Source: Saprospirales bacterium (GTDB lineage: Bacteria; Bacteroidota; Bacteroidia; Chitinophagales; Saprospiraceae). From it: a DNA stretch of 64,000 bases. Both the position numbers and the translations under genes were made by a program. The stretch lies in assembly GCA_007695145.1 (NCBI GenBank), contig REEI01000041.1, positions 19,339 through 83,338 of the forward strand, written 5' to 3'. Below, piece after piece: positions 1-64,000 of this stretch. The notes beneath the pieces are model-generated. The model did not search any database. It worked only from the letters and a program-made list of their open reading frames with translations, and had not been told where the DNA came from. Each line of letters starts with the position of its first letter. The stretch's first letter is position 1.

Positions 1-153
1 GGGAAGTATGGCATGCGACAGCGCATCACCAATCAGGGCCATATTCCGGAGGACTATAAAAACACCGAGTATGCCACAACTTATTCCTACCATAACAGAG
101 GCGGTAAGTGCTCGGATAATCCACGGGTATTGCAAAAATTCCAGTATCTCCAT
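1..153 (-). CDS. ABC-3 family metal transporter permease, N-terminal part
   Basis: This is the first 51 codons of an inner-membrane permease that runs off the left edge; the ORF track missed it because it has no stop in the window. The reverse strand opens with ATG and reads MEILEFLQYPW, a hydrophobic helix, then the signature FIVLRNMALIGDALSHAILP. That stretch is typical of the ZnuB/TroC/MntB (ABC-3) permeases, which import zinc, manganese or iron with a periplasmic binding protein and an ATPase. Which metal it carries cannot be read from this fragment. It starts 42 bases after the stop of the Ppx/GppA gene on the same strand, so the two may be co-transcribed. The plus-strand ORF at 13..204 is antisense noise over this gene. 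Confidence 0.8.
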   Translation of the reverse strand, partial: MEILEFLQYPWIIRALTASVMVGISCGILGVFIVLRNMALIGDALSHAILP

Positions 154-195
154 TTTGAAGGAAGTCCTTTAAACAAGGCAAAAGTAAAAATTAGA

Positions 196-1116
196 TTAGA
201 CTAAAGTTGTAAAAACTCCCTCCTTTATGGAATAGGGCGATACAATTACCTCACTTATGGAGCATTTCCTCAATATTAAATTTAATAACACCAGTGCGGA
301 AGGGATCAAATCCGCTCTGGACTCAGGTATAGAAGGATGTTTCAGTCTCTCCCCGGCCGAGAGCCCAATAATTTGCTCTGAAAATTTAATTATCTCCTCG
401 GGATTTATTTTGGCAGACCCTTTAGGTGTTGTAGGGTTAAAATGCTCATGGATGAGGTCGAATGTACCCGAAATCCCAATTAGTCTATGTGCTGGTCGAT
501 TACTAATGATATTAAGCATCGGATGCATGATGGTAAGGAGATGATTTTCTAAAAGCTTCCTTTCTTCATTAGCCATCGGCTCCGACTTGTGAAACAAATT
601 CTTCAGGAAGGAAACCCCAATGTCAAAGCTCCATAGTTGAGACATCTTGCCTCCCTCTACCCATATAAATTCAACACTGCCTCCACCGATATCCATCAAA
701 AGATCGGTTTCTCCGGACAGGCAATCTGAGAGTTTAACTCCTTTGAAGATCAACTCGGCTTCTTTATTCCCGCTTATGACCTCAATTTTGATTCCTGTTT
801 CTAAGAGTACGCGATCTATAAATTCCCTTGTATTTGTTGCGTTGCGCAACATTGCTGTGCCAACAGCTTTGACTTTTCTTACTTTTTCCTCCTTTAATAG
901 CTCAGCAAATTCTTTCATCACACTGACAGCTCTTTCCATAGGGCCTTCCCCTATGAAGTCATTGGAATATTCGCCTATTCTCACATGGCTCCTGTGTCTA
1001 ACTGTACGGCTTTCGTCCAAATTTCTGCCCAGAGGGGTTATCATTAGGTGAAAGGTGTTGGTTCCCAGATCAATGACACCTGCTTTTTCACCTGCTTTGC
1101 TGCTGTACCGTTTCAA
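196..1116 (-). CDS. Ppx/GppA family exopolyphosphatase
   Basis: A 306-residue protein of the ASKHA-fold Ppx/GppA family, which removes phosphate from polyphosphate or from pppGpp. The phosphate-1 motif VIDLGTNTFHL lies at about residues 14-24 and the phosphate-2 motif LLMDIGGGSVEF at about 140. A third conserved segment, GISGTFDLI, follows near residue 215. The length fits the short, two-domain Ppx type without the C-terminal HD domain of E. coli enzymes. The ATG overlaps the end of the upstream lipoprotein gene by 29 bases, which suggests translational coupling. Whether the main substrate is polyphosphate or pppGpp cannot be decided from sequence. Confidence 0.9.
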   Translation of the reverse strand: MKRYSSKAGEKAGVIDLGTNTFHLMITPLGRNLDESRTVRHRSHVRIGEYSNDFIGEGPMERAVSVMKEFAELLKEEKVRKVKAVGTAMLRNATNTREFIDRVLLETGIKIEVISGNKEAELIFKGVKLSDCLSGETDLLMDIGGGSVEFIWVEGGKMSQLWSFDIGVSFLKNLFHKSEPMANEERKLLENHLLTIMHPMLNIISNRPAHRLIGISGTFDLIHEHFNPTTPKGSAKINPEEIIKFSEQIIGLSAGERLKHPSIPESRADLIPSALVLLNLILRKCSISEVIVSPYSIKEGVFTTLV

Positions 1117-1612
1117 AGTATTGCTTTAATACATTGTTGAAGTAATTGGCTCCGGATTGGCTGAGCCTGTGAGAATAGGTGGGTGTCCGATTTTCATCAA
1201 AGAATACAAAGTAGGAGCAGCCATCGAGAAAGTAAATATCTCCCTCAGCGAGTATTTCTCCCTCAGAAAGAAAGGCAACCATGGCAGAGGGAGTGCAATT
1301 TTCAGGCATTGTAGTGGATTCCCGATCAATGAAGTCTACTACCTGGCGAATTCCGGGAACCTCTGTCTGAGAAAAACTAATGGGATAATCATAGAAAATG
1401 TAGTCCACATAATCTGCCCTTGTTTTCAGTTGCGAAAAGTAGTCCTGCGGAAGGGCTGGTGTTCTTTCTGACTCAGCCATCCTCAGTTGGCTGCTATCAA
1501 CTTTTCCGATAGATTCTTCTGAAGATGAATCAGCTCCGCAGCCGATAGTCAAAACCAGTAATCCGGTCAAAGCAGAAAAGTAGAGAAAATATTTAAGTTT
1601 AGTTACAAGCAT
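1088..1612 (-). CDS. Predicted lipoprotein of unknown function
   Basis: A 174-residue protein with a basic N-terminus, a hydrophobic stretch and a lipobox ending LTIGC at about residues 21-25, so it should be a lipid-anchored envelope protein. After the cysteine comes an acidic Ser/Glu linker and then a domain I do not recognise. That domain has two cysteines (ENCTPS and DGCSYF) which could form a disulfide. It lies 24 bases after the beta-barrel gene and overlaps the Ppx/GppA start, so the three appear to form one minus-strand operon. No function is proposed. Confidence 0.75.
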   Translation of the reverse strand: MLVTKLKYFLYFSALTGLLVLTIGCGADSSSEESIGKVDSSQLRMAESERTPALPQDYFSQLKTRADYVDYIFYDYPISFSQTEVPGIRQVVDFIDRESTTMPENCTPSAMVAFLSEGEILAEGDIYFLDGCSYFVFFDENRTPTYSHRLSQSGANYFNNVLKQYFETVQQQSR

Positions 1613-1636
1613 AATGAAGGATTGAAATGAAAATTG

Positions 1637-2296
1637 TTAAATATGAAAGCCCAAATTGATGGTGACAAAACTACCCAGTAGAGATCGGGCACGAATATCT
1701 GAATTTTTTTTGGAATCGAAAAGAGGAAGGATTGATCGAGTGTACCTAATATTTAAACTTAGTTTTTCACTGAGGTGAATTCCCGCACCAATAAGCCAAT
1801 TAAAATCAGTTCGATTAAAGCGATCCTCTAGTTCTTCAATTAGGTCCTTATCTGCTGAAAAAGAATCGTGAAATTCTGACCTTAAAAGTCGACCTACTCC
1901 AAGCCCGGCTATAAACCTCATGCGGTGGTAGGGGTTCCCCTCATAGGAGATGTCTTCCCAATCATAAAAGGCTAAGTACATTGGAATCTCTGCGTAATGA
2001 AGGCTTATTCCTGGATGGTCCCGGTGTTTTCCGGGACGAAACCTGTTAGAGCTTCCCCGGCGGTTGTAAAGGAGGTCAATATTCCATCCAATTTTTGGCC
2101 CAAGATCTGAACTTAGACCTATTCCCGCATGGAGACCGGTTTTTTTTAGACCGGAAAGCCCGTCGCCCTGAATGTGGGAAAAATTGGAGCCCAACCAAAT
2201 TTTTGTTTCAAATACTTGCGAGAAGACAAAATTTGAGAAGCATGCTGCAAATGCAAGAGCGAGGAAAGATTTTAGCAATGAATTTGTTGATGCCAT
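1637..2296 (-). CDS. Outer membrane beta-barrel protein (PorT/OMP_b-brl type)
   Basis: A 219-residue protein with a signal peptide ending near FSNFVFSQ. It is followed by alternating polar and hydrophobic strands rich in Gly and aromatic residues (GLHAGIGLSSDLG, GWNIDLLYNRRG, MRFIAGLGVGRLL, LSLNIRYTRSI), and it ends in a strand closing on FVTINLGFHI. This is the pattern of small eight-stranded outer-membrane barrels common in Bacteroidota. A barrel-assembly or porin role is possible, but the ligand is unknown. It is the first gene of the minus-strand group that continues into the lipoprotein and Ppx/GppA genes. Confidence 0.75.
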   Translation of the reverse strand: MASTNSLLKSFLALAFAACFSNFVFSQVFETKIWLGSNFSHIQGDGLSGLKKTGLHAGIGLSSDLGPKIGWNIDLLYNRRGSSNRFRPGKHRDHPGISLHYAEIPMYLAFYDWEDISYEGNPYHRMRFIAGLGVGRLLRSEFHDSFSADKDLIEELEDRFNRTDFNWLIGAGIHLSEKLSLNIRYTRSILPLFDSKKNSDIRARSLLGSFVTINLGFHI

Positions 2297-2748
2297 TGTA
2301 CTGACTTTATCAGAGTATTGTAAAAACGTCTCATATTAATCAAATTGTTTAAAATGAAAGCTTTTCAAAAATCCAGCTTCTCATTTTTGACAAACCCCAA
2401 GGTTTTTTTTGAAACTAATGGGACAGGATTATTGAGGTAGCTTAAAACTGGATTATAGGAAATATAAAAGGATAAGGCCTGGAAGTTGAGCAAATATATG
2501 GAATAGATGGTTGAAGATGCCAATTTTTAAATCGTATCAATTCTAATAACCCGCTGGAAGAAAATTCTTTAATTGTATCCCTGGAAAGGAAACCTGTGAT
2601 TTGTAGTGGAGGTATTCTGAATTATTTTAACTTTGGCCGGGTGTTGGTCAATACGTTGAAAATCCCCGGAAGGTTTAGGTTAGATTTTATAGAGCCCATA
2701 TAAACCCCCCGGGAATTTTGTTGTATTTGTTAGTAAAAGTACTCAGAA
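2297..2748. other. Intergenic region between divergent genes
   Basis: About 450 bases between the minus-strand beta-barrel gene and the plus-strand 67-residue gene. It must hold promoters for both directions. The only clear element is a TAACTTTG box at 2628-2635. I see no convincing ORF, RNA gene or repeat in the rest. Confidence 0.6.
2628..2635 (+). promoter_or_regulatory. Candidate Bacteroidota -7 box
   Basis: TAACTTTG matches the Bacteroidota sigma-A -7 consensus TAnnTTTG. The nearest upstream TTG is 24 bases away, longer than the usual 19-21, so the -33 part is weak. It would drive the 67-residue gene and MBL hydrolase with a leader of roughly 110 bases. Confidence 0.35.
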
Positions 2749-2952
2749 ATGAAGTTAGAAGAGTTGGAAGATGCTTTGAAGGAAAGAGGCTTTAAAATTA
2801 TTTACGCCAGGGGCAACTTTAATTCAGGCTATTGTAGAGTCAAAGATTCAAATGTAATCCTGGTGAATAAATTTTTTGACAAAAAGGGGCGACTTTTATG
2901 TCTGAAAGAAATTCTAGATGAGGTTATGCAGGAAATACAGAATAAGGCGTAA
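2749..2952 (+). CDS. Small conserved hypothetical protein
   Basis: A 67-residue, mostly charged protein with no signal peptide or membrane segment. It reads as an N-terminal helix (LEELEDALKERG), a short beta region with GNFNSGYCRVKDSNVILVNK, and a C-terminal helix. Its codon use, ATG start and position 21 bases ahead of the MBL hydrolase make it a real gene. I recall similar small proteins in many Bacteroidota genomes, with no known role. It is probably co-expressed with the hydrolase. Confidence 0.7.
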   Translation: MKLEELEDALKERGFKIIYARGNFNSGYCRVKDSNVILVNKFFDKKGRLLCLKEILDEVMQEIQNKA

Positions 2953-2973
2953 TTCTAAAAACTTCAATTGACA

Positions 2974-3747
2974 ATGTACGAACTCACTTTTTTAGGAACA
3001 GGAACATCACAGGGAATACCGGTGATTGGATGTGAATGTAAAGTATGCAATTCACCCGATCCTCGAGACCACAGGTTGCGGACTTCTGCTTTGTTAAAGG
3101 TGGGAGGGAAAACTTTTGTCTTTGATGCAGGTCCTGATTTTAGGCAGCAAATGCTTCGCGAGAGGGTGAAAAATATTGATGCCATTCTATTGACTCACGA
3201 GCACAATGATCACGTCATTGGCCTGGATGATGTGAGGCCATTCAATTTTATGCATCGCAAAGGGATCGATATATTTGGGACCGACCGTGTGATCAAAGAG
3301 GTTGCCAATCGGTTCCCATATGTATTTGAAGAGAATCCCTATCCTGGCGCTCCCCAAATCTCCACCCATCTGATTGAGCCCTTAATTCCATTCAATGTTA
3401 ACGGAACCGATTTTTTTCCATTACCGGTTTTGCACGGAAGTTGGCCGGTACTGGGATTTAAATCCGGACCGGTAGTATATATCACCGATGCAAAGTATAT
3501 ACCTGAGGAAGTCCTTGATGAAATAAAGGGAGCGGAAATTTTGGTCTTAAATGCTTTGAGAAAGAAGGAGCACCACTCCCATTTGAGCCTGAATCAGGCA
3601 ATTGAGATTTCGCTTAAAGTTGGAGCGAAAAATACCTATATTACTCACGTTTCTCATGTAATGGGATTGTACAACGAGGTACAGGCAGAACTGCCGTCGG
3701 GCGTTTATTTAGCTTATGATGGGTTGAAAGTGAGTGCCGGACTTTAG
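2974..3747 (+). CDS. MBL-fold metallo-hydrolase (PhnP/RNase Z-like)
   Basis: A 257-residue metallo-beta-lactamase-fold hydrolase. It begins with TFLGTGTSQGIPVIGC and a CxxC pair (CECKVC), as in PhnP-type phosphodiesterases, where extra Cys residues bind a structural metal. The metal-binding motif THEHNDHVIGLDD is near residue 72 and a later histidine motif ITHVSHVMG is near residue 225. The ORF track starts at a TTG six bases upstream; the ATG at 2974 gives the family-like N-terminus MYELTFLG, so I use it. The likely substrate is a cyclic or linear phosphodiester, but this is not shown by the sequence. Confidence 0.88.
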   Translation: MYELTFLGTGTSQGIPVIGCECKVCNSPDPRDHRLRTSALLKVGGKTFVFDAGPDFRQQMLRERVKNIDAILLTHEHNDHVIGLDDVRPFNFMHRKGIDIFGTDRVIKEVANRFPYVFEENPYPGAPQISTHLIEPLIPFNVNGTDFFPLPVLHGSWPVLGFKSGPVVYITDAKYIPEEVLDEIKGAEILVLNALRKKEHHSHLSLNQAIEISLKVGAKNTYITHVSHVMGLYNEVQAELPSGVYLAYDGLKVSAGL

Positions 3748-3910
3748 GCCAGGAGGATAATTATTTGATACTGAAAAGTGAATACCTGATGGGTTGAGAA
3801 ATTTATTGAAACTTTATCCGTCTATATAATATTATAAGTTTAACCGACAAGAAACTGAGCAGCATTTTGCAGATTGACTGATTAGAACCAACACTTTATT
3901 AACGCCAGAC

Positions 3911-4882
3911 ATGAGGTCCATACCACTACTTTTCCTGGTTTTCATGATTTTGATTGTGCCGGCCTATGGGCAGCAATTGCCTCATTTTAGTATGTCTGCA
4001 TTAAATAAGTATCAATTCAATCCAGCAGTTTCAGCATTTTCTGATCGGCTGAGTGCGGCAGGATATCACAGAGATCAATGGAGAAGTGCTCCCGGAGGAC
4101 CCTCTACTCAAATTTTAAATGCTTTTTTCCCCTTCGATTACGGAGAGAGTGCCCTTGGGTTTCAATTTAAAAATGACGCTATTGGTTTAGAGAGAACCAT
4201 GTCTATTTTCGTTTCATATGCACATCGCTTCAATACTGAATATGGATCTTTCGCAATAGCCGTAAACTCAGGTGCAGAACAAAAATCTATCGACCAGTCT
4301 CGTCTAAGAACCCCCGGTGGTAACTATGTGGAGGAAAATATTCAACACAATGACCCGCTTCTCGATGCTTCCGGCTTGAGGAGTCTTGTTCCGAAATTTG
4401 GACTGTCCGCCTGGTATTCATATGGAAGATGGGATGTAGGATTATCTGCACAGAACTTTGCGATTGGCAGCCATTTTGGAGGAGATTTATTTTCTTTCAA
4501 TCTCAATCCTGTTTACTCCTTATATGCCGATTATTTTTATCCAGTCCTTGAGGATTGGTTTGTAGTACCATCGGTACATATCTATTCTGATCTCAATCAA
4601 ACTCAGGTTCATTTTAGCGCATTGGGGAGCTACCAAAATCTCTATTTTGGGGGTTTGGGCCTTCGAGGCGCAACATCCAGATCAATTGATGCTCTTACCG
4701 TAATGGCAGGTGTTAAAGTGAATGAAAGATTTAGCATATACTACAATTACGACATAGGCCTTTCCAGTATGTACAATCCCATGAATCAAACCCATGAGTT
4801 CGCCCTTATTTACAGAGGGGCTGAGTGGCCCCATAGCCGCCAAAGACCACCCGTAATATACAATCCCCGGTTCATGGAGTAA
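3911..4882 (+). CDS. porP: PorP/SprF family T9SS outer membrane protein
   Basis: A 323-residue protein with a signal peptide ending near VPAYGQ. It has the PorP/SprF start pattern (LPHFSMSALNKYQFNPAVSAF, then HRDQWRSAPGGPSTQ) and a beta-rich body. The family forms outer-membrane barrels associated with type IX secretion; in Porphyromonas, porP heads porPKLMN, and in Flavobacterium SprF serves the adhesin SprB. Here it stands 247 bases before gldK on the same strand, which supports the PorP role. Without a distinct promoter I cannot say whether it shares a transcript with gldKLMN. Confidence 0.88.
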   Translation: MRSIPLLFLVFMILIVPAYGQQLPHFSMSALNKYQFNPAVSAFSDRLSAAGYHRDQWRSAPGGPSTQILNAFFPFDYGESALGFQFKNDAIGLERTMSIFVSYAHRFNTEYGSFAIAVNSGAEQKSIDQSRLRTPGGNYVEENIQHNDPLLDASGLRSLVPKFGLSAWYSYGRWDVGLSAQNFAIGSHFGGDLFSFNLNPVYSLYADYFYPVLEDWFVVPSVHIYSDLNQTQVHFSALGSYQNLYFGGLGLRGATSRSIDALTVMAGVKVNERFSIYYNYDIGLSSMYNPMNQTHEFALIYRGAEWPHSRQRPPVIYNPRFME

Positions 4883-5129
4883 CCCATTAAAAAATTATTA
4901 ATGTGTTAAATTCCTTTTGAAAACTATCTCAGAAAGGGGTTTTTACTTTACTTCGCAAAATAGTTCTTGTAAATGACCCGTTCAAGGGGTCGCGAGCTGG
5001 AATTGGGTATTCTTAAATATTTCATAAATAATTAATGATAAAGCTGTTGGAATAAATAAGTTCATAAATTTACAACTGCTATCGAATTGAGTAAGGTAAT
5101 TAACGATTGAAGGTAAACTATATAAAAAC

Positions 5130-6362
5130 ATGAGTCGCAATCTTTTGTACATTGGAGTTTTACTATTGGCTGTCCTTATAATAGGCTGCGGTCAGAGTTT
5201 TGATGGTCAGCTAAGAGGGGTTGAAGACAGGCCCAGATGGACCGGAATTAATCCCTACGGGATGGTCTATATTCCCTCCGGAACCCTGCATATTGGCCAG
5301 TCAGATGAAGACATTTTTAATTCCTTTATTCAAAGGCCCAGAACCATATCTATTCCTGGTTTTTACATGGATGATACGGAAATCACCAACAACGAATATC
5401 GCCAGTTTGTTTACTGGGTAAGAGATTCAATTGCACATACGCTTTTGGATCACTTCTATGTTGACGAAAGAGGAGAGGAGCGTTTGGATTGGGAGTTTTT
5501 TATCGACTGGAACGATGAAATGCTAGAGCCCATGTTCATACCTCCCTCTCAGACCGTTAACAGAAGGCGCGCTTATGACGTTTCCATGTTTAATTACGAG
5601 TACAGATGGATTGACTGGCAAAGAGCAGCTCACGACAGAAATGCAACCTTTAATGATATCTTGAATATTGAGGTAGTCAATATTTATCCCGACACCCTTG
5701 TTTGGATTAGGGACTTCGCCTATTCATATAACGAACCAATGACGAGAAATTACTTCTCTCATCCCGCATTCGACGATTACCCTGTAGTGGGTGTTAGTTG
5801 GAAAATGGCTAAAGCATTTTCGTATTGGAGGACTCAAATGTGGGATGCTTTCAGGCCGCACGAACCCAATTCTGAGGATTTTAGACTTCCCACTGAGTTC
5901 GAATGGGAGTATGCTGCCAGAGGAGGAAGAGATTTAGCCCCATTTCCATGGGGAGCTTACAATCTTAGAAATGCGAAAGGATGCCTTATGGGCAACTTTA
6001 AGCCCGGAAGAGGAAATTACCCCGAAGATGGTGGTATGTATACAGTAAATGCATATATGTATTTCCCCAATGACTATGGACTTTACAATATGGCAGGGAA
6101 TGTCGCAGAGTGGACAGAGACCGCCTACTTTGAGAGTGCTTACAGCTATATCCATGACCTCAGCCCGGACATAAAGTACGACGCAAAACCCGATGACCCT
6201 GAATCTTACAAACGAAAGGTAGTCAGGGGTGGATCATGGAAAGACATCGGTTATTACTTGCAGACAGGAACAAGATCCTGGGAATATCAAGATACCACCA
6301 AGTCTTACATTGGATTCAGAAATGTCCTGACCTTCCTGGGACGATCTATTGATGACTTTTAA
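5130..6362 (+). CDS. gldK: T9SS ring lipoprotein GldK/PorK (SUMF1-like domain)
   Basis: A 410-residue lipoprotein with a lipobox at LIIGCGQS. Its body is a formylglycine-generating-enzyme-like (SUMF1) domain, shown by VYIPSGTLHIGQ, LPTEFEWEYAARGG, NMAGNVAEWTE and VVRGGSWKD. In the T9SS, GldK/PorK pairs with GldN/PorN to form a large periplasmic ring on the outer membrane and is structural rather than enzymatic. It is followed in order by gldL, gldM and gldN, the canonical cluster. The ATG at 5130 directly begins the signal peptide. Confidence 0.95.
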   Translation: MSRNLLYIGVLLLAVLIIGCGQSFDGQLRGVEDRPRWTGINPYGMVYIPSGTLHIGQSDEDIFNSFIQRPRTISIPGFYMDDTEITNNEYRQFVYWVRDSIAHTLLDHFYVDERGEERLDWEFFIDWNDEMLEPMFIPPSQTVNRRRAYDVSMFNYEYRWIDWQRAAHDRNATFNDILNIEVVNIYPDTLVWIRDFAYSYNEPMTRNYFSHPAFDDYPVVGVSWKMAKAFSYWRTQMWDAFRPHEPNSEDFRLPTEFEWEYAARGGRDLAPFPWGAYNLRNAKGCLMGNFKPGRGNYPEDGGMYTVNAYMYFPNDYGLYNMAGNVAEWTETAYFESAYSYIHDLSPDIKYDAKPDDPESYKRKVVRGGSWKDIGYYLQTGTRSWEYQDTTKSYIGFRNVLTFLGRSIDDF

Positions 6363-6482
6363 GCATATTTAATATTATACTTCTATATATTAACCAATTT
6401 TAATACCTCATCCTATGTTTTATAGGGGAGGTGCTAACTGATAGTGAAACTTTTTTCTTAATCTTTATAAAATCTTTGAATA

Positions 6483-7061
6483 ATGGCGTTTTACAAATCT
6501 AACTGGTTCAAGTACATTAAAAACCTATTTATTGGTCTTGGTGCTGCTGCAGTAATGTTGGGTGCTCTTTACAAAATTATGGCATGGCCCGGTGGTGATC
6601 TGATGCTTACCATCGGTCTGAGTGTTGAGGCCGCTATTTTTGCCTTTCTGGGTATCCTTCCTCCAGCAAAGGATTATTACTGGGAAAAACTTTACCCGGG
6701 ATTGGACAACTACCACTCTAATATCGCCCCCCTGACTCATGGAGAGGCAGCTAAGCCCATTGATGGTGATGTGGTTGAAAAGCAGTTGGGTGGAATGTTG
6801 GTTGAACTGGAGTCCATTTCAAAAAATATGGGGTCGCTTAAAGCCCTTCAGGAACTCGACTTTTCAAAAACAAAAGATCAGATCAAAACCATGGGTAGCT
6901 TCTATGACAAGATGAACGAAGCTATGGGACATATATCTGAATCCGTTGAAGATACAAAGAATTACCGTGATCAAGTAGCCGTTTTAAATAAAAATCTAAG
7001 CTCCTTGAATACGGTTTATGGAAATGTTTTGAACGCTTTTGGTGGCGGCCAAAGACAGTAA
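6483..7061 (+). CDS. gldL: T9SS motor membrane protein GldL/PorL
   Basis: A 192-residue inner-membrane protein with two N-terminal transmembrane helices (NLFIGLGAAAVMLGALYKI and LMLTIGLSVEAAIFAFLGI) separated by the conserved KIMAWPGGD turn. A soluble, helical C-terminal part follows. GldL and GldM form the proton-driven motor that powers type IX secretion and gliding; the conserved glutamate in the second helix (SVEAAIF) is present. It is 120 bases after gldK and 77 bases before gldM. The length is a little shorter than flavobacterial GldL, as usual when the low-complexity tail is reduced. Confidence 0.95.
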   Translation: MAFYKSNWFKYIKNLFIGLGAAAVMLGALYKIMAWPGGDLMLTIGLSVEAAIFAFLGILPPAKDYYWEKLYPGLDNYHSNIAPLTHGEAAKPIDGDVVEKQLGGMLVELESISKNMGSLKALQELDFSKTKDQIKTMGSFYDKMNEAMGHISESVEDTKNYRDQVAVLNKNLSSLNTVYGNVLNAFGGGQRQ

Positions 7062-7138
7062 TTGTCAGTGTCGATAACATCCACCCAAAATTGGGTTGGT
7101 TGTATTAATCCTTATTTGTAACAACAAAAATTTAAAAA

Positions 7139-8713
7139 ATGTCAATACCTAAGGAACCGCGGCAGTTGATGATTACAATTATGTACCTCGTATTAACTGC
7201 CATGCTGGCACTGAACGTGTCCGCTGAGGTTTTCAATGCTTTCAAACTGGTGGACGAATCCCTTAAAGAGTCTGTTAGACAGCTCACAGAAGAAAATATG
7301 ATGCTTCCGGCCAGAATAAATGAATTGGCTCAGAGGGATCCTGAAACCTTCCAGAAATATGTTGAGTTAGCTCCCCAAGTTAGGGAGATGGCAGACGATT
7401 TAGTTCAGTATTTGGAGGATATCATCGAGGATCTGATCGAAGAGGCAGGTGGTTATGTGGAGGTCAACGGTGAAAGGCGTATTCTCAATGAAAAGCATAC
7501 CGAGGCCGCAAATAGAATTTTGGTTAATCGCGATGTTATAACCGGGGAGCCAGGAGAAGGGGCCAGACTACTGCAAAAATTGCTTCAAGCTCAGCAAGAC
7601 TTTATGGCAATGATCCCGGAAGAAGATTTGGAGAGACATCCATTCTCAGGAATCGCCATTTCAGTTGACCCAGATGCCTGGAGAGATTCAGAAACAGCTC
7701 GCGAGAGCTGGGAGGATTTTATGTTCAGCCGTATGCCTCTTGTCGCTGTACTTCCTATCTTTAGAAAGTATATCAATGACATTAGGTTAACTGAAAACAA
7801 TATTCTCACTTATTATCTGCAAAGGATTGGTGGAGAAGATATTGTTTTCGACCAGTTTTACGTGGTTGCTGCTCCGCAAAGTTCATATGTGATCCGAGGG
7901 GACAATTACGAAGCTGATATTTTCTTAAGTGCCGCTTCTTCAGCGCTGCCCGACATGGAAATTCTTATTAATGGACGATCTATTCCCATTGAAGATGGTA
8001 TAGGTAGGTTTGTTACAGGAACCAGCACCGTTGGTGTAAATAGATACACCGCAACCATTCGCTACTCCAACCCTGTTACTGGTGAAGTAAGTGAGTTCAC
8101 CAATGAGTTCCAGTTTGAGGTGGGTTTGCGATCTGCAAATGTCGCTGCGGAGAAAATGAACGTGTTTTACATAGGAGTTGATAATCCGGTTTCTATTTCT
8201 GCAGCCGGTATTCCTACAGCGCAGTTAAATATTACGGCTGAGGGTGCAGGAATAAGTCTGACTCCCATCGAGGGTTCTTCAAATCGATTCAATGTACGCG
8301 TTACCGAACCGGGAGATGCTTCAATTATTCTCTCAGGAGGTGGTCTTGAAAGGACTGCTTTTGAGTTTCGCGTGAGAAGGATCCCTGATCCGGTTGCCAA
8401 TTTTGCTGGCGAATCCGGTGGTGTCGCCCTCGGTGACGGCCAGTTTAGAGCTCAGAGGGGTGTAATAGCTACTCTGCCTAATTTCGACTTCGATGCTCGT
8501 TGTGAAATTGCCGGTTTTAGATTGGTGAGAATCGCAAGGAGACAGGATCCGCAAATTGCTGATAATGCAGGAGCTACTTTTGGCCCTGAAGCACAGCGAT
8601 TGGTTGATCAGGCTGCTCCCGGTGACCGCTATTTCTTTGAAAATGTTAGAGCCCGTTGTCCTGGTGATGCTACGACGCGTAGAATCAACGATATGGGTTT
8701 CACTATTCGATAA
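7139..8713 (+). CDS. gldM: T9SS motor shaft protein GldM/PorM
   Basis: A 524-residue protein with the GldM start: a short cytoplasmic N-terminus (SIPKEPRQLM), one transmembrane helix (MITIMYLVLTAMLALNV) and SAEVFNAFKLVDESL leading into a helical domain. The remainder is a beta-rich periplasmic region, in keeping with the known multi-domain rod that reaches from the inner-membrane motor to the GldK-GldN ring. Two C-terminal cysteines (ARCEIAG and RARCPGD) could form a disulfide. The gene begins 77 bases after gldL and ends 12 bases before gldN. Confidence 0.95.
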   Translation: MSIPKEPRQLMITIMYLVLTAMLALNVSAEVFNAFKLVDESLKESVRQLTEENMMLPARINELAQRDPETFQKYVELAPQVREMADDLVQYLEDIIEDLIEEAGGYVEVNGERRILNEKHTEAANRILVNRDVITGEPGEGARLLQKLLQAQQDFMAMIPEEDLERHPFSGIAISVDPDAWRDSETARESWEDFMFSRMPLVAVLPIFRKYINDIRLTENNILTYYLQRIGGEDIVFDQFYVVAAPQSSYVIRGDNYEADIFLSAASSALPDMEILINGRSIPIEDGIGRFVTGTSTVGVNRYTATIRYSNPVTGEVSEFTNEFQFEVGLRSANVAAEKMNVFYIGVDNPVSISAAGIPTAQLNITAEGAGISLTPIEGSSNRFNVRVTEPGDASIILSGGGLERTAFEFRVRRIPDPVANFAGESGGVALGDGQFRAQRGVIATLPNFDFDARCEIAGFRLVRIARRQDPQIADNAGATFGPEAQRLVDQAAPGDRYFFENVRARCPGDATTRRINDMGFTIR

Positions 8714-8725
8714 AAATTTATTATC

Positions 8726-9592
8726 ATGCTTATCAACTTTTTTCAAAAAGTTCTCTTCAGCCTTTGCGGGTTGACCATGATCACTTCAGTCCTGGCACAG
8801 GTGCCTGAAGAAATCATCACCGAAGCTTCCACTCCAATGGAGGAGCAATTTCTCGATGGAGTTGTTGAGAGGAATATCATTCACGAGACCTATGTCCTGC
8901 CATATGCCCCAATGAGAGAGGCAGATGTCCCCTGGGAAAGAACCATCTGGCGTGTGATTGATGTTAGAGAAAAAATTAATTCTCCTTTCATCAACCCCCT
9001 GAGACCCTTCGCTTCCATTATTATCGATGGAGCCCAGAATGGTGATTTGACGGCCTTTGGTGATGATAATTTTACCCAGCAAATGGATCCTGAAGAAGTT
9101 GAAAGGCTTTTATTCAGAATCGATACCAATTTGGTTATTGATCCAGAAACCTTCACAGAGGAAATCGTTATTACCCAAAGTAATATCGATCCAATGAGTA
9201 TTCAGCGTTTCAGAATAAAAGAGGTTTGGTATTTCAATAATAAGTATTCGAGACTGGGAGTTCGTGTTCTCGGTATTTCGCCTCTTCAGGATGTGACCGA
9301 TGAGGCTACCGGTGAATTTAGATATGAGCTTCCACTTTTCTGGATTTATTATCCTCAAGCCAGAGAACTTTTTGCAAGAGAGAGGGCTTTCGTAACAGGC
9401 AATGACGCAGCTCCAATGACATGGCTGGACCTCTGGGAAATGAGACGATTTTCCAGCTATATCTTTAAGGCGAGTAACGTCTACGATGAACGCCTTGAAG
9501 CGTTTCACGAAACCCGAATAGAGCAATTGAGAGAATCTAAGAGGATCGAAGATGATCTGTTCAACTTCGAACAGGACTTCTGGTCTTACTAA
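8726..9592 (+). CDS. gldN: T9SS ring protein GldN/PorN
   Basis: A 288-residue secreted protein with a signal peptide (FSLCGLTMITSVLAQ). It has the GldN family core: YVLPYAPMREADVPWERTIWRVIDVREKIN, FRIKEVWYFNNKYSRLGVRVLGI and PLFWIYYPQARELFA. GldN/PorN binds GldK/PorK in the periplasmic ring of the type IX secretion apparatus. The ATG is 12 bases after the gldM stop, and a strong hairpin terminator follows at 9623. This closes the cluster. Confidence 0.95.
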   Translation: MLINFFQKVLFSLCGLTMITSVLAQVPEEIITEASTPMEEQFLDGVVERNIIHETYVLPYAPMREADVPWERTIWRVIDVREKINSPFINPLRPFASIIIDGAQNGDLTAFGDDNFTQQMDPEEVERLLFRIDTNLVIDPETFTEEIVITQSNIDPMSIQRFRIKEVWYFNNKYSRLGVRVLGISPLQDVTDEATGEFRYELPLFWIYYPQARELFARERAFVTGNDAAPMTWLDLWEMRRFSSYIFKASNVYDERLEAFHETRIEQLRESKRIEDDLFNFEQDFWSY

Positions 9593-9622
9593 GATAATTT
9601 TGCGACTTAATGATTTATTATT

Positions 9623-9660
9623 TCAGCCGCAGTGGTGCTTCCGCTGCGGCTGATTATTTT
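9623..9660 (+). terminator. Rho-independent terminator after gldN
   Basis: A perfect 10-base-pair stem, TCAGCCGCAG paired with CTGCGGCTGA, with an 11-base loop, followed by TTATTTTT. It marks the end of the gldKLMN transcript. Confidence 0.88.
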
Positions 9661-9896
9661 TAAACCCATCGGTTCCCTTTATCATAACATGCTTCTGCAA
9701 CTAACAATTATTTGCTATTTGTCACAGCTGCTGCGGTTTTAACTAAAAATAAGACTTTCCCTTTTTAAAATATTTGTTTGGCCCTGGTTTAAGGGGTTCT
9801 AAGAATATTGGATATTTCAGTGAATAAACTTCTTCCAACCGAGGAATAATAGCAGACCAATAAAGCAAGACAAATTTTCTTGTTTCGGTTTCGGCA

Positions 9897-11321
9897 TTAT
9901 TCAAATTCTTTTGGCGAGTATTCTTCTGACTCAGTGTGGTTGGTGAACAGTTCACTAATTTTTTTTCGATCGAAATGCCAGGCTGAGATCAAAACCCCTG
10001 AATATATGAGAATTGTAAGCCAGAGGTTTTCCACAAATGGCTCAGTTGTGTAAGCGTGATAGGACAAAAAGATTAAACCACTCCAAATAAGTGGATATCT
10101 CCAGCCGGTGAGTGAGGAAAGCAAAACCAAAGGGATGATGTACCACGGATGGACAGCCGTCTGAAAAAGAAAGAAAAGCGATGTGATCACTATCAAGGCT
10201 TCAATCATCTTTTTCTTTTCTAACCTCTTTTTGACTACCAACCCAATAAAACTGAGGTAGATAACACCGAAAATACTCAAACTCAATATGCCTGACATTG
10301 CTGGTGATTGGTTTCCTGTATTCCATTCAATTATTGACTTGATTAAGAAAAAGATAGGTGAATTAAACTCTGAGCTTGATATATGCGAACCGAGAGCCTC
10401 TAAATAATTTCTCCACGCTCCCTTAAAAAGTAGCGGAAAGAATACTATTAGAAGGGAAAACAACGCAGCTAAAACAAAGGTGATTTTTTGTTTGAAATTT
10501 TTTGCTGTTGCCAGGATTGGTATCATAATCATAGGTACCAGTTTTATTCCGGCCGATAGTCCCATCATCAAGCCTGATCTTATTCCTCTATTGCCCTGAT
10601 AATACATTAAGGCCGAGGCGAGAAACACCACTGCCAATCCCTCTAAACGCATATTGCCCGAAATTTCAATAAGCACCAGAGGATTAAATGCATAAATTGC
10701 TACCATCCCGGGGTCTTTTCCAAGTCGTCTCAATAGCGGCACGATGACAAATAATAAAGACATTTCAATAACTACAATGATTGCTTTTGTCCAAAATGCG
10801 GAGCCTGCCGTATCTCCTCTTGCAGCCAATACTCCCGTTCCAAAGACCAATTGAGTCAAAGGTGGGTAAACGGTATAATGATCTGGTGAATTAAGATGAA
10901 CATACAATGTGGTATCCAAAAAGTATGGCTTGTGGTCGGACTGCATCCATTCGGTTGGGGTTTTGGCATAGGGATTTTCCAAAGATAAGCTGACTTGTCC
11001 ATCCCAAACATAGCGATACATTTCATCAGAGAGAGAAGGAGTGGCCGGAATTAGAGCCAGTCGTGTAATTACAGCGATCAGCAATAGCGATTTTAAGCGA
11101 ATTTTATTGGTTGGATCGATGATTAGCCAATAACAGGCAAAAACTACTGAATAGTTGAGCAAAAGCAACCAAAAGTCTGTTTTTCCCGGTAGATAGGCCA
11201 ATAGAACGATACCCAATGCCCAAATTAGGTAAACAATTCTACTGATCATCTTTTTTTTCAACCGTTCCATTCTTATTTTTAGAAAAAAAAATAATGATTG
11301 TGAAAATATCCTTATCCTCAA
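9897..11321 (-). CDS. GT-C type polytopic glycosyltransferase
   Basis: A 474-residue membrane protein with about ten or more hydrophobic helices. The first large loop reads SLSDEMYRYVWDGQVSLSLENPYA; the aspartate/glutamate pair and the NPY element match the catalytic loop of GT-C mannosyltransferases (GT87/DUF2029 and MptB-like). Such enzymes move a sugar from a polyprenyl-phosphate donor to an acceptor outside the inner membrane. The acidic tail (ESEEYSPKEFE) is cytoplasmic or periplasmic and of no clear role. The ATG at codon 18 (MERLKKKM) is an alternative start that gives a shorter basic N-terminus. The gene stands alone, divergent from the beta-helix lipoprotein gene. Donor and acceptor are unknown. 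Confidence 0.75.
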   Translation of the reverse strand: MRIRIFSQSLFFFLKIRMERLKKKMISRIVYLIWALGIVLLAYLPGKTDFWLLLLNYSVVFACYWLIIDPTNKIRLKSLLLIAVITRLALIPATPSLSDEMYRYVWDGQVSLSLENPYAKTPTEWMQSDHKPYFLDTTLYVHLNSPDHYTVYPPLTQLVFGTGVLAARGDTAGSAFWTKAIIVVIEMSLLFVIVPLLRRLGKDPGMVAIYAFNPLVLIEISGNMRLEGLAVVFLASALMYYQGNRGIRSGLMMGLSAGIKLVPMIMIPILATAKNFKQKITFVLAALFSLLIVFFPLLFKGAWRNYLEALGSHISSSEFNSPIFFLIKSIIEWNTGNQSPAMSGILSLSIFGVIYLSFIGLVVKKRLEKKKMIEALIVITSLFFLFQTAVHPWYIIPLVLLSSLTGWRYPLIWSGLIFLSYHAYTTEPFVENLWLTILIYSGVLISAWHFDRKKISELFTNHTESEEYSPKEFE

Positions 11322-11654
11322 CCCCAGTTATTCTTGGTGGATATCATTGCTCCAGATTCTTCGAAATTGCAATCTCTGCCTCCAGGTAACGCTCAAATAG
11401 CTCAAATTAAGCTTAGATGCAGCGCAATTGATTCTTCTAAAGCCGAGAGCTCGGGTTGGAGATTTCGAATGCCATTAGCTTAAACCTGACCTGGATTAGA
11501 TATTCTGACAAAGCGATATCAATACGACTTTCAGACCTCTACTTGAACTAATCATTTACTTGCTCCACTTCATTGGTTTTACTTAATATGACCTTTTGTG
11601 AAGCTTGAATCATAATTCATCTCCCAAATGTATTAACATTATTAATTTTGCCGT
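11322..11654. other. Intergenic region between divergent genes
   Basis: About 330 AT-rich bases between the minus-strand glycosyltransferase and the plus-strand beta-helix lipoprotein. A TAATTTTG box near the right end is the only recognisable signal. No tRNA-like, ORF or repeat structure is visible. Confidence 0.5.
11643..11650 (+). promoter_or_regulatory. Candidate -7 box of the beta-helix lipoprotein
   Basis: TAATTTTG fits TAnnTTTG exactly. No TTG is found at the proper -33 distance. If it is real, transcription would begin near 11657, too late for the TTG at 11655 to be the start codon. Confidence 0.4.
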
Positions 11655-13205
11655 TTGATTTTTCTAAAAAATGGACCTTTGATTAGGAGTTTAACTTTTT
11701 GCGATAGTTTCAACAGTGGAAGGGGAATCCAGTTATTCCTGCTGCTACTTTTGTTGGTTGTTGTTTTATTGTCCATGTCAGCTTGTGACAAGGATGATTT
11801 TATCGAATCGGAGGATGCTGGAATTGAATTTTCAATAGACACCCTGAGGTTTGATACGGTTTTTACCGAACGAGGCACAGTAACGCGCTATTTTAAGGTT
11901 TTTAATCCACACAGTCGGCCCATTAGGGTTCAAAATGCGAGATTGGCCGGTGAGAATAGCTTTTTCCGCTTTAATTTTGACGGTTACGACCAGAGCAATG
12001 CTCAGGAAGTAGTGATATGGCCGGAAGACAGTACCTATATTTTTGTTGAGGCTACTATTGACCCTGATCAACCCCTCTCCTCAAGTCCATTTATTATCAG
12101 TGAGCGCCTCCTTTTTGACGTAAATGGAAATACCCAGAGTGTTGTACTTGAGGCCTATGGACAAAATGCTGTCTATCTGCCATCTGTTGATGCAGGAGGT
12201 TCAATTTACTTGTTGAGCTGCAATGGGGGCACAGTTTTTTGGGACGACCCTAAACCCTATGTTATTTTTGGTATTATGGTGGTAGATGATTGCACATTGG
12301 TATGGCCTGCCGGATCAAGAATTTATGTGCACGGAGGCATTGCTACAGACGGGCAAGTGGTTTATAATGATGGATTGATCTTTACGGGTCCCAATGGCAG
12401 GATAAGATCTGAAGGAGAGCAGGGGAATCCGGTAGTAGTGCAAGGGGATAGACTTGAACCCGGTTTTGCTGATGTGGCAGGGCAGTGGTCAGGAATCAGG
12501 CTTGGAGCAGCTTCAGGGCCCCATTCTTTTACCAATACCATCATAAAAAACTCCATAATTGGTATTCGCGCCGACTCAGCAACTCTGCTAAACCTTGATA
12601 ATACGAGAATACTAAATACTACCGGTCCCGGGCTCGTAGGGCTTCACAATAGAATCAATGCAAAAAACACCCTCATTGCCAATAATGGGGGACACTCTAT
12701 TCAATTGTCCTATGGAGGCAACCATCGATTTGATTTTGTTACCCTCGCAAATTATGGCAATCAATTGGAGGCCTTGAGGATGGATAATGCATTCTGCTAC
12801 GATCCCCCCGATTGCAATAGTATAGGACTGAATCCACTCAATGTCACCTTTACCAATTCCATAATCGGTGGCAATGGAAGGGATGAAATCAGAATTGTGG
12901 ATGTTACCAATGGCCAACCGGGCTTTATGAACTTTTCATTTGATCATTGCCTGGTAAGAGTGTTTGATCTACTAAGGGCGCAAGCCTATCCCGATTTTCT
13001 TGAGACTGTTTGCAGTAGTTGCTATAACTATCAATTATTCGAGCCCCTTTTTGTGAGCGTTTCGGAGCGCGATTTTAGACTGGATTCGCTTTCCATTGCA
13101 ATCGATGCAGGAGTATCAGTACCCGGTATAAGTACCGATATAGAAGGCAATCTCAGAAGCCCATCCACACCTGATATCGGCTGTTTTGAGTATGTAGAAG
13201 AGTAG
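11655..13205 (+). CDS. Lipoprotein with right-handed beta-helix repeats
   Basis: A protein of up to 516 residues. A long hydrophobic run ends in the lipobox LSMSAC, so it is a predicted lipoprotein. The next 100 residues form an immunoglobulin-like 'choice-of-anchor' region (IDTLRFDTVFTERGTVTRYFKVFN). Then come short turns of a parallel beta-helix (NTIIKNSIIG, NTRILNTTG, KNTLIANNGG, FTNSIIGGNG), and the C-terminus ends SPSTPDIGCFEYVEE, a motif usual in such proteins. No ATG is available before the lipobox; TTG at 11655 is the ORF start, and TTG at 11679 is an alternative that agrees better with the promoter box. Its surface role is unknown; beta-helix proteins often bind or cleave polysaccharides. 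Confidence 0.8.
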   Translation: MIFLKNGPLIRSLTFCDSFNSGRGIQLFLLLLLLVVVLLSMSACDKDDFIESEDAGIEFSIDTLRFDTVFTERGTVTRYFKVFNPHSRPIRVQNARLAGENSFFRFNFDGYDQSNAQEVVIWPEDSTYIFVEATIDPDQPLSSSPFIISERLLFDVNGNTQSVVLEAYGQNAVYLPSVDAGGSIYLLSCNGGTVFWDDPKPYVIFGIMVVDDCTLVWPAGSRIYVHGGIATDGQVVYNDGLIFTGPNGRIRSEGEQGNPVVVQGDRLEPGFADVAGQWSGIRLGAASGPHSFTNTIIKNSIIGIRADSATLLNLDNTRILNTTGPGLVGLHNRINAKNTLIANNGGHSIQLSYGGNHRFDFVTLANYGNQLEALRMDNAFCYDPPDCNSIGLNPLNVTFTNSIIGGNGRDEIRIVDVTNGQPGFMNFSFDHCLVRVFDLLRAQAYPDFLETVCSSCYNYQLFEPLFVSVSERDFRLDSLSIAIDAGVSVPGISTDIEGNLRSPSTPDIGCFEYVEE

Positions 13206-13257
13206 TTATGACATTTTCGTGAACAGGAATGGCCTCAAACTTTGTTTAGTCAGCGGT

Positions 13258-14496
13258 ATGCAGACAATTAGGTTCCTGAAATTCTTGATTTTACCACTAA
13301 TGATTCTCACTTTCTCCGGAAATATCCAGGGGCAGGTTCAGGATATAACAGAGGATGGAAAAAGTGTTAAGATCCCTTTCCAGAAGTACAATGATTTCAT
13401 TATTGTTGAAGCTGTGTTGTTTGGCAATCTTAGGTTGAACCTGATTTTTGATACCGGGGCAGAGCACACCTTACTGTTTAATCGAATTTATACAGACTTG
13501 ATGGGGGTGGAATACGATAGAAGAATTCCCGTTTACGGTGCAGACTTGAGTCGCGAGCTTCATGCATTGATTGCCCGAAACGTGAGAATTAGGGTGGGAC
13601 CCTCAAAAACTAAGCAGTTGAGCATATTGGTTCTGGAAGACGACTATTCCGTTATAGATCAATTGATCGGGGTTCCTGTTCACGGATTACTCGGTTCCAG
13701 TTTTTTTGGCGACCATGTTGTTGAAATAAACTATAGAAGGAAATACATCGAATTGCACAGAGTGTTTGAGTTTGAGCATCCAGGAGAAAACTTCAGAACT
13801 TTTGAAATTGAGGTTCTCAATGGAAAGCCCTACGTCAGGGGAACTATTTTAACGGCAGAAGGAGTGCGTCGTGAATTGGATTTGCTCCTCGATACAGGTG
13901 CTGACTTACCTCTCCTGCTTCATGCAAATATGGATACTGTGCTGAATATTCCGGAAACCGCTATAAGTGGAAAGCTGGGTGCAGGTCTTGGGGGCTATCT
14001 CGAAGGATTCCTGGGCAGGAGTCCCGGTTTTGAACTGTGGGGCCATTCTTTTGACAATATTGTAACCAGCTATCAGGACCTGGATAGTTTGATGAGGGAT
14101 TTTCGCGATCTCAACAGACAAGGGATAGTTGGGAACCAAATGCTCAGCAGGTTTCATTTTTTTATCAACTATCCGGGAAGAACCGTCTATATCAGACCCG
14201 AAAGGGGAGTAGATGTGCCTTTTGAGTACGATAAAAGTGGTCTCTTCCTTATTGCCGCAGGACCTGCATTGAACCGCTACTACATTTCCCATATTGTGAA
14301 GGGGTCCCCTGCTGACGAGGCCGGTTTAAAGAGGGGAGATCGCATTGTTGCTTTTCAGAGATGGCCTGTCGATTTTCACAATTTGAGGACGATGAACAGG
14401 AGGCTAATGAGTCGGGAAGGGAAAAATATCAGAATTCGAGTCGAACGTGAGGATGAGCGAAAAACTTTTTCATTCAGATTGCGAGAATTATTTTGA
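13258..14496 (+). CDS. Double retropepsin-like aspartyl protease with PDZ domain
   Basis: A secreted or periplasmic protein of 412 residues from the ATG at 13258, which begins a clean signal peptide (FLKFLILPLMILTFSGNIQGQ). The ORF track uses a GTG 39 bases earlier. Two aspartyl-protease motifs are present, FDTGAEHTLL (Asp at about 65) and LLDTGADLPLLL (Asp at about 212), so two retropepsin-like halves sit in one chain and could fold as an internal dimer. The C-terminus holds a PDZ domain (ISHIVKGSPADEAGLKRGDRIVAFQ). Related Bacteroidota proteins are annotated as aspartyl proteases with PDZ; the substrate is unknown. It follows the beta-helix lipoprotein closely on the same strand. Confidence 0.85.
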   Translation: MQTIRFLKFLILPLMILTFSGNIQGQVQDITEDGKSVKIPFQKYNDFIIVEAVLFGNLRLNLIFDTGAEHTLLFNRIYTDLMGVEYDRRIPVYGADLSRELHALIARNVRIRVGPSKTKQLSILVLEDDYSVIDQLIGVPVHGLLGSSFFGDHVVEINYRRKYIELHRVFEFEHPGENFRTFEIEVLNGKPYVRGTILTAEGVRRELDLLLDTGADLPLLLHANMDTVLNIPETAISGKLGAGLGGYLEGFLGRSPGFELWGHSFDNIVTSYQDLDSLMRDFRDLNRQGIVGNQMLSRFHFFINYPGRTVYIRPERGVDVPFEYDKSGLFLIAAGPALNRYYISHIVKGSPADEAGLKRGDRIVAFQRWPVDFHNLRTMNRRLMSREGKNIRIRVEREDERKTFSFRLRELF

Positions 14497-14527
14497 AAGT
14501 TTTTACCAGGAATTGTAAAGATAATTG

Positions 14528-14535
14528 TACCTTTG
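14528..14535 (+). promoter_or_regulatory. Candidate -7 box of the rplU-rpmA operon
   Basis: TACCTTTG is a perfect TAnnTTTG box 28 bases before the rplU ATG. I do not find a TTG at 19-21 bases upstream. Confidence 0.5.
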
Positions 14536-14562
14536 CAGTCCATTTCTAAAAAGTGGTAAATT

Positions 14563-14874
14563 ATGTACGCAATAGTAAATATAGCCGGACAGCAATTCAA
14601 AGTGGAGGAGGGACAAAAGCTTTATGTCCACCGTCTTTCCGCTGATTCCGGTTCGAAAGTATCTTTCGATGAGGTACTTCTGGTTGCCAATGGAGATAAC
14701 GTTCAGATAGGTAAGCCTACCTTGTCCGGTGCCTCCGTAGAAGCGACCGTTGTGGATCACCTAAAGGATGACAAGGTGATTGTGTTTAAAAAGAAGAGAA
14801 GAAAAGGCTACAGAAGAAAAAAAGGTCACAGACAGTACCTCTCTGAGCTGGTCATCGAAAAAATTTCTGTTTAA
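14563..14874 (+). CDS. rplU: 50S ribosomal protein L21
   Basis: A 103-residue protein with the complete L21 sequence: MYAIVNIAGQQFKVEEGQ at the start, FDEVLLVANGDNVQIGKPTL in the middle, and the basic KKKRRKGYRRKKGHRQ stretch that contacts 23S rRNA near the end. L21 binds 23S rRNA in the large subunit. It is directly followed by rpmA (L27), the order found in most bacteria. It does not carry the C-terminal extension seen on L21 in some other Bacteroidota; here that extension is on L27. Confidence 0.98.
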   Translation: MYAIVNIAGQQFKVEEGQKLYVHRLSADSGSKVSFDEVLLVANGDNVQIGKPTLSGASVEATVVDHLKDDKVIVFKKKRRKGYRRKKGHRQYLSELVIEKISV

Positions 14875-14894
14875 AATCTTAAAGACATTTAACA

Positions 14895-15533
14895 ATGGCA
14901 CATAAGAAAGGTGTAGGTAGTACGGATAATGGACGCGATAGTAAGAGTAAAAGACTAGGAGTGAAACTCTTTGGGGGACAGGTGGCAGTTGCCGGTAATA
15001 TAATCGTACGTCAAAGAGGTACCAAATTCCACCCAGGAAACAATGTAGGAATTGGAAAAGACCACACTTTGTACGCTCTGTCTGATGGTACCGTACAGTT
15101 TAAAAGATCGAGACTTAACAGGACTTTTGTGAACATAGTTCCTGTATTTTCCGAGGTTGAAGAAAAACTGGACCAAATAGATACAGCTCCAGCAATATCA
15201 AAATCTGCGGACAAGCCTAAAGCCTCTCAGACAGCTACCAGCTCAAAAACTGAAGCCGCTTCTGATGATCTTAAAATAATTGAGGGAATAGGGCCCAAAA
15301 TAGCAGAATTGCTGAATAATTCCGGGATCACCACCTATGCAGCTCTAGCAGCAGCAACTGTTGATCATTTGCGAAGCCTACTAGATGAGGCAGGAGGAAG
15401 GTATAGAGTGCACGATCCCGGTACATGGCCTCAGCAAGCTCAAATGGCTGCAGATGGAAAAATGACTGAACTCAAAGAATGGCAGGATGATCTAAAGGGA
15501 GGTAAGCTTCCCGAATCCTCTGAAGAAGAATAA
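14895..15533 (+). CDS. rpmA: 50S ribosomal protein L27 with helix-hairpin-helix C-terminal extension
   Basis: Residues 1-85 are a normal L27 ([45 protein letters not shown]), whose N-terminus reaches the peptidyl-transferase centre. The protein then runs on to 212 residues. After a Ser/Ala/Lys-rich linker there is a domain starting [22 protein letters not shown], a helix-hairpin-helix/SAM-like fold of the type also found at the end of some L21 proteins. The end has the segment [21 protein letters not shown]. No stop or frameshift separates the parts, so the extension is translated. The extension may bind rRNA or DNA, but this is inference. A hairpin terminator follows. Confidence 0.95.
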
Positions 15534-15571
15534 TTCGGTTGCCAGCTATTCGCTTTAACAATATAAATCTT

Positions 15572-15602
15572 AAGCCTCGGTGTTCTCATCGGGGCTTTTT
15601 TT
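15572..15602 (+). terminator. Rho-independent terminator after rpmA
   Basis: AAGCCTCGGTG pairs with CATCGGGGCTT over 11 base pairs, two of them G-U type, around a TTCT loop, and TTTTTTT follows. It ends the L21-L27 transcript. Confidence 0.88.
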
Positions 15603-15680
15603 CATTTAGCTTGCATATGGTTTCTTCAATTCCTTCCAACCACAAATGAAAGGAATTGAAGAAATCAGGCATGGTCTAGA

Positions 15681-16163
15681 TCAAATCTTGGCATAGTTGG
15701 CCTCCTCAGGAAAGTACTTCCCAATAACTTTTTTGCGGTATTCAAATATCCCTTCAACCTTCTTGGAAATAAATCTTCCCATAAATAGACTTCCTAAAGG
15801 TTCCGCTGGAAGAGCATAGTGAAGCAAATCAGTCATCATTACTCCACCTTCCCTTTCCTCAAAATGATGCTCGTGATGCCACATTTTATAAGGACCAATC
15901 CTTTGTTCATCCACAAAGTACTCCTTCTCCTTAATTTTTGTTATCTCAGTTACCCAGGTGCTTGGAATGTTAAAAAGAGGCCTGACAGTATAGACAATTA
16001 CCATGCCCTCATACATCTGCTTACCTTCAATGTCAGATAAAATCTCAAACTTCATATCCTCCGGAGTAATATTATCCAGGTTTTCAGGACTTGAAAAAAA
16101 GTTCCAGACTTTGTCAAGCTCCCCAGGTACCCATTGTTTCCATTCTTTCTTGTAAATTTTCAT
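15681..16163 (-). CDS. SRPBCC (START-like) family protein
   Basis: A 160-residue soluble protein from the ATG at 16163; the track starts at a GTG ten codons earlier. It opens with KIYKKEWKQWVPGELDKVWNFFSSPENLDNITPEDM, the usual first strand and helix of SRPBCC ligand-binding proteins of the cyclase/CoxG-like type. HHEHHFEEREGGVMMTDLLHYALP is the long internal strand pair and the final helix is VEGIFEYRKKVIGKYF. Such proteins enclose a hydrophobic ligand. None is indicated here. It stands alone, convergent with rpmA. Confidence 0.8.
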   Translation of the reverse strand: MKIYKKEWKQWVPGELDKVWNFFSSPENLDNITPEDMKFEILSDIEGKQMYEGMVIVYTVRPLFNIPSTWVTEITKIKEKEYFVDEQRIGPYKMWHHEHHFEEREGGVMMTDLLHYALPAEPLGSLFMGRFISKKVEGIFEYRKKVIGKYFPEEANYAKI

Positions 16164-16378
16164 ATTTTTTTTCTTAAATTGCGTGATGACCACCTTCTAA
16201 TGGTTTTGTTTAAGAATTTGTTCAAAGAAATGCTTTATTGTTAAACAAAAAGCAGTGCAATGAGTTTTGAAATACTATCGGGACCAATAATGAGGTGTTT
16301 TTTTAAACTTTTCATAAATCGTCCCTATCGTCCACCGCTGTATTGATCAATTTGATTAGGGTCTTAGAATAAACCGTT

Positions 16379-16951
16379 ATGTTTAGTTTAGAGATTAATG
16401 AGTTTCCTGAAGTCCTGGTGATTAATAATTTTGAAAAAGGAGAGTTCGATGGGCAATTCAGTTTTCCTCCTCTGGAATTTAAGATTAAAGCCCACTCTGA
16501 GATTGCCTCAGAAGTGGATGCTGGTGTCTATATACTGCCGCTGGATAAATGGAACAACGATTCTATTGTTGTCGTCTACGGAGGTTACGAAGAGATGGGA
16601 GAGCTCACAGTGGGATTTTTCGTTGGGCTTCAAGGCGGGTCAGTTGTTCCTTTAGATTTTGCGACTTTAATCTCCGAAATTGATGAGCCTGTGCCTATCG
16701 AAATCTATCCCGTTCCTGCTGACAATTATATCCTTGTAAGTATTCCTTCACAAGAAAGTATCACGGAAATTCTTATTGACGGTTAGGATATTGAAACTAT
16801 TGAAGGACGTTTAATGAAGCAAGAGCTGATTGAAAATGCGAACGATTATATTCGAATAGAGACTCACGATATTCCGGTGGGATATTTTGTTGTCACTTTG
16901 GGTACACATGTTGGAAAAGTACCCGAAAGATTTTACTTAAAAGATAATTAA
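16379..16951 (+). pseudogene. Remnant of a T9SS-secreted protein with an in-frame stop in the sorting tail
   Basis: The ORF track shows a 135-residue ORF ending at TAG 16784-16786. Reading on in the same frame gives another 54 codons to a TAA at 16951, and the join is a type A T9SS tail: IEIYPVPADNYILVSIP before the stop, then the IRIETHDIPVGYFVVTLG and VPERFYLKDN segments after it. There is no signal peptide, and an in-frame stop lies just before the first ATG, so the 5' part is also lost. This is most simply a decayed cargo gene. Stop-codon readthrough is possible but there is no sign of it. Confidence 0.75.
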
Positions 16952-17006
16952 TTCTGATTAAGATATGTTTATGTGTGATAGAGAATATTAATGCGTCATA
17001 CCACTT

Positions 17007-17014
17007 TACCTTTG
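17007..17014 (+). promoter_or_regulatory. Candidate -7 box of the TonB-dependent receptor gene
   Basis: TACCTTTG, a perfect TAnnTTTG match 34 bases before the receptor ATG. The -33 element is not clear. Confidence 0.5.
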
Positions 17015-17048
17015 CGATTATGAAAATACAAGTATTTAAAAAACTTCA

Positions 17049-19529
17049 ATGAAAATTTTCAACTCCTGTTTATTTATTGCACTCTTGTCTATACTTTTTG
17101 CCTTCGGCCCGCATCCTAATTCTCTTTTTGGTCAGAGGGGCCCCTCCTCATTCAATGGGGAGATTTCTGGAAGGGTATTGGAGGCGGGAACAGAGGAGGC
17201 AGTTCCATTTGCAACTGTTAGTGTAATTTCTTCGGAGTCCGGCGAGTTAATCAGAGGAACCGTAACAGAAAATAATGGGGCCTTTTTTCTGGAAAGAATT
17301 CCTCAGGGGGAGTTTTTTCTGAGAGTCAACTTTATTGGATTTCAAACTTTTGAAACTGAGGAGTTTACTCTGAATAGGGAGAATCCAACCCGCTTTTTTT
17401 CAAGGATCACCTTGAGAGTTTCAGCCGAACAGCTACAGGAGGTAGTGATTTCTGAGCAGAGAAGTAGTTTTGAGACGCGTCTTGATCGCAGAATTTTCAA
17501 CGTGGAGAATGACATTGTTAGTGAGGGGGGAAGTGCTCTCGAAGTGCTTGGTAATGTTCCATCAGTAGAAGTCGATATCGATGACAATATTTCTCTTCGA
17601 GGGGATGGAAATGTAACTATTTTAATAGATGGGCGACCCTCAACTTTTTCTTCTGCCGAGGTTCTAAGGCAAATTCCGGGAAATTCTATTGAGAGAATTG
17701 AAGTTATTACTAACCCCTCAGCGCGATTTGACCCGGAGGGAATGTCTGGAATTATCAATATCATATTGAAGAAAGACCGCCAATTTGGAGTGAATGGCAA
17801 CCTAAATCTCAGTTACGGTCGCGGTAGAGCTGATCAGTATTCCGGTTCGCTTGGATTGAATATGAGAAACTCCAATGTAAATATTTTTGGAAACTATTCA
17901 TACAACAACAGGGATCGAATTTCCAGGGGTACTGGTACCTCGAGGGTGGCCTTCCCGGATACTACCTATTCCTTCACCCAGATTGATCACAATATTAGAA
18001 ACAATACCTCACATCTATTTAGGGGAGGTGTTGATTACTTTGTCAACAATAGGAATACTCTGTACCTTTCCGGAAACTACCGGGTCAATGACAACAGTAA
18101 TGAAAGTGATCTCGAGCTTGAATATTTCGATAAGTTAGGCAATCCGGCCTTTGAATCTATTCGAAGAACGGCCGGGATTGGCAATGGATATGGTTTTGAA
18201 GTAAATACAGGTTGGCAAAAGAGGTTTTTGAATCCTAATAATCGGATGGATTTTGATGTGATTTTTTCCAGAGATACCGATGACAGGGGAACCGATTATG
18301 TGCAGGACTTCTTTGATCCCGTGGGACAGGAGGCTGAACCAAGCTTTATTCAAACACAGAGTAGAGATAATTTAAATCAACTTTTTTCCGCTAGATTGGA
18401 TGCAGACCTTGAACTTTGGAGCGGTTGGATGGCGGAAACAGGACTGAGGGTTGATTTGAATTCCATCGACAATAAGTTAAACTCTTTTGATATTGACCCA
18501 TTGACAGGTGAGCAGGTCAACGACGTAAATATTTCCAACCATTTTTTGTATGATCAGGAGGTTTACGCAGCTTATTTTACAGTGGGAACTGAATGGGGAA
18601 ATTGGCAGTACAAAGTCGGTTTAAGGGCCGAACAAACATTTACCCAATCAGAATTGAAAACAACCGATGAGCTGTTTAATAACAACTATTTTAGCTTATT
18701 CCCATCCTTTTTTCTTGGGTACAATCTTTCAGAAGGAGAGGATTTGATATTGAGCTATAGCAGGCGGATAAATCGACCAGGTACCTGGCAGCTCAACCCC
18801 TTTAGAGATTTATCGGATCCGAATAACTTTAGAACGGGAAACCCATTTCTTCGACCTGAGTACACCGATGTGTTTGAGTTATCCTACATAAGGATTTGGG
18901 ACCAACTTACTTTGAACAACAGTATTTACTATAGGCAGACCAATGATTTGATAAGAAGATATATCGATTTTGATCCTGCTGGTATTACCATGGTGACATT
19001 TGAAAACATTGGAAGGAGTCACTCATATGGGGTTGAAGCTATCGCTAATTACCGACCAATGAGGTGGTGGAATATCAATGCTACTGCAAACTTTTTTGCT
19101 CAGAAGTTGGATCGCAGTGAGTTGACCGAAGGTTTGAACAGGTCAAGTGAGGGTTTTACTCTTCAACTGAGTTCAAACAAAACTGTGTGGAATGGTATGT
19201 CGGTTCAGCTTTCTTCCAGGTACCGTTCTGGTTTTATTGTTCCTCAGGGAGAAATAAAGGCCTTTTTCAATGTTGACCTGGCTGTTAGGAAAAACTTCTT
19301 GGATAACAATCTCACTGTTAGTCTTAATGCAAGAGATGTTTTCAATACCCTTAGATTTCGATTCAATACAGTGGACGATGTTCCCATTGTCAGAAGTTTT
19401 GAACGAAGTTGGGACAGCAGGGTTGTTACCCTTAATGCAAATTGGCGATTTGGAAGAACACTGGATGGTCCTCAGCGAAGACAGCAGAGAAGAGAAGCTG
19501 CAGATAGGTTTGAGACCCCGGACCTTTAA
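17049..19529 (+). CDS. TonB-dependent receptor / outer membrane beta-barrel family
   Basis: An 826-residue outer-membrane receptor. A signal peptide ends near NSLFGQ. A CarboxypepD-regulatory-like domain follows (ISGRVLEAGTEEAVPFATVSVIS, IPQGEFFLRVNFIGFQTFE). The plug domain lies at roughly residues 150-245 (ALEVLGNVPSVEVDIDDNISLRG, VTILIDGRPST, IERIEVITNPSARFDPEGMSGIINIIL). The rest is the transmembrane barrel of the OMP_b-brl_3 type, with SYSRRINRPGTWQLNPF and GNPFLRPEYTDVFELSY as landmarks. It should take up a substrate with energy from TonB-ExbBD, but lacks a SusD partner nearby, so it is not a classical polysaccharide-utilisation locus. Substrate unknown. Confidence 0.92.
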   Translation: MKIFNSCLFIALLSILFAFGPHPNSLFGQRGPSSFNGEISGRVLEAGTEEAVPFATVSVISSESGELIRGTVTENNGAFFLERIPQGEFFLRVNFIGFQTFETEEFTLNRENPTRFFSRITLRVSAEQLQEVVISEQRSSFETRLDRRIFNVENDIVSEGGSALEVLGNVPSVEVDIDDNISLRGDGNVTILIDGRPSTFSSAEVLRQIPGNSIERIEVITNPSARFDPEGMSGIINIILKKDRQFGVNGNLNLSYGRGRADQYSGSLGLNMRNSNVNIFGNYSYNNRDRISRGTGTSRVAFPDTTYSFTQIDHNIRNNTSHLFRGGVDYFVNNRNTLYLSGNYRVNDNSNESDLELEYFDKLGNPAFESIRRTAGIGNGYGFEVNTGWQKRFLNPNNRMDFDVIFSRDTDDRGTDYVQDFFDPVGQEAEPSFIQTQSRDNLNQLFSARLDADLELWSGWMAETGLRVDLNSIDNKLNSFDIDPLTGEQVNDVNISNHFLYDQEVYAAYFTVGTEWGNWQYKVGLRAEQTFTQSELKTTDELFNNNYFSLFPSFFLGYNLSEGEDLILSYSRRINRPGTWQLNPFRDLSDPNNFRTGNPFLRPEYTDVFELSYIRIWDQLTLNNSIYYRQTNDLIRRYIDFDPAGITMVTFENIGRSHSYGVEAIANYRPMRWWNINATANFFAQKLDRSELTEGLNRSSEGFTLQLSSNKTVWNGMSVQLSSRYRSGFIVPQGEIKAFFNVDLAVRKNFLDNNLTVSLNARDVFNTLRFRFNTVDDVPIVRSFERSWDSRVVTLNANWRFGRTLDGPQRRQQRREAADRFETPDL

Positions 19530-19565
19530 TCAGTTGATTTTATTTTACAATCCTGATAGAATTCC

Positions 19566-19596
19566 TTGCGCGATAGGCATCATTTAGGTAAATTTG
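19566..19596 (+). promoter_or_regulatory. Complete Bacteroidota-type promoter
   Basis: TTG at 19566-19568, a 20-base spacer, and TAAATTTG at 19589-19596 fit the -33/-7 consensus exactly. It lies 40 bases upstream of the T9SS cargo gene. Confidence 0.7.
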
Positions 19597-19636
19597 CGGG
19601 GTTCAATTAACTTTACCAACCGTAAATTTATCCTGT

Positions 19637-20710
19637 ATGATTAAAAATTTGTCTATTGTCCTCAGCTTGATGGTTCTCGGAATAGGACTGGTTGCACAGC
19701 CGGTTATTTCACTTCCTTTATTGGGAGACCAGGACAAAGTGTACACCTTCAGAACCGCAGCAGCCGGAGGACTCAATGTTGATGTTGCCGGCCCCAATGT
19801 AGTTTGGGACCTATCCAACATTGATCCGGATTCTATTTTGCCGGAAATTTCATTTCAGGAATTTATCCCACTGCTTGAAGCGCCATTTAGCAATTTATTT
19901 TCGAATGCTGATTTTGTATTGAGAGAGACTTCAGAGTTTTCTGTTGACTATAATTACCTCGAACTAAAGTCTGATCGCTTGGTAGTAATAGGATTGTACA
20001 CTGAAGGAGATACTCTTCCGGCCTTTTTTCCAGAGCCAATTCTCCTGACCCCATTGCCTTTGGAATTTGGTTTCACAGAGTCTGAAACCATTCCATTTGT
20101 ATTTGACTTTGCGGATTTGGTGGACACCTTTCAACTTACAAATGCCTATGAAGCAGATGCCTGGGGAGAACTCCGGCTGCCAAATGGTATTGAATTGCAA
20201 AATACCATGAGACTCAAGGCAAAATCTGATATAGATGGATTAATTGAAACGGATGAGGGAATATTCCGGGTTGTAGTTGACCAAACCTCTTATTTGTTTT
20301 TAAACAATGATTTTGGTGTTCCAGTGGCAACCTATACCCGTCAAACAGCAACTTTCTTTTTGGTTCTTGGTCCTATTCAAGTTCCCATATTTGAATTGCC
20401 TGCTGAGCCTTCCCTGGAATTCTACAGCGTATTAGGTACAAATACAGATGAGATTTCTTCTGACCTTGAAGTACAATTGTTCCCCAATCCCGCGAGTGAT
20501 TTTATCCATTTGAGTTTTGGAGAAGGACTTCCAAAGGATATGGTCTATGAGATATTTGATCTATCAGGAAAATCTCTAATGACTGGAATAATTAGTGCGG
20601 AATCATCTATACATCAGATTGAGACAAAAACTCTAAGTAGTGGCATGTATCAATTATCTTTGAGTTCGAATAGCACCAGGAAAGTCATTCCATTCTTAGT
20701 TAAGAAATAA
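19637..20710 (+). CDS. Secreted protein with T9SS type A sorting domain
   Basis: A 357-residue protein with a signal peptide (LSLMVLGIGLVAQ) and a beta-rich body of about 260 residues that I cannot assign to a family. The C-terminal tail is the T9SS signal: LEVQLFPNPASDFIHLSF, then VYEIFDLSGKSLMTG, TKTLSSGMYQLSL and KVIPFLVKK. It should cross the outer membrane through the apparatus encoded by gldKLMN and lose the tail on the surface. It has its own promoter and a terminator, so it is a single-gene unit. Confidence 0.88.
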   Translation: MIKNLSIVLSLMVLGIGLVAQPVISLPLLGDQDKVYTFRTAAAGGLNVDVAGPNVVWDLSNIDPDSILPEISFQEFIPLLEAPFSNLFSNADFVLRETSEFSVDYNYLELKSDRLVVIGLYTEGDTLPAFFPEPILLTPLPLEFGFTESETIPFVFDFADLVDTFQLTNAYEADAWGELRLPNGIELQNTMRLKAKSDIDGLIETDEGIFRVVVDQTSYLFLNNDFGVPVATYTRQTATFFLVLGPIQVPIFELPAEPSLEFYSVLGTNTDEISSDLEVQLFPNPASDFIHLSFGEGLPKDMVYEIFDLSGKSLMTGIISAESSIHQIETKTLSSGMYQLSLSSNSTRKVIPFLVKK

Positions 20711-20742
20711 AAGCAATACCTACTTAAAATTGCCGAATAGCT

Positions 20743-20774
20743 GGGGCGGTGTGTAAAATCATCGCCCCTTTTTT
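20743..20774 (+). terminator. Rho-independent terminator after the T9SS cargo gene
   Basis: GGGGCGGTG pairs with CATCGCCCC over nine positions with one G-U pair, followed by TTTTTT. It sits between two convergent genes; the T-run on the plus strand shows it serves the plus-strand gene. Confidence 0.82.
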
Positions 20775-22086
20775 AGGTCGCTAACCTCTTTACGGCCTCT
20801 ACCAATTTATCTATTTCCCCTTTTGAATTACTGATGTTGGGGCTGATCCTGACACCGTCAAGGCCTCCCCAAACCGGGGCGACTGTGTAAATTCCATGTT
20901 GCTCAAATAGTTTTTCGCCCAAAACAGATGATGGCATCCCCCTTAGAGAAAACATTCCCAGTGCACAGCTGAATTCCCTTCTGAATGAAGTTTTTATCTC
21001 AACTCCATTTATCTCAGACAGTTTATTGAGGGCGTAGTTTTTTAAATAAAACAGCCGTTCGCACTTTTTTTCTAAACCGATCAGCTCTAAAAAATCAAGA
21101 GCCGTGTGGATGGCCAAATCAATCGGACTGTTGTGTATCCCGAAGTTTTCAAACTTTCTGATGTCCTTGGATTCAGGATCTGAAGCTGCAAGCATCGGTC
21201 GGGTTTCGGAAATTAAATTCTTCTTTACGGTCAACAAACCCGTGCCAATGGGAGCCGATATCCATTTGTGTAAACTGGCAGCCCAGTAATCGCAAGAGTT
21301 TTGCTCGACATTGCAATCCATTTGACCCGGAATGTGTGCCCCGTCAACAAACAACCTAATTCCTGTGGCATTTAGCTTCTCTGCTATGTTTTTCACTGGA
21401 ATCAACTGTCCGTTCCAGTTGAACATTTCCATGACTTGTATCGCTCTGGTTTTGGCTGAAATAGCATTCAAATAGGGACTAATGAGTTCGTCAACAGATT
21501 CTGAGGGTAGGGGTACATCCACCCAAACGAGCTTAATTCCTTCAAATTTTTCCCTTTGTTTCCATGCATTCACCAAGGTGGGGTAGTCCTGTCGACTGAG
21601 GATTACTTCTTCTCCTCTCTTTAAAGGCATTCCAAAGATGGCCGTCTCCATAGCGCTGGAAGTGTTCCGCTGCAAACTCAGTTCCTCTGAGTCCACTCCT
21701 ACCAGCTGAGCCAGTCTTTTTCTGAGCAGTTCCCTTGATTCTGAGAAACCCTCGAAGAACCAATACCCGGGAAGCTCATTGGCCAGGCGGGTATATTCAT
21801 TCTGAGCCAACATTACCGGGATCGGCATGCTGTTGATGCTTCCGTGATTGAGGTTGATATAGTCAAAAGCCTGGTAGGAAGTTTTTCTTATTTTTTCCCA
21901 AAAGTCTTCAAAGGTGGCCAATTCTTCTGCCGATACCCCTTTGACTTCTGAGGTGATCTTCTGTAGCTTTTGCCAGGTAGGGGATTTCTTAACTTTCTCG
22001 TCCACCGCATTCAAGCGGTTTGAGAGCCTTTCTTTTGTATTTCCAGACATTTGTATGGTGTAGATATTGAGTAAATCTGTAATCAT
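20773..22086 (-). CDS. Aminotransferase class V family protein (PLP-dependent)
   Basis: A PLP enzyme of about 437 residues. The Schiff-base lysine is in SLHKWISAPIGTG (about residue 274). Other fold-type I landmarks are YINLNHGSINSMP at the N-terminus, LQRNTSSAMETAIFG as the phosphate-binding turn, and RLFVDGAHIPGQMD with the PLP-contacting Asp. The set resembles isopenicillin N epimerase-like and cysteine desulfurase-like class V enzymes. The track uses TTG as first codon; the ATGs at 22086 and 22050 are better starts, and I cannot choose firmly between them. No Tat or Sec signal is visible. The reaction is unknown. Confidence 0.85.
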   Translation of the reverse strand: MITDLLNIYTIQMSGNTKERLSNRLNAVDEKVKKSPTWQKLQKITSEVKGVSAEELATFEDFWEKIRKTSYQAFDYINLNHGSINSMPIPVMLAQNEYTRLANELPGYWFFEGFSESRELLRKRLAQLVGVDSEELSLQRNTSSAMETAIFGMPLKRGEEVILSRQDYPTLVNAWKQREKFEGIKLVWVDVPLPSESVDELISPYLNAISAKTRAIQVMEMFNWNGQLIPVKNIAEKLNATGIRLFVDGAHIPGQMDCNVEQNSCDYWAASLHKWISAPIGTGLLTVKKNLISETRPMLAASDPESKDIRKFENFGIHNSPIDLAIHTALDFLELIGLEKKCERLFYLKNYALNKLSEINGVEIKTSFRREFSCALGMFSLRGMPSSVLGEKLFEQHGIYTVAPVWGGLDGVRISPNISNSKGEIDKLVEAVKRLAT

Positions 22087-22092
22087 GCACAA

Positions 22093-22535
22093 ATTTCCGA
22101 AAATTATATGACTTTATTTTATTATCTGTTACCTGAATCAATGTGGTTGAGAACTAATGGTGCTGTTTACTTCAAAATTTTTTATTGAATTGCAGGTACA
22201 TAGTTGAATGGAACTTATAGGAATTTAATGCTATAGGTTTAATAATTTACTCTTGAAATGTTGTATGCCTTTTATTTCCCTCATTCAATTAGTAGAAGCC
22301 ACTGGCTTGATGGCATGGAATGACCAGCTGTTTTGTCTCCTTTTGTCAGCCCAGATGATTTTGTCCGTAAAATGTTGCATTTGGTAGAAATAGAGCTTTT
22401 AATATCTCTTTTCAGTGAATTTCTGCGTTTTGATACATATTTTTCACAATGCCGGTGCACTCAGCTGATAATAACAGACCAAATATTATCGCAAAGTTGG
22501 TTGTCAGTATTCGGTTGTTTTTAAAACTTTAATCG
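22093..22535. other. Intergenic region between divergent genes
   Basis: About 440 AT-rich bases between the aminotransferase and the subtilase. I find no perfect TAnnTTTG promoter box, RNA gene or convincing ORF; the 63-codon ORF at 22333 has unlike codon use and no family resemblance. Confidence 0.5.
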
Positions 22536-24149
22536 ATGCAGAAGTTACTATTTATCCTTTTTCTTTTCCCAACAGTACTATTTGCTCAAACGGGGGTCCC
22601 TCTAGATTGGTTTCATCTCTGTCCTGTAGAGGACGGCTTCAGAGGACTCAATACTGCCGGTGCATACCAATTATTGGAAGGGAGGGAAAGTAAAACAATT
22701 GTAGTGGCGGTGATTGATAGTGGGGTAGATATTGAGCACGAAGACCTTAGAAATAACATTTGGACCAATCCCGGTGAAATACCTGGTACAGGAAGGGATG
22801 ACGACAGTAACGGTTATGTTGACGACATAAATGGCTGGAATTTTATCGGTGGCCCTGATGGTAACGTAATCCATGATAATCTTGAAATTACACGGCTCTA
22901 CCGAAAATATAGGGATTTATACAGTCATTGGAATCCACTTGAGCTCAATAGAAGAGATCGCTTGAAATACGCCAGATATCTAACCTATAAAAGAGCTTAT
23001 CAGGAGGGGCGTGAGCGGGCAGCTAACAATTTGGAGCAATTTAAAGAATTTAGAAACAGACTGGTATTATCTATCGATAAGGTCATGCTCGCACTTGGTG
23101 ACCAGCCCATCACTGAATCAGCCCTCAGTTCAATCGATCCGCAGGGGGACCAGGATGTGAGCTTTGGGATTATGGTATTGCTAAACTTTATTGAAGACTA
23201 TCCATCAGGAGACTACGAGACCATCAGAGAGGATCTGATTCGGGCAATGGATGCAGGGGTGGAACATTATTATAGCAGTTACCATTACCATTATAATGTG
23301 GATTTTTGCCCACGCCATCTTGTGAATGACAATTACGAAGATCAGGAGGAGCGATTTTATGGGAATAACGAAGTGGGTGGAGAATTCTCCGAGCATGGAA
23401 CCCATGTCGCAGGAATTATTGGAGCTGTGAGAGGCAATGACCTGGGGATGGATGGTATAGTTGACAATGTCCGCATAATGTCAATCCGCACTGTACCAAA
23501 TGGCGATGAGAGAGATAAGGATGTGGCCAATGCCATCCGGTATGCGGTTGACAATGGTGCTTCTGTAATTAATATGTCCTTTGGGAAGGGTTTCTCGTGG
23601 AATAAGTCCGTTGTAGACGATGCGGTGAGGTATGCAGAGAAAAACGATGTGTTGCTCGTTCATGCAGCCGGAAATGGATCTCAAAATAATGATCTGAATG
23701 ATAATTTCCCCAATCCTGTATTTGAGAAAAGAAGATTTTTGGGACCGCGAAGAGCAAGGAACTGGATTTCAGTTGGCGCCCTTAGTTACAATGAGCCTCC
23801 CGCTAAAGTGGCTTCCTTTTCGAACTACGGCAGAGAGACAGTGGATGTATTCGCTCCGGGTGAGTTTATTTACTCAACCATTCCAGGTAACGAGTATCAG
23901 GACAATATGGGCACCAGTATGGCTGCTCCTATGGTGTCCGGATTGGCTGCCTTATTGCGGTCTTATTTTCCTGAATTCAATGCGAGACAAATTAAGTCCA
24001 TCATCAAAGATTCTGCAATCAGGGAGAATGCACAGGTAGTTCAGCCTGGGACAAGAGAGATGGTATCATTTAGCGAATTGAGTAGAACTGGGGGCTACAT
24101 CAATGCATACGAAGCTGTGAAACTGGCCATTCAGAGATCAAAAAATTAA
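22536..24149 (+). CDS. S8 family serine peptidase (subtilase)
   Basis: A 537-residue secreted subtilase with a short signal peptide (LLFILFLFPTVLFAQ). The catalytic triad is visible: Asp61 in VVAVIDSGVDIEHEDL, His287 in EHGTHVAGIIG and Ser461 in MGTSMAAPMVSG. The Asp-His distance is about 225 residues, against about 32 in subtilisin; the insert is mostly charged helices (YKRAYQEGRERAANNLEQF) and may act as a regulatory or substrate domain. There is no T9SS tail; the sequence ends soon after the last catalytic helix, so it is likely periplasmic or exported otherwise. csaA starts 3 bases downstream. Confidence 0.93.
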   Translation: MQKLLFILFLFPTVLFAQTGVPLDWFHLCPVEDGFRGLNTAGAYQLLEGRESKTIVVAVIDSGVDIEHEDLRNNIWTNPGEIPGTGRDDDSNGYVDDINGWNFIGGPDGNVIHDNLEITRLYRKYRDLYSHWNPLELNRRDRLKYARYLTYKRAYQEGRERAANNLEQFKEFRNRLVLSIDKVMLALGDQPITESALSSIDPQGDQDVSFGIMVLLNFIEDYPSGDYETIREDLIRAMDAGVEHYYSSYHYHYNVDFCPRHLVNDNYEDQEERFYGNNEVGGEFSEHGTHVAGIIGAVRGNDLGMDGIVDNVRIMSIRTVPNGDERDKDVANAIRYAVDNGASVINMSFGKGFSWNKSVVDDAVRYAEKNDVLLVHAAGNGSQNNDLNDNFPNPVFEKRRFLGPRRARNWISVGALSYNEPPAKVASFSNYGRETVDVFAPGEFIYSTIPGNEYQDNMGTSMAAPMVSGLAALLRSYFPEFNARQIKSIIKDSAIRENAQVVQPGTREMVSFSELSRTGGYINAYEAVKLAIQRSKN

Positions 24150-24152
24150 ACC

Positions 24153-24497
24153 ATGGAAAAAAAACCAATGATAAGCTGGTCTGACTTTGATAAAGTGGAT
24201 ATGAGAGTCGGTAAAGTTTTGGAGGCATCCTATTTTGAAGAGGCAAAGGTTCCTGCAATAAAAATGCTGATAGACTTTGGACCAATTGGAACTCTTAAAA
24301 GCTCTGCACAGATTACAGACCACTACCTGCCCGCCAATTTAGTTGGAAATCAAGTGATTGCTGTGGTCAATTTTCCTCCAAAACAAGTTGCAAATATGAT
24401 GAGCGAGTGTCTTGTACTGGGGATAATTGAACTGGGCGGTGAGGTTGTATTGTTGAGACCGGATAAAGAGGTAGAAAATGGGCGACCAGTAGCTTGA
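24153..24497 (+). CDS. csaA: CsaA-type tRNA-binding domain protein
   Basis: A 114-residue cytoplasmic protein that is wholly a Trbp111/CsaA OB-fold. Landmarks are FDKVDMRVGKVLEASYFEEAKVPAIKM, GTLKSSAQIT, GNQVIAVVNFPPKQVANMMSE and LVLGI. Homologues bind tRNA as dimers, and CsaA in Bacillus has been described as a secretion-linked chaperone. It is 3 bases after the subtilase gene, so the two are very likely co-transcribed. Confidence 0.93.
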   Translation: MEKKPMISWSDFDKVDMRVGKVLEASYFEEAKVPAIKMLIDFGPIGTLKSSAQITDHYLPANLVGNQVIAVVNFPPKQVANMMSECLVLGIIELGGEVVLLRPDKEVENGRPVA

Positions 24498-24675
24498 GTT
24501 TTTTGTAAGAGCTCAACTGAGTGTCATTTTGGAGAAAAAGAATCGGGGGATTCAGCAGAGACTAAACCTGTCTTCTTAGATGCATCTCAAGCAATTACCT
24601 TCAAGTCTCTACAAAAGAATTGATTTTCGAACGGTTATTTTTCAAAAAATTTACCCAAATTTAATGCTGAATTTT

Positions 24676-24683
24676 TAGCTTTG
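24676..24683 (+). promoter_or_regulatory. Candidate -7 box of the HD-domain gene
   Basis: TAGCTTTG fits TAnnTTTG and is 17 bases before the ATG. The -33 element is not evident. Confidence 0.45.
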
Positions 24684-24700
24684 CTGTTTATATCTTTTAA

Positions 24701-25282
24701 ATGCGATTCGCAGAACTCAAAAAATATGTTTTAAATCTCCTCGAAAGGGATTTAAATCCCAAGCTGACCTACCATGGAGTACATCATACTGAGGATGTTC
24801 TGTCGGTTACCAGAAAGTATATCGATATTTTTTCAATTGAGGAGCGAGAAGCTCTATTGTTGGAAACCGGAGCACTCCTCCACGATACCGGTTTTCTTAA
24901 TACCTACAAAGATCACGAAGAAGAAGGTGCCAGGATCGCATCCCAATTATTGCCCGGCTTTGGATTTGATTCGAGCCAGATTTCAATTGTGAATGGATTG
25001 ATCATGGCAACTAAAGTTCCGCAGCAACCCACAAACCTTCTGGAGCAAATTATTTGTGATGCAGACCTGGATTATCTCGGTCGTGAGGATGTTTACGCCA
25101 TTAGTGAAACCTTGTTTATAGAACTTCAGCATTTCACTCCTCTTAAAGAAAGAGGTGACTGGGACAAAGTTCAGATTAGCTTTTTGAAGAGCCACAGTTT
25201 TCATACGGATTGGGCTATAGAAAACCGAAAGCCCGGAAAAGAGAAATATTTGGCTGAGCTCTGTCTGCGCACAGACAGGTAA
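24701..25282 (+). CDS. HD-domain phosphohydrolase
   Basis: A 193-residue soluble protein with the HD superfamily metal site: an upstream HH pair (GVHHTEDV, about residues 28-29), the HD pair (ALLHDTGFL, 61-62) and a later Asp (CDADLDYLG). The family removes phosphate from nucleotides or cleaves cyclic nucleotides. It ends 13 bases from the end of the cyclic-nucleotide-binding gene, pointing toward it; a link to cyclic nucleotide turnover is tempting but is only inference from position. Confidence 0.85.
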   Translation: MRFAELKKYVLNLLERDLNPKLTYHGVHHTEDVLSVTRKYIDIFSIEEREALLLETGALLHDTGFLNTYKDHEEEGARIASQLLPGFGFDSSQISIVNGLIMATKVPQQPTNLLEQIICDADLDYLGREDVYAISETLFIELQHFTPLKERGDWDKVQISFLKSHSFHTDWAIENRKPGKEKYLAELCLRTDR

Positions 25283-25295
25283 TTATTGAATCCGT

Positions 25296-25730
25296 TCAGC
25301 TCTTGAGTCTTGCGATTTCTTCATTGAGTGAAATGATTCTCCTGATCAATACCTGAATAATTTCACTGAGGATTTCAGACTTTTCATAAAGTAAGTCCAT
25401 GAAGTAATCCCTACCAATTATATATACTATACTGTCTTCTAGAGTTGAAACTGAGGCTGTTCTGGGGATGGGGGTCAGCAGGGCAAGTTCTCCGACTATT
25501 TCATTTGCTCCCAATTGGGCAAAGACACTGTCTCCGTCGTGTACTTTTACTTTGCCGGACTTGATAATGTACATGCAATCACCGATTTCTCCTTTTTTTA
25601 TAAACTCCCTACCTGCCGGGATTTCTTCAAATTCCATGATTCGAGCAATGTCCAAAAGAGAGGCCTCCGGCAAGTTTTCAAAAACAGAGACCGTTTTTAG
25701 CGAAAATACTTTGTCAATCAGAAATTCCAT
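25296..25730 (-). CDS. Cyclic nucleotide-binding domain protein
   Basis: A 144-residue protein that is one cNMP-binding domain. It has VFSLKTVSVFENLPEASLLDIARIMEFEEIPAGREFIKKGEIGDCMYII, then VKVHDGD and the phosphate-binding cassette IVGELALLTPIPRTASV. The Arg at the usual ligand position (PRTASV) is retained. No DNA-binding domain follows, so it is not a CRP-type regulator. Its ATG overlaps the end of the NTT-HEAT gene by 17 bases, which implies coupled translation and probably a joint function. Confidence 0.9.
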   Translation of the reverse strand: MEFLIDKVFSLKTVSVFENLPEASLLDIARIMEFEEIPAGREFIKKGEIGDCMYIIKSGKVKVHDGDSVFAQLGANEIVGELALLTPIPRTASVSTLEDSIVYIIGRDYFMDLLYEKSEILSEIIQVLIRRIISLNEEIARLKS

Positions 25731-28533
25731 AAGCGTTGTTATAATTTGATAATTCCTGCTGAATAATATCAGAATCTACTTCCCTAAGTAATTTAAGCTG
25801 TGCTGTTGGCAAGGGAAGTTGATGTTGGTTGTATTCGCGAATCAGAAGGCCACACAGCCAGTGGCTTACACACAGCTTTTCGGTATTTAACAAGCAACTC
25901 AAAAGGTCAGTTTTTCCCATCTCCCAATCTGAACGCAACCAGTCTGATGCGGATTCCGGTTTGAATTCGAGAATGGGGCTGACAAAATTGCTGAGATGGG
26001 AACTGATGTTATTTTCCAGTAATTCTATCGCATTGACATTCATTAAATGGTCACCCATCAGCAGGCTGTCTTCGGCTTTTTGAATCAAACTTTTGCCATA
26101 GATGAGGGCCAGGATTCTCAATACTCTCAATTGCTGAAGCCTGATTTCAGAAATAATGGAGTGCCGAAGTTCAGGACTTATTACCTTTCTGCCCAGACAG
26201 GAAGTGAGGTGATTGAAGGTTTTGTGCTCTAATTGAATCAAGTCTCTTAGCAGTTCAATCTTCTCCGGTTCGGTCTCAACAAAATTCCTTTTGAAGAGCG
26301 AGTATACAGCTGTCTCCCTCAATTCAAAATCAGGATCTGAGAGATAGCCTTCTAAAAGGCTGATGGACTGATTGCCTGAAATACTCCCTGCAATTTTTAT
26401 AAGTCTGTTCAGCACCAGATGATGGTGAGCTTTCTCCAGTTCTGATTTTAGGTATGGAACAACTTCATCTCCAAAGGCCTCCAGGGCATTTACCGCCGCT
26501 TTGTACAACTCACCTGAAATAGCAATATCTATTAAATGGGGAATCAGGTGACGATTTCCAACCTTGGAAGTCGAGTAAATTGCTTCACCCTTTACTCTTC
26601 GATCGGGGTCTTTGAGTAGTTTTATGAGCGGGTGGTAAAACTCCTTTTTTTCAACCAGCCCAATTATTCTTGCAGCTGATAGCCTTTCAGCAGGGTCGGG
26701 TGAATCTACCCAGGCCAAGAGAGGACCACCATAATTTGTTGCCCCGTAAATGCCTGCATATTTTAAAATACCTGCTATTAGATTCTCTTTTTTCGCCCCC
26801 TTTGCAGATTTAATGTCATCCTGTAGTTCCTGAACACTCTCTGCCTGTACTAAGGAGCAATACATAAATATTGCTTTTCTGCTAACTCGTTCATTGGGGT
26901 GATCTATCAGCACTCTGATGTAGGGTAGGTATCTTTCGTCCCGAATTTTTGCAATGATATCAATGGTTTCCGCCACTACCAATGGATTGTGGTCTTCAAG
27001 CAACTGGATAACCATTTTGTGCCTCTGATGAACGCTCAAGTCGCGAGCCGAGAGTTTAAGTTTATACAGTACGGCAATAGAGTCACTCCCCAATTTTACC
27101 TGGTCTTCAAGCACACTCATTTCCTCACGGGTAAATATCATGGAGTCGCTGGAAAGCAATCGGTTTTTCAAAAGAAAGTGGATGAGTTCGCTATATTTTT
27201 TACCTAGGTAATAACCACAAATAATCCAAAGCCCAATTGCAGCAGTTAGACAGATGATTATGTACTTCAACTCGAAAATGCCGAGACTGCTTAGTGAAAG
27301 GAGTATCAATCCTGAGAAGCCCAGACCAATGGGTTCCATATAGCCCTTGGCCAGGGTGTGACTTTCTAGACGCCTGTGCTTATCCAGAGGTTGAAATAAT
27401 ATAAAATAAGCGGGTAAGTGAATGGATGAACGGATGATCTCATCCAAAAGCATAAGGAGCCCAAATATCCAGAGCAAAAAAATCAAATTGTTCTCCACCA
27501 ACATTAATCCCATCAGTCCCACAAGAGTAACAATACCTAATGTTACCGGCAAAATCAGGATCATTTGCCCAATTTTTAGCCTCCAAAAAAGCCTGCTGAA
27601 TAAAATGGTCTTCTTGAGGAGGTTCAACAATTTTCCAAAGCTGAAAAAGAATCCAAAAAAGATGGCCAGCTGATCAACATCATTGAAGTGTACTTCAACC
27701 CGTTCCAAAAATGAATAGTGAATCAGATATAGCACCAGTGTGGATAGCATGGCGAAAATACCTGCCAACCTAAAAAATGGGTCCTTCAATTTTTTCTGCA
27801 AAAACCCAAATACTTTAAAACCTGACTGCCTGTGCACATCCTCGTGCTTGTGGTCTTGACTGGAGTGGTGGTGGTCGTGAGGAATTTCCAGTTTTTCAGA
27901 GTTTCCTCTGGAGAGCAAATAAAGGCAGACAAAGGACAAGCCAAAACTGATGGCCGCAAAGGTAAAAAGGTCTTGTATGGAGAATAAGACCACAATTATA
28001 GGAGTAAAGAGATAACCCAGTACCTTCCCGACAGATTCACCAGTGGTCAGGAGCCCAAAAAGTCGCTTACTTTGCCTGACATCATATAAGAGCGAGGCCA
28101 CCCCCCAGAATTCGAGATTGCTCAATTGGTAAACCACCAGGTATAGGGCATAAAATAGTACGATCAATTCCAGAGAGGAAGGAAAATTATTTACTGCCCT
28201 TGCTCCAAGGGCCCAAACCATACAGAACACCAGGACAAAAGCAAAGAGCTTAACCGGAGGTAATTTAGCCTCAAAAATCGAATAAAGCCTTCCAGAAAGC
28301 AGTAGTAAAAAGCCTGATATAAAATAGATCAATGGCAGCATTCCAATGCCGTGCTGATCAATTAGGTGAATGTTAATGGCGGAAAATGACAGAGCAATTC
28401 CAAGTGCATTGAAGAACGAATGCCCAAGAAGTTTTAGGAAGTCGGGCAACTCTACTTCTTTAATCTGGAATAACCTAAGGAATACTTCTGTTTGCATGGC
28501 AATGCTGAATCGCTCATTTGTAAGCCCAAACAT
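25714..28533 (-). CDS. NTT-like nucleotide transporter with HEAT repeats
   Basis: A 939-residue protein. Residues 1 to about 460 form about 11-12 transmembrane helices resembling the NTT/ATP-ADP translocase family (FWGVASLLYDVRQSKRLFGLLTTGESVGKVLGY). A His/Asp-rich cytoplasmic loop (HDHHHSSQDHKHEDVH) lies near residue 225. From about residue 490 come helical HEAT-like repeats (VVAETIDIIAKIRDERYLPYIRVLIDHPNERVSRKAIFMY, AERLSAARIIGLVEKKEFYHPLIKLLKDPDRRVKGEAIYST). Fusions of NTT with HEAT repeats, some also with a cNMP domain, are known from memory in free-living bacteria. Here the cNMP domain is a separate overlapping gene. Substrate and function are unproven. Confidence 0.78.
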   Translation of the reverse strand: MFGLTNERFSIAMQTEVFLRLFQIKEVELPDFLKLLGHSFFNALGIALSFSAINIHLIDQHGIGMLPLIYFISGFLLLLSGRLYSIFEAKLPPVKLFAFVLVFCMVWALGARAVNNFPSSLELIVLFYALYLVVYQLSNLEFWGVASLLYDVRQSKRLFGLLTTGESVGKVLGYLFTPIIVVLFSIQDLFTFAAISFGLSFVCLYLLSRGNSEKLEIPHDHHHSSQDHKHEDVHRQSGFKVFGFLQKKLKDPFFRLAGIFAMLSTLVLYLIHYSFLERVEVHFNDVDQLAIFFGFFFSFGKLLNLLKKTILFSRLFWRLKIGQMILILPVTLGIVTLVGLMGLMLVENNLIFLLWIFGLLMLLDEIIRSSIHLPAYFILFQPLDKHRRLESHTLAKGYMEPIGLGFSGLILLSLSSLGIFELKYIIICLTAAIGLWIICGYYLGKKYSELIHFLLKNRLLSSDSMIFTREEMSVLEDQVKLGSDSIAVLYKLKLSARDLSVHQRHKMVIQLLEDHNPLVVAETIDIIAKIRDERYLPYIRVLIDHPNERVSRKAIFMYCSLVQAESVQELQDDIKSAKGAKKENLIAGILKYAGIYGATNYGGPLLAWVDSPDPAERLSAARIIGLVEKKEFYHPLIKLLKDPDRRVKGEAIYSTSKVGNRHLIPHLIDIAISGELYKAAVNALEAFGDEVVPYLKSELEKAHHHLVLNRLIKIAGSISGNQSISLLEGYLSDPDFELRETAVYSLFKRNFVETEPEKIELLRDLIQLEHKTFNHLTSCLGRKVISPELRHSIISEIRLQQLRVLRILALIYGKSLIQKAEDSLLMGDHLMNVNAIELLENNISSHLSNFVSPILEFKPESASDWLRSDWEMGKTDLLSCLLNTEKLCVSHWLCGLLIREYNQHQLPLPTAQLKLLREVDSDIIQQELSNYNNAYGISD

Positions 28534-28756
28534 ACGGTTTTTTGAGGTTTTAGGTCATTATCACCTAAAAAAAGAAATACTCCTGATGGAAAAGCTTGCT
28601 ATGGAAGGTGCTTTTATTTTCCGAAAGAATGGAGCCTATTCAATGGTTTGATTCAAGTCGGAAGTGCAGAGCACGAAAAGGGGTTATAGTGTAAGTGTTT
28701 CAATTCAATCCTCAGCAATTGAACTAAAGTTAAAAGAAGGCAACATGCTTTAAAAG

Positions 28757-29050
28757 TCACTGTACTACAATTTTTTCAACCACCGGACGACCCAGTAATT
28801 CATTTACTTTTTTCAACAGTTCCGGTTTGCTCATGCTCAGTTCAGAGCGAAGGGAAGCAGACTCCACCTTGATAAATAAGTTGCCATTTTTAAGGTGTAT
28901 TCCCTTAGTGTTTTCATTAATTATGGAACCCATGGATTCCCGCCACCATTTTCTGATTAAAAACTCATTGTAGCCCGGTTCGACTTTATTGCTTTGGGAA
29001 ATTTTCTTCAACATATCACCCAGCAAATGCTCGTTTGATTTCTTCATCAT
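28757..29050 (-). CDS. DUF721 / DciA-like protein
   Basis: A 97-residue soluble protein with the DUF721 pattern: an N-terminal helix, WRESMGSIINENTKGIHLKNGNLFIKVESASLRSELSMSKPELLKKVNELLG, and a final strand. The family includes DciA, which loads the replicative helicase in many bacteria that lack DnaC. It starts 12 bases after recF ends, an arrangement common for DUF721 genes. The DciA role is inferred from the family, not shown in this organism. Confidence 0.85.
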   Translation of the reverse strand: MMKKSNEHLLGDMLKKISQSNKVEPGYNEFLIRKWWRESMGSIINENTKGIHLKNGNLFIKVESASLRSELSMSKPELLKKVNELLGRPVVEKIVVQ

Positions 29051-29062
29051 AAGTCGTCTATT

Positions 29063-30175
29063 TTATTGGTCCACAATACTGTTGATCTCTCCATCGCTGA
29101 TCAGAAAGATCGTAAATTTCTCATCCATATTCCCAACCGAATCGGTCAGCCTTTCAGCATTGGTGTCCGTTATGAAAATCTGACCCTGGGTGTGATCCCT
29201 CACCAGAGAGAGGAACTCTGAGGCCCTTCTTTTATCCAGACGATCAAACAAATCGTCAAGTAGGAAAGCCGGTTCTATTCCAAGCCGCTCTCTTATCAAA
29301 CTGTGGCCAGCCATTTTTAAAGACAATACTGCCGATTTCAATTGCCCCTGTGAGGCCACATCTCTTATTTTTTTATTGATCAATGTGAATTCCAGATCAT
29401 CTTTGTGAACACCGGTATGGCTTCGTCCCATTATCCGATCTCTCTCTGTACACCGGGCGGTAAGCTCACCGTAATTCCCTTCCTGTAATTGCGAGCGATA
29501 TTGAAAATCAACCGACTCAGCTCCACCTGACAACTTGGTATAATACTGCTCAAAAAAGAAGCTCAAACGTTTGCAATATTCCGTTCGCTTTTCGAAAATC
29601 AGGTGAACATGGGGATAGATTTTATGATCATATGTCTGCAACAGGTCCCAATCGACCCTTCCGTCTTTTTGAGATTTTTTGAGCAGGGCATTTCTCTGTC
29701 GAATTAATTTTCCGTAGTGAATCAATGCTTCCAGATAGGTGCCATCTATCTGTGAAAAGGTGATGTCCAGAACTCTTCTCCGCTCTTTGCTGCCCGAAAG
29801 CAGTAGGTCGATGTCCTGAGGTATCACACTGACCACTGGGTACCTGCCGACATGATCTCCGAGCCGGCTGATTTTTTTGTCGTTCACCTCCAGTGCTTTG
29901 CCTTTTCCAGATTGGTATTTGATGACGATTTTGTCCTCCTCACCCTCCGAATCTGCAATGGCTTCAAGCCTAAAAAAGGTAGCCCCATCCATGAGATAAG
30001 CTTGATCGGTAGAGGTAGTAAGGCCCTTTCCTACAGCGAGAAAATGAATGGCATCCAAAACGGTGGTTTTTCCCGATCCATTTCCTCCGGCTATTCCCAC
30101 AATGCGCCGGCCGAGGTCAAATGAGCTGAACGCGTGATTCCTGAAATTCGTCAAACTAAGTTTCCTGAATTGCAC
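29063..30175 (-). CDS. recF: DNA replication and repair protein RecF
   Basis: A 370-residue ABC-type ATPase. Walker A is GGNGSGKTTVLDAI (about residues 30-43); the signature region and Walker B are near SQGQLKSAVLSLKM and PAFLLDDLFDRLDKRR. The first residues QFRKLSLTNFRNH are the RecF start. RecF helps load RecA at single-strand gaps through RecOR. The first codon is GTG at 30175-30173, with no nearer ATG. It leads a minus-strand pair with the DUF721 gene. Confidence 0.95.
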   Translation of the reverse strand: MQFRKLSLTNFRNHAFSSFDLGRRIVGIAGGNGSGKTTVLDAIHFLAVGKGLTTSTDQAYLMDGATFFRLEAIADSEGEEDKIVIKYQSGKGKALEVNDKKISRLGDHVGRYPVVSVIPQDIDLLLSGSKERRRVLDITFSQIDGTYLEALIHYGKLIRQRNALLKKSQKDGRVDWDLLQTYDHKIYPHVHLIFEKRTEYCKRLSFFFEQYYTKLSGGAESVDFQYRSQLQEGNYGELTARCTERDRIMGRSHTGVHKDDLEFTLINKKIRDVASQGQLKSAVLSLKMAGHSLIRERLGIEPAFLLDDLFDRLDKRRASEFLSLVRDHTQGQIFITDTNAERLTDSVGNMDEKFTIFLISDGEINSIVDQ

Positions 30176-30816
30176 CTACTTGTTATTTTGAATCAAATAT
30201 GCGAAAAAAATAGATTCCATGGGTATCATTTCACAAAGTCTGAAATAATCCTCCCCATTTTTAGCCATTTCTTTTTAGCCCTACCAACCATGCTTCAAAT
30301 TTTTCGAGGAGCCATATCTGTAAAGGATTTTTTTTGGAGATCACTCATTCAGTATGCCATTGGAGTATCTATTCCATGTTTTAGAATGAAAGCTATCACT
30401 AAATTTTTGTCGACAGCTTTATATCTGCCGCCTTTTTTGCTTAAGAGTGCAAACCAATCCCCCAGCTGTCTCCAGGAAAGGTTTTATCGGCTCGTCACCC
30501 TTGATGATGAAAGTAATCATTGACTTTTCTCCCATTCATACACGCTTGCGGCCAGGGGGGAGCAATAGTGGAGCCGTCTGGCTGGAAACTCATGCCTAAT
30601 CTCAGGGTGCATTGATTTGCTCTTCATTTTTCACAAAATATAAACTGTTGATTATCTTTGTGGGGAATCCTGTGCAGGTGGTAGATATGGTTTTCAATAC
30701 AGTGAATTTCGAGCTGTAATGAAAAAATTCCAAAACCTGATCGATTCATATAATTTGAGTGTTGGATTGCGTTAAAGCAGGATAGGAATTTTTTTAAGCA
30801 CTAAGTAAGAAAACAT
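30176..30816. other. Intergenic region between recF and the DoxX-type gene
   Basis: About 640 bases. A TATCTTTG box at 30653 points to the right-hand gene. On the minus strand, 30349..30535 may hold a frameshifted relic of a small gene (see findings). The plus-strand ORF at 30134..30523 overlaps the recF start and has no family resemblance, so I leave it out. Confidence 0.5.
30653..30660 (+). promoter_or_regulatory. Candidate -7 box of the DoxX/MauE gene
   Basis: TATCTTTG is a perfect TAnnTTTG match. The leader would be about 150 bases; no -33 TTG at the right spacing is seen. Confidence 0.4.
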
Positions 30817-32319
30817 ATGGGTTTAGGACAACTTACAATTGTAATTCTGATAATAGCCGCAGCGCTAACTGCCCTAACCGGATTAGTGATGAAGCGAAAT
30901 GAAAACTGGTTGGTGTCGTATCTTCAGCATGCCACCGGTTCTCTTTTTATTTTCTCGGGCTGGGTCAAGGTGGTTGATCCCATGGGTACCGGTTTTAAAC
31001 TGGAACAGTACTTTGCAGAATTTCAGGCAACCTTTGAGGGCACCTGGTTCTCTTTTATTGCCCCGTTGTTTCCTATGATGGGAAACTATGCCCTGGCAAT
31101 GAGTGTGGTTGTTATCATTGTAGAGATACTTTTGGGAATCATGCTGATCCTTGGCATGTGGAGAAAATTTACTGCCTGGGCTTTCTTTCTGCTCGTGGCC
31201 TTTTTTACCTTTCTCACCGGTTTCACCTATTTGACTGGATACGTACCCTCCGGTGTTAACTTTTTCCAGTTTTCGCAATGGGGTGAATACAATCCTACAA
31301 ATATGAGGGTGACCGATTGTGGTTGCTTTGGTGACTTTATTGTCATCGAACCTAAGGTTTCCTTCTTTAAAGACCTCATATTGTTGGTGCCTGCCATTTT
31401 CTTCCTGTTTACTTACGGCAAAATGCACCAACTATTCAATGAAAAAGTGAGACATATTGTGGTGGTTGCCTCCTCTATCATTTTATTGGTTTACGCCTTC
31501 AGCAACTTCGCCTGGAATCTCCCTCATATCGATTTCAGAGCGTTTCATGAAGGTGCAGACATAAGGACACAACTAAATCTTGAAAGAGATGCTGCAGCCA
31601 ATGTGCAGGTGGTGGCATGGGATCTAAAGAACAATGAGACCGGTGAGGTAATTCGTTTGTCAACAGAAGAGTATTTCGCAAACCTGACTTCCTACCGGGA
31701 GACACATTCTGTGGTGAGGCAAATTCAATCTGAACCGGAAATAGAAGAGACCAAGGTTTCTGACTTTATGATTAATGACCTTGAAGGTTTTGATGTAACG
31801 GATGATTTTTTGGAATATTCCGGACACTCAATTATGATTGTTACCTACAATCTTCCAGGCTCAACTATTCGGGAATCTCAAACTGTAATGGATTCCATTT
31901 TTGCTATTGATTCTATCACAATGGTTGGACAGGATGGTATGGACTCCCTGATTGTAATTGAACGATTGGATGAAGTGATCGAGAGAGAGGAAGAAATCAT
32001 CACCTACAACTGGAACGAACGGTTTAACAGGCACTTTCACGAGAAAATTATCCCCTTTGTGAATGCTGCCTCAGAAAGAGGTGTGCAGATAGTGTTGGTG
32101 TCCGGAGAGGGCAATACCCACAAACTTGAAAGCTTTCAAAGAGAGATGGGTATGGAGAATGTCAGCTTTTATTTTGCTGATGACATACTGCTGAAAACCA
32201 TAATCAGGTCCAGTCCGGGAGTGGTATGGTGGCACGATGGGGTCATCCTTAAAAAATGGCACAAAAGCAGGCTTCCTGAATTTCAAAGCATTGAAACTGA
32301 TTTGTTGGCGGAGCGTTAG
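30817..32319 (+). CDS. DoxX/MauE-type membrane protein with thioredoxin-like C-terminus (BT_3928 family)
   Basis: A 500-residue protein. Residues 1-230 hold about six transmembrane helices with the family landmarks FIFSGWVKVVDPMGTGFKLEQYF and NMRVTDCGCFGDFIVIEP; the CGC pair is characteristic of MauE/DoxX-like proteins that act with thiol redox partners. After about residue 320 there is a soluble, thioredoxin-like region (EYSGHSIMIVTYNLPGS, ERGVQIVLVSGEG, SPGVVWWHDGVILKKWHKSRLPE) that lacks a CxxC. The protein likely sits in the inner membrane with the C-terminal domain outside. Its electron partner is not known. Confidence 0.82.
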   Translation: MGLGQLTIVILIIAAALTALTGLVMKRNENWLVSYLQHATGSLFIFSGWVKVVDPMGTGFKLEQYFAEFQATFEGTWFSFIAPLFPMMGNYALAMSVVVIIVEILLGIMLILGMWRKFTAWAFFLLVAFFTFLTGFTYLTGYVPSGVNFFQFSQWGEYNPTNMRVTDCGCFGDFIVIEPKVSFFKDLILLVPAIFFLFTYGKMHQLFNEKVRHIVVVASSIILLVYAFSNFAWNLPHIDFRAFHEGADIRTQLNLERDAAANVQVVAWDLKNNETGEVIRLSTEEYFANLTSYRETHSVVRQIQSEPEIEETKVSDFMINDLEGFDVTDDFLEYSGHSIMIVTYNLPGSTIRESQTVMDSIFAIDSITMVGQDGMDSLIVIERLDEVIEREEEIITYNWNERFNRHFHEKIIPFVNAASERGVQIVLVSGEGNTHKLESFQREMGMENVSFYFADDILLKTIIRSSPGVVWWHDGVILKKWHKSRLPEFQSIETDLLAER

Positions 32320-32924
32320 GATTTAAAGACCGCCATATTGCCCTTGTTCCCTCTTCAGGCTTATTTCTTGTGAAAAAATAAGGCCGACCCAAAAGTTTGG
32401 CAGGGTTAAGAGCAATTGAGCCCCGATGTGTTTTTTCTGCGGTTTGAAAATAGACTATAAGAAGGAAAGGTTTAGAGAGGAAATTGGCTGCAGGGAGTTT
32501 ATCATATCACTCGTCTTTGCGATTTGCATGCATTGATCGCTTTCGGCCATTCATAAGTACCTCAACTTAACAATTGGATCGTCCCTGCAGATGGGAAACT
32601 GTATAGGTATCCTCAAACGCTGCGAACAATTCCAATGAGTGACCACTCCTCATTTGTCTTTAGTATAAGCCAATCCACTACCAAAATCATTGGTGATATA
32701 GTCCTCATAATCAATTGCCTGAGAATGCTTAACACATTCTTTAGGTTTATTTTGGCCCGGAAGTCCTCATTATACGCTCAGAATGTTTTTCTTTGCACTG
32801 AGAATTGAGGCCAATGATCTGAATGGATGTGTTTTCTGATATTCATGATGGTGATGGCCTATGTCTTCAATTGCTCAATAAATGTTTTATTGAGTTTGTT
32901 TTAAAAATGTAATTATCCTTCAAA
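32320..32924. other. Intergenic region before nusB
   Basis: About 600 bases with no strong signal. A bulged hairpin at 32358-32385 lacks a T-run. A short minus-strand stretch near 32650-32770 reads like a protein end but is too short to call. No promoter box of the perfect type was found. Confidence 0.45.
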
Positions 32925-33863
32925 ATGTTGAGCAGGAGAATCGTTCGCGTAAAAGTAATGCAGCTTCTTTACAGCCTGAATTCAGATAGAAAGTTGAAAC
33001 CCAATGAGGTAATTGAGAATTATAAAAAGGGCGTAGAGGATTCTTATGAGTTGCTTCTTTTTACGGTATATGCGCTGGTGAAGATCACCCGGATAGCACT
33101 GGAAGAGGAGGAAAGGCGAAAGGCTAAGCTTCTCCCAGGTGAGGATGATAAGAACTTTGTTCCCAAGCTGTACGACAACCCGCTGATTAAAGAACTTGAG
33201 GAATCCTCCTATCTCACTAAGATAGTTGAGAAGAATAAATTTGCAAACTCGGCCGATACTGATCTTATCCGGCAAATCTACCGAAAGTACGCCAAGCAGG
33301 ACAGTTACAAGGAATATGTTTACTCGAACTCTGATACTATCGAAAGTCACCGGAAAGGACTGCTGGACCTTTTTCGCTTTGTCAGGAAAAATGATATCTT
33401 TGAGGAGCTGGTAGAAAGTCGTTTCAGTCATTGGGAAGACGATAGGTCGCTGATTATTGGTGCGGTGAAAAAAATTGTAAAAGCCCTTCCCTCAGGGAAA
33501 GATGACTTGTTAAAGGAGTTTTATCCCGATGAAGATACCTGGAAGGACTTTGGGTTGTTTTTACTGGAAAAAACCATAGAGGAAGACCGGGAGCTGCGCC
33601 ATACTTTGAACCCTGCTTTGAAAAATTGGGACGAGGATAGATTGACTACCATTGATAACATACTGCTGAAAATGGCTTTGTGTGAGTTTATGTTTTTTCC
33701 CTCAATTCCCACAACGGTCACCATCAACGAGTATATGGAGGTTGCAAAACTCTACAGTACTGCCCGGTCAAAGGACTTTATCAATGGGTTGTTAGATCGG
33801 CTTACCGGAGACCTGGAGGAGATGGGAAAGTTGAATAAGATGGGCAGGGGACTTAAGCAGTGA
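32925..33863 (+). CDS. nusB: Transcription antitermination factor NusB (long Bacteroidota form)
   Basis: A 312-residue protein in which the NusB fold is split around a long insert. The N-terminus is LSRRIVRVKVMQLLYSLNSD; the C-terminal NusB half contains NWDEDRLTTIDNILLKMALCEFMFFPSIPTTVTINEYMEVAKLYSTARSKDFINGLLDRL. E. coli NusB is about 140 residues; the longer version is normal for Bacteroidota. NusB binds the boxA RNA with S10 and promotes rRNA antitermination. guaA follows 30 bases after its stop on the same strand. Confidence 0.95.
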   Translation: MLSRRIVRVKVMQLLYSLNSDRKLKPNEVIENYKKGVEDSYELLLFTVYALVKITRIALEEEERRKAKLLPGEDDKNFVPKLYDNPLIKELEESSYLTKIVEKNKFANSADTDLIRQIYRKYAKQDSYKEYVYSNSDTIESHRKGLLDLFRFVRKNDIFEELVESRFSHWEDDRSLIIGAVKKIVKALPSGKDDLLKEFYPDEDTWKDFGLFLLEKTIEEDRELRHTLNPALKNWDEDRLTTIDNILLKMALCEFMFFPSIPTTVTINEYMEVAKLYSTARSKDFINGLLDRLTGDLEEMGKLNKMGRGLKQ

Positions 33864-33893
33864 TTTTATCCTTTCGGAAATACTTCATTTATA

Positions 33894-35432
33894 ATGGACC
33901 AAAAAGTTATTATCTATGATTTTGGCTCGCAATACACGCAGTTGATTGGACGACGTGTTCGCGAACTCAACTTCTATTGTGAAATTCATCCCTACAATAA
34001 AAAGCTGGTTATCGATCAACAGGTCAAAGCTGTTATTCTCTCAGGTTCGCCTTTTTCCGTCAGAGAGCACAATGCCCTCTACTTTGATTTGGATCAGGTG
34101 CTTGGAAAAGTGCCGGTGCTCGGAATTTGCTACGGTGCTCAGTTGATTGCACATCAATTGGAGGGACAGGTGGAACGATCCAGCAGTCGGGAATACGGGC
34201 GCGCTATTCTCAATAGCACCCTCTCAGATCGCTTGTTCTCCGGTGTTGAAAATGGATCACAAATCTGGATGTCCCACGGAGATCACATATTAAAACTTCC
34301 CGATGGTTTTGAAACCATTGCAACTACCAAGTCTATACCTGTAGCAGCATTCAGGTCAAAACCTGGGAATTATCCACAGCCTATATACGGCCTTCAATTT
34401 CACCCTGAAGTTACACACACTGTAGACGGAAGCAGAGTATTGGATAATTTTATTGCCAATATTGCTGGAATGGAGCCCAATTGGACTCCCGCATCATTTG
34501 CAGACGAGACTATCAGCGAATTAAAGGAAATGCTTCATGGGGAATCTGTAGTAATGGGTTTGTCAGGTGGAGTTGACTCCTCTGTGGCGGCTACTTTGCT
34601 CCACCGAGCAATAGGAGAACGATTACATTGTATATTTGTGGACAATGGTTTGTTGCGTCTCAGAGAGTTTGAGGAGGTTTTGAGGGTTTACGAGAAATTG
34701 GGCCTCAATGTAAAGGGAGTAGATGCCTCTCATCTCTTTTTAAACCCACTTCAAGGAGTGTCCGATCCGGAAGAGAAGCGGAAGATCATCGGAAAGGTTT
34801 TTATCGATGTTTTTCAGCAAGAAGCAGCCGCTTTAGATAATGTAAGATGGTTGGGCCAGGGTACTATCTATCCGGATGTGATTGAATCGGTCTCCGTTCA
34901 TGGACCCTCCGTGACCATCAAGTCCCATCACAACGTTGGTGGCTTGCCCGAATTGATGGATTTGAAGATTGTTGAGCCGCTCAGGATGTTGTTTAAGGAT
35001 GAAGTAAGGAAAGTAGGGCAAGAGTTGGGATTGCCACCGGAATTGCTGAATAGACATCCCTTTCCGGGACCCGGACTAGCCATTCGAATTCTGGGTGCTG
35101 TGAGTCGTGGAAAGGTTGAAATGTTGCAGAAAGCTGACCATATCTTTATCGATGGACTGAAGAGATTCGGGCTGTACGACGAGGTATGGCAGGCAGGTGC
35201 CATACTTTTGCCGATTCACTCTGTAGGGGTGATGGGAGACGAGCGCACCTATGAACAAGTAGTTGCCTTAAGAGCGGTGACCTCAGTGGATGGAATGACC
35301 GCCCAGTGGGCTGATCTTCCTCACGACTTTCTGGCTGAAATATCGGGAAGCATCATTAATAACGTTAAAGGAATAAACAGAGTAGTTTATGACATCAGCA
35401 GCAAACCGCCTTCTACTATTGAATGGGAGTAG
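33894..35432 (+). CDS. guaA: GMP synthase, glutamine-hydrolysing
   Basis: A 512-residue enzyme making GMP from XMP, ATP and glutamine. The N-terminal class I glutaminase has Cys79 in VLGICYGAQ and the His-Glu of [11 protein letters not shown]. The ATP-pyrophosphatase half starts with [15 protein letters not shown], and the end has [16 protein letters not shown]-type dimer motifs and [11 protein letters not shown]. All catalytic parts are present and the length is normal. The last 44 bases overlap the start of the next lipoprotein gene. Confidence 0.98.
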
Positions 35433-36840
35433 CTTCGTCACTCTGTGTTCGGTTATTTTACTCTCCATTTTTTTGTTTTCCTGTCGCGCACAACGTCCCT
35501 CGCCAGAAGTGAGACCTGATGCCCTGCCTGAAGTTAGTGAAGATGAAAAACCTGTTCTCCTTGACACTATACAATGGGTAGACAAAAGCGGGCAGGATTT
35601 CACTCCTGTGAGTTATCCGGAAGACTCTCCCTATAGGGAGCGGATTCCCACAGAGCTTCCGACACCTGTATTGAAGGATAGATATGTGATCACAGTGGTT
35701 CTGTCCATGGATGAATGGCCTAAAGAAACCATTTGGGAGGACCTGTTGGATGAGGAAATGGATGAAGAGGAGAAAGAAGAAATATTGGAACTGATGCCCA
35801 GATTGAACGAAAGAGCCCTCGCCTTTCTGAATGGGTTTGAGTTTGCCTTTCGAAAGGAATATTCCGAACAGGTCCACTTTACCATAGAGGTAGTGGCCAT
35901 TGGAGAAAATAGTAACGATCAGAAAATTAGGGAGGTCTTTTCCGGTCTCAAGCATCAACCAGACCTAATTATCGGTGGCGAGAATCGCACAGAGTTGGAG
36001 AGCCTTGCCAGAGTAGCCGCCTCTATGGATGCTGTTTTGATCAACCCCTGGTTCCCCGGAAACTTTAATGTCCCGGGCTTTTCAAGAGTGGTTAGCCTGC
36101 AGCCTCCTTTGAGAGCACATTTTGATGCATTGTTGAGGCACCTTCACAGTATGCAGGCGGATGACCGTTTTTATGTGGTTTACTCCCCCAGAGAAGAAAC
36201 CAGAGTGAAGGAGTTCAGAAATTTGTTCCATAAAGAGTTTCCAGACAGGGTTTTTGGAGAAATTTTTTTCAGGGATGATGTTGAAATTTTAGAGTTTGAA
36301 TTCGATGAATTTTTTGAGGAAGAATCAAGAACTTTTTTCTTTCTTCCGATGACCAGAAATCACCCCTTTATCTATCCTATATTGAGAACATTAGATTTAA
36401 AAATACCCAAAGAAAAATTTGAAGTTTTAGGCCTTACACTGTGGGATAGAGATGTGCATATTGAACTGCACTCAAAACTGGATGTGATCAATACTTCTAT
36501 GAATCTTCCAGTGGATGGAGATACTATGCTACATGAATTCAACTCACTGTTCTTCAATAAAATGGGGTATATTGGGTCCGCTGAAGAATACGAGGCCTAT
36601 GCAATAGGAGATTTTGTGCGGAGGGCACTTATTTTATATGGCACGGACTTCCCACTGTACCTTCCATTTGCCCGATTTTATTCTGGAAGTTTTCGATTTA
36701 ATTTTGGCCAAAATATTGGGATCGAAACACCAGTTGAATCTTTTGGAAAAATAGATCCAAACCTTCAAAATAATGGCCTTTTTATTTTGAGATTTGATAA
36801 CGGAAAATTCAAAGATATTGAATCATTAAATTCAAGATAA
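35389..36840 (+). CDS. Lipoprotein with periplasmic-binding-protein-like domain
   Basis: A 483-residue protein with a signal peptide and lipobox (IFLFSCRAQ). An acidic, coiled stretch ([18 protein letters not shown]) precedes a type 1 periplasmic-binding fold: [55 protein letters not shown] and [20 protein letters not shown]. The resemblance is to ABC amino-acid-binding proteins of the Peripl_BP_6 type, but there is no transporter next door. It overlaps guaA by 44 bases and is followed 24 bases later by the TrmH-family gene, forming a likely operon. Ligand unknown. Confidence 0.75.
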
Positions 36841-36864
36841 AAGCTGCTAACTTTTGGCAAAAAT

Positions 36865-37497
36865 ATGAAAATCAATCAGAGAAGGCTGGAGAGAATTCGT
36901 AAAACAGTTGCCAATCGTCAATTAGATTTCACCGTTGTGATGGAGCACTTCACTGATCTGCACAATATGGGTGCAGTCCTCCGGTCTTGTGAAGCAGTTG
37001 GCATCCAAAACGTTCATCTGATCCCCCATCCTGAATCCGGTCGCAAGCGAAATGTGAAGCTCGGAAAAAGAACTTCAGCAGGTGCTCGAAAATGGTTGAA
37101 TGTTTTTACCCACGACAATATTGACGAATGCTTTGAATATTTGCGCCCAAAGTATCAGCAAATTCTCTGTACTTCACTCTCAGGGCCTTCAAAAAGCGTT
37201 TATGAGACGGATCTAACGCTCAGAACCGCCGTCATTCTTGGAAATGAGAAACTAGGTGTAAGTGAAAGAGCCGTGCAACTCTCGGACGGAAATTTATTGA
37301 TTCCCATGATGGGTATGATGGAATCCCTCAATGTGTCGGTTGCCTGCTCTGTCATCCTTTTTGAAGGGATGCGACAGAGGTTGGCTGCTGGAAAATATTC
37401 TGATGAACTCGGCCCTGATAAGACCTCTCTATATGAAGATTATCTCGAGCGACACAGGAGCAGGTATAAAGGAAAGAAAAGCAAGTCAATGCAATAG
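36865..37497 (+). CDS. TrmH-family (SpoU) tRNA/rRNA 2'-O-methyltransferase
   Basis: A 210-residue SPOUT methyltransferase with the three SpoU motifs: LHNMGAVLRSCEAVGI, AVILGNEKLGVSE and LLIPMMGMMESLNVSVACSVILFEG. These form the trefoil knot that holds S-adenosylmethionine. The N-terminus RLERIRKTVANRQLDFTVVMEHF fits the tRNA Gm18 methylase (TrmH) branch, but an rRNA target cannot be excluded. The basic tail (SRYKGKKSKS) may bind RNA. Confidence 0.9.
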   Translation: MKINQRRLERIRKTVANRQLDFTVVMEHFTDLHNMGAVLRSCEAVGIQNVHLIPHPESGRKRNVKLGKRTSAGARKWLNVFTHDNIDECFEYLRPKYQQILCTSLSGPSKSVYETDLTLRTAVILGNEKLGVSERAVQLSDGNLLIPMMGMMESLNVSVACSVILFEGMRQRLAAGKYSDELGPDKTSLYEDYLERHRSRYKGKKSKSMQ

Positions 37498-38089
37498 GTT
37501 GTTTAGCCAATCAAGTAGTGCGTTTTCACTCCTTGTTGCTATGTAATGCTTAAGGTGACCTGACATTTTTTTCGATTGTACCACAAACGATTCGGCAATC
37601 TTCTCTATACCTTATTCAAGTTTCACATTTCTTAATGAATCAGAAATAGTATGCCTTATGGGCACAAATAGCAGAAAGCCAAGAGTCAAATACTTGAGAG
37701 CCTTGATTTTTTTGTTACTTTTTGAACTTGTGCTGAGCCTGTCGTGGCATCAAGTAAAAACGTAAGGGAGATTGCGAGAAAACTATTATATACCTATAAG
37801 GATTTGATTGATGAGAAGTGGAAAATAAATACAAGTCATTGATAAACAATTGATAAAATGATTCAACTAAGCATTTTATTACTATATAAACAATTGATCC
37901 AATAGTAATTACCTGGTTAGAATCTTTAGTTAAGCAAACGGTACTATCCAAAGGATTTATGCTTGTGCAGCTTATCAAGTTGTCAACAGTTGTTGCATTC
38001 ATTGCCCTTTCTTGAGTCAAAAAGAATTTCAAGCCCTATGCTCCTGAATCCAATAAAATGCTCATTTTTGCATCAAAATAGTTTTAAAT
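37498..38089. other. Intergenic region holding a dispersed repeat
   Basis: About 590 bases between the methylase and the aminotransferase. Bases 37634..37863 form one copy of a repeat also found at the right end of the window. The last part contains CATTTTTG, a near match to a -7 box, before the aminotransferase ATG. No ORF is convincing. Confidence 0.6.
37634..37863 (+). repeat. Dispersed intergenic repeat, copy 1
   Basis: Three blocks match the copy at 63635..63990 in the same order and orientation. The first is AATGAATCAGAAATAGTATG, 2 differences in 22. The second is AGCCTTGATTTTTTTGTTAC through GAACTTGTGCTGAGCCTGTC. The third is GATGAGAAGTGGAAAATAAA through AACAATTGATAAAATGATT. This copy has one unit of the 23-base motif that is tandem in the other copy. 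Confidence 0.7.
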
Positions 38090-39271
38090 ATGCGCTTATC
38101 CACGCGAATAGAAGAGATGGAGGAATCCGCCACCCTAAAAATGGCCCAACTGGCCAGAGACCGCCAGGCTGAAGGAAAGAAGGTGATTTCCCTTTCTCTG
38201 GGAGAACCGGACTTTGACACTCCCATGTTTATCAAGGAAGCCGCCTGGCAGGCTTTGAAGGACGGTCACACCCGGTATACTGCCGTTCCCGGTATTCCGG
38301 AACTACGAAGGGCTATCTGCGACAAGTTTTTGAGGGAAAATGGACTCCATTATTCACCTGCAGAGATCGTCGTCAGCAATGGGGCCAAGCAATCCATAGC
38401 AAATGTGTGTCTCTCACTTTTGGACCCCGGAGATGAAGTGATCCTACTTGCTCCATATTGGGTATCCTATTTTGAAATCGTAAGATTGGCAGGCGGCATT
38501 CCGGTTGAACTGAAGGCCGGAGTAGAACAGGACTACAAGGTGAATGCAGATCAATTGCGAGCGGCACTAAGCGATAAAACCAGATTGATAATATTTTCCA
38601 CTCCCTGCAATCCCACAGGTAGTGTGTTTTCCGAGCAGGAATTAAAGCGGATAGCAGAGGTTGTTCTTGAAAGAGAAGACTTGATGATACTGTCCGATGA
38701 GATTTATGAATACATTAATTTCTCAGACAATCATTTCTCCATAGGTTCAATCCCGGGAATGAAAGAGAGAACCATTACCGTCAATGGGTTTAGCAAGGGT
38801 TTTGCCATGACCGGGTGGCGCCTGGGGTATATGGGAGCGCCGGAGTGGCTGTCTGCGGCTTGCTCTAAGATGCAGGGGCAGTTTACTTCCGGGGCTAATT
38901 CCTTTTCTCAGGTGGCTGCAATTAAAGCGCTGACCAGTACCTCTGGTGAAGTTGCTGAAATGAAAGAGGTTTTTCGCTCCAGGAAAGCACTGGTGGTTGA
39001 ACTTTTGTCGCGTATACCGGGATTGAAGGTCAATGATCCCAAAGGTGCTTTTTACGTCTTCCCCGATGCTTCGGGTATTGTGGGTAGAATTATCAATGGT
39101 CAGCGGATTGAATCGGTGGATCAGCTCTGCATGCTGTTTATGGAAAAGCTTGGGGTGGCTGTTGTTCCCGGCTCGGCATTCGGAGCCCCTGAGTGCTTTA
39201 GAATTTCATACGCTGCTTCGGATCGGGAGCTTCGCGAGGCTATTTCTCTTATTCACGCGTTCCTTGAGTAA
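38090..39271 (+). CDS. Aspartate aminotransferase family protein (class I)
   Basis: A 393-residue PLP enzyme of the class I/II aminotransferases, subgroup I-gamma. The PLP lysine is in NGFSKGFAMTGWRLGY (about residue 236), the ring-stacking region is APYWVSYFE, and STPCNPTGSVFSEQEL plus LSDEIYEYI supply the conserved Asn and Asp-Tyr contacts. The Arg that binds the alpha-carboxylate is in FRISYAASD near the C-terminus. Aspartate or an aromatic amino acid is the likely donor; the sequence alone does not decide. Confidence 0.93.
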   Translation: MRLSTRIEEMEESATLKMAQLARDRQAEGKKVISLSLGEPDFDTPMFIKEAAWQALKDGHTRYTAVPGIPELRRAICDKFLRENGLHYSPAEIVVSNGAKQSIANVCLSLLDPGDEVILLAPYWVSYFEIVRLAGGIPVELKAGVEQDYKVNADQLRAALSDKTRLIIFSTPCNPTGSVFSEQELKRIAEVVLEREDLMILSDEIYEYINFSDNHFSIGSIPGMKERTITVNGFSKGFAMTGWRLGYMGAPEWLSAACSKMQGQFTSGANSFSQVAAIKALTSTSGEVAEMKEVFRSRKALVVELLSRIPGLKVNDPKGAFYVFPDASGIVGRIINGQRIESVDQLCMLFMEKLGVAVVPGSAFGAPECFRISYAASDRELREAISLIHAFLE

Positions 39272-39574
39272 GAACCTCTCGCTGTGGTAACTGACTCTCT
39301 CAATGAAATCTTCTTATTGAATTTCTAGTTGCAATATTTTATTTTAAAATTTACAAAAGTGCAACCTGATAAGAACTCCATTTTTTAGAAATAGAAGTAA
39401 GCGATATAACCTCCACCGCTTTCCAAAATAGGAATTTTTTAACACTGTATTTTCTTTCCCGGCTGTCTGAACTTAGCTTGCTCAGACCTTTCATAGGCCG
39501 TTAACCTACTATTCAAGAAAGGAATGATACTCATTTGCTAAAAATCCTATCTTTGCAGAAAACCTACTGAAAGA
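39272..39574. other. Intergenic region before the carboxyltransferase gene
   Basis: About 300 AT-rich bases. It includes the TATCTTTG box at 39548. Nothing else recognisable. Confidence 0.5.
39548..39555 (+). promoter_or_regulatory. Candidate -7 box of the carboxyltransferase gene
   Basis: TATCTTTG, a perfect TAnnTTTG box, 19 bases before the ATG, leaving a very short leader. No properly spaced TTG. Confidence 0.5.
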
Positions 39575-41116
39575 ATGTCAGAACATAAGGAACGACTGGA
39601 AAAAATGAGAGCGGAGGCACTTCTCGGTGGAGGTGCCAACCGCATTGAGAAACAACACGCCAAAGGCAAATTGACCGCTCGCGAGCGAATTGAGTTGCTA
39701 TTGGATAAGGGAAGCTTTCAGGAAATTGGTATGTTTGTCATGCACCGGAGCACGGATTTTGGGATGGAGAATCAAAGGGTTCCCGGCGATGGAGTAGTTA
39801 CCGGCTACGGTACAGTCAATGGTCGACTCACATACGTTTTCTCTCAGGATTTTACGGTATTTGGAGGATCGCTTTCCGAGACTCATGCAGAGAAAATATG
39901 CAAGATAATGGATATGGCCATGGCCAATGGAGCCCCCTTGATCGGATTGAATGACAGCGGTGGAGCCAGAATCCAGGAGGGGGTCAATTCACTGGGTGGT
40001 TATGCCGATATTTTTTACAGAAATGTTTTGGCAAGTGGGGTAGTACCGCAGATTTCTGCCATCATGGGGCCTTGTGCCGGCGGGGCGGTTTATTCGCCCG
40101 CGATGACGGATTTTGTGGTCATGGTTCAGAAAACTTCCTATATGTTTGTGACGGGTCCCAATGTGGTCAAGACGGTGACCAATGAGGAGGTAAGTGCTGA
40201 AGAACTCGGAGGAGCATCTACTCACAGCACTCGCTCCGGGGTAAATCAATTGGTAGCCGTAAACGATGTAGACTGTATCGCTAAGATCAGGCAATTACTT
40301 TCCTATTTGCCGCAAAATAACAATGAAAAGCCTCCAATCATTGATTATATCTTTGGAGATGAATCCAGACCTGCATTGGATACAATCATTCCGGAAAGCT
40401 CCAATCAGCCCTACGATATGAAGGAGGTGATTCAGGAACTTGCAGACGAGGACTCTTTTTTTGAGATACAGAAGGACTTTGCCGACAATATAGTAGTGGG
40501 ATTCTTGAGGATGGCCGGTAGGAGTCTTGGAGTCATTGCCAATCAGCCATATTCCCTCGCGGGTGTATTGGATGTCAACAGCAGTAAAAAAGCTGCTCGC
40601 TTTGTAAGATTTTGCGATGCCTTTAATATTCCGATGCTGGTTCTCGTGGATGTACCAGGGTTTCTGCCAGGAACAGACCAGGAGTGGAATGGGATTATTT
40701 CTAATGGCGCTAAATTGTTGTACGCCTTCAGCGAAGCTACAGTCCCTAGTGTCACAGTCATTACCCGCAAAGCCTATGGAGGTGCATACGATGTGATGAA
40801 TTCCAAACACATCGGGGCTGACTTTAACTTTGCATGGCCCACAGCTGAAATTGCAGTAATGGGCGCAAAAGGTGCCTCTGAGATTATATTCCGAAAGGAA
40901 ATTGGGAATTCAGAAGATCCGGAACAAAAATTGAGGGAGAAAGAATTGGAATATGCTGAAAAATTTGCACACCCATATCGCGCAGCAGAAAGGGGCTTCA
41001 TTGATGAAGTCATTAATCCCTCAGAAACCCGAAAAAGGCTGATAGCAGCCTTTGACTCTCTTGAGAACAAAAAGGTATGGCGTCCCGGAAAAAAGCACGG
41101 AAATATTCCCCTTTGA
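39575..41116 (+). CDS. pccB: Acyl-CoA carboxylase carboxyltransferase (beta) subunit
   Basis: A 513-residue carboxyltransferase of the propionyl-CoA carboxylase beta / methylmalonyl-CoA decarboxylase alpha family. Landmarks are [21 protein letters not shown], the N-half acyl-CoA region [26 protein letters not shown] and [17 protein letters not shown], and the biotin-side C half [12 protein letters not shown] and [16 protein letters not shown]. The end [14 protein letters not shown] is typical of PccB/MmdA. No biotin carboxylase or biotin carrier gene is adjacent, so the partner subunits are elsewhere. Carboxylase or decarboxylase direction cannot be told from this subunit alone. Confidence 0.92.
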
Positions 41117-41226
41117 ATTTTGATCTCCGCCTTTTTATCATCAAATCCCTCCTACATAAATCAATCAAAGCCTTTTTTTTCCATAAGGGATTAATTATAA
41201 TATTAAAAAAACATTTTCATATACGA

Positions 41227-41269
41227 CTGTAAACAAGTTGGTAATATGTTATAAATTTTTTGTTTACAG
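41227..41269. promoter_or_regulatory. Inverted repeat CTGTAAACAA ... TTGTTTACAG
   Basis: Perfect 10-base arms at 41227-41236 and 41260-41269, with a 23-base AT-rich spacer. A third half-site, CTGTTTACC, lies at 41301-41309. There is no T-run after the right arm, so a regulator-binding site about 200 bases before the giant gene's promoter is more likely than a terminator. The regulator is unknown. Confidence 0.45.
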
Positions 41270-41459
41270 CGCATTGTATTAATCCTGTATTAAATTTCAT
41301 CTGTTTACCTTATTTTTTGAATTATTAATTATTTAAATATATTAAAAATATAATATATAAATACCTTAAAAGTAATGTACTAATCTATTTTGTTATTCGC
41401 CTTGAGTAGGTATTCAAATCAGGAAATAGGGGGGAAAGAAAAATGATTTCTTCCAAATA

Positions 41460-41489
41460 TTGCAAATCCGATATAAAAAAGTAACTTTA
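41460..41489 (+). promoter_or_regulatory. Promoter of the giant HYR gene
   Basis: TTG at 41460-41462, a 19-base spacer, and TAACTTTA at 41482-41489. This is one base off TAnnTTTG with correct spacing. The leader would be about 145-150 bases. Confidence 0.55.
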
Positions 41490-41506
41490 CGCTCTGAAAG
41501 AATAGG

Positions 41507-41538
41507 GGATAGTTCTATCCGGGTTACACCTATTGGTG
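41507..41538 (+). promoter_or_regulatory. Small palindromes in the giant gene's leader
   Basis: GGATAGTTCTATCC (41507-41520) and CACCTATTGGTG (41527-41538) are back-to-back palindromes just after the expected transcription start. They could be an operator or stabilise the 5' end of a very long mRNA; both are short enough to occur by chance. Confidence 0.3.
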
Positions 41539-41643
41539 CCTGCCGGTTTGATTGCTTCTTCTGTTTCTTTCACGCGTTGTATCAATAATAGGTCTGATTG
41601 CAAAAATTTAGCCTAATTAACTTTTAAGTAAAACAACAAACTT

Positions 41644-44600
41644 ATGATTGCCAACATTTACTCGAGAATTAACCGCACCGCCGGATTTGTTACCCTCACT
41701 TGTTTGAGTACGCTCTTCTTTTTGAGTTTGGGAATGAACCAGGTTGAAGCCCAATGTAATACCACACCAGGTGGTTCTGTAACTGTAGATGCCAATGCTT
41801 CCGGCGTTGGATTTTTAAATGCAGCACAGTTGACCGCCAATGGCTGGACTTTAGATGGAGGATTTTTTTGTGGTACCCTCCGCTATTTTGATGGCCCTGC
41901 TCCCGGAGGTGTATTGCTTGGAACGGAATTAATAGGAGTTGGTTCGGGCCTGGCCAGGTCTTGCGGTACTTTCACTATTTGGGTAGAGCAAGCATCTGGT
42001 CCAGCTGGGTTTAACGCGGGAAACAGAGAGCCGGTCACTTTCACGGTCACTGATCCTGTACTAGATCTTCCAGCAGTAGGAGCCTTTGACATTTCCTACG
42101 ACTGCGATGTCAATCCAGGCATTGTCACCACCTATTTATCCAGTATTCAGCTGGATATTGCTGCCGCTTCTTCGAGCAACTGCAATGATATCGATGCGGT
42201 TTGGATAGTGGGATCAGCGGATACTGTATCAAACAGTTGTGTTGGCAATACCAGAGAAGTAATCATTCAGCACCGCTACGAGGTGACCAATAACCATGGA
42301 GTCTCAGAAGATTACTTTGTAAATATAACATATGTTGATAACGAGGCTCCTGAATGGGATGATCCTACAACAGGAGTTTTACCCGGGAACAATGGAGCTA
42401 CATTCGATCCCGGCATCAATAGATTGGTTGTAACTTTGGACTGCAATGATCCTGACTTCGCAGCTAACTTAACAGCCTGGCAGGCATGGCAGCCTTCTGC
42501 AACAGATAATTGTAATCAAAATACTGTGTCAGTTTCTGTATTCAATACGGATGTAGTCAATCCCGGTTGCCCTATCTACGAAAGACAAGTTACCAGATTT
42601 GATGCCTCAGATGGTTGTGTTACAACCACTGCTGGCGAGCGATTTCGATTGTGGCTGAATTTAGTTGACGATCAAGCTCCGGTTATAACTTCTGCTCCAG
42701 ATACAGTAGATGTTTTTACAGCTCCTCCCGGATGGCCAAATTGCCAATATGTTTTCACCGATGAGTTGGATATCACTGCAACCGATTGCAGGACTTTCAC
42801 CTCAGATTGGTCAGTATCAATTGCTACCACCGGAAATATTGTAGACAATGGCTCAGGAACTGGTTTGAGCGCCAATCCCACTTTAGAGGTGGGCGAGTAC
42901 GAAATAACTTACCTAATTGACGATGGTTGCAATCAAAACGATACATCTATATATATACGTGTGATAAATAATAATGGATTGGATGTGACTTGTCCTGCAA
43001 ATCAAGGACCCATTCCGTTTTTATCCAACGGATGCGGAAATACCGCTGTTTGGAACAGACCAGAGGTGACTGGATTTTGTACAGGAAATTACAGTGATTA
43101 TTTTGTAGGTACTACTATAGTAAATTTGGCAAATGGAGACAGTTCAAATGTAGTGGTTAGTCCGATTGATCCCGCTGATACATTGGGCGTAAGTGCCAAT
43201 GTTACAGAAGGAGAATGGGAAGTGGTGTACTACTTTGAGGATAATTTAGGTGATTCGTATACCTGTTCATTTACGATAACTGTGGAAGACGACAGGGCTG
43301 CTGAGTTTACAAGTTGTAATACGCCACCTGATATTGCTGCTTGCGATTCAACCAGAGTGCAGGATTTGGCGCCACAATTGAGATGTCCGGCTTCAGTTGA
43401 CTCTGTAGTACAGTATCCACCTGTAGACATGTATTTGGTTGATGTGCCAGGACTTGTAGTTGCAGATGGAGAAACTTTTGAAGTTACAATTATTTCTTAC
43501 AGTTTATTCAGGTCGGATACTTGTGTAAAAGTAGTTACTTTGAATGAAACGCTCAACGACAGCCCAACAAGAAATGTGGACAGCCTTCCGGCTATTAATC
43601 CAAATACTTTGCTGGCTGCTGGTTGTGGAGCGATAAATATACCAAGACCCACTGCGACTAGTTGTAGTGGAGAAACGATTTATGGAGTTGCAGGCCCTGG
43701 AGGAATTGATTTGTCTGATACCACCAGATGGGTTATCACTGGTGAGTTTAATCTAGCCAACCTGATTTGGACTTACACAGACGGAAACGGTTCTTCTACG
43801 CAGGAACAGGAGATTGAGATTACTTCCGACGAACGCGCCCCTCTTGTAGTATGCCCCAACGATGTTGTAGTAAGTACAGATGCAAACGTTTGTGAGAGGA
43901 CTAATGTACCTGGGATAAATTTAACATATGTGTCGCCCGGTCTGCCCTATACTGAAGGCAACCTTTTATCCCCGGGCCAATATACCGACGATTGTGACCC
44001 TTCACCGGAAGTTTCATATGAAATAAACGGTGTTGGTGGATTTACTCCAGGCAATGATGCTGGAGTAGGAACTTTTGACCTCGGTGTAAATACAGTAACC
44101 TATCAGGTGGAAGATGACAATGGGAATTCCAGTTCATGTACAGTTGATGTAACTGTTGAGGACAATGAACCACCCACCTTTGATTGCCCAACAAGTCAAA
44201 CATTATTTACATCTGATTTGGATTTATTTACGGGAGATTGTTCAATTGAATTTAATGATATGTTTGACCCCACAAATATACAGGACAACTGCGATCCCGA
44301 CCCAACAGTTAGTTGGGCCACACCCGGATTTTTAAATCCGCTTGGACTTACTATGAGTCCATCTTCAGGGAGTACTCTTGATGGGGTAGAGGCAGATATT
44401 TCTCCCAACTTCTTAGGATTTGGTCTGGGTATCGGTCAGGTCACTGTTCAATGGTCTGTTACCGATAATGCCGGGAACAATTCGACCTGTAATGTGACCT
44501 ATGTCATTATTGATGATGAGGATCCCGAAATAGACTGCCCAACTGACATCACGGTTAGTTACATTGCTGATGGTGGTGGAGTTGAGGTTTGTTCATATAC

Positions 44601-47600
44601 AGCATCAGGTGGTGAATTTGATTTTACCTCTGTTACTGACAATTGCTCTGCAAATACTCCTACCTATATTATTACAGGAGCTACCAACACAGGCGGTACT
44701 GGTTCGATTGATGGAGTAGTACTAAATATAGGTGATAACAATGTTACCTGGTCTGTTAGCGACCCTCAGGGTAATACCGATGACTGCTCTTTCACTGTAA
44801 CGGTGGAGGACGATCAGGCACCTCTTGTTGATTTTACAACTGCTCAAGAATGCGGTGATACCATTACAGTGGTTTCCACTTCTGTGGAATGTAATCCACC
44901 CATAAGTTGGGAGCAACCCATATTTGATTTGAGTTTATTCGAATGCAATCTGGTGACTGCAACCAGAACCATTACTGGTGCCGGTGTCAATGGACCCGCT
45001 CCTGCATACGATGTAAATAATGATATCCTTGCTTATGTATCTGCAGGTTTCAATCTCGGAGCCACAGAAATCGTTTACTTCTTTGCTGATGCAGCAGGAA
45101 ACGATACCACTTGCACCATCACCGTAATCGCGGAGGACAATACCAATCCGCAATTAGTGGCCTGTGCAGGATCTATCGATCTCAATGGTATCTGTGATAA
45201 TATACCTATTGGCGATCTAAGAGCCAATGCGGCCTTTACTGACAATTGTATCAGTTTTACCGTTTTCCAGAGCCCCTCACCAACTACTACCAGGTTCGAT
45301 GCCAATGGAGGTGTATCTCTAAATGATGGAGACGCCATAACGGTAAGGGTTTGGGCAGAGGATGCCTCAGGGAATCCAAGTGATACCTGCTTCCTTACGG
45401 TTACTTTCTTTGCCAATGACAATCCTATTCCTAATGTCAGTCCACTTCCAATACTTAATTTGGATAACGATCTTGATATTGGATGTGGTTCTGTAGAGCT
45501 CGCTGCTCCTACAGCTACCAATTGCAATGGAGACGTAATCCTTGGCGTGCCTTCAGGTGGAGGAGCCCTGACAGACGTCAATGGAGATGGTACTCTTTGG
45601 TTGATTGAGAACCCAACCCCTGTAACCATTACATGGACTTATGATAATGCGGGCAATATTGTTAGCCAGAATCAAACCATTCAGTTTGAGAATAACGATA
45701 GAGACCCAAGAGTGGTCTGTTTTCCAAATCAAACATTCTCAGTTCTTTCCGGTTGCACCTTCAATCCTGAATCCGCTTCATCGGGTGTATTGGATTTTAC
45801 GTATGTGAGTCCAATGATTCCTTATAGCTCTTTCTCACTGAACCCTGGCGAGTATACGGATATTTGTGATATTGACCCTGTTGTTAGTTGGGAAGTTACC
45901 GGCGCTACATTTGGCTCAGGTACCAATAGCAACCCGGGTAACTTTGATTACAATGTCGGACTACATACAGTTTCAGTAACTGTTGCTGATGATCAAGGTC
46001 AGGATGCAACATGTTCTTTTGAGCTAACTGTCCAGGACAATATTTCACCAGCTATAAGTGTCCCAAGTACAACTGTAACCCTCTTTTCAAATGATGGTGG
46101 TTGGACAGGCTGTACCTATATATTTGACGATTCTTTTGATCTTGAGATATGGGGATCGGTGAGCGACAATTGCGGTATTGCGAGTGTGGAGTGGAGCATT
46201 CCAGGATTTGTCCCTGTTTTTCCGTTTATTAACCCAATTGCAGTAACACCGAGCAGTTCATCCGGAGTTACAACGCTTAGTGGTTTGGAAATGGATGCAT
46301 CAGCAACCAGTAGCGGATTTTTCAATGGTTCGGGAACTGCTGTAATCAGATGGACTGTAACCGATGTAAACGGAAATACTTCAACTCAGGATGTGAGATT
46401 TAACTTTATAGACAATACCCCTCCTGATTTGGTTTGTCCTGTTGATACCACCGTTGATTATTCTACCGGAGGCGGTACGAGTACAGTTTGTACCTACACC
46501 GTATCGGGAGGAATTTTTGATGCCACGGTGGATGACAATTGCACTGTCACTAGTTTTAGTTATGCAATTACCGGTGCAACCTTTTCTGTCGGCACAGGCA
46601 GTGTAGATGGAGAAAGCCTCAATATAGGCAACAATACCATCACCTGGGCTGCAACCGATGGGGCATTAAATGCTTCAACTTGTTCATTCAATGTTGAGGT
46701 TGTAGATGATCTGGCTCCGGAAATTGACTTTATTACCTCCCAGGAATGTGGGGATACCATAAGGATTTATTCCACGCCCACATCGTGCAACCCAAGCGTC
46801 GGATGGGAACAACCCATCCTCGATCAAAGTCTTTTTGATTGTTCGAATATAGTTTCAGGAATCAGGACCCTTACTAATAATATAGGGAATCCAGATCCAT
46901 ATGTTTTTAATAATCCTGGATCCTATAATGGATCCTCTGATTTTGCTCTTGGTTTTGGATCTATTTTATATGAATTTGAGGATGCTGCCGGTAACATTAC
47001 GACCTGTGAATTGACGGTGGAAGTACTTGATACGATTCCTCCAGTTTTGAATTCCTGTGATGTTACTGCTACGGTGAATTCCATTTGCGACAATGTAAAT
47101 CTTCCTTCATTTACAGGGAATGCCGCCATTGCGGATAATTGCACCGCACTAAGCTTCTTCCAGAGTCCTGCTGCGGATACCGATTTGATTGATGCGAATG
47201 GAGGTACTTCACTAACTGATGGTGACCAAATAACAGTTCTAGTTTGGGCAACGGACAATTCCGGGAATGTAAGTGATACATGCTCCATTACAGTTACCTT
47301 TAATGCTGATTCTATTCCCGTTCCGGCTGTTTCATCTCTTCCTGGTATTAATCCAGGCAATACTTTAGAGGCAGGATGCGGGCCACTCGCAATTGATGCT
47401 CCCATAGCAACAACATGCAATGGAGACACCATTTATGCAACAACTGGTGGAGCTGGTATTACTGATTTGGGTACAACCCCTCCTTCTTATGAGTTTAACA
47501 ATTTTAATGGTAATGTTATCTGGGGATATGATGATGGTTTTGGCAATGTCACTTCTCAGAATCAAAATATACAGGTAACTTCCGATACTGCAGCACCTGC

Positions 47601-50600
47601 CGTTATATGTCCTACGGATATTTTAGTAAGTACTGATCCAAACGAATGTACGGCCATACCCAATAATACTACAGGTGTAAATCTGGCGATGACTTTTGTG
47701 GACCCAAGTGGAGATTTTCCTCCCTACCCTCCGACTTCTCTTACAACCGGTGAGTACACCGACAATTGTGACTCTAACCCAACGGTTGAATTCGAATTTT
47801 CCGGAGCGACCGTATTTGGCCCTGCAACCATAGTTGGGAATGATCCGGGCACGCAGGTATTCAATGATGGGACTACTACAGTTACAGTGACGGTAACTGA
47901 TGCAAGCAGTAATAGTGCGAGTTGCAGCTATACAGTAACGGTTGAAGACAATCAAGCACCGTTATTAACTTGCCCTGGTGATCCTATTACAGTTGTGGCC
48001 TTTAACGATCCTGGGGAATGTTTCGCTACAGTGAACAATATTGGAGTGGACGTGGTCGAGAATTGCGCCATAGACACCATCTATTATGAAATATTTTTCT
48101 TAACATCTACTGTTAGCGGGCCTAATGATGCCAGTGGAACGCAGTTTCCGGTTGGTGGATTTTTGAATTATCCTGTCGTCTACACTGCCATAGATACCTC
48201 TGGAAACATTGGTACTTGCACGTTTTTTGTTCAGGTTTTTGACAATGAGCCTCCGGCCATCAATCCTATCATTTGCGATACCACATTCACCAATGATACA
48301 GATTTGGGCTTGTGTACCTACACCCAATCGTTTAACTATGGTTTTGTCGTAACCGATAATTGTACCGATCTTGCTAACCTCACTTTCGAAACAGAGTTTG
48401 TCAACCCTGATGGCAGTGTTTCAATGGTTAATGGTCAAACATTTAACTACGATTTTGAGGTAGGTACAACCGTTGCTACTTTGACTGCAACTGACCTTGC
48501 CGGAAATAGCTCTACTTGTGAAAGCACTTTTGTGGTTGAGGACAACGAGCTTCCAATCATCAACTGCAACCCCAATGATACCATTGCGGGCCTTGCATGC
48601 GAACTCGGAGCTCAGGAATTCGCTTTGGATTTCTCAGACAATTGCGGTGTGGTCCTTGATTCCTTTGCCAGCTTTAATATAGACAACAATGGAGTTCTTT
48701 TGACCGCAGGTGGAGAAATAAAAATCAATGGTATAACCGGTGAACTTTTCTTTACAGCTAATATTTTCGCCGGATTGACGACTATTGAATACACCGTTTT
48801 AGATGTAAATGGAAATGAATCACTCCCATGTGAATTCACGGTGCTTCTGTTGGAGAATTCCAATACAACTGTTGTTTGTCAGCCCACTCCATCGGTGAAT
48901 TTAAATTCAAATGGTGAAGCAAACATACCTTTAAATTTAGTATACTCCAGCCATGATGGCTTCTGTCCCAATCCAACCATTGTTCACAGTCCTACTTCTG
49001 TAGACTGTACCGATGGTGATGATGTATTGGTTACTGTTGTTGTTTCTGACAATGCCGGTAATATTGACAGCTGCCAGACTACTGTTGCAATCAATGACCT
49101 CATCCTGCCAACTGCGGCATGTGTTGACACCTTTACGGCTATCCTGGATTCCAATGGAGAGGTCACCATCACAACTAGTGATATAGATAACGGAAGCGAT
49201 GACAATACTTCGCCTCTTTGTGCCCTAGACCTCTCATTAGATATTGTCAACTTCGATTGTGGTAATGTAGGACCAAATACGGTTGTGCTTACGGTTGAGG
49301 ATGTTTATGAAAATGTGAGCACTTGCTCTGCAGTTGTAAATGTGGTTGATAATGAGGCTCCAAGTATAGTGTGTCCTTCTGATTTGAATGTCGATACAGA
49401 TGCAGGTATTTGTACTCACAATGTAGCAAGCCTCGAACCGGTTTCTGTTAGTGACAACTGTGCCATAGATTCCGTTTCATACGCGATCTCAGGAGCTACC
49501 TCAGGCTCAGGCTTGTCTCCACTTGCGAATGTCGATTTCAATCTTGGCAATTCAACGGTTGTTTTCACCGCCACTGATGTAAGCGGTAACTCTACAACTT
49601 GTTCTGTTTTGGTTGTAGTAACTGACAATGAAGCACCTGTTGCAAATACCGGTATTTGTAATAATGTGGATACCGTAAGTACCGATGCCGGCTTGTGCTC
49701 AGCGGCTATCGATTACGACTTCGTATCCGATGGTTGGTTCTCTGACAATTGCACTTCAAATGAGAACCTTTTCTACTCTGGAGAGATCACCAATCCGGAT
49801 ATGACCACTACTCCTTTCACTGGAGGAGATCCTACACTAACTTTCCAGTTGGGAACTTCTACCCTTACTGTATTTGCTGAAGACGCTGCTGGAAATATCA
49901 GTCTTGCGTGTGTGAATACCATTGAAGTTGAGGACAACGAGCTCCCGGATCCGGGCTGTCCTGCAAATATAGACTTTGGAACTGCAGTTGATTGTGATGC
50001 CACTATCGAGTTGTTCTTTAACCCAACTGATAATTGCGGCCTCGAAGTTGACTCATTCCAATTGACTTTTGACAATTTCGCACAGCAGCCAAATATTCAG
50101 AATTCCGGCTGGAGAAATGGAGTTTTGGGTGGTAATCCTGTATTAGTTGAATTTGGAACCGGTACAACGGATGTTACCTTCTGGGTGGAGGATGTAAATG
50201 GCAATTCCAATTCCTGCACTTTCCAGGTAGAGGTGACAACTGGTAATGACGACCTAAGTATTACTTGTTTTACTGGCAGAACGGTCGAATTAGGAAGTGA
50301 TGGAACTCATACTTTCAGTGGTGCAGATGATTTATTTGGAAATATTATCGGCGCTTGTCCTCCAACACAGACCTTCTTTACTCCTGCATTTGTTGATTGT
50401 CAGGATGGTGATTCTGTAGAGGTTGAAATTATCTATGTAGATAATGCCGGTCAATCGGACACTTGTACCACTACAGTTGCCATTGAGGACAATATTCCTC
50501 CTGTTCCCAGCTGTGTTACTGCTTTGACAGTAGAGTTGGATTCTACAGGTAATCAGTCTATTACAACGGCTGACATTGATGATGGAAGTAATGACAATAC

Positions 50601-53600
50601 TTTCCCAACTTGCCCCTTAGACCTCAGCTTGAATGTAGATCAATTCAGTTGTGCAGACCTTGGACAGGTTGATGTTTGGTTGACTGTTGTAGACGTGTAT
50701 GATAATGTGGACTCTTGTTTAGTTGTAGTTGATGTGGTTGACAATCTCAATCCACAGATATTCTGCCCTGATGATGTAGCTGTTAGTACTGACCTGGGTG
50801 ATTGTACTGCAGTCGTGACCGACATCGCTCCGGATTCAACCTGGGAAAATTGTACCATTGATTCAATCACTTATGTGATTACAGGAGTTACCTCAGGAAG
50901 TGGAAATGATGATGCAAGTGGTTCTGTGTTTGAACTGGGTGCAAGCCTGGTTACTTATACTATTTATGACAATTCGCAAAATTCCACAACTTGTTCTTTC
51001 AGCGTAACTGTTGATGACAATGAGCCTCCTATGATTACTTGTGCAACTCAGGATACTACAGTTGGTACTTCTGAGGACGGTATTATTGGCGATTGTGTAT
51101 TCTCGATCAACGGTGCTAATGCTGCAGGATTTTCTGCATCTGCCACCGATAATTGTGCAATGCCACCAGTAGTAACTCATAATATCTCAGGTCTTGCATC
51201 CAATCAAAGCCTTGTTGGTTTTGATGCACCTCTTGGAACAACTACAATTGTCTGGACTGCTGATGATGGCAATGGCAATACTGCTTCCTGTAGTTTTGTG
51301 CTTACTGTAGAAGATGATGAGGATCCATTTGCCGGATGTCCGGGTAATATTTCAATTACCAATGCAAGCGGCTGTGATGCAACCAGACTTATTTCTGTCA
51401 CCCCAACTGATAATTGTGGTTTGGTGTGGTCTTCGTTTACTGTTGACTTCGATAATGCCGGTACTGGTTTGGTAAATGACCTTGTTCCGGCCTGGCAACA
51501 AGCTCAAGCCAACGGAGAATTATTAGTGGAGTTTGCAATTGGTGAAACTGTTGTTACATACTTTATTGAAGATGAGTCACAGAACTCGCACGAATGTAGC
51601 TTTATAGTAACTGTAACTGAAGGTGATGATACAGGCACTCTCGTATGTCAGGATGAAATTACAGTTGAATTGAATGCAGATGGATATTACGCGTTAAGAA
51701 CAAATGACCTCATAATTGAGCACAATGGATTTTGTTCTCCAATAACTGATATCTTTACTCCTGATACCTTGTTCTGTACAGATGGAGATCAAATAATTGT
51801 AGCTATTGAGTCTTTTGACAATGGTGGAAATAGTGATAATTGTACCGTAATTGTAAATATAGTTGACAATATCAACCCAACAGCAATTTGTCTTCAGTCC
51901 CTAAACGTTTATTTGGATGTTGACGGGCTGGCAGTTTTGGATTCTAACGCCCTTGATGATGGAAGTTTTGACAACACCACCGTTTCAAATCCATCATGTG
52001 ATTTAGACTTCGAAATAAGTCAGAGTGGTTTTGATTGCTCTGATTTGGGTACTTCCACCATTTTCCAGGTAGTAACCGATGTCTACGATAATGTTGATAC
52101 TTGTTATACCAGTGTTACAGTATTGGATACTCTCGCACCTGTTGTTACTTGCCCAATGGATGTTATTGTTGACAATGATGCCGGTGAGTGTTCTGCTGAG
52201 GTGAGTGGTATTGAGCCCCTCGATGTATCTGATAACTGTACTGTTGTGGATACTTCTTTCACCTTTAGTGGTGATTTAATCGGGAGTGGATCTGGAGATG
52301 CCAGTGGAACCGTTTTCCCTGTTGGTACAACTACGGTTGTATATACCATAAGTGATGAATCCAACAATACTTCTAGCTGTGACTTTACCGTAACTGTGAA
52401 TGATGTTGAGGCTCCAGCGATTACCTGTGTTTTAACACCGATCAATCTCGGTACTTCCGAAGATGGTAACCCAGGGGATTGTGTTTATACTGCATCTAAC
52501 GCAGAGTTCGATGCCACGGCTACCGATAACTGTCAATTGGATCAAGTATTCAATAATCTGAATAATACAGCATCACTTGATGGTGAGGACTTTGGATTAG
52601 GCACTCATACCGTAAGATGGTATGCTACTGATATTTACGGTAATATTGACTCATGTGATATTGAGATCACTGTAGTTGACGATGAATTGCCAAATCCGGG
52701 ATGTCCAGGCAATCAATTGTTCTCTAATGCCAGCGGATGTGGTGATGTATATCAAATTGGAATCAATGCATTTGACAATTGTCAATTGGATACTTCCTCT
52801 TTTGCCATTACCTTCAATCGCAGCGATGCTAGCATCGCTAATCCATTGGATAACCATGTTGCAAATGGAAGTGTATTGTTAAACCTTCCTGTTGGTGTTA
52901 CTCAGGTTACCTATTATATAGAAGATGTAAATAACAACGCGAATTCCTGTAGTTTTACCATCGGAGTTACCGTTGGAGATCCAAGTGCAGGAGTTACGCT
53001 GACTTGTCAAAATCCTATCGAGGTTTATCTGGACCAAAATGGTGAGTATGAATTTATCGAGGATGACCTCCTGAATACTATCAATGGTTTCTGTGAGCCT
53101 AGAGTTACTACCATTACCCCTGCAGTCGTTGATTGCGAGGATAGACCTAATCTTACCGTTCAATTGAAAGTTGAAGATTTTGGAGGCAGGATTGATTCAT
53201 GTACCACTTCGGTTACCATTTTGGATACCATTCCTCCAGTAGCCCTATGTCAGGATACGACTGTATATCTCGATGCTCAAGGTTTCGTTAGCATTGATTC
53301 AAGCTTCATCAATGATGGAAGTTTTGACAATGCCGACCTCTGTGGTCTGACTATGGAGCTAAGTGAAAGCAATTTCGATTGTGAAGATGTTGGTGCCAAT
53401 ACTGTCGCACTGACTGTGACGGATGTATTTAGCAATTCAACGACTTGTGAAGCTACCGTAACTGTGGTAGATAGCATTCCACCGACCATTGAGTGCGTTG
53501 CCAACCAGGCTCAGTTCAATGATCCAGGAGAGTGCGGCGCAGTTGTAGATAACCTCGCATTGGTTGTGGCTGACGATAATTGTGCTATTGATACCATTGA

Positions 53601-56600
53601 ATTTACAGTAAGTGGAGATACTCAAGCAGGCGGTGGTGATGATGCAAGTGGAGTTTTCTTTAATGTGGGTACTTCAACGGTTACTTATACTGTGACAGAT
53701 GTAAATAATAATGTTTCTACCTGTAGCTTTGACGTTGTCATTACTGATAATGAAGCTCCTCAGTTTGAAGGACCTTTTGCAAATGGCGATACACTCGTCT
53801 TAACTTCAGGTGACAATGTTTTCTACGAGTGTTTCTACGAGGTGATAAGTACCGAATTTGATCCTGTAGTTACCGACAACTGTGCAGTTGCTGCTGTTTG
53901 GAATGATCTAAACAATGCTTCCAGTCTCGCTGGAGTACAGTTTGCTCCGGGTACTCACGATGTTCGCTGGTACGCTGAAGATATTTATGGAAATATCGAC
54001 TCGATTGATATAGAAATTACTGTAGAAGACGATGAAGCTCCGATAGTTACTTGTGATGCAAATTTTGATCTCAATGCCAACTCTGGATGCGATGCATCTC
54101 GTCAGTTTAATATTGGTTTTGAAGACAATTGTGCAATTGATGCTTCTACATTTGAATACTTTACCGATAATCCTGATGTGAACGAAGTATCTGTTAATAA
54201 TTTAACTGAAAATGGGGTAGAGGTAACTCTTGAATTCCCTGTTGGAACTACCATCGTAGGTTGGGTTATTCAGGATATTTATGGTAACGCCGATACTTGC
54301 TATACTACTGTAAATGTGTTCACTACCAATGGGCCTATTGCTAACTGCGTGGACAACTTTACTGCTATCCTTGACGAAAATGGAGAATATGCTCCAAGAC
54401 CTCAGGATTTGCTTACCAACTATACACCAGGTCAGAGCAGTTGTGGAATTGATACCGTTATGTTCTCACCAGATGTATTGGATTGTTCAAACAGACCTGT
54501 TACTACTGTTGAAGTGACTGTCATGGATGTAGCAGGCTTGACAGATGTTTGTTCTGTTCCTGTAACTATTACAGATACCATTCCTCCTGTCGCTCTATGC
54601 CGGGATACCACAGTTTATTTGGATGCTCAGGGATTTGTCAGCATTGATTCCAGCTACATCAACAATGGTAGCTCTGACAATGCCGATCTTTGTGGTCTGA
54701 CAATGGATTTGAGCAGAATGACATTTGACTGCGATGATATTGAAAACAATCCGATTTCGGTTACCTTGACGGTTACTGATGTGTTTGGTAATTCTTCCGA
54801 ATGCGTGGGTAATGTTGTGGTATTAGATACTGTTCCTCCTGTTCCTGTTTGTCCTGCTAGTGTTGTTCAGGACAATGATATGGGTGAGTGTGGTGCTGTA
54901 GTCAATAACATTGACCTGACTGCCGATGACAATTGTGCAGTAGATTTCTGGAGTTACTCTCTTACCGGGGCTACTCAGGGAAGCGGCTCAGACAACGCCA
55001 GTGGCGAATTCTTTGTAGCCGGTACTACCACAGTGACCTATACTGTAAACGACGTAAATAACAATACTGCCAGCTGTAGCTTCGATGTTACCATCAACGA
55101 TACTGAAAATCCTGTTATCGTTTGTAGCAGTGATACTTTGGTGACTACTTCAGGCGATGGTTTGCCGGATTACGATTGTCTCTATGTAACTCAAGGAGCT
55201 GAATTTGATCCTGTGAGCATTACTGATAATTGTATGGTTGACAGTTGGTCTAATAGTGAAAACGGTCAGGCATCTCTAGCGGGTGTTGCTTTCGAAGCAG
55301 GTACTCATACGGTAACCTGGACGGTGCTTGATACCGCAGGTAATTCCAGCACTTGCGATATTGTAATTGAAGTATTAGATGATCAGGCTCCTGTTTTGAG
55401 CAATTGTCCTTCAGATGTTACGATACAATCAGCAGGTAATTGTGGAACCAACTACAGCTGGATAGTTCCAGACAGTATCGATAATTGTGAAATAGAATCG
55501 CTTACCGTTTCATCAACAAATCGTCCCGGATTCTGGATCAATACCGTTATTCCCGGATTCCACGATGCGGACTTCCCCGTTGGAAGTACTACCATTCAAT
55601 ATATGTTGACCGATACTACCGGTAATGCCGATAGCTGCTCATTTGTAGTTACGGTTACCGGAGCGCCTAACACTCAACAAGGACCTGAAATTACTTGCCA
55701 GAGTGCTCCATACATTGCACACTTGAATACAGATGGTGAGTTTGTGATAGACACCTCTACTTTTGGTGAATATGGAGTTACCATAGTTTCCGGTGAGTGT
55801 CCCATATCTAATAAGTGGGTCGGTCAGCAGGTCTTGACCTGTGCTGATATCCCTCAGGTTCAGGTTACTTTCTTTGTCAATGATGGTGCGGGCAATATTG
55901 ATTCTTGTCAGAAAACCTTTACCATTGTCGACACCATCGCTCCAGTGGCTGCATGCATGGACGCCACTGTCTATTTGGATGCTACCGGCTTCAAGATGAT
56001 TGATGAGACTTATATCGATGATAATTCTTCTGACAATGCCGAAGCATGTGGATTGGATTTTGTCCTTTCTCGAACTACTTTCGGTTGCGTAGATGTTGAC
56101 AATCCGGTAACAGTTACCATGACAGTTACTGATATATTTGGGTTGTCTGACTCTTGTACTGCTGTTGTTACAGTTCTGGATTCTATTGCACCTACTGTGA
56201 TGTGTCCTACTGTTCTGAGCAGCTACATTAATGATATGGGCGAATGTGGAGCGGTAATAGATATGCTTGAACTCGTTGCCAATGACGCTTGCGGTATTGC
56301 ATCCGTTACATGGTCAGCCTCCGGAGCTACCAATGCCACCGGAACAGATGATGTAAGTGGAACCTTCTTTGATGTTGGATCTACTGATGTTACCTACACT
56401 GCATCTGATTCTTCAGGCAATAGTTCTACTTGTACATTCACTATTCAGGTAGATGATATTGAAGCGCCAGTTGTACTTTGTCCCCAGCCTCAGACCAGAG
56501 GTACAGGTGACGACAATGAAGGCTTGTACGATTGCGCTTACACTACTCAAGGTGCTGAATTCGATTATACCGATGTGACAGATAACTGTGCGGTGGATAC

Positions 56601-59600
56601 TTTCTACCACAACCAAAGTGGTGCAGCATCCGCTCAGACACTGGATGGATTTGTTTTTGGCCTCGGTACCACTCAAGTAGTGTGGACAGTTATCGATGAA
56701 GCAGGCTTGTCTTCTACCTGTTCGTTTACAGTAAATGTGAATGATAACGAGGCTCCTGACTTCCAGGGTACCTGTCTGCCTGACACTATCATAGCTTCTA
56801 CTCTCACTTCCTGCGATGCATTGTTTGTATGGACTACTCCTGTAGCCATCGACAACTGCCAACTGGTAAGTACTTCTGAAGAAGCGGTTGATCCTTCCGG
56901 TGCTTCTATATTGGTGTTCCCTAATGGATCTACCAACCGTCAGGCAATGTTCCCTGCAGGTACATCCACGGTAACTTATGTGGCTACCGATGCAGCTGGA
57001 AATAGCACAGAGTGCGAATTCGATGTAACGGTTACCAATTCAGGTTCAGGTCCTATTGCGATCTGTCTGTATGCTCCCGATATCTTTCTGGATGCAAACG
57101 GACAAGCAACCATTGAGCCTGAAGATATTAATCCTACTTACGGAAGTCAAGGCAATTGCCCATTGGCAGACGTTAGTGTGAGTCCATCGCTAATTACTTG
57201 CAGTAACCTGGATGAAGTATTGGTGACCCTTACTGTAGTTGATTTTGCTGGTGGTTCTGACCAATGTCAAGTAACGCTGAATGTAATCGATAATATAGAT
57301 CCCACTGCTGTATGTGATGACTTTACAGTTGCTCTTTCCGCTTCGGGAAGTGCTACTGTAAATGCTACGGATATTGACAATGGAAGCTCTGATAATTGTA
57401 ATATTGTTTCAAGAGAATTGAGCACCGGCGGTAATAGCTGGAGCAATAGCCTCAACTTTGCTTGTGGCCAACTTGGACCAAATGTAGTTTACCTCAGAGT
57501 CACTGACCAAAGTGGAAACTCGGCTAGCTGTGATGCTACTGTAGTTGTTGAAGACAATATTGCACCTGTAGTCAACTGTCCTGCTGATGTTACCGTTGGA
57601 ACCAGCTCTATTGGCTCCTTCGATTGTGTTGGAAGCCATACATGGACCATTCCTACACCTTCTGATAATTGTGGTATCAGCAGCTTCACAGAAATGCTAA
57701 CCGGAAGTACAGTAGCAGGACCGGATAATGTAATGGGTCAAGGTGGTACTTCAACTACTCAAACATTTGAGTTAGGTACTACTACTGTAGTTTATTCGGC
57801 TTCTGATGTAGCGGGTAATAATGCCGATTGTTCATTTGATGTCACTGTTGTTGATGACCAGGCTCCCCAAATCACCTGTCCTTCAGATGCTGTTTTTGCA
57901 ACCTCTGAGGATGGTAGTGGTGATTGTAGCTTTACACTCACCGGTACTGATCTCGACGCAACTGCATCTGATAATTGTTCTGGAATAGGTGCTGTTTCTA
58001 ATGACTTCAATTCAGGCTCAAGCCTGGATGGAGCTACCTTCCCTGTAGGTACTACCACTGTTGAGTGGTCTGTATCCGATGCAACCGGCTCAAACTCTTC
58101 AGCATGTACCTTTACTGTTACTGTTGCAGATGATGAGGGTCCGATCTTTGACTATTGTCCTCCATCTGTGACCATACCTACTGTAGGTCCCGGTGCTTGT
58201 AATAACAATTACACCTGGCAGGCTCCAATGGAAGCGGATATTGATGATAACTGCGGATTTGGTGATTTGACTGTGACTGAATCTGTAAGTTCTCCATACG
58301 GAACGATCACCATCATTCCTACCGGTTATGATCCCACAGATCCAACCAAACAGGAGAGAACAGCGCTGTTCCCGATTGGAACCTCTACTGTATTCTATAC
58401 TGCTGTTGATTTGGCAGGCAACGAAACAGTTTGTTCATTTGATGTAACGGTAACTGAATCTACGCCTCCTGTTGCACTTTGCCAGGATGCTACGGTTTAT
58501 CTCGATGCAAGTGGCACCGCTGCTATTACTCCTGATGATGTGGATAACAATAGTTTCGACAATTGTGAGATCGCATCCATGAGTGTAGATCCTTCTACTT
58601 TCGGTTGTAATGATGTTGGGACTGGTGTTAGCGTAACCCTTACTGTTGAAGATTTCTCTGGAAATACTGCAACTTGTACCAGCACTGTTACTGTTTTGGA
58701 TACTATTCCTCCAATGGCCGCATGTCAGGACATTACCGTCGATCTCGATGGAAGTGGACAGGCAGTGGTTGAAGCTGAGGACGTAGACGCCAATGCCGGT
58801 GGAAATTGCTCTGTAGATTCTTACGAAATATCTACCGATGGTGGCAATAGCTTCCTGTCATCTGCACTATTTACTTGTGCCGATCTGGGCGGCCAATCGG
58901 TTGTACTGATGATTACCGATCAGAACGGAAATGAAGCAACTTGTGATGCAACTGTAACTGTTGAGGATGTTACTTCGCCTCAGATCACTTGTCCTAATGG
59001 TGGATCTGTGGTGACTAGCAACAATGGTACAGGAGACTGCACCGGAAGCTTTACATGGACCGTTCCAACACCGACTGATAATTGTGAGGTCACTGTTCTT
59101 GAGGCTCAACTCTCAGGAGCAACCTCCGGAACCATTGACCAACTGGATATTCTGGGACAGACAGTTTCTGCTGATTTCAATGTCGGAACCACAACGGTTG
59201 TTTATTACACCGAAGATCAGTCAGGTAACACTGCAACTTGTGAAGTAACTGTTGTCGTTACCGATGACGAAGCCCCTGCACTCGCAGGACCTACATCATT
59301 AAGTGTAACGACTTCTGAGGATGGACAACCCGGTGATTGCAGATATACAGTTAATGGCAATGAATTTGATCCAACGAGCTTTGGTGATAATTGTAGCCTG
59401 ACAGCTGTGCCGGTTCACAACTATACTGGCGGTGGAGTTATTTCCAACACTACTCTTTCTAATGCAAGATTCCCTGTTGGAACTACCAATGTGGTTTGGT
59501 CACTTACAGATGATGCAGGCTTAACAAGCAGTTATACCTTAACTGTAACAGTTGCCGATGATGAGGCTCCTGTATTCTTGACTTGTCCTTCTGATAGAAC

Positions 59601-62600
59601 CGTAAATTCTTCAGCCTTTAATTGTAACCAAATTGTGGCCTGGAACCTTCCATATGCAATTTCTGATAACTGTGGTGTAGCTTCTGTTACCGAAGAGTTC
59701 AGCGACCCTGCAGTGAATCCAATTCACAATTATAATTTCTTCAATCAAACTGGTTCAACCGGTACTGCTCTGTTCTCTGCAGGTATTACTACTGTGACCT
59801 ATACTGCTACAGACGTCAACGGATTGAGCTCAGTTTGTGAATTTACGGTAACCGTACTCGATAATCAGGCTCCGGTGGTGACCAATTGTCCTACTAGTGC
59901 TACGATTACTGACATATGCGCAGATACTCCTCTTCCCGACTGGACCGGAACTGTTACGGTTACGGACAATTGTACAGGGAATCAGGAAGTAAGTCAGTAT
60001 CCGGCTGCAGGAACCCTTTTGGGTGATATTGCTGGATTGATCCTCAATGAAGGTCAAACCTTTACCGTAACGGTTACTGCTACCGATCTCAGTCCAAATT
60101 ATCTGTCCGGAAGCTGTAGCTTTGAAGTGACCCTGGTGAATGACGATGTGCCTCAACCGCTTGTACCCGGCCCATTATTGCCAACTACTAACGAAATTGC
60201 CTGTGATGGTAATTCTGCAATAGTTGTTGCTCCTTTGGCCAATATTTCCGGTGGTTGTAATGGACCTTCACAGGTCAGTGCCCAGCTGGTACCCGTTCCA
60301 TCCGGCGTTGTCAACAACGGCAATGGTACTTACACCTTCCCGAATGGCTTTAATGCTATGGTTACCTGGGTTTACACCAACGGTTCAAACGAGGTATCTC
60401 AACTGCAGACTATTGTTGTATCGCCAGACAATAATGCACCTGTTGCTATTTGTCAGACTGCCACTGTTTCCCTGAATGCTATGGGAACCGGTAGCCTTAC
60501 TGCAAGTATGGTTGATGGCGGTAGCTTCGATAGCGAATGTAGCATCGCCTCTAGAAGTGTAAGTCAGACTTCATTTAGCTGTGCAAACCTTGGCACCAAT
60601 ACGGTGACTCTCACAGTTACTGATGAAAATGGTAACAATGCTACTTGTAATGCTACTGTGAATGTTGTCGATAACATCGCTCCTGTTGCTGTTTGTCAAA
60701 ATGCTGTGATCGAATTGCAACCTAATGAAATGGTTACTCTTGATCCGGCAATGATCAACAATGGAAGTTCCGATAACTGTGGTTCTATTTCTCTCGCCGC
60801 AACTCCATCAACTTTTGGTTGTGGTGATACAGGAGTGAATCATGTGATACTTACTGTAACAGATGGTAGTGGAAATACTGCCCAGTGCAGCGCCACTGTA
60901 GTTGTGAATAATAACTTGCCTCCTGCTGTTACTTGTAATGACATCACTGTTCAGTTGAATGGTTCTGGTAGTGCTGCTATTAACCTCGGTATGGTTGCAG
61001 ATATATCAGTGCCTTGTGATGCTAACTTCACTGCTTCTTTGAGCAAAACTAGCTTTAACTGCGGAGATGTAGGCGCCAACACTGTAGTGGTTACTGCCTC
61101 TAACAGCGACAACAATCAGCTTGCTAATTGTACGGCTACCGTAACGGTAGAAGACAATATCGCTCCTGTGATCGTAAGCTGCCCGGTCAACGTCCTGACC
61201 TGTAATGCCGGTGTTGACATTCCTGCGCTTGTTGCTACTGATAACTGTGGAATCGATGACATCACCTATGTACTTTCAGGTGTAACCGAAGGTTCAGGTG
61301 ACGGTTCTGTGGCCATTACTGATGTTAACTTCCTACACGGTGTGACCAATATCAACTACACCGTTACAGATGTTAACGGCAATACTGCTTCTTGTGTGAC
61401 TGTGGTGACTATAGACAATACCTCCGAGCCAACTACTATCTGTATCAATGATCTCAATGTGAATATTGGATCATCTGGTATGATTTCAATTGATGCGGCA
61501 TTCTTCAATGCGAATAGCTTTGATCCCGGATGTCCTGATACGGAATTGTCATACCTGATGTCTGTTAATGGTGGCGATCTTGTCAGTAGTTTTGATTTCG
61601 ATTGCTCTTCTGTTGGTACTAATTCTATTATGCTTCATGCATACGATGGCGCTGGTAACTCAGGTAATTGCCAGACTACTCTGAATGTATTTGATGTTAT
61701 CGCACCTACTGCTGTTTGTAATGCTGGTATTGACGTTTCTCTTGGTACCAATGGTACTGTAGAGATCAATCCTGCAGACCTCGATGGCGGCAGCAGTGAT
61801 AACTGTTTCATTTCGTTCAGCGCGTCTCAAACAGTATTCGATTGTGAGGATATTGGCACCAATAGCGTTACCCTTACCGTGACTGATAGCGGTGGCAATA
61901 CTGCTACTTGTACTACAACAGTTACAGTAGAAGACGATATGCCTCCAGTTGCTATTTGTGACGACCCTGTATTTGTAATTAGCAATCCTAATCACGCTAT
62001 CATACTTGAAGCAGCTGATGTGGACGGTGGAAGCTCTGACAATTGTGGTATTGCTAGCATGAGTGTTACTCCTTCTGTGTTTACCTGCTCAAATGAGGGT
62101 GCCAATCTGGTAGTTCTCACTGTGACTGATAACAATGGCAATGTATCTACTTGTGAAAGTACAGTTACCATTATCTGTCAGGAAGATATCTATGTGGTAA
62201 GTGGTAGAGTTTCTACTGAATATGGATACAACCTGGATCAGGTGGAAGTTACAATGACAGGTTCTAGCAGCCAGTCTATGGTAACAGGTAGCAATGGAAA
62301 CTACACCTTTACTGTTGAGAACGGTAGCGATGTGACCGTAACTCCAACGAGGGATATCGACTATCTGGAAGGTGTTTCAACACTTGACCTCATCTTGATT
62401 CAGCGTCATATTCTTCAGATTGAAGCGCTCGATAGCCCGTACAAGATTATCGCTGCGGATGCTAACAAGGACGACAATCTCAGTGTTGTTGACCTCGTAT
62501 TGTTCCTCAATCTGATCGTTGGAAATATCGACGAACTTCCTGACAATGACTCCTGGAGATTTGTACCTGCTGACTTTGACTTCCCGAATCCCGTGAATCC

Positions 62601-63423
62601 GTTCGAAACTTACTTCCCTGAGTATATTGAATATAGCAATATCACGGAAGATCAGAAAGGTGAGGACTATGTGGCTGTTAAGATCGGTGATGTGACTGAT
62701 GATATCGGTCAGGCTCAGAATGCTCAAAGCAGAGCTTACAGATCACTATTGATTGAAAATCGCGAGTTGAATAGGGGAGAGGTGGTTACCGTACCTGTAA
62801 TGATGAATGGCATCAACCAGGCCGTGGGTTATCAGTTTGGACTGAACTTCAGTACTACTGACCTGCGATTTATGGATGTTCAATTCAACAGTGACCTGAG
62901 CAATATCATGCCGGCTAACTTCTCCGATCGCTTTGCAAAAGAGGGAGTATTGAGAACCAACTGGTTCAATGCATTGTCTCAGGATATTTACAACGGTATG
63001 GAATTGATGACCCTCAGCTTCGAAGTCTTAACAGACGGAATTATGTTGAGCGATGTGATCTCTATGGAGTCTGAAAGAATGCTTCCAGAAGCATACGACA
63101 ACTTCGGTGAGATTTACAACCTGAACGTTGAGTTTATCGAGAGAACTGCTATTGCAGCGGATGCTTTTGAACTGTTCCAGAACCAGCCTAACCCGTTTGG
63201 TACTGAAACCGTCATTGGCTTTGTACTTCCGGAAGAAATGGATGTGACCATCGAAATCATTGATGAGACCGGCCGATTGATAAGAAGCTATGATATTCAG
63301 GCTACTGAAGGCTATAATGCTCTTCGCGTAGATGCTGATAATCTCAGCTCTGGATTATACTACTACCGACTGGTTTCTGATAAGTATCACGCTGTTAAGC
63401 GAATGATACTGCAAAATCAGTAA
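41644..63423 (+). CDS. Giant secreted HYR-repeat protein with dockerin-like, cohesin-like and T9SS type A domains
   Basis: A 7259-residue uninterrupted ORF. The signal peptide ends near MNQVEAQ. By eye, about 70 modules of about 80-110 residues follow, each ending in a strand like CSFTVTVEDNEAP and most opening with xxxCPxD; a DNC motif sits mid-module. This is the HYR (hyalin repeat) immunoglobulin-like fold, with acidic loops that may bind calcium and paired cysteines. The tail has a dockerin-like EF pair (AADANKDDNLSVVDLVLFLNLIVG), a cohesin-like stretch (VVTVPVMMNGINQAVGYQFGLNF) and the T9SS tail (FELFQNQPNPFG to KRMILQNQ). It is probably a surface adhesin or fibre exported by the T9SS; gliding, biofilm or prey/particle attachment are possible roles. 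No enzyme domain was seen. Confidence 0.93.
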   Translation: MIANIYSRINRTAGFVTLTCLSTLFFLSLGMNQVEAQCNTTPGGSVTVDANASGVGFLNAAQLTANGWTLDGGFFCGTLRYFDGPAPGGVLLGTELIGVGSGLARSCGTFTIWVEQASGPAGFNAGNREPVTFTVTDPVLDLPAVGAFDISYDCDVNPGIVTTYLSSIQLDIAAASSSNCNDIDAVWIVGSADTVSNSCVGNTREVIIQHRYEVTNNHGVSEDYFVNITYVDNEAPEWDDPTTGVLPGNNGATFDPGINRLVVTLDCNDPDFAANLTAWQAWQPSATDNCNQNTVSVSVFNTDVVNPGCPIYERQVTRFDASDGCVTTTAGERFRLWLNLVDDQAPVITSAPDTVDVFTAPPGWPNCQYVFTDELDITATDCRTFTSDWSVSIATTGNIVDNGSGTGLSANPTLEVGEYEITYLIDDGCNQNDTSIYIRVINNNGLDVTCPANQGPIPFLSNGCGNTAVWNRPEVTGFCTGNYSDYFVGTTIVNLANGDSSNVVVSPIDPADTLGVSANVTEGEWEVVYYFEDNLGDSYTCSFTITVEDDRAAEFTSCNTPPDIAACDSTRVQDLAPQLRCPASVDSVVQYPPVDMYLVDVPGLVVADGETFEVTIISYSLFRSDTCVKVVTLNETLNDSPTRNVDSLPAINPNTLLAAGCGAINIPRPTATSCSGETIYGVAGPGGIDLSDTTRWVITGEFNLANLIWTYTDGNGSSTQEQEIEITSDERAPLVVCPNDVVVSTDANVCERTNVPGINLTYVSPGLPYTEGNLLSPGQYTDDCDPSPEVSYEINGVGGFTPGNDAGVGTFDLGVNTVTYQVEDDNGNSSSCTVDVTVEDNEPPTFDCPTSQTLFTSDLDLFTGDCSIEFNDMFDPTNIQDNCDPDPTVSWATPGFLNPLGLTMSPSSGSTLDGVEADISPNFLGFGLGIGQVTVQWSVTDNAGNNSTCNVTYVIIDDEDPEIDCPTDITVSYIADGGGVEVCSYTASGGEFDFTSVTDNCSANTPTYIITGATNTGGTGSIDGVVLNIGDNNVTWSVSDPQGNTDDCSFTVTVEDDQAPLVDFTTAQECGDTITVVSTSVECNPPISWEQPIFDLSLFECNLVTATRTITGAGVNGPAPAYDVNNDILAYVSAGFNLGATEIVYFFADAAGNDTTCTITVIAEDNTNPQLVACAGSIDLNGICDNIPIGDLRANAAFTDNCISFTVFQSPSPTTTRFDANGGVSLNDGDAITVRVWAEDASGNPSDTCFLTVTFFANDNPIPNVSPLPILNLDNDLDIGCGSVELAAPTATNCNGDVILGVPSGGGALTDVNGDGTLWLIENPTPVTITWTYDNAGNIVSQNQTIQFENNDRDPRVVCFPNQTFSVLSGCTFNPESASSGVLDFTYVSPMIPYSSFSLNPGEYTDICDIDPVVSWEVTGATFGSGTNSNPGNFDYNVGLHTVSVTVADDQGQDATCSFELTVQDNISPAISVPSTTVTLFSNDGGWTGCTYIFDDSFDLEIWGSVSDNCGIASVEWSIPGFVPVFPFINPIAVTPSSSSGVTTLSGLEMDASATSSGFFNGSGTAVIRWTVTDVNGNTSTQDVRFNFIDNTPPDLVCPVDTTVDYSTGGGTSTVCTYTVSGGIFDATVDDNCTVTSFSYAITGATFSVGTGSVDGESLNIGNNTITWAATDGALNASTCSFNVEVVDDLAPEIDFITSQECGDTIRIYSTPTSCNPSVGWEQPILDQSLFDCSNIVSGIRTLTNNIGNPDPYVFNNPGSYNGSSDFALGFGSILYEFEDAAGNITTCELTVEVLDTIPPVLNSCDVTATVNSICDNVNLPSFTGNAAIADNCTALSFFQSPAADTDLIDANGGTSLTDGDQITVLVWATDNSGNVSDTCSITVTFNADSIPVPAVSSLPGINPGNTLEAGCGPLAIDAPIATTCNGDTIYATTGGAGITDLGTTPPSYEFNNFNGNVIWGYDDGFGNVTSQNQNIQVTSDTAAPAVICPTDILVSTDPNECTAIPNNTTGVNLAMTFVDPSGDFPPYPPTSLTTGEYTDNCDSNPTVEFEFSGATVFGPATIVGNDPGTQVFNDGTTTVTVTVTDASSNSASCSYTVTVEDNQAPLLTCPGDPITVVAFNDPGECFATVNNIGVDVVENCAIDTIYYEIFFLTSTVSGPNDASGTQFPVGGFLNYPVVYTAIDTSGNIGTCTFFVQVFDNEPPAINPIICDTTFTNDTDLGLCTYTQSFNYGFVVTDNCTDLANLTFETEFVNPDGSVSMVNGQTFNYDFEVGTTVATLTATDLAGNSSTCESTFVVEDNELPIINCNPNDTIAGLACELGAQEFALDFSDNCGVVLDSFASFNIDNNGVLLTAGGEIKINGITGELFFTANIFAGLTTIEYTVLDVNGNESLPCEFTVLLLENSNTTVVCQPTPSVNLNSNGEANIPLNLVYSSHDGFCPNPTIVHSPTSVDCTDGDDVLVTVVVSDNAGNIDSCQTTVAINDLILPTAACVDTFTAILDSNGEVTITTSDIDNGSDDNTSPLCALDLSLDIVNFDCGNVGPNTVVLTVEDVYENVSTCSAVVNVVDNEAPSIVCPSDLNVDTDAGICTHNVASLEPVSVSDNCAIDSVSYAISGATSGSGLSPLANVDFNLGNSTVVFTATDVSGNSTTCSVLVVVTDNEAPVANTGICNNVDTVSTDAGLCSAAIDYDFVSDGWFSDNCTSNENLFYSGEITNPDMTTTPFTGGDPTLTFQLGTSTLTVFAEDAAGNISLACVNTIEVEDNELPDPGCPANIDFGTAVDCDATIELFFNPTDNCGLEVDSFQLTFDNFAQQPNIQNSGWRNGVLGGNPVLVEFGTGTTDVTFWVEDVNGNSNSCTFQVEVTTGNDDLSITCFTGRTVELGSDGTHTFSGADDLFGNIIGACPPTQTFFTPAFVDCQDGDSVEVEIIYVDNAGQSDTCTTTVAIEDNIPPVPSCVTALTVELDSTGNQSITTADIDDGSNDNTFPTCPLDLSLNVDQFSCADLGQVDVWLTVVDVYDNVDSCLVVVDVVDNLNPQIFCPDDVAVSTDLGDCTAVVTDIAPDSTWENCTIDSITYVITGVTSGSGNDDASGSVFELGASLVTYTIYDNSQNSTTCSFSVTVDDNEPPMITCATQDTTVGTSEDGIIGDCVFSINGANAAGFSASATDNCAMPPVVTHNISGLASNQSLVGFDAPLGTTTIVWTADDGNGNTASCSFVLTVEDDEDPFAGCPGNISITNASGCDATRLISVTPTDNCGLVWSSFTVDFDNAGTGLVNDLVPAWQQAQANGELLVEFAIGETVVTYFIEDESQNSHECSFIVTVTEGDDTGTLVCQDEITVELNADGYYALRTNDLIIEHNGFCSPITDIFTPDTLFCTDGDQIIVAIESFDNGGNSDNCTVIVNIVDNINPTAICLQSLNVYLDVDGLAVLDSNALDDGSFDNTTVSNPSCDLDFEISQSGFDCSDLGTSTIFQVVTDVYDNVDTCYTSVTVLDTLAPVVTCPMDVIVDNDAGECSAEVSGIEPLDVSDNCTVVDTSFTFSGDLIGSGSGDASGTVFPVGTTTVVYTISDESNNTSSCDFTVTVNDVEAPAITCVLTPINLGTSEDGNPGDCVYTASNAEFDATATDNCQLDQVFNNLNNTASLDGEDFGLGTHTVRWYATDIYGNIDSCDIEITVVDDELPNPGCPGNQLFSNASGCGDVYQIGINAFDNCQLDTSSFAITFNRSDASIANPLDNHVANGSVLLNLPVGVTQVTYYIEDVNNNANSCSFTIGVTVGDPSAGVTLTCQNPIEVYLDQNGEYEFIEDDLLNTINGFCEPRVTTITPAVVDCEDRPNLTVQLKVEDFGGRIDSCTTSVTILDTIPPVALCQDTTVYLDAQGFVSIDSSFINDGSFDNADLCGLTMELSESNFDCEDVGANTVALTVTDVFSNSTTCEATVTVVDSIPPTIECVANQAQFNDPGECGAVVDNLALVVADDNCAIDTIEFTVSGDTQAGGGDDASGVFFNVGTSTVTYTVTDVNNNVSTCSFDVVITDNEAPQFEGPFANGDTLVLTSGDNVFYECFYEVISTEFDPVVTDNCAVAAVWNDLNNASSLAGVQFAPGTHDVRWYAEDIYGNIDSIDIEITVEDDEAPIVTCDANFDLNANSGCDASRQFNIGFEDNCAIDASTFEYFTDNPDVNEVSVNNLTENGVEVTLEFPVGTTIVGWVIQDIYGNADTCYTTVNVFTTNGPIANCVDNFTAILDENGEYAPRPQDLLTNYTPGQSSCGIDTVMFSPDVLDCSNRPVTTVEVTVMDVAGLTDVCSVPVTITDTIPPVALCRDTTVYLDAQGFVSIDSSYINNGSSDNADLCGLTMDLSRMTFDCDDIENNPISVTLTVTDVFGNSSECVGNVVVLDTVPPVPVCPASVVQDNDMGECGAVVNNIDLTADDNCAVDFWSYSLTGATQGSGSDNASGEFFVAGTTTVTYTVNDVNNNTASCSFDVTINDTENPVIVCSSDTLVTTSGDGLPDYDCLYVTQGAEFDPVSITDNCMVDSWSNSENGQASLAGVAFEAGTHTVTWTVLDTAGNSSTCDIVIEVLDDQAPVLSNCPSDVTIQSAGNCGTNYSWIVPDSIDNCEIESLTVSSTNRPGFWINTVIPGFHDADFPVGSTTIQYMLTDTTGNADSCSFVVTVTGAPNTQQGPEITCQSAPYIAHLNTDGEFVIDTSTFGEYGVTIVSGECPISNKWVGQQVLTCADIPQVQVTFFVNDGAGNIDSCQKTFTIVDTIAPVAACMDATVYLDATGFKMIDETYIDDNSSDNAEACGLDFVLSRTTFGCVDVDNPVTVTMTVTDIFGLSDSCTAVVTVLDSIAPTVMCPTVLSSYINDMGECGAVIDMLELVANDACGIASVTWSASGATNATGTDDVSGTFFDVGSTDVTYTASDSSGNSSTCTFTIQVDDIEAPVVLCPQPQTRGTGDDNEGLYDCAYTTQGAEFDYTDVTDNCAVDTFYHNQSGAASAQTLDGFVFGLGTTQVVWTVIDEAGLSSTCSFTVNVNDNEAPDFQGTCLPDTIIASTLTSCDALFVWTTPVAIDNCQLVSTSEEAVDPSGASILVFPNGSTNRQAMFPAGTSTVTYVATDAAGNSTECEFDVTVTNSGSGPIAICLYAPDIFLDANGQATIEPEDINPTYGSQGNCPLADVSVSPSLITCSNLDEVLVTLTVVDFAGGSDQCQVTLNVIDNIDPTAVCDDFTVALSASGSATVNATDIDNGSSDNCNIVSRELSTGGNSWSNSLNFACGQLGPNVVYLRVTDQSGNSASCDATVVVEDNIAPVVNCPADVTVGTSSIGSFDCVGSHTWTIPTPSDNCGISSFTEMLTGSTVAGPDNVMGQGGTSTTQTFELGTTTVVYSASDVAGNNADCSFDVTVVDDQAPQITCPSDAVFATSEDGSGDCSFTLTGTDLDATASDNCSGIGAVSNDFNSGSSLDGATFPVGTTTVEWSVSDATGSNSSACTFTVTVADDEGPIFDYCPPSVTIPTVGPGACNNNYTWQAPMEADIDDNCGFGDLTVTESVSSPYGTITIIPTGYDPTDPTKQERTALFPIGTSTVFYTAVDLAGNETVCSFDVTVTESTPPVALCQDATVYLDASGTAAITPDDVDNNSFDNCEIASMSVDPSTFGCNDVGTGVSVTLTVEDFSGNTATCTSTVTVLDTIPPMAACQDITVDLDGSGQAVVEAEDVDANAGGNCSVDSYEISTDGGNSFLSSALFTCADLGGQSVVLMITDQNGNEATCDATVTVEDVTSPQITCPNGGSVVTSNNGTGDCTGSFTWTVPTPTDNCEVTVLEAQLSGATSGTIDQLDILGQTVSADFNVGTTTVVYYTEDQSGNTATCEVTVVVTDDEAPALAGPTSLSVTTSEDGQPGDCRYTVNGNEFDPTSFGDNCSLTAVPVHNYTGGGVISNTTLSNARFPVGTTNVVWSLTDDAGLTSSYTLTVTVADDEAPVFLTCPSDRTVNSSAFNCNQIVAWNLPYAISDNCGVASVTEEFSDPAVNPIHNYNFFNQTGSTGTALFSAGITTVTYTATDVNGLSSVCEFTVTVLDNQAPVVTNCPTSATITDICADTPLPDWTGTVTVTDNCTGNQEVSQYPAAGTLLGDIAGLILNEGQTFTVTVTATDLSPNYLSGSCSFEVTLVNDDVPQPLVPGPLLPTTNEIACDGNSAIVVAPLANISGGCNGPSQVSAQLVPVPSGVVNNGNGTYTFPNGFNAMVTWVYTNGSNEVSQLQTIVVSPDNNAPVAICQTATVSLNAMGTGSLTASMVDGGSFDSECSIASRSVSQTSFSCANLGTNTVTLTVTDENGNNATCNATVNVVDNIAPVAVCQNAVIELQPNEMVTLDPAMINNGSSDNCGSISLAATPSTFGCGDTGVNHVILTVTDGSGNTAQCSATVVVNNNLPPAVTCNDITVQLNGSGSAAINLGMVADISVPCDANFTASLSKTSFNCGDVGANTVVVTASNSDNNQLANCTATVTVEDNIAPVIVSCPVNVLTCNAGVDIPALVATDNCGIDDITYVLSGVTEGSGDGSVAITDVNFLHGVTNINYTVTDVNGNTASCVTVVTIDNTSEPTTICINDLNVNIGSSGMISIDAAFFNANSFDPGCPDTELSYLMSVNGGDLVSSFDFDCSSVGTNSIMLHAYDGAGNSGNCQTTLNVFDVIAPTAVCNAGIDVSLGTNGTVEINPADLDGGSSDNCFISFSASQTVFDCEDIGTNSVTLTVTDSGGNTATCTTTVTVEDDMPPVAICDDPVFVISNPNHAIILEAADVDGGSSDNCGIASMSVTPSVFTCSNEGANLVVLTVTDNNGNVSTCESTVTIICQEDIYVVSGRVSTEYGYNLDQVEVTMTGSSSQSMVTGSNGNYTFTVENGSDVTVTPTRDIDYLEGVSTLDLILIQRHILQIEALDSPYKIIAADANKDDNLSVVDLVLFLNLIVGNIDELPDNDSWRFVPADFDFPNPVNPFETYFPEYIEYSNITEDQKGEDYVAVKIGDVTDDIGQAQNAQSRAYRSLLIENRELNRGEVVTVPVMMNGINQAVGYQFGLNFSTTDLRFMDVQFNSDLSNIMPANFSDRFAKEGVLRTNWFNALSQDIYNGMELMTLSFEVLTDGIMLSDVISMESERMLPEAYDNFGEIYNLNVEFIERTAIAADAFELFQNQPNPFGTETVIGFVLPEEMDVTIEIIDETGRLIRSYDIQATEGYNALRVDADNLSSGLYYYRLVSDKYHAVKRMILQNQ
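43561..45420 (+). repeat. Six-module super-repeat, unit 1
   Basis: 1860 bases, 620 residues. The modules in order begin VDSLPAINPN / LVVCPNDVVVST / TFDCPTSQTLF / EIDCPTDITVSY / LVDFTTAQECGDTI / QLVACAGSIDLNGICDN. The same order is repeated in the next unit. Confidence 0.8.
45421..47310 (+). repeat. Six-module super-repeat, unit 2
   Basis: 1890 bases, 630 residues. Module openings are VSPLPILNLDND / RVVCFPNQTF / ISVPSTTVTLF / DLVCPVDTTVDY / EIDFITSQECGDTI / VLNSCDVTATVNSICDN, matching unit 1 one by one. A partial third unit (first two module types) continues to 47961. Confidence 0.8.
47962..49110 (+). repeat. Five-module super-repeat, partial leading unit (B-C-D-E)
   Basis: Four modules, 383 residues, opening LLTCPGDPITVV, INPIICDTTF, IINCNPNDTI and TTVVCQPTPSVNLN. 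It lacks the A-type module and marks the change from the six-module to the five-module cycle. Confidence 0.7.
49111..57303 (+). repeat. Five-module super-repeat, six complete units (A-B-C-D-E)
   Basis: A-type modules start at 49111, 50503, 51880, 53239, 54589 and 55945, and the next at 57304. Unit lengths are 1392, 1377, 1359, 1350, 1356 and 1359 bases (450-464 residues). A modules carry a xxCxDxTVYLDxxG opening and a (D/N)xGSxDN motif; B modules a DxGECxAxV and SGxTxGSG motif; C modules GTSEDG or similar and a FGLGTHTVxW strand; D modules a CPxN..SGCD opening; E modules a LDxNGxY opening. Confidence 0.85.
57304..60441 (+). repeat. Irregular HYR zone with shortened units
   Basis: From A at 57304 the order is A-B-C-D and then a new A at 58471, 1167 bases later, so module E is missing. 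A second A follows directly, then B-C-D-like modules. Modules of the six-module set reappear near 59878 (CPTSATITDICAD) and 60151 (PLVPGPLLPTTNE). Confidence 0.65.
60442..62178 (+). repeat. Tandem A-type HYR modules near the C-terminus
   Basis: Consecutive modules opening VAICQTATVSLN, VAVCQNAVIELQ, AVTCNDITVQLN, then (after an intervening CPVNVLTCNAG module) TTICINDLNVNIG, TAVCNAGIDVSLG and VAICDDPVFVIS. These are mostly one module type in tandem rather than the five-module cycle. Confidence 0.65.
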
Positions 63424-63455
63424 ATCCCAGTCAGGGTTTATGAAATGATATGAAA

Positions 63456-63491
63456 AGAGCGGTTGGGTTTTCCCGATCGCTCTTTTTCTTT
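63456..63491 (+). terminator. Rho-independent terminator after the giant gene
   Basis: AGAGCGGTTGGG pairs with CCCGATCGCTCT over 12 positions (two G-U type pairs) around a TTTT loop, then TTTTTCTTTG. A strong stop 33 bases after the TAA. Confidence 0.88.
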
Positions 63492-63634
63492 GCCAATACT
63501 TGGCCATGCCGCTTTTTTCATTATATTTATCGCACACCTTATATATAGCTAGAGGTCTACCCTGCCTCCAGGCTAAATGCCCTTCCCTTGCGAACTGCTA
63601 CATATATATATGTATCTCAATTTTCGCCCTTCTG

Positions 63635-63990
63635 AATGAATCAGATATAGCATGCCCTTTGAAATAGTTTATCGAATCCTAAAAATATATGCAAGGAATA
63701 GGATACAATGCTGCCAATAGCCAACCGGAAATTTTACACAAGCTAAACATTTGTCAGCCTTGAATTTTTTTATTACTTTTTGTACTTGTGCTGCGCTTGC
63801 CGTACCACTTGTACTGAGTGTTTATCAAAGCACTTGTGCTGAGCGTATCGAAGCACTTGTGCTGAGTGTATCGAAGCATCAGAATCAATAGTAGGAGTGA
63901 ACGCTATTTAGCTGGTAACTTCAGTATAAATCTGGTTGATGATAGGTGGAAGATGAGTAAAAGTTATTGATGCACAATTGAAAAATGATT
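63635..63990 (+). repeat. Dispersed intergenic repeat, copy 2
   Basis: Blocks AATGAATCAGATATAGCATG, AGCCTTGAATTTTTTTATTA followed by GTACTTGTGCTGCGCTTGCC, and GATGATAGGTGGAAGATGAG through CACAATTGAAAAATGATT match copy 1 in order. It is about 125 bases longer, mainly through extra 23-base units. Confidence 0.7.
63782..63876 (+). repeat. Short tandem repeat of about 23 bases
   Basis: Four units of the CACTTGTGCTGAGCGTATCG-AAG type: 63782-63805 (diverged), 63806-63830 (diverged, 25 bases), 63831-63853 and 63854-63876. The last two differ by one base. There are no unique spacers, so it is not a CRISPR array. Confidence 0.8.
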
Positions 63991-64000
63991 AGTTATATAT

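Follow-up and report, generated by a model that had tools for sequence, protein, structure and literature searches.

Membrane proteins in which an NTT-type half is joined to HEAT repeats (NTT-HEAT proteins) have been described before. Major, Embley and Williams (2017; PMC5381601) reported both a separate gene for a cyclic-nucleotide-binding domain (cNBD), lying a few nucleotides downstream of the NTT-HEAT gene, and a fusion of all three domains, and they proposed cAMP-tuned uptake of ATP. The same paper records NTT-HEAT proteins in chlamydiae and oomycetes and calls the fusions functionally uncharacterised; it makes no mention of an HD or cyclase gene at an NTT-HEAT locus. Among the NTT translocators themselves, AtNTT1 has four charged residues that matter for the transport of ATP and ADP: K155, E245, E385, and K527 (PMC3306366, PMC10654386). 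Two further systems invite comparison, namely bacterial cyclic-nucleotide-gated channels of the MlotiK1 type, where a cNBD controls a membrane protein, and the class I (HD-type) cyclic-nucleotide phosphodiesterases.

The locus considered here lies in a 64,000-nucleotide stretch of DNA from a Saprospirales bacterium, referred to as the window. It has the same domain order as the systems of 2017, in which the cNBD is fused or encoded immediately downstream, with the difference that its NTT-HEAT protein falls below the Pfam NTT model. The first-pass annotation had presented the arrangement as little described; as the 2017 paper covers both the pair and the idea of control by cAMP, the pairing must be regarded as known in its essentials. 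What is added here, relative to the open-licence literature (where we found no report of an HD-cyclase or NTT-HEAT-HD link), is the loss of the exchange residues and the association with HD and cyclase genes. The explanation that we favour, and consider reasonably probable, is that the locus encodes a cyclic-nucleotide-controlled membrane protein of the NTT family with a docking sensor and an HD phosphodiesterase of its own.

Layout of the locus and its sensor

The NTT-HEAT gene (25714..28533, minus strand) encodes a protein of 939 amino acids with Pfam matches to HEAT_2 (4e-22) and MFS_1 (1e-8). It is followed on the same strand by the gene for a stand-alone cNBD protein of 144 amino acids (25296..25730; PF00027, E 2.6e-19; alignment A3), and the two overlap by 17 bases (25714..25730, minus strand), an overlap that is specific to this genome. 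On the plus strand, an HD-domain hydrolase of 193 amino acids, a candidate cyclic-nucleotide phosphodiesterase (24701..25282; PF01966, E=4e-6, and motifs), is convergent with the cNBD gene and separated from its stop codon by a gap of 13 bases. The ORF positions and sizes, the overlap, and the gap all agree with the first-pass annotation. The latter also had the HD gene pointing at the transporter; the convergence and the short gap stand, but the gene on which it converges is that of the sensor and not directly that of the transporter.

Directly upstream of the module, on the same strand, are a dciA-like gene and a gene for a RecF/SMC-type ATPase (window 28757-30175), a neighbourhood that is kept in five other members of the genus with enough sequence. 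The right third of the window consists of a single ORF of 7259 amino acids (41644-63423, plus strand).

That the small protein is a cyclic-nucleotide sensor, as had been proposed, is supported by the PF00027 match and by an intact pocket motif with both the Glu and the Arg of the cassette. The phosphate-binding cassette GELALLTPIPRTASV (cNBD residues 80-94; 25449..25493, minus strand) includes E81 and R90, which are invariant in 10/10 near relatives (alignment A3). Its G/E/R/A are conserved, and across a wide set of cNBDs the G is present in 73/75, the E in 71/75, and the R in 69/75. One might think of a CRP/FNR transcription factor, a candidate that was rejected because the 144-amino-acid protein has PF00027 as its sole Pfam match, with no DNA-binding domain and no C-terminal helix-turn-helix. 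The cNBD is similar in sequence to that of the MlotiK1-type channels; unlike in those channels, the sensor is encoded by a separate gene and the effector has an NTT/MFS fold.

The HD gene and class III cyclases

The HD gene belongs to the NTT-HEAT/cNBD module: a member of its family is found next door, in three orientations, in 29 of the 58 loci with enough flanking sequence, the other half being without one. The HD gene is downstream and convergent in 20 cases, upstream and co-directional in 8, and upstream and divergent in 3; two loci carry two HD genes each, and the outer flanking genes vary among the HD-bearing loci. In a tree of 39 NTT-HEAT proteins (from a short tree search, with long branches flagged), loci with the convergent arrangement are spread over the window's genus and several further families, and those with the upstream arrangement make up one clade.

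The motifs YHG..HT, HDTGF, HE, and DADLDYLG are conserved in the HD family, and the metal-binding residues H25, H29, H61, D62, H72, D120, and D122 are invariant in 19/19 members. The protein shares the YH...HT.DV and HD motifs of the class I phosphodiesterases, and its family gives weak PDEase_I matches in profile and fold searches; it differs from them in its length of 193 amino acids and in falling below the Pfam threshold, and should be treated as a candidate enzyme. The predicted model (pLDDT 97) retrieves generic HD hydrolases first and PDE4, PDE6, and PDE10 weakly, with no decisive subfamily. The closest solved relatives, 2pq7 and YpgQ, are HD hydrolases that are not assigned to cyclic-nucleotide breakdown, which favours a reading in which the substrate of the HD protein is some other nucleotide (e.g., a nucleoside triphosphate or whatever the membrane protein transports) and not the second messenger, the rest of the module being unchanged. 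Such a reading concerns the HD step only and is compatible with our explanation elsewhere. The weak PDEase_I profile matches in 7/19 members (best E 0.001; the window member is not among them) count against it, and so does the company that HD domains keep at other loci, where they are fused behind class III cyclases and paired with cNBDs; we judge it somewhat unlikely.

This company was seen in HD genes away from the module, examined within the same order. At L056 and L061 a class III cyclase domain is followed immediately, in one chain, by the HD domain; at L066 and L069 a cyclase gene has the HD gene as its immediate downstream neighbour. When 62 HD domains were picked by HD score alone, with most genera represented (L081-L140), a class III cyclase was present within flanks of ~3 kb in 32 of them, mostly just upstream and on the same strand. 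Genomes of this group contain 1-12 class III cyclases each, so such proximity would be expected by chance at roughly 1% (an estimate). Two of the 32 cyclase-flanked loci also carry a cNBD, in one case fused to the HD domain. At L133 and L138, which have class III cyclases but no NTT-HEAT gene, an HD domain adjoins a cNMP-binding domain or is fused to it.

The two settings of the HD gene meet in genus g97, where the single HD gene adjoins the module in some species and a cyclase in others, and at loci where the set is complete. L142 and L143 each have two cyclase genes, then an HD gene that is convergent with cNBD and NTT-HEAT; in Flavisolibacter ginsengisoli DSM 18119 (L211; L147 is probably the same organism), cyclase, HD, NTT-HEAT, and cNBD follow one another in one direction; and a further locus (L198) combines a cyclase, an NTT-HEAT-cNBD fusion, and HD. 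The genome of the window has two TPR-class III cyclases, both on other contigs. The suggestion of the first-pass annotation that the hydrolase could degrade the signal thus gains from the fusions and adjacencies with class III cyclases and from the complete sets, which tie the HD gene to cyclic-nucleotide metabolism.

At HD-containing loci of the same order (L052-L055, L058-L059, L063, L069), the HD family is also often fused to, or found next to, a YitT-type membrane protein that carries a DUF2179 domain and may be a second membrane effector with ties to HD and cyclase genes.

The membrane half

The membrane half (approximately residues 26-455; 27169..28458, minus strand) has a divergent NTT/MFS fold with 12 predicted transmembrane helices, as judged by the family profile and Foldseek. 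In Pfam, the sequence of the window protein alone does not match PF03219, the model of the NTT family (TIGR00769), and its match to MFS_1 (1e-8) is marginal. We therefore rely on profile A6, an alignment of 23 membrane halves from the clade of the window protein, which was searched against all 177,635 distinct PDB sequences. The only matches were the two ATP/ADP translocators of solved structure, AtNTT1 (2.1e-13) and CpNTT1 (6.5e-13), and up to E=10 the search gave no match to any other MFS protein. A plain MFS transporter, which the MFS_1 match might suggest, was accordingly dropped, given that the family profile finds NTTs alone among PDB chains.

A sister group without the sensor leads to the same place. 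Its profile again gives AtNTT1 and CpNTT1 in the PDB, one member matches PF03219 (1e-10), and in a profile-profile comparison it matches the clade of the window protein at E=4e-43. The AlphaFold2 model of the NTT-HEAT protein (mean pLDDT 81.6) has 12 long helices in the membrane half, then paired helices; the best five Foldseek hits by E-value are all NTT chains, and other MFS folds rank after these with weaker E-values and similar TM-scores. The NTT-type membrane half named by the first-pass annotation is upheld by the agreement of the family profile with the Foldseek ranking, and membership of the NTT superfamily appears well supported. A PF03219 search of the organism's own genome gave no match, to which little weight should be attached, since the control genomes also lack the family. 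The HEAT-repeat region (approximately residues 469-865; 25939..27129, minus strand) is recognised by Pfam HEAT_2/HEAT and by Foldseek matches to alphaRep and importin.

Compared with AtNTT1 and CpNTT1 (PDB 9j3j-9j3o), the window protein is alike in fold and sequence profile and has in common with the NTT translocators the motif FWG.A ... K[RK].F/Y; it differs in having an added HEAT domain and sensor and in lacking the equivalents of K155, E245, E385, and K527. In the 9j3j chain, where residue numbers are lower by 84, these residues appear as K71, E161, E301, and K443. In HMMER alignments, Y70 stands opposite K155, H272 opposite E385, and L404 opposite K527; E245 has no acidic counterpart, the stretch ahead of W143 being hydrophobic or gapped. 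None of the four exchange-linked charged residues is retained in the window protein; therefore, ATP/ADP exchange is not predicted. Where the first-pass annotation spoke of an NTT-like transporter, nucleotide transport proper must, with these four residues missing, be considered doubtful. The clade alignment conserves other positions instead, including E28, R153, K156, R157, Q381, P382, and R388.

The loss of all four AtNTT1 residues fits a different role as well, in which the NTT half, no longer a transporter, serves as an anchor in the membrane or a receptor for a ligand, and the module is a signalling complex whose HEAT platform gathers the cNBD, the HD protein, and perhaps a cyclase at the membrane. 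That signalling enzymes are encoded alongside would suit such a role, as would the higher conservation within the genus of the cNBD (56-72%) than of the NTT-HEAT protein (39-47%). However, an anchor sits less easily with the full 12-helix fold of the AlphaFold2 model and with the conserved charged positions (E28, R153, K156, R157, and R388), which suggest a working cavity or gate; K156-R157 is common to the window protein and CpNTT1. We hold the anchor or receptor to be unlikely.

Pairing across genomes and the proposed circuit

NTT-HEAT proteins are present in many free-living bacteria; 84,980 species genomes were scanned, and the best 80 homologues span Bacteroidota, Desulfobacteraceae, Chloroflexi, SAR324, Poribacteria, Latescibacteria, and others. 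Among these 80, the cNBD is adjacent and on the same strand in 39 and fused to the HEAT C-terminus in 28; a contig end truncates six loci, and seven have no cNBD within 200 bases, four of the latter having one 361-621 bases downstream. The sensor is thus adjacent or fused in 67/74 loci not interrupted by a contig end, and in 7/7 relatives of the same genus the cNBD gene directly follows the NTT-HEAT gene. In the tree of NTT-HEAT proteins, the fusion L049 is nested among split relatives, and therefore fusion appears to have arisen more than once. Short intergenic distances are common in bacteria, and an ordinary operon of functionally unrelated genes kept adjacent by shared regulation only is nevertheless very improbable, given adjacency or fusion in 67/74 loci from several phyla, the nested fusion, and the retention of the HD gene in different orientations.

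The repeated co-occurrence that the first-pass annotation looked for is therefore found, independent fusions included, and two of its details have to be given up. It took the split state to be unusual, and 39 split loci stand against 28 fused ones. It also read the overlap as translational coupling: in relatives of the same genus, the NTT-HEAT stop codon lies 4-10 bases before the ATG of the cNBD gene (across the order, the spacing ranges from -17 to ~+30), which rules out the long overlap as a conserved coupling device.

A second NTT-HEAT subfamily of distant homologues (L013-L018) matches NTT structures by profile and lacks a cNBD, which shows that not all NTT-HEAT proteins have the sensor. 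A gene of 305-333 amino acids lies just upstream in 5/6 of these loci, and several have a convergent gene of 376-404 amino acids downstream. L019, a contig fragment, was not accepted as a relative of the transporter: its match is weak and covers query residues 475-652 alone, within the HEAT part.

Our explanation starts from features established at the level of sequence, namely NTT ancestry, HEAT repeats, an intact pocket motif, conserved adjacency or fusion, and an HD link to both the module and cyclases; from these we infer the ligand, the docking, the gating, the HD substrate, and any substrate of transport. The divergent NTT member would sit in the inner membrane with its C-terminal HEAT solenoid in the cytoplasm. 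A class III cyclase, encoded elsewhere in the genome of the window and at the same locus in some relatives, would make a cyclic nucleotide, and the co-expressed stand-alone cNBD would bind it as cAMP or cGMP. The ligand-bound cNBD may then dock on, or detach from, the HEAT solenoid, whereupon the NTT-like membrane part would change state, and the neighbouring HD protein would hydrolyse the cyclic nucleotide and reset the switch. That many relatives have the cNBD fused onto the end of the HEAT region is the strongest indication of contact between the two. Counted against this explanation are the lost exchange residues, the missing PF03219 match, the absence of the HD gene from half of the loci, and a Foldseek ranking of the HD protein that favours general HD hydrolases, with phosphodiesterases found weakly.

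More tentatively, and at somewhat less than even chances, these genes may form a widespread, complete, and movable circuit of cyclase, HD phosphodiesterase, cNMP sensor (fused or separate), and a membrane effector derived from NTT that has lost ATP/ADP exchange and is switched via HEAT docking, a biochemically undescribed type of effector. With a cNMP sensor, a probable phosphodiesterase and, at some loci, a cyclase travelling alongside NTT-HEAT, the vague idea of cAMP-tuned transport becomes a defined four-protein set. The presence of a sensor, a degrading enzyme, and sometimes a signal-making enzyme at one site hints at a self-contained signalling unit. If this is true, the HD proteins would be a candidate family of bacterial HD-type cyclic-nucleotide phosphodiesterases, and Bacteroidota would have an output of cAMP that is neither a channel nor a transcription factor.
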